From the NCBI GenBank assembly GCA_027062325.1, contig JAMOTN010000068.1:1-22246 (forward strand): a stretch of 22,246 nt of DNA, read 5' to 3'. Positions 1-22,246 of the stretch are shown piece after piece (positions within the stretch are counted from its first letter, which is position 1; each line of letters begins with the position of its first letter). This DNA is from a bacterium (lineage in GTDB: Bacteria > JAMOTN01). The notes under the pieces are model-generated. The model worked only from the letters and a program-made list of their open reading frames with translations. It was not told the origin of the DNA and did not search any database. Made by a program: the position numbers and the translations under genes.

Positions 1-42
1 CCCATATCTCCTCACTGCTTCCTCTATCGCTGAAAAACACAA
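1..42 (-). CDS. possible 5' end of a gene running off the left edge
   Basis: On the minus strand an AAGGGGGG stretch (complement of 45-52) precedes TTG at 42-40, and that frame reads MCFSAIEEAVRRYG to the edge, which looks like ordinary helical protein. A GTG at 40-38 opens a second frame (MFFSDRGSSEEIW) with a slightly better distance from the G-rich stretch. Only 14 codons are visible, so neither the family nor the right frame can be decided. It would be transcribed in the same direction as the dynamin cluster upstream of it. Confidence 0.25.
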   Translation of the reverse strand, partial: MCFSAIEEAVRRYG

Positions 43-213
43 ATCCCCCCTTATCCGATTACTTACCTTTTGGTTTTAAATTGAGGAGAATAACTTCTTT
101 TCTTTAATCTAATTTTACCTTACTCTTTGTATGTGTAAGTATTAAGACTTACTCCTTCTTTTTTGACAAAAGTTTACATAAAATTTTTATCAAATCACAA
201 CGCTGCTCCCACT

Positions 214-243
214 CTTGCCCTTGCCTTTACCCTTGCCCTAACC
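214..243. repeat. degenerate hexanucleotide tandem repeat, five units
   Basis: Five consecutive hexamers read CTTGCC, CTTGCC, TTTACC, CTTGCC and CTAACC. They are clearly related and adjacent, in a stretch with no supported gene. No function can be assigned. Confidence 0.7.
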
Positions 244-251
244 CCTTGCGA

Positions 252-287
252 AGTGTTTGCCACCTTCAAGATGTTTGCTGCCTTCAA
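252..287. repeat. 18-bp tandem pair
   Basis: AGTGTTTGCCACCTTCAA is followed at once by GATGTTTGCTGCCTTCAA, with four differences that are all transitions. A further weak echo (TTTACCTTCAA) follows near 299-309. Confidence 0.65.
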
Positions 288-435
288 TTTATCTTTAATT
301 TACCTTCAATCACATTTAATCGTTTTTTATCTGCGCAATCATTTGTTTATCCAGTTTATCTGTTCTTATCTGTTTCTACAGCATAACCCGTTTGACGACT
401 CCTAGCAGATGGCCCATTTGAGTTCATCGTTCATC

Positions 436-475
436 TGTTCCTACAACATATCTGGTGTTTCTACAACATATCTGG
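436..475. repeat. 20-bp tandem duplication spanning the stop codon of the last dynamin gene
   Basis: TGTTCCTACAACATATCTGG at 436-455 and TGTTTCTACAACATATCTGG at 456-475 differ at one base. The second copy contains the last codons and the TAG stop (463-461) of the minus-strand dynamin-like gene. The duplication therefore repeats the gene's 3' end directly downstream of it. It looks like a recent slippage duplication. Confidence 0.85.
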
Positions 476-2548
476 CAAGCTATTCTTTAAATTCATCAAT
501 GCATCACGTATTCGGGCCACTCCATCTTCTACTTCCTTTAGAATCTCCGCCAGCTGTTTACTGTTGAGTTTGTTATTGCTTTTCGCTACTTTCCTAATCT
601 TGTTTAAGGTCTCTGCAATTTCAACCGTGGAATCCATCCATTCCGCAAGCAAGTTTTCTAATTCGCTTATCAAATTTTCATATACCCAAATCACAGAAAG
701 TGAGGTTGTTTTAACGTATTTCCTAAATCTTTTCCAGAACTTCACAAATTCAATTACTGCTGGGAAGTTAGAGAACTCCAAAAGATTGTGGTAGCTTACT
801 GTTTCTATTTCGTGAACTGTTTTGAGAGCATCAATTGCATCTTGCAAAAATTTTAGCGTATGATTATTTAAAGAGCCTTTTTTGATTTTTTTTAGAAAAC
901 TTTCCACATCTTGTGCTCTGGTGAAAGAGGGGTATGCTTCTTCTATCTGTTTTACCTCACTAAAAAGTTTAGCAGATACGGGAATTACAATAATTTTTTC
1001 TTCTGGCAATCCCAGGTTGTGCAGTTTGTTTTTGATAAAATGAGCAATTCGTAATGGAATTTTTATGGTTGCCATGTCGTGTTCCATTACGTCTATTTTG
1101 TTAATGAGACATAATATTGCTGGAGATTCTTCTCCAGTTTCTTTTATTTTCTTCACAGTGTCGGCAATTTCCTTCAAGAGTTTTAATTCTATATCCTGCA
1201 AGTGTTTTGAGTAGTCCATAACAAAAATTATTAGGTCTGAGGAAAAGATTAAGTCCTCAAGAATTTGATAAAGAAAATTATGTTCTGATGCTGCGAAATC
1301 GGGACCTACGGTATCCACAAGTTTAATGGATTCCATTAGTCTTTGGGAGGTAAGTGAGGGGTCTAAGTAAGGTAAACTTTGTGAGAGAGGAAAGAAAACG
1401 CCTATATATCCTAATTTTTTACCGTCATATTTTTTTTCTTCAAACATTTCAAATAAATGATTGTAAAGGTCCTTTGAACTGGGAAAGATTTGAATTCCGC
1501 CTTCAGTTTCGTCTGTGATAAGAACACTTTTAGAATTGAAGATGTTGACACCTTCATATATAACGATGTTTGGAGTAGGTGTCTCTGAACTTTCTGGAGC
1601 ATATTTTTTGCCAATAAGTGCGTTTATAACAGAACTTTTACCTGCTTTTTTACTTCCCAAAAGAAGATAAACATGGTTTGCCCGCATTTTTTCATTTAAT
1701 GTGTTAGTCAATAGATCAATATCAGCTACTATTTTTTCACACGCGAAGGCATTTACTAATAGGTTAAATGAAAATAAGTTGTAAAGTTCGATTAAGAAAC
1801 TAAAATCTACTTTTTCAAGTGGCAACCCTACTAAATATAGGGTTTCGCTGAGTATTTGTCGCAACCCTTCTGCTACTGCTTTTAAGTTGGAAAAGTTGAA
1901 CAATAACGTTTCTCCCAGGAAGTGTTCCATGCTTATCAAAAAAGCTTTTTCTGAAATACCCAGATAAAGCATTGCTTCTGCAGTTTTAAAAATTTGATCT
2001 TCAGGAACAAACAAAAGAATCACGTTCTGCGTAGCTGTTGTCTCCAATGAGGCAATAAAATTAACAAAGTCTGAAAAACGTTTTATTGTTATAGTTTCAA
2101 AATAGCTGGAGGCAAGGTTAAGAAAGACTTCTTCTGTAAGTTCTACAACTTCTTCCTCTATACTTCTTTTCCCTCTTCTTTCTGGTTTCCCCCTTTCTTT
2201 TTTGTGTTTGTTGACTCCCGTATCTTCCCCGTCCTTTTTTAAAGTGAATTTCCTTTGAAAAAATTTTCTAATTCTCTTTTTTAACTCTGAAGGAATTTCC
2301 TTTTTCCTAAACCAACTTTTTATATAGAACTCCTCATATTTGTTGGGGGGTGCCCATGCAACAATAGCACCCCCTTTATATTCAACTTCTTCACATACCT
2401 TCACAGCTATTTTCAGAGAATCATTAATATTTCCTCCGACTTCTTCCAGCACCGTGTGTAATTTTTCTTCACCTGTCCAAATAACATGTTTTTTCCTATT
2501 TAGCGCTTCCATTAAATGAAATTTGTTTTTCGTTGTTATCACATCCAT
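461..2548 (-). CDS. dynamin-like GTPase C (short form)
   Basis: Large GTPase of the dynamin superfamily, inferred to act at membranes. With the frame opened at GTG 2620 (residue 1), the G motifs are GSKKAGKS (G1, 322-329), ETPTPN (G2 region, 346-351), DTVGPD (G3, 436-441), NKID (G4, 507-510) and VSAK (G5, about 548-551). GTG 2620 has no visible ribosome site. ATG 2548 lies 12 nt after AAGGAG and gives 695 residues, so I prefer it. The N-terminal region, with a charged insert at about 120-165, and the G domain both match the 907-aa protein of this cluster; shared blocks include DYSKH and SNF. Only about 160 residues follow the G domain against about 470 in the paralogue, so most of the stalk is missing. 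It is the last gene of the cluster, just behind the 880-aa GTPase. Its partner and exact role are unknown. Confidence 0.85.
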   Translation of the reverse strand: MDVITTKNKFHLMEALNRKKHVIWTGEEKLHTVLEEVGGNINDSLKIAVKVCEEVEYKGGAIVAWAPPNKYEEFYIKSWFRKKEIPSELKKRIRKFFQRKFTLKKDGEDTGVNKHKKERGKPERRGKRSIEEEVVELTEEVFLNLASSYFETITIKRFSDFVNFIASLETTATQNVILLFVPEDQIFKTAEAMLYLGISEKAFLISMEHFLGETLLFNFSNLKAVAEGLRQILSETLYLVGLPLEKVDFSFLIELYNLFSFNLLVNAFACEKIVADIDLLTNTLNEKMRANHVYLLLGSKKAGKSSVINALIGKKYAPESSETPTPNIVIYEGVNIFNSKSVLITDETEGGIQIFPSSKDLYNHLFEMFEEKKYDGKKLGYIGVFFPLSQSLPYLDPSLTSQRLMESIKLVDTVGPDFAASEHNFLYQILEDLIFSSDLIIFVMDYSKHLQDIELKLLKEIADTVKKIKETGEESPAILCLINKIDVMEHDMATIKIPLRIAHFIKNKLHNLGLPEEKIIVIPVSAKLFSEVKQIEEAYPSFTRAQDVESFLKKIKKGSLNNHTLKFLQDAIDALKTVHEIETVSYHNLLEFSNFPAVIEFVKFWKRFRKYVKTTSLSVIWVYENLISELENLLAEWMDSTVEIAETLNKIRKVAKSNNKLNSKQLAEILKEVEDGVARIRDALMNLKNSLPDML

Positions 2549-2638
2549 TGATCTCTTTCTCTCCTTATTGTTAATCTCTTCTCTCTTTGTCGTTGTTTTA
2601 TCCTTATTTATACTTGCCACAACAGCCAGTAAAAGGGG

Positions 2639-5281
2639 TTATATGTGGCTCAGCTCTGCCTTTAGTTCGCAAATTTTGCCGAGTATTTCGTTGGCGATTC
2701 TAACCTCTAATTCCTTTTTAGCATTTTTTTCGATTTTAGAAGGGGCGATTAAAGCGATGTTGTTAACTATAAATTCCCAGAAAATATTGGGATTGTCCTT
2801 TGTATGTGGAGATTTTATTTTGTCAACAAGAATTTCGTAATAGTAGGTCAACACGTCAACAATGGTTTCTTCAAGTCCAAGAGCATTTACAACGGTTTCC
2901 GTGAGTATCTTTTTTATGATTTCTGCATCCTTTTCTATCTCTTTTTCTACTTCTTCATAGCTTGCGTAATGTGTTTTTGTTACCTCAATGTTTTCACTTA
3001 ATGCATCTGCCCTCTCTTCCTCCAATCTGTCCTCTGGATTCTTCCAATACAGGGAAAGGTGACGTTCTATAGAATCAAGAATTTTACTCGAAAAACTTTT
3101 TTTAGAAAGGGATTTACTCTTACTGGGAACTGCGGTGTTTTTAGCGGAATTTGCTGTAGCTTGTTCTTGTTGGGAGGTTTGCAATTCTTCCATTATCTCA
3201 TCTAATTTTTCTGTTACGAGCTCTAGAAGAGCAGATATTGTTTGCTTAGACAAGTTTACCATTTTATCTAAACGGCTTTTTTTAAACAGGAAGGAAACCA
3301 GTTGTAAAGCTAGTGTTTCCTTTCCAACGTATTTCTCAAGCCCGGGATATTTCTTAAAAATTTCCTCAATCATCTCTTTAAACCCTTTCCAATTAACCAT
3401 CTCCTCCTGATAAATGAGTTCATTTTTTATGCCTTCAAAAGGTAGAGGAAGATAAGGATCAAAGTTTTCGTTATATGCAAACAAGCTGTATATATCTCTT
3501 TCCCATGTTTTAAAAACGTTCACACGGTCAGTTGACCCAACTCTATGCTTCATTATTTCTACAAATGGTCTTGTGTAACGCTGTGTTATAACTTTTATAA
3601 TTTCATGTCCTTTGGCAAACGGAAACTCTCTATCCAGTAATTCCACAAGTTTCTCTAAAAGCTTATCCCATTCATCTTTGTCAGCTTCCATTACTTCAAG
3701 CAGTTTTTCGGCAAACTTTCTGTTGATTTCCTGCAGATACGCCACAAGAACGTCTTCCAGAAAAGCCAGCTTGCTTTGCAATTTCCGGCGAAAAACTTCA
3801 CGTAGTCTTTTGGCATATTCTTCCGTAACTTCAGCTTCGCGAACGTATTCTGCAGCAAGCTGGGTTTTTATTTGATCTTTCTCTTTATCTGAAATGCTAA
3901 GGTCCATGTTTCTTATTCGCTCTATAAGTTGCTTACTTATGGCTTTCTCGTTTTTTATTTTTAGCACTTCAAAATTTTTAAAACGCGCCAGTTTTCCTTC
4001 ACCTTTTTCCGTTATATCCAGCATGAGTTTATCATAAGTTTCTTTGACAAGACCCACGTAGTTTTTTCTGACAGTGTTGGGATCTGCAACGGACTGTAAA
4101 ATTTTTTCCAATGTGTCAATAATCTCGTGCAATTCTTCAAGTCGTCTGTTGATTTTCTTCTCAAGATTTGGAATCCTTTCCTTTTCGTTGTATTCCTCAA
4201 GTTTTTTCTTCAACTCTTCAATCCCGCTGGTAATCCCCAATCCTTTCAGCCTTTCAGAAGCATTTATCTCAGATGGGACAACTCCTTTTTCTTCAAGATA
4301 GGCAAGCGCAGATCCAAAAATGACCCTGTATTCTGGAACGTTGAGATTGTATTTTTTTAGCTCGTTCATAAAAACTTCAAAATTTTCCTGTAAAGCTTTT
4401 GAACTACTTAGCATGTCAGCTTGGTTCAGGAAGAAAAAAAGCTTTTCTGTAAGGTAACTTCCCTCTTCTCTCATCTTAGGACTGAGTATCATGTCAACTT
4501 CGGGTTTGTTTATGCTGGGTTTATGTGCAGGCCTTATGTAAACGATTGCGTCTACTTCTTTCATTTTCTGTTGAGTATATTTTGAGTGGCGTATTGCGGG
4601 CGAATCAAAGCCGGGCAGATCGTACATGATTATATTTTTGAACTTTTCCAAGGCTGGCGATTTAATAATTACGGTTTTTATTGCCAGAGATTTGTATTCG
4701 TCGGTAATAAAACTGCGAGCCTGTTCAGGAGACATGGTTTCTATGCCTCTATCAAGCAGTCTTTTGATTTCCCTTTTCCCATTTACCATTGATTTAAGAT
4801 CATTTATAACCGAATTTACCTCTGAAGACGAAAATTTTTCTCCTACTTTTTCTATCTCTTCCATTCTCAAACTTTCCAGTGTTTGCTCGTACGCATTTGG
4901 GTAACCGATTTCAGCCAGCATTTGACGGAGTTTTTGAGTGAACTCTTCGCGCGTGAGAAAGTGGACCTCTGCAGTCGGGGTATCCGAATAAACAATTTGA
5001 GTGATGGCATAAGTCATTCTTCTGTCGGCGCGTGGAAGTATATCGTTTTCTATGAGAGCGTTTAAAAATGTGCTTTTACCCGAACTTTCAGTTCCAACAA
5101 CCGCTACTTCAAATATGCCCTTCTCAAACTTTTCTTTGAACTTCTCAAAATCGCGTCGCAGCGAGTAAATTTTATCGTAATCAATCTCTACCGGAAAATC
5201 CGAGCTATACTCTTCCAGCTTTTCAAGGAGTGAAAGAGCTTTATCAACCTTTGGTTTTAGCCTGTCAAAAGAAAACTTCAT
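2639..5281 (-). CDS. dynamin-like GTPase B (Dynamin_N type, 880 aa)
   Basis: Large GTPase with a classic bacterial dynamin layout: a short N-terminal helical segment, a G domain, then about 500 residues of mostly charged helix. Motifs are GTESSGKS (G1, 63-70), RRMTYAIT with the switch Thr (about 87-94), DLPGFD (G3, 221-226), NQAD (G4, 286-289) and GSA (G5, 323-325). G4 has Gln where Lys is usual. A Ser/Lys/Thr-rich low-complexity linker lies at roughly 720-755, before the last helical part. Size and order match BDLP- or LeoA-like proteins that bind GTP and remodel or tether membranes. No transmembrane helix is evident, so any membrane contact would be through a paddle or a partner. The start ATG follows GGGAGG at a normal distance. 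It does not share the N-terminal domain of the other two dynamins here and is a separate branch. Confidence 0.9.
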   Translation of the reverse strand: MKFSFDRLKPKVDKALSLLEKLEEYSSDFPVEIDYDKIYSLRRDFEKFKEKFEKGIFEVAVVGTESSGKSTFLNALIENDILPRADRRMTYAITQIVYSDTPTAEVHFLTREEFTQKLRQMLAEIGYPNAYEQTLESLRMEEIEKVGEKFSSSEVNSVINDLKSMVNGKREIKRLLDRGIETMSPEQARSFITDEYKSLAIKTVIIKSPALEKFKNIIMYDLPGFDSPAIRHSKYTQQKMKEVDAIVYIRPAHKPSINKPEVDMILSPKMREEGSYLTEKLFFFLNQADMLSSSKALQENFEVFMNELKKYNLNVPEYRVIFGSALAYLEEKGVVPSEINASERLKGLGITSGIEELKKKLEEYNEKERIPNLEKKINRRLEELHEIIDTLEKILQSVADPNTVRKNYVGLVKETYDKLMLDITEKGEGKLARFKNFEVLKIKNEKAISKQLIERIRNMDLSISDKEKDQIKTQLAAEYVREAEVTEEYAKRLREVFRRKLQSKLAFLEDVLVAYLQEINRKFAEKLLEVMEADKDEWDKLLEKLVELLDREFPFAKGHEIIKVITQRYTRPFVEIMKHRVGSTDRVNVFKTWERDIYSLFAYNENFDPYLPLPFEGIKNELIYQEEMVNWKGFKEMIEEIFKKYPGLEKYVGKETLALQLVSFLFKKSRLDKMVNLSKQTISALLELVTEKLDEIMEELQTSQQEQATANSAKNTAVPSKSKSLSKKSFSSKILDSIERHLSLYWKNPEDRLEEERADALSENIEVTKTHYASYEEVEKEIEKDAEIIKKILTETVVNALGLEETIVDVLTYYYEILVDKIKSPHTKDNPNIFWEFIVNNIALIAPSKIEKNAKKELEVRIANEILGKICELKAELSHI

Positions 5282-5355
5282 CGTGATCTACCTCCCTCTT
5301 TTCTGCTAAACCGACTCTAGCCACTTCGCCTCCCATTAGGTTTCCACAAGCGCCC

Positions 5356-5478
5356 TTAGTTTGAATTTTCTAAGATTTTTTCCAGTTTTTCCAAAGTATC
5401 CTTGAGTTGTAATGTGATGTCTTTTAGTTCTTTAACAACCTCCTTTAACTGCTGATTTACAGAGAATGCTTGATTAAT
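5356..5478 (-). other. out-of-frame coiled-coil extension of the tail-anchored protein (-1 frame)
   Basis: Seen directly: the frame one base behind that of the upstream 206-aa gene stays open past that gene's TAA (5459-5457) down to TAA at 5358-5356. From 5478 it encodes 40 residues, INQAFSVNQQ then LKEVVKELKD and ITLQLKDTLE, with Leu/Val/Ile at heptad a and d positions. There is no ATG, GTG or usable TTG near its beginning. It can be translated as a continuation only if ribosomes slip -1 around C TTA AAA (5484-5478) at the end of the membrane helix, giving a 240-aa product. Otherwise a one-base change in the DNA or the assembly has broken a longer gene. The heptamer is not a canonical slippery site. 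Confidence 0.65.
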
Positions 5479-6077
5479 TTTAAGAAAATCATAATTACCA
5501 AGATTACGAATACAACCCCAAATATTAGCCACATCATTCTTGCTAAGTTCCTTGAGCGACTTTCCTCTTGAAGAGAACGAGTTGAAAATTTTTTTTTCAA
5601 TCCACTTAGATTTTCTTTTCCGTACTTTTTGTCAAATTCTTCAAAGTTCTCCTTCAATTCCGCAAAATATTTTGGTTCCACCTCTTCAAATATTTCTGCC
5701 ATTACTCCGAGAATCCGAATAAACAGATCCGTATCTTTTACAACTCTGTTGAAAGCCTCTTCAACCAATTTCTCCTGTCGCTGATGTTTAAACCATATAA
5801 AACTGCGCAGTTTGTAAATGTTTTGACTTAGAAGTTTGACTCCTTCCTGATCAAAGAGGTAGGAGGCAACCTCTATGAGAATGGAGTCAAAGTTTACTGT
5901 TTGAATGGTTAAGGCATTCCCCTTGTAATTTTGACGAGCTATCTCTTTCTCTCTCTTTAGGAACAGTTCCTCAACCTCAATTCCTTTCATTCCCTCACCT
6001 ATCTCTATTCCCATGAGTTCTGCAAGTTCAGATAGCTTCTCTGAACCACTTTCAAATGCACGATCGTAAAAAATCAT
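5457..6077 (-). CDS. small tail-anchored protein between two dynamin genes
   Basis: I do not recognise the family. The 206-residue product is helical and charged (LKENFEEFDKK and similar runs) and ends in one hydrophobic segment at about 181-199 (MMWLIFGVVFVILVIMIFL), followed by a short basic tail. This is the layout of a C-terminally anchored inner-membrane protein with its bulk in the cytoplasm. The frame can open at GTG 6086, which overlaps the upstream TGA, but AGAGGTGA (6090-6083) sits six bases before ATG 6077 and that start is better supported. It lies five bases after the 907-aa dynamin gene, so co-translation is likely, and the 880-aa dynamin gene follows. By position it could recruit or anchor the GTPases. 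A coiled coil encoded in the -1 frame directly after its end suggests a longer form. Confidence 0.75.
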   Translation of the reverse strand: MIFYDRAFESGSEKLSELAELMGIEIGEGMKGIEVEELFLKREKEIARQNYKGNALTIQTVNFDSILIEVASYLFDQEGVKLLSQNIYKLRSFIWFKHQRQEKLVEEAFNRVVKDTDLFIRILGVMAEIFEEVEPKYFAELKENFEEFDKKYGKENLSGLKKKFSTRSLQEESRSRNLARMMWLIFGVVFVILVIMIFLKLIKHSL

Positions 6078-6082
6078 ATTCT

Positions 6083-6090
6083 TCACCTCT
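6083..6090 (-). promoter_or_regulatory. ribosome binding site that sets the start of the tail-anchored gene
   Basis: The complement reads AGAGGTGA, overlapping the TGA stop of the 907-aa gene and ending six bases before ATG 6077. It favours ATG 6077 over the longer GTG start at 6086, which would lie inside this site. Confidence 0.65.
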
Positions 6091-8806
6091 TTACTTGATA
6101 AAGTTTAGAGATTTGATTCCATCTTGTAGTAAAACCTTCAATGTGCTTTTCAAACTCTTCAAGTAGTTTTTTGACCTTTTGTCTTTCTTCTACAGACAAC
6201 TCCAAAGCCTTCAAAACATCCTCTATTGGTTGTCTGACACTGTTTATGAAGGATACGACATTTTGCCAAAATTCCTCTGCCTTTTGACGAGTTATCTCTT
6301 CCACTACTTCTCTTAAACTTTGCTGAATTCCCTCACTTGAGATAATCTTCTCAATTTTACTGGCAATCTCTCCTTGAGCCTCCTGAAAGTGAGAGATGAC
6401 TTCTTCAAGTACTCCATCCGCACGTTCATCTATGGAAACGGGGCTTGCAAATGGAAGAATTTTTCGCAGAAAACCAGTGTGAACATGCTTGAAAACTTCT
6501 TTAAAATCAACTTCAATGCGTAATTTTTCCAAATCCAGGATATTGTTTTCAACTTTTTTTATAATCTCTGCTAACCAATGCTGCCATTCAAACGACGGGG
6601 AAATTGAAGGTAATTCTACTTCAAGCTTTTCTGGCAGTAATTTGTCCACTTCAATGCCTTGCAACTCATCTTTAAGTGTTTTAAGGGCACCTTCTACCTC
6701 CGATTTTAAGTTTTCCATTTCCTTTTCAAGTCTTTTTTCGTATTCTTCAATTTTCTTCTCTAAATCCTCCCTCAAAATCCCACGGAATTCTTCCCTTAAT
6801 AGAGCTTCTATTCCATCTATTAGAAAATCTCCCTTGAAAATAGTTAGATGAGAAAACTGGGATTTTAGCCTTTCTAATTCATCCTCAATACTCGTGAATA
6901 TTTTATCTAACCAGCCCTTCTGAGAAATTTCTGTCAGTTCGTTTATAAGTCTTTCCGTTAACTTTCTAAAGTAGTCAGAAGCAGCAATTAAATTCTCACT
7001 TGCAATTGCTTGGATACTTTTTTGGGTGGTGATTACACTTATATGCACGACTTCTTCTTTGACTTCTTCCAAGCTTTCCACAATTCTCCTAAATCGTTCT
7101 TCCGATAGAAGTGAGCTTGTGTAGTTCAAAAACTTGGTGGATGCTTGACGGATTTTTTCGGTTTCGTCGGATATTAGAAGAAGCCCACTTTTGCAGGTGT
7201 TTTGGACCAGTTTTTGCCTGGTGTCAACTGTGGCAAAGGTTGAATATGCCTTTTCTATATAGGCTTTGTCCTGGGCAACGTAGATCAGATGATTCTTGAA
7301 GGGTTCAAAGTTGGAAAGGGCAACTATATCCTCAAATCTAATTTCATCGGGGTCAACTTCAAAAATGTATTCAAAGGTGTTAATTTGATTCTGTATAAAT
7401 CTAGCAACTGCTCTATCTATCTTATCCTTATACACTTTCGGGCGTAGAAATTCTTTCCACTCCGGATTATTCACGGCTTCTGGAAACTTTTTCTTAAATT
7501 CCACGGTATAGAAATACGTCATAGCAGAAATTGGAATTGCGACCACTCCTTCCAACCCACTTCTTTCAAGAACATGCCTTATAAAGAGAGCAACGCGAGA
7601 TATTATCTTTTCGGTTGAAGTGTCGTCAAACATTAGATCAAGTTTGTTTATCGCGCATATTAGGGAATGCATTTTTTGTTTGAAAACTTCTTTCAGCCTT
7701 TCAAGAAGTTCCACTTCACTCTCTTGGGCGTGTTTTGAGTAATCCACCACGAAAACTGCAACATCGGCTTTATTCAAATACTCTTCCGCTATCCTTTTGT
7801 GATCCTCTGCTCCTGCAAGGTCTGGCCCCGGAGTATCGTAAATTTCAAAATTAATACCGGGCTTTCGGGGATAATAAACACGCATTGTGGGAAGTCCTTC
7901 TCCTCTATCTTTTACCCTTTCAAACTCCATATGTATGTAATCCCATAGTTCTTCTTTTGTGGAAAAGTGCAAGGTTCTACCGCCGTATTCAAGCTTTAAC
8001 CCTCCATCGTGAGGAATGTATTCAATAACATTTGGGGTTGGAAGTTCAGCACTTGTCGGAGCAAACTCTTCTCCAAGCAGTGCGTTGACAACCATACTTT
8101 TGCCGGATTTCTTGGTGGCAAAGACCGCAACTTTTATATTTCTCAACTCAAGTTTTCTAAGATTTTCAATAATCGCTTTAAAATTATCACGAGTTGTTGT
8201 TACCAGTTCACCTACAATTTTTTTAAGCTGGGAACTGGCACCTATAAGTTCTGGATTCGCCTCTAGGTTAAAATTTTGAGCATACTTAAAAGATTCTTCG
8301 GCTGCTTCTATAACCTCTTCCTTTTGGCTTTCAAAAACTTTCAATGCTTTCTTTGTAGCAACTTCAGACGGGGTGCTGACGTTCCAACGAAGTCCTAAAA
8401 GAATTAACTGTTGAATCGTGTTTGCAACTTCCTTTTCATCCGAGGATTTGACAAGAAGTGTTACACTATTGGGGGTTAATTCGTAGGGGGATATCCCCAG
8501 TTTAAACACTTTATCTAGAGCCTCAGAAAGAGAATATACATCATAGCTTTCCGAGTTTACCTCCAGAACTGCTCCTTCGGAGAACTGAACCTCTTCTGCT
8601 ATCTTCCAAAAATATTTTTCTGCGGAATCAACTTTCTTAAGTCTGCGAGATAAAACTTCAAGTGAGCGGTAAAGCGGAGGGGTTTTAGAATCGTAAATTA
8701 TCACGTATTTTTCTCCGGATGTGAGTAAATTTTCAAGCTCTTTTTCTGATCTGGCAACTTTTACACCTCTGTATTGCATTGAAGGAGATTGAATTGGATT
8801 GATCAT
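6083..8806 (-). CDS. dynamin-like GTPase A (907 aa)
   Basis: Large dynamin-superfamily GTPase. An N-terminal alpha/beta-looking domain (about 15-165) precedes a helical linker and the G domain: ATKKSGKS (G1, 230-237), ELPTPN (G2 region, 254-259), DTPGPD (G3, 324-329), NKLD (G4, 387-390) and ISA (G5, 426-428). The first P-loop residue is Ala instead of Gly. Residues from about 440 to 907 are helical, with long Glu/Lys-rich coiled-coil stretches (about 685-725) and a more hydrophobic patch FLRKILPFASPVS near 785-800 that could be a membrane-contacting tip; that role is inference. The start ATG follows AAGGAGGT at eight bases. An extended -10 promoter lies upstream, so this gene can head its own transcript with the tail-anchored protein and the other two GTPases. 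Its N-terminal and G domains are paralogous to the 695-aa protein. Confidence 0.9.
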   Translation of the reverse strand: MINPIQSPSMQYRGVKVARSEKELENLLTSGEKYVIIYDSKTPPLYRSLEVLSRRLKKVDSAEKYFWKIAEEVQFSEGAVLEVNSESYDVYSLSEALDKVFKLGISPYELTPNSVTLLVKSSDEKEVANTIQQLILLGLRWNVSTPSEVATKKALKVFESQKEEVIEAAEESFKYAQNFNLEANPELIGASSQLKKIVGELVTTTRDNFKAIIENLRKLELRNIKVAVFATKKSGKSMVVNALLGEEFAPTSAELPTPNVIEYIPHDGGLKLEYGGRTLHFSTKEELWDYIHMEFERVKDRGEGLPTMRVYYPRKPGINFEIYDTPGPDLAGAEDHKRIAEEYLNKADVAVFVVDYSKHAQESEVELLERLKEVFKQKMHSLICAINKLDLMFDDTSTEKIISRVALFIRHVLERSGLEGVVAIPISAMTYFYTVEFKKKFPEAVNNPEWKEFLRPKVYKDKIDRAVARFIQNQINTFEYIFEVDPDEIRFEDIVALSNFEPFKNHLIYVAQDKAYIEKAYSTFATVDTRQKLVQNTCKSGLLLISDETEKIRQASTKFLNYTSSLLSEERFRRIVESLEEVKEEVVHISVITTQKSIQAIASENLIAASDYFRKLTERLINELTEISQKGWLDKIFTSIEDELERLKSQFSHLTIFKGDFLIDGIEALLREEFRGILREDLEKKIEEYEKRLEKEMENLKSEVEGALKTLKDELQGIEVDKLLPEKLEVELPSISPSFEWQHWLAEIIKKVENNILDLEKLRIEVDFKEVFKHVHTGFLRKILPFASPVSIDERADGVLEEVISHFQEAQGEIASKIEKIISSEGIQQSLREVVEEITRQKAEEFWQNVVSFINSVRQPIEDVLKALELSVEERQKVKKLLEEFEKHIEGFTTRWNQISKLYQVKR

Positions 8807-8888
8807 TTATACCTACCTCCTTGTCCAAAAATTCAAACATACTTTTCACGTTTTTGTCATTATTTTGTGATAAAAGCAAACCGGTAAC

Positions 8889-8897
8889 ATTATATCA
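8889..8897 (-). promoter_or_regulatory. extended -10 promoter ahead of the 907-aa dynamin gene
   Basis: The complement reads TGATATAAT, a perfect TGnTATAAT extended -10 element, in the 148-bp space between the 429-aa gene and the 907-aa gene. No good -35 is present, which extended -10 promoters tolerate. The leader would be about 75 bases. It suggests the downstream four genes can be expressed apart from the first two. Confidence 0.5.
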
Positions 8898-8954
8898 AAT
8901 ATTCGCCTTTGCTTTTTTCTCCCCCTTCTTTTCTTCTTGGTTGGAGGTTGAAAT

Positions 8955-10244
8955 TTATAAAATATCAAGATTGTCAAACTTTTTTTCAAATTTTTCTTCA
9001 AATACTTTTTCAAATTCTTCTGTAGGATGATCTTTGCGATAGATGAGTTTTTCTTCTTTAGTTGATGCAATTTCTTCAAGCTTTAAATTAGCTTGCAGGA
9101 GGAGTTTGTAGAACGACAGTAGGATTTCATCGGCGAATTCTCCATAGGAATCCCATTTTTTCATTGTTTGCTTCACCCTAACAATTGCTTCTGCTGCTAT
9201 ACGTGCTGTGATCTCAGTGCGACTGGTTGGACTATAAAGCCGTAAGGGTTTTAAAATCTTTCTCTTTAAACTGTCAACGATGTAGTCAGCAATACTTCCT
9301 CCATAGCCCCCGCGATAGAGAAATTCAAAAATTAGCTCATCCCACATTTCAATCTCGCTTTCAACGACTCTGCCGTTGGCGATCACATCTCCAAAAATCT
9401 TTGAGGTTAAATTTGCGTGAGATTTTATCACAGTGGCAATTTCCTCGTCTGAAAAGATACGCCTGATGTGGTAAGTTATATCGTGCAACAACTTTGTTTT
9501 TAAAAGATCAGCTGCTGTGAATAGGACAGAAAGATACCTTTCGAAAAGATTGTTGATTTCTTTTATATTCCAATGTACATCTGGAGAAAAATAGTCCAAG
9601 CTATCGGCAAGTAGTTTCGTTCCATAAAAGGTACCAGTTTTCCTTCTTCTACGAAGTAAATCCAGCAAGGATTTTCTTCCGTCATTCAACTCTGAGATAA
9701 GAGATAAACCTCCTTTAAGAAGTTCTGTCACCGTGGAGATCACTTTAGCACTCTTCACTTTTTTCCTAAGTTCCTCAGCCATCCTGTAACAGATCGGTAA
9801 ATCCTCCACAGGTATACCCTGAGAAATATCCAGAATGGATTCTGCAGTTTCAGCTATGAGAGTTTTATCAGCAGAAGAGATTTCCCACTTTTTCAAAACG
9901 CGCGGTGAGAACTTTTTTATCACCTTGTTATACAATTCAATTTCTATTTCAGGGATGATAAGTTGCTTTTGCTCGGCAACTATTCTGGATATTTCCTTTA
10001 CCTTTTCCTTAAATTCTTCTATGGACATGGGCGTGTGATAATCCTTAATCTTTTGTTGAACGTAAAGTAACAGCTGGCCAGAAAGCTTTGAAAGTGCAGA
10101 GCTGACAAGTTTAATATAACTTGGATGTTTTTTCACAACTTTTTGTATTTCGCTTGCAATTTCAAGGATAAGCTGATTGTCAAATTTTTTCTTTTCAAAT
10201 TCCCTTTTCGATTCCCTTTTCCCAAATTTACCCCTCTTTACCAT
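8955..10244 (-). CDS. helical protein of unknown family in the dynamin cluster
   Basis: The 429-residue product matches no family I can name. It appears entirely alpha-helical and highly charged, with no signal peptide, no clear transmembrane helix and no nucleotide-binding motif. A basic start (KRGKFGKRESKREFEKKKF) and an acidic/basic end (EEKFEKKFDNLDIL) flank a body with Leu-rich segments such as LLKGGLSLISEL. The frame also opens at GTG 10253, but AAAGGGGTGG (10259-10250) sits five bases before ATG 10244, so that start is chosen. The gene lies between the 341-aa protein and the 907-aa GTPase, same strand, 148 bp before the latter. It may be an accessory or effector subunit of the dynamin system; that rests on position alone. 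Confidence 0.75.
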   Translation of the reverse strand: MVKRGKFGKRESKREFEKKKFDNQLILEIASEIQKVVKKHPSYIKLVSSALSKLSGQLLLYVQQKIKDYHTPMSIEEFKEKVKEISRIVAEQKQLIIPEIEIELYNKVIKKFSPRVLKKWEISSADKTLIAETAESILDISQGIPVEDLPICYRMAEELRKKVKSAKVISTVTELLKGGLSLISELNDGRKSLLDLLRRRRKTGTFYGTKLLADSLDYFSPDVHWNIKEINNLFERYLSVLFTAADLLKTKLLHDITYHIRRIFSDEEIATVIKSHANLTSKIFGDVIANGRVVESEIEMWDELIFEFLYRGGYGGSIADYIVDSLKRKILKPLRLYSPTSRTEITARIAAEAIVRVKQTMKKWDSYGEFADEILLSFYKLLLQANLKLEEIASTKEEKLIYRKDHPTEEFEKVFEEKFEKKFDNLDIL

Positions 10245-10328
10245 CCAAACCACCCCTTTCTTTTTGGGGAAGGTCCTACGAGCAGCCTTCAGGAAATTGT
10301 TGTGGTAGAACCTACCCCTTTGCTACCC

Positions 10329-10357
10329 CTGCCCTGCGTATAGAAGATACAGGGCAG
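10329..10357. repeat. inverted repeat / RNA hairpin without a T-tract
   Basis: CTGCCCT at 10329-10335 pairs with AGGGCAG at 10351-10357, and inside it GTAT (10338-10341) pairs with ATAC (10347-10350), leaving the loop AGAAG and a two-base bulge. Neither strand has a run of T after it, so a plain intrinsic terminator is unlikely. It could be a processing or mRNA-stabilising structure between the 341-aa and 429-aa genes. Confidence 0.6.
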
Positions 10358-10418
10358 AAAAGCCACAGAGCAGAAAAGCTGAAGCAGAGTGTGTTAAGCT
10401 GTGGTGGCGTTACTATGG

Positions 10419-10433
10419 GTTGGTTTTGCAATT
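10419..10433. repeat. 15-bp direct repeat, copy 1
   Basis: GTTGGTTTTGCAATT occurs here and again, same orientation, at 12374-12388. The two copies bracket the 341-aa gene and the two pseudogenes. A shorter relative (CTTTGCAATTG) is at about 10462. Confidence 0.75.
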
Positions 10434-10552
10434 GTGTTCCAGCTTTATAGTTACATCTAAGCTTTGCAATTGCGCCAAAGTTTGGATTTTAAGCAGAAGT
10501 TCCAAGCCACTTTCTCTGGTTTTTGGCTGTGGCTCTCAGCATATCAAGGAAG

Positions 10553-11578
10553 CTACACCAAATCCTTCGTGATATCCACGAATATTTGTGACGCGCTGTC
10601 AAAAAGAGATGTAATCTTCTCGGCAATTTCTCTTGCAAAGGATTCGTTCATTTTGCTACTCAATCCCCATTTAACTGCAGTTCCTATAAGGGGGATGAAA
10701 CGTGTAAGCTGTTTTGAAGTGGATCTGGCAAACAGTCTTGTTGCCATTCGTTGAAGGGTTGCTCTCAAACCCTTTCGTGTAAATAGATAGCGGACTTCTG
10801 CTATGAATGCTGAGGTAAGTTTGGTAACAACAGGACTTTTTACAAGTTTGTCTGTAAGTTGTGGGAGAAATTTTGAAATTGTGTAGTGTTTGGCAATGCC
10901 GTGTGCTAGTGCTTTTGCCACACTTTGACTCACCGTTTTTCTCGCCATTGAATTGAATTTCCTTTGCAAAGACTTTTTGACTTGCTTAGCCAGATTCTCA
11001 AAAGCAATAACGGTAAACGCGGTGGCAAGGATAGATTCTATAACTAACGTGCTGTATCTAGAGGAAAACTTGTAGGTGCTGTTTAGTGTAGCCGCTACCT
11101 CGCCCCCCATTGATGCTAATTTGATAAATCCCGAAACAGGACCCAGGGCATTTGAAGCAAGGTCTAAAAGACTTGATAGGATGTTGTGATTTTGGAGTTC
11201 GGCGTAAAGATTTTTGAAAACAAGATTAAATATCATACTTTTCACTCTGTTGATTTTTACAAAGTTTGGTCTGTTTAAAACTGCTTCAACTACGCATTCT
11301 GCAATCTTCTTTTTCAACCTTCTTTCTTCTGGAGTAAGTTTTTCAAGCTTGACAGGCTTTATTTCAAGCATTTGAAAAACTGCCTCCACAGCCGGTGCCA
11401 CAACTTCAAATATTTTTTCTTTCAAATTCCGATAGTCCCCCATAAGTGTTTCTATTTCTTTCTCTATTTCTTTCTCAACTTTTCTTTTCTCAATGATGGC
11501 TTTTAGAGCTGAACCAACAGCCTCATAAATGAATTGCTCATTAGAAAGATGGGAAATTACGAAGAGATTTTTCCTCAT
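10553..11578 (-). CDS. helical protein with EcsC/DUF697-like C-terminal motif, first gene of the dynamin cluster
   Basis: The 341-residue product is predicted helical, with a hydrophobic stretch near residues 178-193 (LVIESILATAFTVIAF) and a C-terminal segment RFIPLIGTAVKWGLSSKMN (about 293-311). The latter resembles the hydrophobic 'iPxiGaxxgaxxN' ending of EcsC and DUF697 proteins, a family that often occurs with dynamin-type or small GTPases. This is a resemblance by eye, not a domain hit. The frame opens further upstream at ATG 11629, but that ATG has no ribosome site, whereas GGGGGGAGG (complement of 11582-11590) sits just before ATG 11578. It is the most upstream gene of the cluster and is followed by a 308-bp gap. 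Likely membrane-associated; its role is unknown. Confidence 0.7.
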   Translation of the reverse strand: MRKNLFVISHLSNEQFIYEAVGSALKAIIEKRKVEKEIEKEIETLMGDYRNLKEKIFEVVAPAVEAVFQMLEIKPVKLEKLTPEERRLKKKIAECVVEAVLNRPNFVKINRVKSMIFNLVFKNLYAELQNHNILSSLLDLASNALGPVSGFIKLASMGGEVAATLNSTYKFSSRYSTLVIESILATAFTVIAFENLAKQVKKSLQRKFNSMARKTVSQSVAKALAHGIAKHYTISKFLPQLTDKLVKSPVVTKLTSAFIAEVRYLFTRKGLRATLQRMATRLFARSTSKQLTRFIPLIGTAVKWGLSSKMNESFAREIAEKITSLFDSASQIFVDITKDLV

Positions 11579-11728
11579 CTTCCTCCCCCCTTTTTTGCTT
11601 TTTTCTCCTCGCTTCTTACCTGCTTTCATTTATAAAGAGCAAGGTGGAAACAATTTTGTGACATGAAATTTTAAAATTTTGAAGGCAACCATTCTTGACA
11701 GTGCCAAACGAGGCATTGCTAATTCATG

Positions 11729-12225
11729 CTATTCTTCACTTGTTCCTTCCTGAAAATGTAGAAGGTATTTCTTGGTTTTATTGAAAAGGAGACGATATTG
11801 ATTTTCGATGCGAATGCGCGGATCATCTTCTATTAGAGGATTAGAGGGAACCCCGCTTCGAAAATTATGTTTTTCGCTACTTTTTGCTTTATTAGTTCTA
11901 AAAGTTCCTCATTGTTGAGCTTTTCAATTTTTTCAATTCCTGCAACCACGCAACACATTTTCAATACGTCTTTTGAAATACTGTCAATTTTGTTAGAATG
12001 CCTTTTTAACAGTTCAGATTTTGCTTGAATGGTCCAGTTGGGATGAAATACAAGCTCTCTTGCTTTGTTAGTAACTATGAGGTAGTTCCCGCGGTATCAC
12101 ACCGTTATCTTGACAAGAAATGCCAGGGTAGAAAAGCTGTCAACACTCGTTCTTACAAGTAGAAAGGGGTATGCAGTAGAACTTGCAAAAAAATGACCAA
12201 ACGTAAGAACTGCCTGTTTCCTTTT
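11729..12225 (-). pseudogene. broken gene with one in-frame stop and one frameshift
   Basis: Reading the minus strand from 12225, a frame encodes 42 protein-like residues ending FSTLAFLVKITV, meets TGA (12099-12097), continues in the same frame with YRGNYLIVTNKARELVFHPN and about 65 more residues to FEAG, then reaches TAA at 11835-11833. One frame over, starting at the GGGG just before that stop, the sequence continues as GVPSNPLIEDDPRIRIENQY and on to HFQEGTSEE and TAG at 11731-11729. Joined, the pieces give roughly 155 residues. There is no start codon with a ribosome site, so the 5' end is also lost. I do not recognise the family. TGA as selenocysteine is unlikely given the additional frameshift and missing start. 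Confidence 0.65.
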
Positions 12226-12230
12226 TCAGG

Positions 12231-12356
12231 GCTGTGAAACGCTACTTACAAGAGTGTTATCAGATGGAGGTGTGCAGCTGTAACACTATAAAAGACATAG
12301 CAGAAAAAATTGGAACATCCCCAGCAAAACTTTGGGAAGAGATAAAAACTGGGTGA
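12231..12356 (+). pseudogene. C-terminal remnant of a DUF4405-type protein gene
   Basis: This plus-strand frame encodes 41 residues ending in TGA: it starts AVKRYLQECY and finishes IAEKIGTSPAKLWEEIKTG. It aligns without gaps to residues 172-208 of the intact membrane protein at 12933-13580 (VKRYLEDKY and ISEKTGASPAQIWEEL), with about half the positions identical. No start codon or upstream membrane part survives. It is a fragment of a former paralogue, not an independent gene. Confidence 0.75.
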
Positions 12357-12369
12357 AGTTTTAGATAGT

Positions 12370-12410
12370 TAGTGTTGGTTTTGCAATTATCAACTAAAAC
12401 ACAAACACTA
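12370..12410. repeat. inverted repeat at the stop codon of the OsmC gene
   Basis: TAGTGTT (12370-12376) pairs with AACACTA (12404-12410) and GTTTT (12378-12382) with AAAAC (12396-12400). On the minus strand the stem begins with the TAG stop of the OsmC-family gene. There is no clear T-tract after it, so terminator function is possible but weak. Confidence 0.4.
12374..12388. repeat. 15-bp direct repeat, copy 2
   Basis: GTTGGTTTTGCAATT, identical and in the same orientation as 10419-10433. This copy forms one arm and part of the loop of the hairpin behind the OsmC-family gene. Confidence 0.75.
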
Positions 12411-12815
12411 GCCTGTTTCAACTATTATCTCCATCTCTTCAATGTTAACCATTGCATGGACTGGACAGTACTTCTTGGCACTGCTCATAAGTTTTTCAGC
12501 AGCTTCTTTTTCCATTCCCTTGAATTTAAATTTTATCGTTATTTTTTCGTAAACAACTGGTGGTTTTTCTGATTGCTGGGCTTCCACCTCTACTTCTACT
12601 TCTGGTAAAGGTAAGTGTCTCTTAGCAAGTATTAACTTTGCAGTAGCAATAAGACATGAGGGAATTGCAGCCAAAAAGTATTCCATAGGAGTTGGAGCAG
12701 CATCATCTCCCCCTGCTTCTTTTGGTTCATCCATAGATATTTCATGATGGCGCACCTTTGCTTTGAAGTTGAGTTTATTTTCTTCAGAGATTCCCTTAAA
12801 ACTTTTGATTTTCAC
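12408..12815 (-). CDS. OsmC/Ohr-family protein
   Basis: The product is 135 residues, the usual size for the OsmC/Ohr superfamily of cytoplasmic thiol-dependent peroxidase-like proteins. It carries the two family cysteines, in the central helix (AAIPSCLIATAKL) and in the later KKYCPVHAMV motif. The preceding GGDDAAPTPMEYFLAA corresponds to the conserved 'p.P.e.llaal..C' lead-in. These cysteines normally form the redox pair that reduces organic hydroperoxides; YhfA-like members have other or unknown substrates, and I cannot separate the subgroups here. The frame can be extended to TTG 12845, but AAGGAGGGG (12830-12822) stands six bases before GTG 12815, which I take as the start. It diverges from the DUF4405-type gene across about 117 bp. 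Confidence 0.85.
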   Translation of the reverse strand: MKIKSFKGISEENKLNFKAKVRHHEISMDEPKEAGGDDAAPTPMEYFLAAIPSCLIATAKLILAKRHLPLPEVEVEVEAQQSEKPPVVYEKITIKFKFKGMEKEAAEKLMSSAKKYCPVHAMVNIEEMEIIVETG

Positions 12816-12864
12816 TAAAATCCCCTCCTTGACTAAAAAAAACAACTAAGAACCTTATTTTAAA

Positions 12865-12870
12865 ATTATA
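12865..12870 (-). promoter_or_regulatory. possible -10 box for the OsmC-family gene
   Basis: The complement reads TATAAT about 50 bases upstream of GTG 12815. No convincing -35 is found at the expected spacing, so the call rests on the -10 match and position. Confidence 0.35.
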
Positions 12871-12893
12871 CCTCATAAAAATTTAGAATTAGC

Positions 12894-12899
12894 TATAAT
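12894..12899 (+). promoter_or_regulatory. possible -10 box for the DUF4405-type gene
   Basis: TATAAT lies 33 bases before ATG 12933, in the divergent space. No good -35 is visible. Transcription would begin near 12906, leaving a short leader with the GGGGGTGG ribosome site. Confidence 0.4.
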
Positions 12900-12932
12900 A
12901 ATCGATAATCTAAAAAAATAGGGGGTGGCTTT

Positions 12933-13580
12933 ATGAAGTCAGATATAAGAAAGTTTACTTCGCTTATTCTGGCTTACTCATTCTTATTTGTTGCTTTTTC
13001 TGGATTAGTGTTGCTCTTTACGCCACCAGGGCGCATAGCAAATTGGTACGGCTGGAGTTTCTTAGGTCTGAGTAAAGGACAGTGGGAAGCATTTCACGTA
13101 TTTTGGGGAGTTGTCATGATTGTTTTTATTCCAATACACCTCTACTTCAACTTATCTCCTTTTAAAGCCTATGCAAAGTCTAAAACCTTCTGGGTAGCAA
13201 CTGGATTGAGCTTAGTTTTGATAATACCAGCTTATCTTGATTGGCCACCTTATTCGTGGATTGATAAGGCAACAGAAAAGGTAAAAGATTGGTACGATTC
13301 ACGCTATGGAACTAGTAAAGGTGGTTACAAAGGTGGCAGGAGTTTTTTTCAGCAAAAGTCCGGAGTTATTCAACCACGTGTACACATGGAGTTGGAAAAA
13401 TTGCGTGATTTGGCAGAACGTGATCTTAAGGCTGAATTTTACGAAGTGAAACGATATCTTGAGGATAAATATGGAATACAAGTCAGGGGGAGAGACAGGT
13501 TAATAGATATCTCAGAAAAGACAGGAGCATCACCTGCTCAAATTTGGGAGGAACTTGTGAAGAAATTTCTGAAAAAGTAA
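12933..13580 (+). CDS. DUF4405-type membrane protein, possible b-type cytochrome, with a C-terminal helical domain
   Basis: A 215-residue inner-membrane protein with three hydrophobic helices at about 9-29, 56-72 and 86-101. His55 (AFHVFWG) and His69 (IPIHLYFN) sit in or beside the second helix in the pattern of DUF4405 proteins, which resemble small membrane cytochrome b units, so haem ligation is plausible but inferred. A Gly/Ser/Lys linker (about 115-145) leads to a soluble helical domain (155-215) containing VKRYLEDKYG and ISEKTGASPAQIWEEL. That domain is duplicated in the relic at 12231-12356, which suggests a conserved module. The start ATG follows AGGGGGTGG. It ends before a bidirectional terminator shared with the TonB receptor gene. 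Its electron donor or partner is not in the window. Confidence 0.8.
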   Translation: MKSDIRKFTSLILAYSFLFVAFSGLVLLFTPPGRIANWYGWSFLGLSKGQWEAFHVFWGVVMIVFIPIHLYFNLSPFKAYAKSKTFWVATGLSLVLIIPAYLDWPPYSWIDKATEKVKDWYDSRYGTSKGGYKGGRSFFQQKSGVIQPRVHMELEKLRDLAERDLKAEFYEVKRYLEDKYGIQVRGRDRLIDISEKTGASPAQIWEELVKKFLKK

Positions 13581-13601
13581 GTAAAAGGATGGCAAAGTAA
13601 A

Positions 13602-13637
13602 GGGACCGCCAACAAGCTGAAAGCGGCCCCGAATTTT
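13602..13637. terminator. bidirectional intrinsic terminator between convergent genes
   Basis: GGGACCGC (13602-13609) faces GCGGCCCC (13623-13630). On the plus strand there is one A/C mismatch and a TTTTT tail at 13633-13637. On the minus strand the same position becomes a G/U pair, so the eight-pair stem is complete and is followed by TTTACTTT. It serves the DUF4405-type gene (+) and probably the TonB receptor gene (-). Confidence 0.75.
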
Positions 13638-13647
13638 TAGCTATTTT

Positions 13648-15570
13648 CTACCACTTTATCTTTACTCCTACGAAAGCTTCGCGTGGAGTTCCGGCATAGT
13701 TTTTGACCGGCTGATAATCCTTGTCAGATATGTTGTTAACTCTTACGAAAATCTCAACTTTTTCACTTACTTTATACGAAACGTTCAGATCCGCAACGGT
13801 GTACGAATCCAGTTTTTCAGTATTATTTGTATCAGTGTAACGCTCCCCAATTGAGCGTACACTCAATTCAGCTTTTACCTTCTTCTCCTTGTAGCTTACA
13901 TTGGCAGTAAGTTTATGTTTAGGCTTATACGGAATGTAATTATCGGTGTTGTCATTTTTGGCATTTATGTAGGTATAAGAAGCAGACACATCTACATGGT
14001 TTGTAAGTTTGTGATTAATTTTAGCTGACCATCCCTTACTTGTAGCTTCATCTACGTTGACAGGCTGCCATTTGGTTCCAGTATTTTGCCAAGTTATAAG
14101 ATCGTCGTACTTATTGCGATAGAAAGTCAGTTCCAGTTCGGTTTTTTCAAATTTTTTGGATATGCTGACGTTTATCTCACGATTGGTCTCGGGATCTAAA
14201 TTTGGGTTTCCAGAGCTCCAGCCTGTGTCTGGCCAATACAAATCGTTAAGTGAGGGAGCCTTGAAGCCTTTTGAATAATTCATTTTGAAAGTCATATCAG
14301 AAACTTTTCTAGCAAAACCTACTTTGAAGGTTGTCTCTGAATCAAAGGCTTCGTTTTTATCAGTTCTAATAGTTACATCAACTACGGAAAGAGCATTCTT
14401 CTTCTCACTAAGTTTCCACTTGTAGCCCAACCATACTCCAAATGTGTCAACATCCTTTTCATAAGTTGAAGAGGATAAGTAGTGCCCGTATTCATGTTTA
14501 AAGTCAAATCCTCCTAATAAAATCTGCTTTTCATCTATAACGTGTTTCGCAAGGAATGATGCATCCTCTAATATTCCTGTTACATCAGAAGAGTAATACT
14601 TATAAGTATCATCGGGATCTTTTGTTTCGGTGTTTTCATAGTATTTGTGCAGTTTTAGAGTATAAGAGGTTTTATCTGATACATCTTTTTCTATGCTTAT
14701 GCCGGCCAAAAATGCTTTTCTGTCCTCGGTATAATTGTTGTCATCGTTGTTCAAACTGAACCCATCAGAAGTTCCAAAGTCTAAATCGATATCATCATCC
14801 CAGTACTTAAATGTAGCTTTGTAAGTGTAGGCACCATCATGATTTACCACTTTTAAAGTGGCATAGTTTTTCTCAACTCCATCTTCTTCTGTTCCGTTGT
14901 AGTAGGCAGAAAATCCATCAGTTTTATAATGTCCAAAGCCGAGATACCAGGATGTGCTTTTGGAATTGCGAGCGGTGGATAAATAGAATGAAAATGTAGA
15001 ATCTTTACCTCCAAACAGTTTCAAATTAGAAGTGGTTGTAGCATTTTTAGGGATAACTTCAATTATATTTATAACTCCACCCATAGCATCTGATCCATAA
15101 GATGAACTGACAGATGTATTGGATAGCTCTACTTTTGTTGGTGCAAAGAGAAATAACATGCCGAAGTCGAAGTTTCCTGTTGTGGGGCTTTTCACTTGGA
15201 AACCGTCTATCAACACCAATGTATCTTTTGAAGAAAGTGAGGAAGCTGTTATTAGAGAAGAGAGCTTACCTGGCCCTCCGTAGTTGTTAACAGTGAGATT
15301 CGAAGAGATGTTTTCCAATGCTTCTGAAAGCGGTTTGAATTCTTCAAGGGATAATTCCTCTGAGCTAATAATTTCGGTATGCACAGAAGTTAAAGTGGCA
15401 GTTTCAGGTATTCTATCAGGGGTAACAACAACTTCAATTTCTGTTCCCTTTGCATAATAATCTACTTTTGCAAATGTGAGATTGCCCAGCATCAATAAGA
15501 GAAGTAAGAGCAAAGCGAACTTTGCTAACAATGTAAAAAGAGAAAATTCACCTTTAGGTGTGGCCTTCAT
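13648..15570 (-). CDS. TonB-dependent outer-membrane receptor, BtuB-like size
   Basis: A 640-residue ligand-gated outer-membrane barrel. The signal peptide has a long Leu-rich core with likely cleavage after TFA (residue 33). A TonB-box-like stretch (TEIEVVVTP, 42-50) follows, then the plug domain with LVLIDGFQV (117-125) and SSYGSDAMGGVINII (155-169), then about 460 residues of alternating beta-strand sequence ending in VGVKIKW with the terminal aromatic used for barrel assembly. This size is typical of BtuB/cobalamin or small metal-chelate receptors. Substrate cannot be set from sequence, but the divergent NicO-type transporter suggests nickel, cobalt or a corrinoid. The start ATG follows AAGGAGG. 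No tonB, exbB or exbD gene is in the window. Confidence 0.92.
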   Translation of the reverse strand: MKATPKGEFSLFTLLAKFALLLLLLLMLGNLTFAKVDYYAKGTEIEVVVTPDRIPETATLTSVHTEIISSEELSLEEFKPLSEALENISSNLTVNNYGGPGKLSSLITASSLSSKDTLVLIDGFQVKSPTTGNFDFGMLFLFAPTKVELSNTSVSSSYGSDAMGGVINIIEVIPKNATTTSNLKLFGGKDSTFSFYLSTARNSKSTSWYLGFGHYKTDGFSAYYNGTEEDGVEKNYATLKVVNHDGAYTYKATFKYWDDDIDLDFGTSDGFSLNNDDNNYTEDRKAFLAGISIEKDVSDKTSYTLKLHKYYENTETKDPDDTYKYYSSDVTGILEDASFLAKHVIDEKQILLGGFDFKHEYGHYLSSSTYEKDVDTFGVWLGYKWKLSEKKNALSVVDVTIRTDKNEAFDSETTFKVGFARKVSDMTFKMNYSKGFKAPSLNDLYWPDTGWSSGNPNLDPETNREINVSISKKFEKTELELTFYRNKYDDLITWQNTGTKWQPVNVDEATSKGWSAKINHKLTNHVDVSASYTYINAKNDNTDNYIPYKPKHKLTANVSYKEKKVKAELSVRSIGERYTDTNNTEKLDSYTVADLNVSYKVSEKVEIFVRVNNISDKDYQPVKNYAGTPREAFVGVKIKW

Positions 15571-15593
15571 CTTTCCTCATCCTCCTTTTCAAA

Positions 15594-15607
15594 TAGTGTT
15601 TTAAAAC
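15594..15607. promoter_or_regulatory. candidate operator box 1
   Basis: TAGT followed by the perfect palindrome GTTTTAAAAC. It lies between the possible -10 box and the start codon of the TonB receptor gene. The same TAGT-GTT-N4-AAC layout recurs at 15670-15683. The regulator is unknown. Confidence 0.35.
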
Positions 15608-15616
15608 TGATCAAAA

Positions 15617-15622
15617 ATTATA
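15617..15622 (-). promoter_or_regulatory. possible -10 box for the TonB receptor gene
   Basis: The complement reads TATAAT, 47 bases upstream of ATG 15570. No consensus -35 is seen. Just upstream on this strand is GGTGCAGGTGTGG (15638-15626), which recurs elsewhere in the window. Confidence 0.4.
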
Positions 15623-15625
15623 CGG

Positions 15626-15638
15626 CCACACCTGCACC
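15626..15638 (-). repeat. 13-bp dispersed repeat, copy near the TonB receptor promoter
   Basis: The minus strand reads GGTGCAGGTGTGG. The identical 13-mer is on the plus strand at 18738-18750, in the carboxylase operon. Here it fills the region directly upstream of the -10 box. Confidence 0.6.
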
Positions 15639-15669
15639 CCATAAACCTGCTACTGGAAAAAACACATCT

Positions 15670-15683
15670 TAGTGTTATATAAC
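15670..15683. promoter_or_regulatory. candidate operator box 2
   Basis: TAGT followed by the perfect palindrome GTTATATAAC, 76 bases from the start of box 1 (about seven helical turns). It lies 25 bases ahead of the TATAAT of the divergent transporter gene. The shared layout in one divergent promoter region hints at a common metal- or ligand-responsive repressor. Confidence 0.35.
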
Positions 15684-15707
15684 CAAAAATGGAAAGTTTG
15701 GCAAGCT

Positions 15708-15713
15708 TATAAT
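15708..15713 (+). promoter_or_regulatory. possible -10 box for the NicO-type transporter gene
   Basis: TATAAT lies 100 bases before ATG 15813, without a recognisable -35. The leader of about 95 bases contains no structure I can identify as a known riboswitch. Confidence 0.35.
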
Positions 15714-15812
15714 AAAGTGACTCCTAATGAGGAACATTCAGTGTTATTAGGCAATAAATAAATTAATCGAAATAGAGATAAAGTACAAAGTATAAAAGGA
15801 GGTAGTGCAGAG

Positions 15813-16556
15813 ATGTTTCATCATTTACATGAGAGCTTACATCACTTGATTCATACATTAGTTCACAACTTATCTTCTGCAGGATGGATGAGCGTTATAA
15901 TCGCCTTTATGATTGGTTTTTTACACGAGTTTGATCCTATTCACAACAGGTGGATGCTGTTAGCAGCAGCGGTAGCTGTTGGGAGAAAGCAGCGTCAGTA
16001 CTGGCTGTTTGCTGTCACTGTTGGAATTTTACATTTTTTTACTAACTTAATCATAGTTTTATTTGTAAAGGGACTAGTGTCACATGGAGGGGCAGGGGGA
16101 ATCGAAAAAGTTGACATAAAAATTTTATCAGGCATATTTTTAATTATGTTGTCATTATATATAATATTTCACAAACATGAGCATCATTATGATAGTGGTG
16201 GAGAGAAGTCAGGGAAACATAAAGCTTCTCACGAATCAGATAAAAGAGATAAAAATGGCCCCCTTACTACCAAAGAGACATTTCTTTCAGCTCTTGCAGT
16301 TGGAATTACACCTTGTCCGCTGACAGTTCTTATCCTATCCACAGCCTCAACTTTAATGAATTGGCTTCAGACGGTTTTAGTTGTTTTCTTCTTCCACTTA
16401 GGCTTAACTTCTGCAGTCTTAATGTTTACCTATATCATGGCCAGAGTTGGACGTCCGTTTTTTGAAAAACATACAGCAAAAGCACGACTCATTTCAGCGA
16501 TATTGATACTTATTTGGGGAGTTGTGTTGATTCTGCGCTCAAAGTTACTTGGATGA
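15813..16556 (+). CDS. NicO/RcnA-type nickel/cobalt transporter
   Basis: A 247-residue inner-membrane protein with about six hydrophobic segments (near 25-55, 63-88, 102-119, 155-180, 186-210 and 225-243). The first membrane region holds GFLHEFDPIH (35-44), matching the His-rich metal motif 'GxxHxxxPxH' of the NicO/RcnA branch, and the fourth holds GITPCPLTVLIL (164-175), the family's 'PCP' motif. The N-terminus (HHLHESLHHLIHTLVH) and the loop at 120-141 (FHKHEHHYDS and onward) are rich in His, as expected for metal handling. Members move Ni2+ or Co2+, either as efflux pumps or uptake permeases; sequence alone does not tell direction. AAAGGAGGT precedes the ATG. It diverges from the TonB receptor, and its last 12 bases overlap the convergent biotin carrier gene. 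Confidence 0.85.
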   Translation: MFHHLHESLHHLIHTLVHNLSSAGWMSVIIAFMIGFLHEFDPIHNRWMLLAAAVAVGRKQRQYWLFAVTVGILHFFTNLIIVLFVKGLVSHGGAGGIEKVDIKILSGIFLIMLSLYIIFHKHEHHYDSGGEKSGKHKASHESDKRDKNGPLTTKETFLSALAVGITPCPLTVLILSTASTLMNWLQTVLVVFFFHLGLTSAVLMFTYIMARVGRPFFEKHTAKARLISAILILIWGVVLILRSKLLG

Positions 16557-17081
16557 AATTTCATTTGCTCCCTTTATAGGTTCCAATACTATTGCAACTG
16601 TCTCTGCTTCTACCACTTCTCCTTCTTTAATGTTGACTTTGGTAACTTTCCCAACAAATGGGGCTTTCACTTCGTTTTGAAGTTTCATAGCCTCCAGTAT
16701 AAATAGTAGATCTCCTTCTTTTACGATATCCCCTTCAACCACTGCAACTTTTATAATATTACCGGTTATAGGAACTTTTATTTCTCCAGATGAACTGGCG
16801 TCTTTTGATTTACGTCTTCTAATTGAATCATCCGACACACTCACAAAGTAGTTTTCACCTTCTATATTTAAACTAAAGCCATCTTCTCTCTTATAAACGT
16901 ATATTTCAAAACTTTTTCCATCTATTATTGCCGAGAAAGCCTTAAACTCAAGTTTTTTGAGATCTATCACAACACTTTCAGAAGTTTCAAAATCAGTAAC
17001 TTCTATTAGATCTTCGTGATTTTCTACTCTATTTACATCGAATTTGACCTCTTTCTCTCCACAAGAAACTGTTACTTTCAT
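16545..17081 (-). CDS. biotin carboxyl carrier protein with a BT-like N-terminal part
   Basis: 178 residues. The C-terminal 75 form a biotinyl domain with EAMKL (130-134); Lys133 is the biotin site, and VPITGNI (103-109) and KAPFVGKV (139-146) are the flanking turns. It carries carboxybiotin between the biotin carboxylase and the carboxyltransferase. Residues 1-95 are beta-rich and resemble the BT linking domain that lies between the carboxylase and carrier parts of propionyl-CoA carboxylase alpha chains. A Ser/Lys-rich hinge (86-100) separates the two parts. The gene starts 12 bases after the biotin carboxylase gene, consistent with translational coupling and a two-polypeptide version of a PccA chain. 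It is last in the operon and overlaps the convergent transporter gene by 12 bp. Confidence 0.92.
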   Translation of the reverse strand: MKVTVSCGEKEVKFDVNRVENHEDLIEVTDFETSESVVIDLKKLEFKAFSAIIDGKSFEIYVYKREDGFSLNIEGENYFVSVSDDSIRRRKSKDASSSGEIKVPITGNIIKVAVVEGDIVKEGDLLFILEAMKLQNEVKAPFVGKVTKVNIKEGEVVEAETVAIVLEPIKGANEISSK

Positions 17082-17093
17082 CTACACCACTCC

Positions 17094-18644
17094 TTAGGGG
17101 AGGTTTACTGAACTCATTTTGTAAGGGATATTTAGCAATCTCCAGTTTGAATAGGAGGCTGATTTTGAGTTGTCGCTAATTGTAACTTTATCTGTGGAAG
17201 AAGAACTATGAATGGCGGAGAAATCTGTTTCTGTTTTGGCTTTGAAGAACAATGCTGCTGCTATTTTCATTGCAAGACATTGATATCTTTGAGGACGTTT
17301 AAAGTTTTTCTTGCCAAGCCAGTACACGCTATAATTACCTAGTTTAAATGTCTCTTCTGATAGTATCTTTTGTAAAACCCAAATGTTGGTTTTGACTCCC
17401 TCTACCCTAAACTCATCGAGTGCTCGCATGGCTCTGGCTATAGCTTCTTCGCGAGTCGAACCCCATATTATCAATTTGCTAATCATGGAATCATACTCCA
17501 ATTTCACCCTGTCACCGTAATAAACTCCGCAGTCATTTCTAACTCCAGGGCCTTCAGGAAGTCGCAACGCCTCAATCTTTCCGGCACTTGGCATCCAATT
17601 GTTCTCATAATCTTCTGCGACAATTCTCAGCTCTATTGCATGTCCTATAGGAATTGAAGGTACCTTGATAGATTTGAGATTTTCTCCTTGAGCAGCTAAA
17701 ATTTGAAGTTTTATTAAGTCAAGTCCTGTTATAGCTTCAGTAACTGGATGCTCCACTTGGATACGGGTATTTACTTCCATGAAATAAAACTCATTTCCAT
17801 CCACTAAAAATTCCACTGTTGCCGCACCATGGTATTTCGCTTTTTTTATGAGTTTCACCGAGGCTTCTTTTAATTTACTTCTAAGTTTTGGAGTCAGAGT
17901 GGGAGCTGGTGCCTCTTCTATAATCTTCTGATACCGTCGTTGAATTGAACAGTCTCTCTCAAAGAGAAATAAAACATTGCCGTGTTTATCCGACAGTAGC
18001 TGAACTTCTATGTGTTTAGGATTTTGCAAGAATTTTTCTATGTAAACTGCAGTTTTGCCAAATGCTTTTTCGCTTTCTGATACAGATATTTCAAAGTTTT
18101 TTATAAGTTCATCCTCGCTCCAACAGATACGTATTCCTCGTCCTCCACCTGCTGCAGCATTTTTTATTATCACCGGATAACCTATCTGGTTTGCTACTTT
18201 TAAGGCTTCTTGAGTGTCATTTATCAGATCGCTTGAAGGAACCATGGGAATTTTGAGCTTTTTAGCTATTTTTTTGGCTTCAATTTTGTCTCCCAAAAGT
18301 TTCATAGCGGTGTGGTCTGGACCTACGAATATTAGATTCATCTTTTCTATTTCCTTCGCAAACTCGTGGTTTTCTGATAAAAATCCGTACCCCGGATGGA
18401 TTGCATCTGCTTGAGATTTTTTAGCTATGGAAAGTATCTCTTCCACATTAAGGTAACTCGATACTGGAAAGGCATAATCGGCCAAACGCACGTGTATTGA
18501 ATCCCTGTCGTCTGGAGTGTAGATTGCCACACTCTCTATACCCATATCTTTACAGGTTCTTATTATTCTCACTGCTATCTCACCGCGGTTTGCTATGAGA
18601 AGTTTTTTTATAGTTTTCTTCTTAACATCTTTTTTAAACCACAT
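17094..18644 (-). CDS. accC: biotin carboxylase subunit of an acyl-CoA carboxylase
   Basis: ATP-dependent carboxylation of biotin, the first half-reaction of the acyl-CoA carboxylase. The ATP-grasp fold is complete. Counting from the alternative ATG 18665, it shows KKLLIANRGEIAVRIIR (20-36), HPGYGFLSEN (90-99), the glycine loop AAAGGGRGIRI (170-180), RDCSIQRRYQKIIEEAPAP (237-255), MEVNTRIQVEHPVTE (296-310) and the C-terminal YDSMISKLI (391-399). GAGGTG (18656-18651) sits six bases before ATG 18644, so I use that start (516 aa). The family core ends near residue 455. About 65 further residues contain a Ser/Thr-rich stretch and then SNWRLLNIPYK, resembling the beginning of the BT domain of PccA-type chains, which seems to continue in the next gene. 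Confidence 0.95.
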   Translation of the reverse strand: MWFKKDVKKKTIKKLLIANRGEIAVRIIRTCKDMGIESVAIYTPDDRDSIHVRLADYAFPVSSYLNVEEILSIAKKSQADAIHPGYGFLSENHEFAKEIEKMNLIFVGPDHTAMKLLGDKIEAKKIAKKLKIPMVPSSDLINDTQEALKVANQIGYPVIIKNAAAGGGRGIRICWSEDELIKNFEISVSESEKAFGKTAVYIEKFLQNPKHIEVQLLSDKHGNVLFLFERDCSIQRRYQKIIEEAPAPTLTPKLRSKLKEASVKLIKKAKYHGAATVEFLVDGNEFYFMEVNTRIQVEHPVTEAITGLDLIKLQILAAQGENLKSIKVPSIPIGHAIELRIVAEDYENNWMPSAGKIEALRLPEGPGVRNDCGVYYGDRVKLEYDSMISKLIIWGSTREEAIARAMRALDEFRVEGVKTNIWVLQKILSEETFKLGNYSVYWLGKKNFKRPQRYQCLAMKIAAALFFKAKTETDFSAIHSSSSTDKVTISDNSKSASYSNWRLLNIPYKMSSVNLP

Positions 18645-18692
18645 GAGTTTCACCTCACTATTCATAAGGTGACGGAATTAATAAGTAAAAGG

Positions 18693-18725
18693 GAGGGGGC
18701 AGCGGTGAATCAATGCCACCCCCTC
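18693..18725 (-). terminator. GC-rich hairpin between carboxyltransferase and biotin carboxylase genes
   Basis: GAGGGGG (18693-18699) pairs with CCCCCTC (18719-18725) around a 19-base loop. In the minus-strand transcript it follows the carboxyltransferase gene by about 38 bases and is trailed by CCTTTTACTT, a weak T-rich tail. It may act as a partial terminator, setting the ratio of carboxyltransferase to biotin carboxylase, or as an mRNA-stabilising stem. Confidence 0.45.
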
Positions 18726-18727
18726 AA

Positions 18728-18747
18728 GGTGCAGGTGGGTGCAGGTG
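18728..18747. repeat. perfect 10-bp tandem repeat (GGTGCAGGTG x2)
   Basis: Two exact adjacent copies of GGTGCAGGTG lie in the non-coding space just downstream of the carboxyltransferase stop. With the next bases the second copy forms the 13-mer GGTGCAGGTGTGG, also found near the TonB receptor promoter. Confidence 0.75.
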
Positions 18748-18763
18748 TGGTCAAAGGGGTAAG

Positions 18764-20320
18764 CTACAACGGTATGTTGCCGTTCTTTTTAGGTGGAAGG
18801 GAGTCACGTTTTGTAAGGAGATATTCCAAGTGTTTGTAAATGAATTTTCGAGTATCCTTTGGGTCTATGACATCATCTATGTATCCTGTTTGGGCCGCAA
18901 CGTAAGGATTTGCAAAGTTTTGCCTATATTCTTCAACTGCAGCTTTGCGTGCTAAAGCTACTTCTTCTTTCTTTAAGTTCGCAAATTTTCTTTTATAGAG
19001 GATGTTAACAGCTCCTTCAGGTCCCATAACGGCAATTTCGGCCGTAGGCCATGCAAGGTTGATGTCAGTCGCAAGGTGTTTTGACCCCATAACGATGTAA
19101 GCACCACCGTATGCCTTTCTGAGAATCACCGTTATCTTTGGTACGGTTGCTTCACTGTAAGCAAACAGAAGTTTGGCTCCATGAGCTATTATTCCGCTAT
19201 GCTCCTGCTCAATTCCCGGCATGAAGCCCGGAACATCGACGAGTGTGAGAATTGGAATTTGAAAGGCATTGCAAAATCTCACAAAGCGAGCAGCTTTAAC
19301 GGCTGCTTTACAATCTATTGCTCCTGCAAAGTGAAGTGGTTGATTTGCAACTATTCCAACAACTATTCCTCCGATGCTTGCAAATCCTATAACTATGTTT
19401 GGGGCAAAATTTTCCTGAAGCTCAAAGAAATAGGCATCGTCAACCATTGCTTCTATAACTTTCTTTACGTCATACGCCTTCAGAGGATCGGAGGGAACTA
19501 AGTTGTACACATGACTAACTTCACGATTTGGATCATCTCTTGATTCAATAATCCTTGGGCCTTCTGCATTATTGGAAGGTATAAAATTCAGCAGTTCCCT
19601 CACCCATGCATATGCATCTTCTTCTGTGACTGCTGCATACGTTGCAACTTGAGTTTTGGTTGTATGAATCTCTGCTCCACCTAACTCATCTTTTGTGGTC
19701 TCAACTCCCATGACAGCCTTTACGACATCTGGACCTGTAACAAACATGTTGGCTATATCTTTAACCATTACCACAAAATCTGTAAGAGCTGGTGAGTAAA
19801 CAGCCCCCCCGGCACACGGTCCGGCTATTATGGAGATTTGAGGTATAGTTCCTGAGTATCTAACATTTCTTAAGAATATCTCTCCGTAACCTGCAAGTGA
19901 GTCAACACCTTCTTGAATGCGCGCCCCACCTGAGTCGTTTATTCCTACAACAGGAGCACCTGTTTTATAAGCTAAATCTATAACTTTACATATTTTTTCT
20001 GCAGCAGCTTTCGATACTGATCCTCCGAACACTGTAAAATCTTGTGAAAACACAAATACAGTGCGCCCATTTATCTTTCCCTTACCAACTACTACTGCGT
20101 CACCGTAAATCTTCTTCTTCTCCATTCCAAAGTTATGACAACGGTGCACGACGAATCTGTCGATTTCCACAAAGGAACCTTCATCAAGAAGCAAATTTAT
20201 TCTTTCACGAGCTGTAAGTTTTCCTTTAGAGTGCTGCTTTTGAATCCTTTCATTGTCATTTGAATAAAGTGCTTGCTCAAGGCGCTTATTATAGTCATTT
20301 ATGACATTTGCTATGCTCAT
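18764..20320 (-). CDS. acyl-CoA carboxylase carboxyltransferase subunit (PccB/MmdA type)
   Basis: Transfers the carboxyl group from carboxybiotin to an acyl-CoA. The 518 residues are the usual length for PccB-type beta subunits, with both crotonase-like halves. The N half has NDSGGARIQEGVDSLAGYGE and GPCAGGAVYSPALTDF; the C half has VDVPGFMPGIEQEHSGIIAHGAK and RKAYGGAYIVMGSKHL with AWPTAEIAVMG. The residue after GGAY is Ile; as I recall, propionyl-CoA carboxylases have Asp there and acetyl-CoA-accepting homologues Ile, so substrate preference is open. GGGGGTGGG (20333-20325) sits four bases before ATG 20320, preferred over an in-frame TTG at 20335. The gene lies between fused succinyl-CoA synthetase and the biotin carboxylase. 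The carboxylase subunits argue for an ATP-driven carboxylase over a decarboxylase or transcarboxylase. Confidence 0.93.
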   Translation of the reverse strand: MSIANVINDYNKRLEQALYSNDNERIQKQHSKGKLTARERINLLLDEGSFVEIDRFVVHRCHNFGMEKKKIYGDAVVVGKGKINGRTVFVFSQDFTVFGGSVSKAAAEKICKVIDLAYKTGAPVVGINDSGGARIQEGVDSLAGYGEIFLRNVRYSGTIPQISIIAGPCAGGAVYSPALTDFVVMVKDIANMFVTGPDVVKAVMGVETTKDELGGAEIHTTKTQVATYAAVTEEDAYAWVRELLNFIPSNNAEGPRIIESRDDPNREVSHVYNLVPSDPLKAYDVKKVIEAMVDDAYFFELQENFAPNIVIGFASIGGIVVGIVANQPLHFAGAIDCKAAVKAARFVRFCNAFQIPILTLVDVPGFMPGIEQEHSGIIAHGAKLLFAYSEATVPKITVILRKAYGGAYIVMGSKHLATDINLAWPTAEIAVMGPEGAVNILYKRKFANLKKEEVALARKAAVEEYRQNFANPYVAAQTGYIDDVIDPKDTRKFIYKHLEYLLTKRDSLPPKKNGNIPL

Positions 20321-20367
20321 ATCGCCCACCCCCAATTGAGTTTTCTGAATCGTTAAAGCTTCAAAGC

Positions 20368-22246
20368 TTAACTGATAGACTTTTCCAAGGTGGGCGATGT
20401 TGAGTTAGAAAGGGCTTCTCTCAAAATTGTGGGTATTTCATGGATTCTTAAAGCTACTTTTATACCCCTAGTCTCCAAATATTTCTGTTTACTGATGGCA
20501 TCTCCCTTCCCACCTTCAACTATCGCTCCTGCATGGCCCATACGACGACCTTGAGGGGCACTTTTCCCAGCAATGTAAGCGACAACTGGCTTGGGGTAAT
20601 TTGTGTTTTTAATATAGTCTGCTGCTGCTTCTTCTGCACTACCTCCTATTTCTCCGATCATGACAACTGCGGCTGTATGGGGATCATCTTTTAGCAACTC
20701 CAATATATCCAAATAATTAGAACCTATAATTGGATCCCCTCCTATACCAATGACAAAGGACTGTCCCATTCCACAGCTACTCAAGAGATTTACAACTTCA
20801 TAAGTTAAAGTTCCACTTCTTGATATGACTGCAATTTTTCCTGGTGTGAATATAGACGCAGGCATGATACCTACCTTTGCAATACCTGGAATCATCAATC
20901 CCGGACAATTTGGTCCCACTATTTTTACTTCAGGATATGTCCTTTGGACAAAATTTTTTACTTCCAGCATATCCTTAACTGGAATACCTTCTGTTATGAC
21001 AACTACATTTTTTATACCGGCTTCTACTGCTTCCAAGATTGCATCCTTTGCAAACGGGGCAGGTACAAAAACAAGAGAAGTGTCTGCTCCAGTCTGATCC
21101 ACTGCTTCTGCAACTGAATTGTAAACCGGAACAAAGAATTCTTTATCTTCTGCTTCAAACTTTATGGTAGTGCTTCCTTTTCCGGGAACAACTCCTCCTA
21201 CAATTTTGCTTCCATAAAGAAGGCACCTTGAGGCATGAAAACTCCCTTCTCTCCCTGTTATTCCTTGCACGATAATTTTATTTATGTTGAGCAGATTTGA
21301 ACCTTTTTCTGACTTCAAATTAAAGGATTCTTGACTGAACTTTTGGAGGTTTATGGGTTTTCCCTCTGCAATTGCCACCGCTGCTTCTACCGCTTCCTTC
21401 AAGTCTTCAAATATGTAGCACTTATTGTTCAAAGAACGTTGTAGAACTTCTACACCTTCCGCATAATTTGTTCCGCGCATTCTTATTACAGTTGGGGGAA
21501 CAGAATCAAGACCAATTTCTTCTACTGCTTCCTTGATACCTGCGGCTATTCTGTCACACCTGACTATGCCTCCAAAGATATTCACTAGAATACAGCTAAC
21601 ATCAGTTTCAAGAGCCAGTATTTTAAATGCTTCTTTAATCCTATCAACAGTAGCCGTTCCACCAACATCTAAAAAGTTGGCCGCCTTTCCTCCAGCTGCA
21701 GCAATTTCATCCATAGTTGCCATTGCAAGTCCTGCACCATTGACCATGCAGCCAATATTTCCATCCAATTTTACAAAGTTTAAACCAATTTTGGTAGCCT
21801 TCAACTCCACTGGATCTACTTGTGATGGATCAAACCAGTCGTTCCACTCAGGATGCCTGAAGGAGGCGTTATCATCTAGGTTGAGTTTTGAATCTATGGC
21901 TATTAGTTCATCATCCTCTGTTAATACAAGAGGATTTATTTCAACTAATGAGGCATCTAACTCTACAAACAAGCTGTATACTGCTCTTGCAATTTTTACG
22001 AAATCCCTCACCAGATTTGGAACGGAGTTAATCAAGCCTGTGTCAAAAAGACCGTAAGCTAGGTTTCTTAACTGAAAATCTTGAACTCCTATGAGTGGAT
22101 CTATGTAAATTTTCTTTATAAGCTCAGGTTTCTCCTCTGCAAGTTTTTCTATCTCAACACCACCTTCTGAAGAAGCTATCATAACTATCTTTTCCGAGGC
22201 TCTATCCAAGGTACAGCCTAAATAAAACTCCTTTTTAATATCCACA
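20368..22246 (-). CDS. sucC-sucD: fused succinyl-CoA synthetase, beta then alpha subunit (5' end outside window)
   Basis: Interconverts succinyl-CoA and succinate with nucleotide triphosphate synthesis. One uninterrupted frame holds both subunits. The first about 295 visible residues are SucC from the end of its ATP-grasp region: VDIKKEFYLG, ASSEGGVEIE, VEINPLVLT, NFLDVGGTATVDR and VNIFGGIVRCDRI. A linker of about 20 residues (NLQKFSQESFNLKSEKGSN) follows, then a complete SucD: GITGREGSFHA, VPGKGST, GPNCPGLMIPG, VISRSGTLTYE, IGIGGDP and GKSAPQGRRMGHAGAIVEGG, whose His (residue 571 counted from 22245) is the phosphohistidine. The GTG at 22245 encodes an internal Val; by comparison with SucC about 90-100 N-terminal residues lie beyond the edge. 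Subunits are separate in most bacteria. The carboxyltransferase gene follows after 47 bases, so co-transcription is likely. Confidence 0.95.
   Translation of the reverse strand, partial: VDIKKEFYLGCTLDRASEKIVMIASSEGGVEIEKLAEEKPELIKKIYIDPLIGVQDFQLRNLAYGLFDTGLINSVPNLVRDFVKIARAVYSLFVELDASLVEINPLVLTEDDELIAIDSKLNLDDNASFRHPEWNDWFDPSQVDPVELKATKIGLNFVKLDGNIGCMVNGAGLAMATMDEIAAAGGKAANFLDVGGTATVDRIKEAFKILALETDVSCILVNIFGGIVRCDRIAAGIKEAVEEIGLDSVPPTVIRMRGTNYAEGVEVLQRSLNNKCYIFEDLKEAVEAAVAIAEGKPINLQKFSQESFNLKSEKGSNLLNINKIIVQGITGREGSFHASRCLLYGSKIVGGVVPGKGSTTIKFEAEDKEFFVPVYNSVAEAVDQTGADTSLVFVPAPFAKDAILEAVEAGIKNVVVITEGIPVKDMLEVKNFVQRTYPEVKIVGPNCPGLMIPGIAKVGIMPASIFTPGKIAVISRSGTLTYEVVNLLSSCGMGQSFVIGIGGDPIIGSNYLDILELLKDDPHTAAVVMIGEIGGSAEEAAADYIKNTNYPKPVVAYIAGKSAPQGRRMGHAGAIVEGGKGDAISKQKYLETRGIKVALRIHEIPTILREALSNSTSPTLEKSIS

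What the first reader, a model, noticed from the sequence alone, without database searches (positions are those of the whole stretch)
461..11578. Six-gene cluster with three different dynamin-like GTPases, a tail-anchored protein and two helical proteins of unknown or weakly recognised family
Seen: three complete G-motif sets (G1, G3, G4) in the 907-, 880- and 695-aa proteins, all on one strand with tight spacing, plus a small protein with a C-terminal membrane helix, a 429-aa helical protein and a 341-aa protein with an EcsC/DUF697-like ending. Known: bacterial dynamins often come in pairs (LeoA/LeoC, DynA/DynB, IniA/IniC) and act in membrane fusion, repair or phage protection. Inference: a three-dynamin set with its own membrane anchor would be an expanded, possibly undescribed, heteromeric membrane-remodelling machine.
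Basis: partly seen in the sequence, partly recalled or inferred. Interest (0 to 1): 0.85.

Follow-up and report, generated by a model that had tools for sequence, protein, structure and literature searches.

The report
Multi-dynamin membrane GTPase operon
Beside ordinary metabolic genes sits a set of three large membrane-shaping GTPases (dynamins) and a small membrane protein; similar sets recur in distant bacteria, once inside an anti-virus gene island, so this is probably an undescribed multi-part dynamin machine that protects the cell membrane, perhaps against phages.

Summary
Homologues show which part is a system. The 880-aa (P2) and 907-aa (P4) GTPases have full-length relatives in Bacillota, encoded side by side in six loci and one contig-end fragment, mostly followed by a small protein that often has a membrane segment. 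In three Selenomonadales loci a further P4-type GTPase follows, so 'three GTPases plus small membrane protein' recurs, apparently by independent duplications. In one genome the cassette lies between nuclease/helicase genes and BREX genes; other relatives adjoin a Type ISP restriction enzyme, PbeC/DndD-like, IetA or HerA genes. The window itself has no defence neighbours. P0005 and P0006 were never found beside dynamins, the EcsC/DUF697 label is not supported, and P0003 is not detectably homologous to the other small proteins. Best reading: a heteromeric mitofusin/BDLP/Leo-class dynamin machine recruited to the membrane by a small anchor, probably an accessory defence or membrane-protection system. 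New variant of a known kind; function inferred, not shown.

The parts
6083..8806 (-). P0004, 907-aa dynamin-like GTPase ('P4' type): N-terminal domain, G domain, long helical neck/trunk
   Evidence: Dynamin_N over cut-off; full-length homologues in L023-L027, L085, L093, L098, L117; model best matches mitofusin-1, Z 22.8
5457..6077 (-). P0003, 206-aa protein (start ATG at 6077) with a membrane helix near the C-terminus; likely membrane anchor
   Evidence: hydropathy 3.18 at residues 187-205 of the 209-aa frame; ribosome-binding site before the ATG; no close homologue
5358..5480 (-). possible C-terminal continuation of P0003 in the -1 frame: amphipathic helix of about 39 residues
   Evidence: open frame with coding-like codon score, matched by 84 of 2670 intergenic windows; same plan (membrane segment then C-terminal helix) in the other small proteins
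2639..5281 (-). P0002, 880-aa dynamin-like GTPase ('P2' type)
   Evidence: Dynamin_N over cut-off; full-length homologues in 24 of 189 genomes of the order of Quinella
461..2548 (-). P0001, 695-aa GTPase, paralogue of P0004 with a short C-terminal part (no long trunk)
   Evidence: 29% identity to P0004 over the G domain, E 2e-37; tree 92/98 with P0004; 209 residues after G4
8955..10244 (-). P0005, 429-aa helical orphan; membership of the system not supported
   Evidence: no family; only a marginal hit (29% over about 90 residues) in 386 genomes, without dynamins
10553..11578 (-). P0006, 341-aa orphan with a weakly hydrophobic stretch; membership of the system not supported
   Evidence: no Pfam family over cut-off; not found in any dynamin locus read
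8889..8897 (-). extended -10-like element TGATATAAT in the gap before P0004; candidate promoter of the core operon
   Evidence: only match in the window, but one such match is expected by chance in 53% of shuffles

Best explanation
The core is a four-gene set P0004-P0003-P0002-P0001. P0002 and P0004 are two unlike dynamin-like GTPases that (inferred) assemble into a heterotypic complex which tethers or reshapes the inner membrane, as the Campylobacter Cj-DLP1/2 pair does in vitro. P0003 (inferred) docks the complex on the membrane, because neither GTPase has a membrane helix of its own. P0001 is a P0004-type G domain without P0004's long trunk; it would pair with the other G domains and tune their GTP cycle rather than bind membrane (inferred). 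The set is a rare, patchily distributed accessory module; its likeliest job is to guard membrane integrity during attack, most probably phage infection. Shown here: gene content, G motifs, the conserved P2-P4 neighbourhood, a recurring small membrane protein and extra GTPase, and defence genes beside several homologues. Inferred: complex formation, membrane action and defence.
For: P2 and P4 homologues are direct neighbours in L023, L026, L085, L093, L098, L117 and the fragment L078. Five more P2 loci have instead a P4-like protein that lost the P-loop (hhalign 99.3%, E 4.9e-20), so the partnership persists even without GTP binding. The small protein after P4 has a membrane segment in several Selenomonadales copies, and in L117 a separate membrane-plus-helix frame follows. 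A further P4-type GTPase follows in L085, L093 and L098. P0004's model matches mitofusin-1 (Z 22.8, rmsd 4.6 over 373 residues), Cj-DLP (Z 20.3) and BDLP1 (Z 16.4) (Foldseek). Defence context of homologues: L117 lies between PD-(D/E)XK + UvrD genes and BrxA-BrxB-BrxC-PglX; L026 beside a Type ISP restriction enzyme; L103 PbeC/DndD-like, L104 and L105 IetA, L101 HerA/mad8. Patchy spread: no strong P4 match outside the own genome in 376 diverse genomes, 2 of 388 Bacillota. Precedent: B. subtilis DynA delays phage lysis (PMC8844932).
Against: The window has no defence gene beside the cluster; its neighbours are metabolic and transport genes. Many P2 homologues stand alone, several beside a gene that reads like HtpG, which fits stress repair as well. 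The neighbour proteins scanned for defence families were chosen by hand; 80 proteins of control regions showed no restriction, BREX, PbeC, IetA or HerA family at E 1e-20, but did show one LeoA-like dynamin, so the enrichment is only indicative. P0003 is not detectably homologous to the other small proteins. The P0002 model failed (pLDDT 38.5) and no membrane-binding residue could be named.
Confidence: 0.5

Rival explanations
1. A general membrane-maintenance machine (repair after envelope stress or heat, in the manner of DynA or IniA) with no dedicated role against phages; defence neighbours of some homologues only reflect genomic hot spots.
For: P2-type genes without P4 beside an HtpG-like gene in several related Selenomonadales (gene identity read by eye); the window cluster lies among metabolic genes; no relatives in plasmids, phages or viral contigs.
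Against: Very patchy occurrence and repeated restriction, BREX, IetA, PbeC or HerA genes beside homologues.
Confidence: 0.3
2. A vesicle-release or secretion machine like LeoABC: the GTPases pinch or stabilise membrane vesicles.
For: P0004 gives a weak LeoBC profile match (E 2.5e-6) and the L117 P4 protein a LeoA match (E 2.6e-14); leoA and leoB deletions halve vesicle-borne cargo in ETEC (PMC4159319).
Against: No secretion gene beside any of the loci read; several relatives are Bacillota whose envelopes differ, and defence genes are the commoner company.
Confidence: 0.12
3. Chance neighbourhood: unrelated dynamin genes happen to lie together.
For: Gaps of 148 and about 308 nt separate P0005 and P0006 from the rest; those two genes have no homologue beside dynamins.
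Against: P2-P4 pairs recur in another phylum. It remains a fair reading for P0005 and P0006 only.
Confidence: 0.04

Closest known systems
Cj-DLP1/Cj-DLP2 pair of Campylobacter jejuni (PDB 5owv, 5oxf)
   Same: Two unlike dynamin-like GTPases side by side in one operon; Cj-DLP1 is the best solved relative of the P2 profile (E 1.4e-11), and the P0004 model matches 5oxf_B (Z 20.3).
   Different: No third GTPase and no small membrane protein reported in that operon (PMC6104087); P0004 has an extra N-terminal part that the matches barely cover (model residues 149-906).
LeoA / LeoBC (ETEC; also a PADLOC defence model)
   Same: Adjacent dynamin genes; P0004 matches LeoBC (E 2.5e-6, residues 156-702), the L117 P4 protein matches LeoA (E 2.6e-14).
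   Different: Leo splits one dynamin into LeoC (with its own membrane anchor) and LeoB (PMC4159319); here all GTPases are whole, the membrane helix is in a separate protein, and P0001 and P0002 match no Leo model at E 0.01.
DynA of Bacillus subtilis
   Same: P0002 matches the NCBIfam DynA model in the second G domain (76 bits); DynA is an example of a dynamin that helps against phages (PMC8844932).
   Different: DynA is one protein with two fused dynamins; the match is far below the family cut-off of 1600 bits.
Mitofusin-1 and BDLP1
   Same: Closest folds to the P0004 model over G domain and neck, including the C-terminal helix (Z 22.8 and 16.4).
   Different: 18% and 15% identity; mitofusins carry their own membrane segments, P0004 has none.

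Membership tests
Dynamin superfamily | Dynamin_N GTPase domain with G1, G3 and G4 motifs | tested here: met
   P0001, P0002 and P0004 over the Pfam cut-off; motifs
Dynamin superfamily | Dynamin-type fold of G domain plus helical neck | tested here: met
   P0004 model against mitofusin-1, Z 22.8; model confidence only moderate (pLDDT 54)
Dynamin superfamily | Same fold in P0002 | tested here: inconclusive
   model pLDDT 38.5, unusable
LeoA/LeoBC system | One dynamin split into LeoC and LeoB beside LeoA | tested here: not met
   all three GTPases carry G1 to G4 in one chain
LeoA/LeoBC system | Profile match of both partners to Leo models | tested here: not met
   P0004 matches LeoBC weakly; P0002 and P0001 match no Leo model at E 0.01
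DynA (two-headed) | Two dynamins fused in one chain, over the NCBIfam cut-off | tested here: not met
   76 bits against 1600; single G domain in P0002
CrfC | NCBIfam equivalog score | tested here: not met
   18-24 bits against 1146
EcsC / DUF697 (P0006) | Pfam or NCBIfam match | tested here: not met
   no such match
Anti-phage defence system | Location in defence islands | tested here: inconclusive
   met for homologues L117, L026, L103, L104, L105, L101; not for the window
Anti-phage defence system | Protection against phage | not testable with these tools
   needs plating and lysis assays
Heterotypic dynamin pair (Cj-DLP-like) | Physical hetero-oligomer with stimulated GTPase | not testable with these tools
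   needs purified proteins

The most novel reading that the evidence does not exclude
A previously undescribed anti-phage system: two obligate unlike dynamins, a small membrane anchor and an optional trunk-less regulatory GTPase that senses or seals phage-induced membrane damage, found in a deep-branching bacterium and in Bacillota and sometimes built into BREX islands.
Probability: 0.35. Interest if true: 0.75.

Novelty: new variant of a known kind. Interest (0 to 1): 0.55.

Why it matters
Bacterial dynamins are usually described as pairs, and how they are brought to a membrane and regulated is poorly known. A recurring module with a dedicated small membrane protein and an extra trunk-less, or even GTP-binding-dead, partner offers natural separable parts for testing hetero-oligomer assembly; the copy that sits in a BREX island offers a direct test of a dynamin-based defence.

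Tried and rejected
Homology of P0003 to the Selenomonadales small proteins: hhalign probability under 1% with and without the possible extension. P0001's N-terminal part as the P4 N-terminal domain: no better than shuffled sequence, whereas the Selenomonadales third GTPases do share that domain (97.5%). P0005/P0006 against the 332-aa protein of the L101 variant: nothing. Structure of P0002: model too poor to use. The cassette in viral contigs, plasmids and phages: no relatives by these queries, only weak generic dynamin matches. RNA families and tRNAs in the window: none. Matches of P0002 to designed pentatricopeptide chains cover 46 residues with no stretch passing on its own and were taken as artefacts. 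Hits of the P4 profile near E 1e-15 in diverse genomes were generic dynamins without the neighbour set. Simple promoter and terminator scans gave no more sites than shuffled sequence.

Full report
What is there. The window is the whole 22,246-base contig 68 of a 1.65-Mb draft genome (84% complete); every other genome offered as a relative was 'same domain' only, so no close lineage is held. Six genes lie on the minus strand, transcribed in the order P0006, P0005, P0004, P0003, P0002, P0001. Three proteins exceed Pfam's Dynamin_N cut-off and carry complete G1, G3 and G4 motifs. P0001 and P0004 are paralogues (29% identity over the G domain, E 2e-37); P0002 is of a different type. P0003 has one strong membrane helix. 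P0005 and P0006 belong to no recognised family; P0005 has one weak PHROGs match of unknown function (E 8e-6).

Is it a system. One scan of 84,980 species genomes with a P0004/P0001 profile gave five loci, all in Bacillota MAGs. In L023 and L026 a full-length P0002 homologue (917 aa, 'P2') is immediately followed by a full-length P0004 homologue ('P4') and then small proteins; L024 starts inside such a set; L025 and L027 have P4 alone. A P2 search of the order around Quinella found matches in 24 of 189 genomes. Their surroundings gave further sets: L085 (P2, two P4 frames, small membrane protein, a 501-aa P4-type GTPase), L093 (P2, P4, small membrane protein, a 1,421-aa P4-type GTPase with 19 Sel1 repeats, a 255-aa membrane protein), L098 (P2, P4, two small proteins, a 1,242-aa GTPase of the same kind) and the contig-end fragment L078. 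Many other P2 genes in that order stand without P4. Five loci (L083, L095, L101, L102, L107) pair P2 with a protein that is P4-like over 707 columns (99.3%, E 4.9e-20) but has lost the P-loop; in the loci read in full this goes with a HerA/DUF87-type ATPase. A Bacillota genome held as one 2.65-Mb contig, L117, has P2, P4 and a small protein in tandem. So the P2-P4 partnership is conserved between the window's lineage and another phylum. The third GTPases of Selenomonadales form their own clade (100/100) while P0001 groups with P0004 (92/98; P0001 is long-branched), and P0001's N-terminal part is not theirs; a third GTPase therefore seems to have arisen more than once.

The small protein. In the Selenomonadales copies there is an N-terminal helical domain, in several of them one or two membrane segments, and a short C-terminal amphipathic helix. 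In L117 these are two reading frames, a roughly 100-aa soluble one and a membrane-plus-helix one. P0003 has the same order, soluble part then membrane helix, and the -1 frame behind its stop encodes an amphipathic stretch with acceptable codon use. Sequence homology could not be shown, so this is likeness of plan, not membership.

How it may work. The P0004 model (pLDDT 54, best in G domain and neck) matches mitofusin-1 (Z 22.8, rmsd 4.6 over 373 residues), the Campylobacter pair and BDLP1. The best solved relative of the P2 profile is Cj-DLP1 (E 1.4e-11). Cj-DLP1/2 form a 2:2 tetramer that tethers liposomes, and most bacterial dynamins are encoded in pairs (PMC6104087). By analogy, P0002 and P0004 form the membrane-acting heteromer; since neither has a membrane helix, P0003 is the likely anchor; P0001 keeps the G domain but has about 209 residues after G4, against about 517 after P0004's G4 at residue 387, and so probably regulates. 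These steps are inference.

What for. In L117 the cassette lies between PD-(D/E)XK and UvrD-type genes on one side and BrxA, BrxB, BrxC and PglX on the other. L026 adjoins a Type ISP restriction enzyme, L103 a PbeC/DndD-like gene, L104 and L105 IetA-like ATPases. In 80 proteins from control regions of the same genomes no such family appeared at E 1e-20, against about six of 46 hand-chosen neighbours; the choice was not blind, so this is indicative only. P4 genes are rare: none outside the window's genome at comparable strength in 376 diverse genomes, 2 of 388 Bacillota, and none in plasmids, phages or viral contigs by these queries. Patchiness and company suggest an accessory defence or membrane-protection role; B. 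subtilis DynA, which delays phage lysis, is a precedent (PMC8844932). Against it, the window's own neighbours are metabolic, and lone P2 genes beside an HtpG-like gene fit stress repair.

Verdict.

Noticed in passing
window 5358-5480, minus strand: Behind P0003's stop the -1 frame stays open for about 39 codons and encodes an amphipathic helix; a frameshift, a separate small gene or an assembly error are all possible.
   Followed up: partly
L101 115-10689; likewise L083, L095, L102, L107: A cassette of a HerA/DUF87-type ATPase, a 332-aa protein with tape-measure-like and membrane stretches, small proteins, a P2 dynamin and a P4-type protein that lost its P-loop and has Sel1-like repeats.
   Followed up: partly
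L093 6622-10884 and L098 11987-15712: Dynamin-type G domains fused to long Sel1 repeat arrays (19 repeats in L093), an unusual architecture.
   Followed up: no
L088, L089, L090, L097, L100: P2 dynamin genes without a P4 partner beside a gene that reads like HtpG, in several related Selenomonadales; may point to a stress role.
   Followed up: no
L028 (Treponema plasmid) and L030 (E. coli plasmid): Two dynamins, a small protein, a DUF87/ATP-binding protein, an HNH-type nuclease and SMI1/KNR4 in the same order: a recurring dynamin cassette of another type.
   Followed up: no
L029 6120-11956 (Calditerrivibrio plasmid pCALNI01): Three dynamin genes in a row beside an IS200/IS605-TnpB element.
   Followed up: no
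window 20368-22245, minus strand: Succinate-CoA ligase beta and alpha subunits read as one fused protein, cut by the contig end.
   Followed up: no
window 436-475: A 20-nt unit repeated in tandem (95% identical) at the end of P0001.
   Followed up: no
window 11640-12400, minus strand: A long stretch upstream of P0006 without a listed gene that holds coding-like fragments, perhaps a decayed gene.
   Followed up: no
control regions L118-L137: One protein of the control set matches the PADLOC LeoA model at E 4.5e-30, a further dynamin in these Bacillota genomes.
   Followed up: no

What the first reader, a model, noticed from the sequence alone, without database searches (positions are those of the whole stretch)
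5356..5490. Coiled coil hidden in the -1 frame right after the tail anchor
The -1 frame relative to the 206-aa gene stays open past that gene's stop and encodes a 40-residue heptad-repeat helix (LKEVVKELKD, ITLQLKDTLE and onward) ending in its own TAA. It has no start codon. Translating it requires a -1 shift near C TTA AAA at the end of the membrane helix. Two protein forms, with and without a coil on the far side of the membrane segment, would be a simple way to vary partner binding. A plain one-base indel is the competing explanation.
Basis: partly seen in the sequence, partly recalled or inferred. Interest (0 to 1): 0.65.

Follow-up and report, generated by a model that had tools for sequence, protein, structure and literature searches.

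The report
Frame-split tail of dynamin partner gene
A small membrane-protein gene sitting between two bacterial dynamin genes has its real coiled-coil end in a shifted reading frame; most likely one base was lost (in the cell or in the assembly), although an unusual run of nine As nearby leaves room for a genuine slippage switch.

Summary
Confirmed: on the minus strand, the -1 frame of the 206-aa gene runs past its stop (5459) to TAA 5358-5356 and encodes a strong coiled coil. Openness alone is weak evidence. The coil is not accidental: none of 20,000 random open frames and none of 4,195 short stop-to-stop stretches of the same genome scores as well, and its codon usage is coding-like. The best-scoring shift point is exactly TTA AAA (5483-5478). 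The gene lies between two dynamin-like GTPase (DLP) genes. Eight loci in Selenomonadales and one other Bacillota genome carry related DLP genes with a small protein beside them. In the six membrane-anchored ones, membrane helix and C-terminal helix share one frame, with 41-73 residues after the membrane (4 here without the coil, about 40 with it). They are positional counterparts; sequence homology was not detectable. C TTA AAA is a very weak slip site. Most likely the gene once read TM plus coil continuously and one base has been lost, in the cell or in the assembly. Overlooked: an A9 run (5597-5589), a canonical A_AAA_AAA site, after which the -1 frame stays open. Slippage there would give a membrane-free coil form. 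No close relative is held, so this cannot be settled.

The parts
5457..6077 (-). 206-aa 0-frame gene: helical N-terminal region and one membrane helix, stop at 5459-5457
   Evidence: AGAGGTG upstream of ATG 6077. No Pfam family. AlphaFold single-sequence model weak except the TM helix, pLDDT 82-92
5478..5537 (-). membrane helix (MMWLIFGVVFVILVIMIFLK), 0 frame
   Evidence: Hydropathy 3.18 over 19 residues, highest of the proteins compared; AF2 helix
5478..5483 (-). TTA AAA: maximum-likelihood point of the 0 to -1 frame change; A_AA.A tetramer
   Evidence: Two-state codon model: 20.4 nats here, 16.3 at the A9 run, 12.3 with no shift
5356..5478 (-). -1 frame tail with coiled coil, ending in TAA 5358-5356
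   Evidence: coil score not reached by any null sequence; coding-like codon usage
5589..5597 (-). A9 run; in-frame canonical -1 heptamer A_AAA_AAA; -1 frame open from here to the coil stop
   Evidence: Only A9 in the window, 8.9 expected; in 354 own genes 3 runs of A9 or longer seen, about 27 expected
5356..5532 (-). 58-aa ORF with GTG start in the -1 frame (rival: separately started overlapping gene)
   Evidence: no well-placed Shine-Dalgarno sequence
6083..8806 (-). 907-aa dynamin-like GTPase directly upstream, stop 6 bases before the 206-aa start
   Evidence: Pfam Dynamin_N 9.5e-17
2639..5281 (-). 880-aa dynamin-like GTPase directly downstream
   Evidence: Pfam Dynamin_N 5.3e-21; DynA-like 1.5e-21, below the family cut-off
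461..2620 (-). 719-aa third dynamin-like GTPase, paralogue of the 907-aa one
   Evidence: Dynamin_N 5.2e-11; 29% identity over the GTPase core

Best explanation
The gene encodes the small membrane-bound partner of a dynamin-like GTPase pair: a helical N-terminal region, one membrane helix, then a C-terminal coiled coil. Ancestrally these lay in one continuous frame giving a protein of about 240 aa. In this assembly one base is missing near the end of the membrane helix (about 5490-5470), so the 0 frame stops 4 residues after the membrane and the coil is stranded in the -1 frame. The loss is either a real recent mutation or an assembly or sequencing error. Shown: the two frames, the coil's non-randomness, the DLP neighbours and the likely switch point. 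Inferred: that the counterparts are true homologues, that the ancestral frame was continuous, and that the protein (membrane anchor plus coil) helps recruit or organise the DLP pair at the membrane.
For: Coil frame is coding, not chance. Codon model: 0 frame through the membrane helix, then -1, switch at 5483-5478, 8 nats better than no switch. Counterparts: six of six TM-bearing small proteins beside these DLP genes (L029, L067, L075, L078, L079, L080) have TM and C-terminal helix in one frame, with 41-73 residues after the membrane versus 4 here without the coil and about 40 with it. The counterpart's C-terminal helix is predicted confidently (pLDDT 86-94). No slippery heptamer or unusual RNA structure at the switch point (PMC4066793). 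Frame transitions in singletons are mostly indels or errors, and those near the 3' end rather real indels (PMC3711429).
Against: No close relative is available, so an intact copy was not seen. Neither the N-terminal region nor the coil matches the counterparts by sequence. No other clear start-less frameshifted gene was found in 523 kb (378 genes) of the same genome, so assembly indels appear rare. The -1 frame is open, and unusually coding-like, already across the membrane helix (top 3% of open -1 shadows of membrane helices), which a simple indel does not explain.
Confidence: 0.55

Rival explanations
1. Slippage at the A9 run (RNA polymerase slippage, or -1 ribosomal shift at A_AAA_AAA). Unslipped product: membrane form without coil. 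Slipped product: about 240 aa, coil without membrane helix. One gene would make an anchored and a soluble form.
For: A9 is the only such run in the window and runs of nine or more are strongly avoided in this genome's genes (3 vs about 27). It lies in frame as A_AAA_AAA, and the -1 frame is open from there to the coil stop, with 3.8% chance over the overlap given the protein. The -1 frame over the membrane helix is unusually coding-like. Thermus dnaX uses an A9 run for about 50% slippage (PMC1088944). Counterpart loci L067 and L078 carry tandem copies, one without and one with a membrane helix.
Against: Codon model prefers the switch after the membrane helix by about 4 nats. No RNA stimulator. 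Counterparts keep membrane and C-terminal helix in one protein. No conservation test possible.
Confidence: 0.17
2. Programmed -1 frameshift at C TTA AAA giving TM plus coil as a minor form.
For: Switch point by codon model is exactly here; A_AA.A is a possible tetramer motif.
Against: Motif barely shifty without a strong stimulator (PMC4066793); no structure (z about 0); counterparts continuous.
Confidence: 0.08
3. Separate overlapping small gene starting at GTG 5532 (58 aa) that makes the coil as its own peptide.
For: Start codon in frame; -1 frame over the overlap is coding-like; counterpart L029 has its N-terminal region and its TM plus helix in two ATGA-overlapping ORFs.
Against: No well-spaced Shine-Dalgarno sequence; in L029 the split is before, not after, the membrane helix.
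Confidence: 0.1
4. The A9 run itself has the wrong length (error or mutation): the true gene reads straight into the -1 frame, and the membrane helix is an artefact of the shadow frame.
For: A9 is rare and error-prone; -1 frame open and coding-like throughout.
Against: A 19-residue stretch of hydropathy 3.18 flanked by Arg is very unlikely by chance; the codon model with a membrane state prefers the 0 frame through the helix.
Confidence: 0.06
5. The coil frame is an accident of AT-rich sequence.
For: 33 open codons past a stop are common.
Against: Coil score not reached in 20,000 random frames or 4,195 short ORF stretches.
Confidence: 0.04

Closest known systems
Bacterial dynamin-like protein (DLP) operon pairs, e.g. 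Campylobacter DLP1/DLP2, DynA, LeoABC
   Same: Two large DLPs encoded side by side (PMC6104087 says most bacterial DLPs are paired in operons)
   Different: A small membrane protein sits between the two DLP genes here (after both in the counterparts); no Pfam or PADLOC family, and no cut-off-passing NCBIfam family, covers it
Small proteins beside DLP genes in Selenomonadales and one other Bacillota genome (L012, L029, L067, L075, L078, L079, L080)
   Same: Size, position next to the DLP genes, helical N-terminal region, membrane helix, C-terminal helix
   Different: No detectable sequence similarity to the window protein; frame continuous (in L029 split before the membrane helix)
Thermus thermophilus dnaX transcriptional slippage at A9
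   Same: Run of nine As in the sense strand late in the gene (78% here; seven-eighths in dnaX)
   Different: In dnaX the shifted product is shorter; here it would be longer and swap a membrane helix for a coil; no RNA evidence
-1 programmed frameshifting at X_XXZ_ZZN heptamers (dnaX of E. coli, IS3-family elements)
   Same: A_AAA_AAA in frame at 5597-5589
   Different: No stimulator found, no conservation, and the codon-model switch point is elsewhere

Membership tests
Programmed -1 ribosomal frameshift gene | Slippery heptamer or tetramer in the overlap | tested here: met
   A_AAA_AAA at 5597-5589 and A_AA.A at 5481-5478 (sequence); the second is very weak (PMC4066793)
Programmed -1 ribosomal frameshift gene | Downstream RNA structure or upstream SD stimulator | tested here: not met
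   Folding z-scores 0.1 to 0.3
Programmed -1 ribosomal frameshift gene | Frame break conserved in homologues | tested here: inconclusive
   No close homologue held; six positional counterparts are continuous between membrane and C-terminal helix
Programmed -1 ribosomal frameshift gene | Both products made | not testable with these tools
   Needs proteomics or reporter assay
Transcriptional slippage gene (A9/T9 type) | Run of nine or more A/T in the coding sequence of a genome that avoids them | tested here: met
Transcriptional slippage gene (A9/T9 type) | Heterogeneous mRNA length at the run | not testable with these tools
   No RNA data
Indel-disrupted gene | Intact continuous copy in close relatives | not testable with these tools
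   No other genome of the phylum held
Indel-disrupted gene | Both parts show coding character, with a single switch point | tested here: met
DLP-module small membrane protein | Adjacent to a DLP gene pair | tested here: met
   counterparts
DLP-module small membrane protein | N-terminal domain homologous to the counterparts | tested here: not met
   HMM and hhalign not significant; helix spacing similar only in a low-confidence model

The most novel reading that the evidence does not exclude
A nine-A slippage site turns one gene into two proteins: a membrane-anchored form without coil and a soluble form with coil, replacing the tandem anchored and unanchored copies seen beside related dynamin genes. 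The roughly 45 codons after the A run would be read in two frames.
Probability: 0.15. Interest if true: 0.65.

Novelty: new member of a known kind. Interest (0 to 1): 0.35.

Why it matters
It documents a recurring small membrane protein beside bacterial dynamin-like GTPases that has no family model, and gives a concrete testable locus (A9 run plus frame-split coil) for slippage-made membrane and soluble isoforms. If it is only an indel, it is a routine annotation correction that restores a coil-bearing partner protein.

Tried and rejected
Close relatives: P0001 against own genome, 59 relatives, genome contigs and viral contigs gave nothing usable; the phylum has one held genome; 386 relatives with the 907-aa DLP as single sequence or profile gave only distant GTPases or nothing. 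Phages and plasmids gave no match for a related DLP. A profile of the counterpart C-terminal helices does not recognise the coil, so homology of the coil is not claimed. The N-terminal profile does not recognise the window gene. RNA stimulators at both slip sites: none. Single-sequence AlphaFold of the 209-aa translation is low confidence outside the TM helix; the counterpart's model has no significant PDB fold match. The SD-like AAAGGAGGT at 5446-5438 was considered as a start signal for the coil and rejected: no start codon at a usable distance.

Full report
What is there. The gene is on the minus strand. A 907-aa dynamin-like GTPase (8806-6083) ends 6 bases before the ATG at 6077 of a 206-aa protein, which ends at TAA 5459-5457 directly after a very hydrophobic helix (MMWLIFGVVFVILVIMIFLKLIKHSL). 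An 880-aa and a 719-aa dynamin-like GTPase follow. The -1 frame has its last upstream stop at 5634 and is open to TAA 5358-5356. Its last 33 codons, beyond the 0-frame stop, encode NQQLKEVVKELKDITLQLKDTLEKLEKILENSN.

Is it more than chance? Openness alone is weak: 33 codons are open about 8% of the time (non-stop probability 0.927 per codon), and 19% of genes in 523 kb of this genome have 33 or more open -1 codons past their stop, real downstream genes included. The sequence content is strong. A heptad score that counts hydrophobic a/d positions, charged residues and absence of Pro/Gly was not reached by any of 20,000 random open frames, nor by any of 4,195 short stop-to-stop stretches of the genome. 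It was reached by 0.19% of stretches of long ORFs and 0.1% of shuffles of the same residues. The score was devised after seeing the sequence, so these numbers are somewhat optimistic. Codon usage lies at the 29th percentile of in-frame segments and in the top 3.7% of out-of-frame open ones. I conclude that the coil frame is real coding sequence (about 0.9).

Where does the frame change? A two-state (globular/membrane) codon model trained on the other genes gives 12.3 nats without a shift, 20.4 with a shift at 5483-5478 (TTA AAA), and 16.3 with a shift at the A9 run 5597-5589. It is the only A9 in the window against 8.9 expected; in 354 genes of the genome only 3 runs of A9 or longer occur against about 27 expected from synonymous shuffling. 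It sits in frame as A_AAA_AAA. From there the -1 frame is open to the coil stop; given the protein, openness over the overlap has a probability of 3.8%. The -1 frame across the membrane helix scores in the top 3% of open -1 shadows of membrane helices, while the 0 frame scores low for a membrane helix. This mild sign of dual coding is unexplained by a simple indel.

Relatives. No close relative is held: the genome is the only one of its phylum, and protein and DNA searches found none. Distant relatives of the DLPs were found in Selenomonadales and other Bacillota. At eight or nine of those loci small proteins of 165-281 aa, or a 109-aa protein followed by a 65-aa one, follow a DLP gene or DLP pair. 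They share a helical N-terminal domain with each other. Five of them (L067 second copy, L075, L078 second copy, L079, L080) continue through one or two membrane segments to a C-terminal helix in one frame. In L029 the N-terminal domain and the TM-plus-helix part are two ORFs overlapping by ATGA, but membrane and C-terminal helix are still in one frame. The counterparts have 41-73 residues after the last membrane segment; the window protein has 4 in the 0 frame and about 40 with the -1 tail. The AlphaFold model of one counterpart has a confident N-terminal domain and C-terminal helix. Sequence homology between the window protein and these counterparts is not detectable, so they are positional and architectural counterparts only.

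Mechanism. The architecture argues that membrane helix and coil belong to one protein, and every TM-bearing counterpart reads them continuously, which favours a one-base loss near 5490-5470 in this genome or its assembly. The C TTA AAA site is an A_AA.A tetramer, the weakest of the clearly positive tetramers in E. coli, with motifs barely shifty without a pseudoknot (PMC4066793), and no unusual structure follows it. A survey of frame transitions attributes singletons mostly to indels or sequencing errors, those near the 3' end rather to real indels (PMC3711429). Against a careless assembly, I found no other clear start-less frameshifted gene among 378 genes. The chief rival is slippage at A9. 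Thermus dnaX uses an A9 run with about 50% slippage (PMC1088944), and slippage here would give a soluble coil form beside the membrane form, reminiscent of the tandem copies with and without membrane helix at L067 and L078.

Function (inference). Most bacterial DLPs occur as operon pairs (PMC6104087). A small membrane protein with a C-terminal helix next to the pair would most simply tether or organise the DLPs at the membrane; the coil would be the oligomerisation or DLP-binding part. Nothing here tests this.

Verdict. A one-base frame break is the most likely cause (0.55). A9 slippage (0.17), a separately started overlapping ORF (0.10), a programmed shift at TTA AAA (0.08), a wrong A9 length (0.06) and accident (0.04) follow.

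Noticed in passing
5589-5597 (-): Only A9 run of the window, in a genome whose genes strongly avoid runs of nine or more; in frame as A_AAA_AAA.
   Followed up: partly
5438-5446 (-): Strong Shine-Dalgarno-like AAAGGAGGT inside the coil-coding stretch with no start codon at a usable distance.
   Followed up: partly
461-11629 (-): Cluster of three dynamin-like GTPases with 432-aa and 358-aa genes upstream; neither of those two matches any Pfam family.
   Followed up: no
L067, L078, L010, L012: Tandem copies of the small protein after the DLP gene; in L067 and L078 the first lacks and the second has a membrane helix.
   Followed up: partly
[quoted passage not shown]
   Followed up: partly
20368-22245 (-): Apparent fusion of succinyl-CoA synthetase beta and alpha subunits in one ORF (625 aa, at the contig end); judged from the translation only.
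   Followed up: no
L087 and L088 (G684, G721): Selenomonadales 880-aa DLP homologues broken by a stop or frame change in mid-gene.
   Followed up: no
L106:498-1194: +1-frame downstream ORF resembling a YraN-type protein overlaps the preceding gene by 32 codons; long overlap or a frameshift.
   Followed up: no
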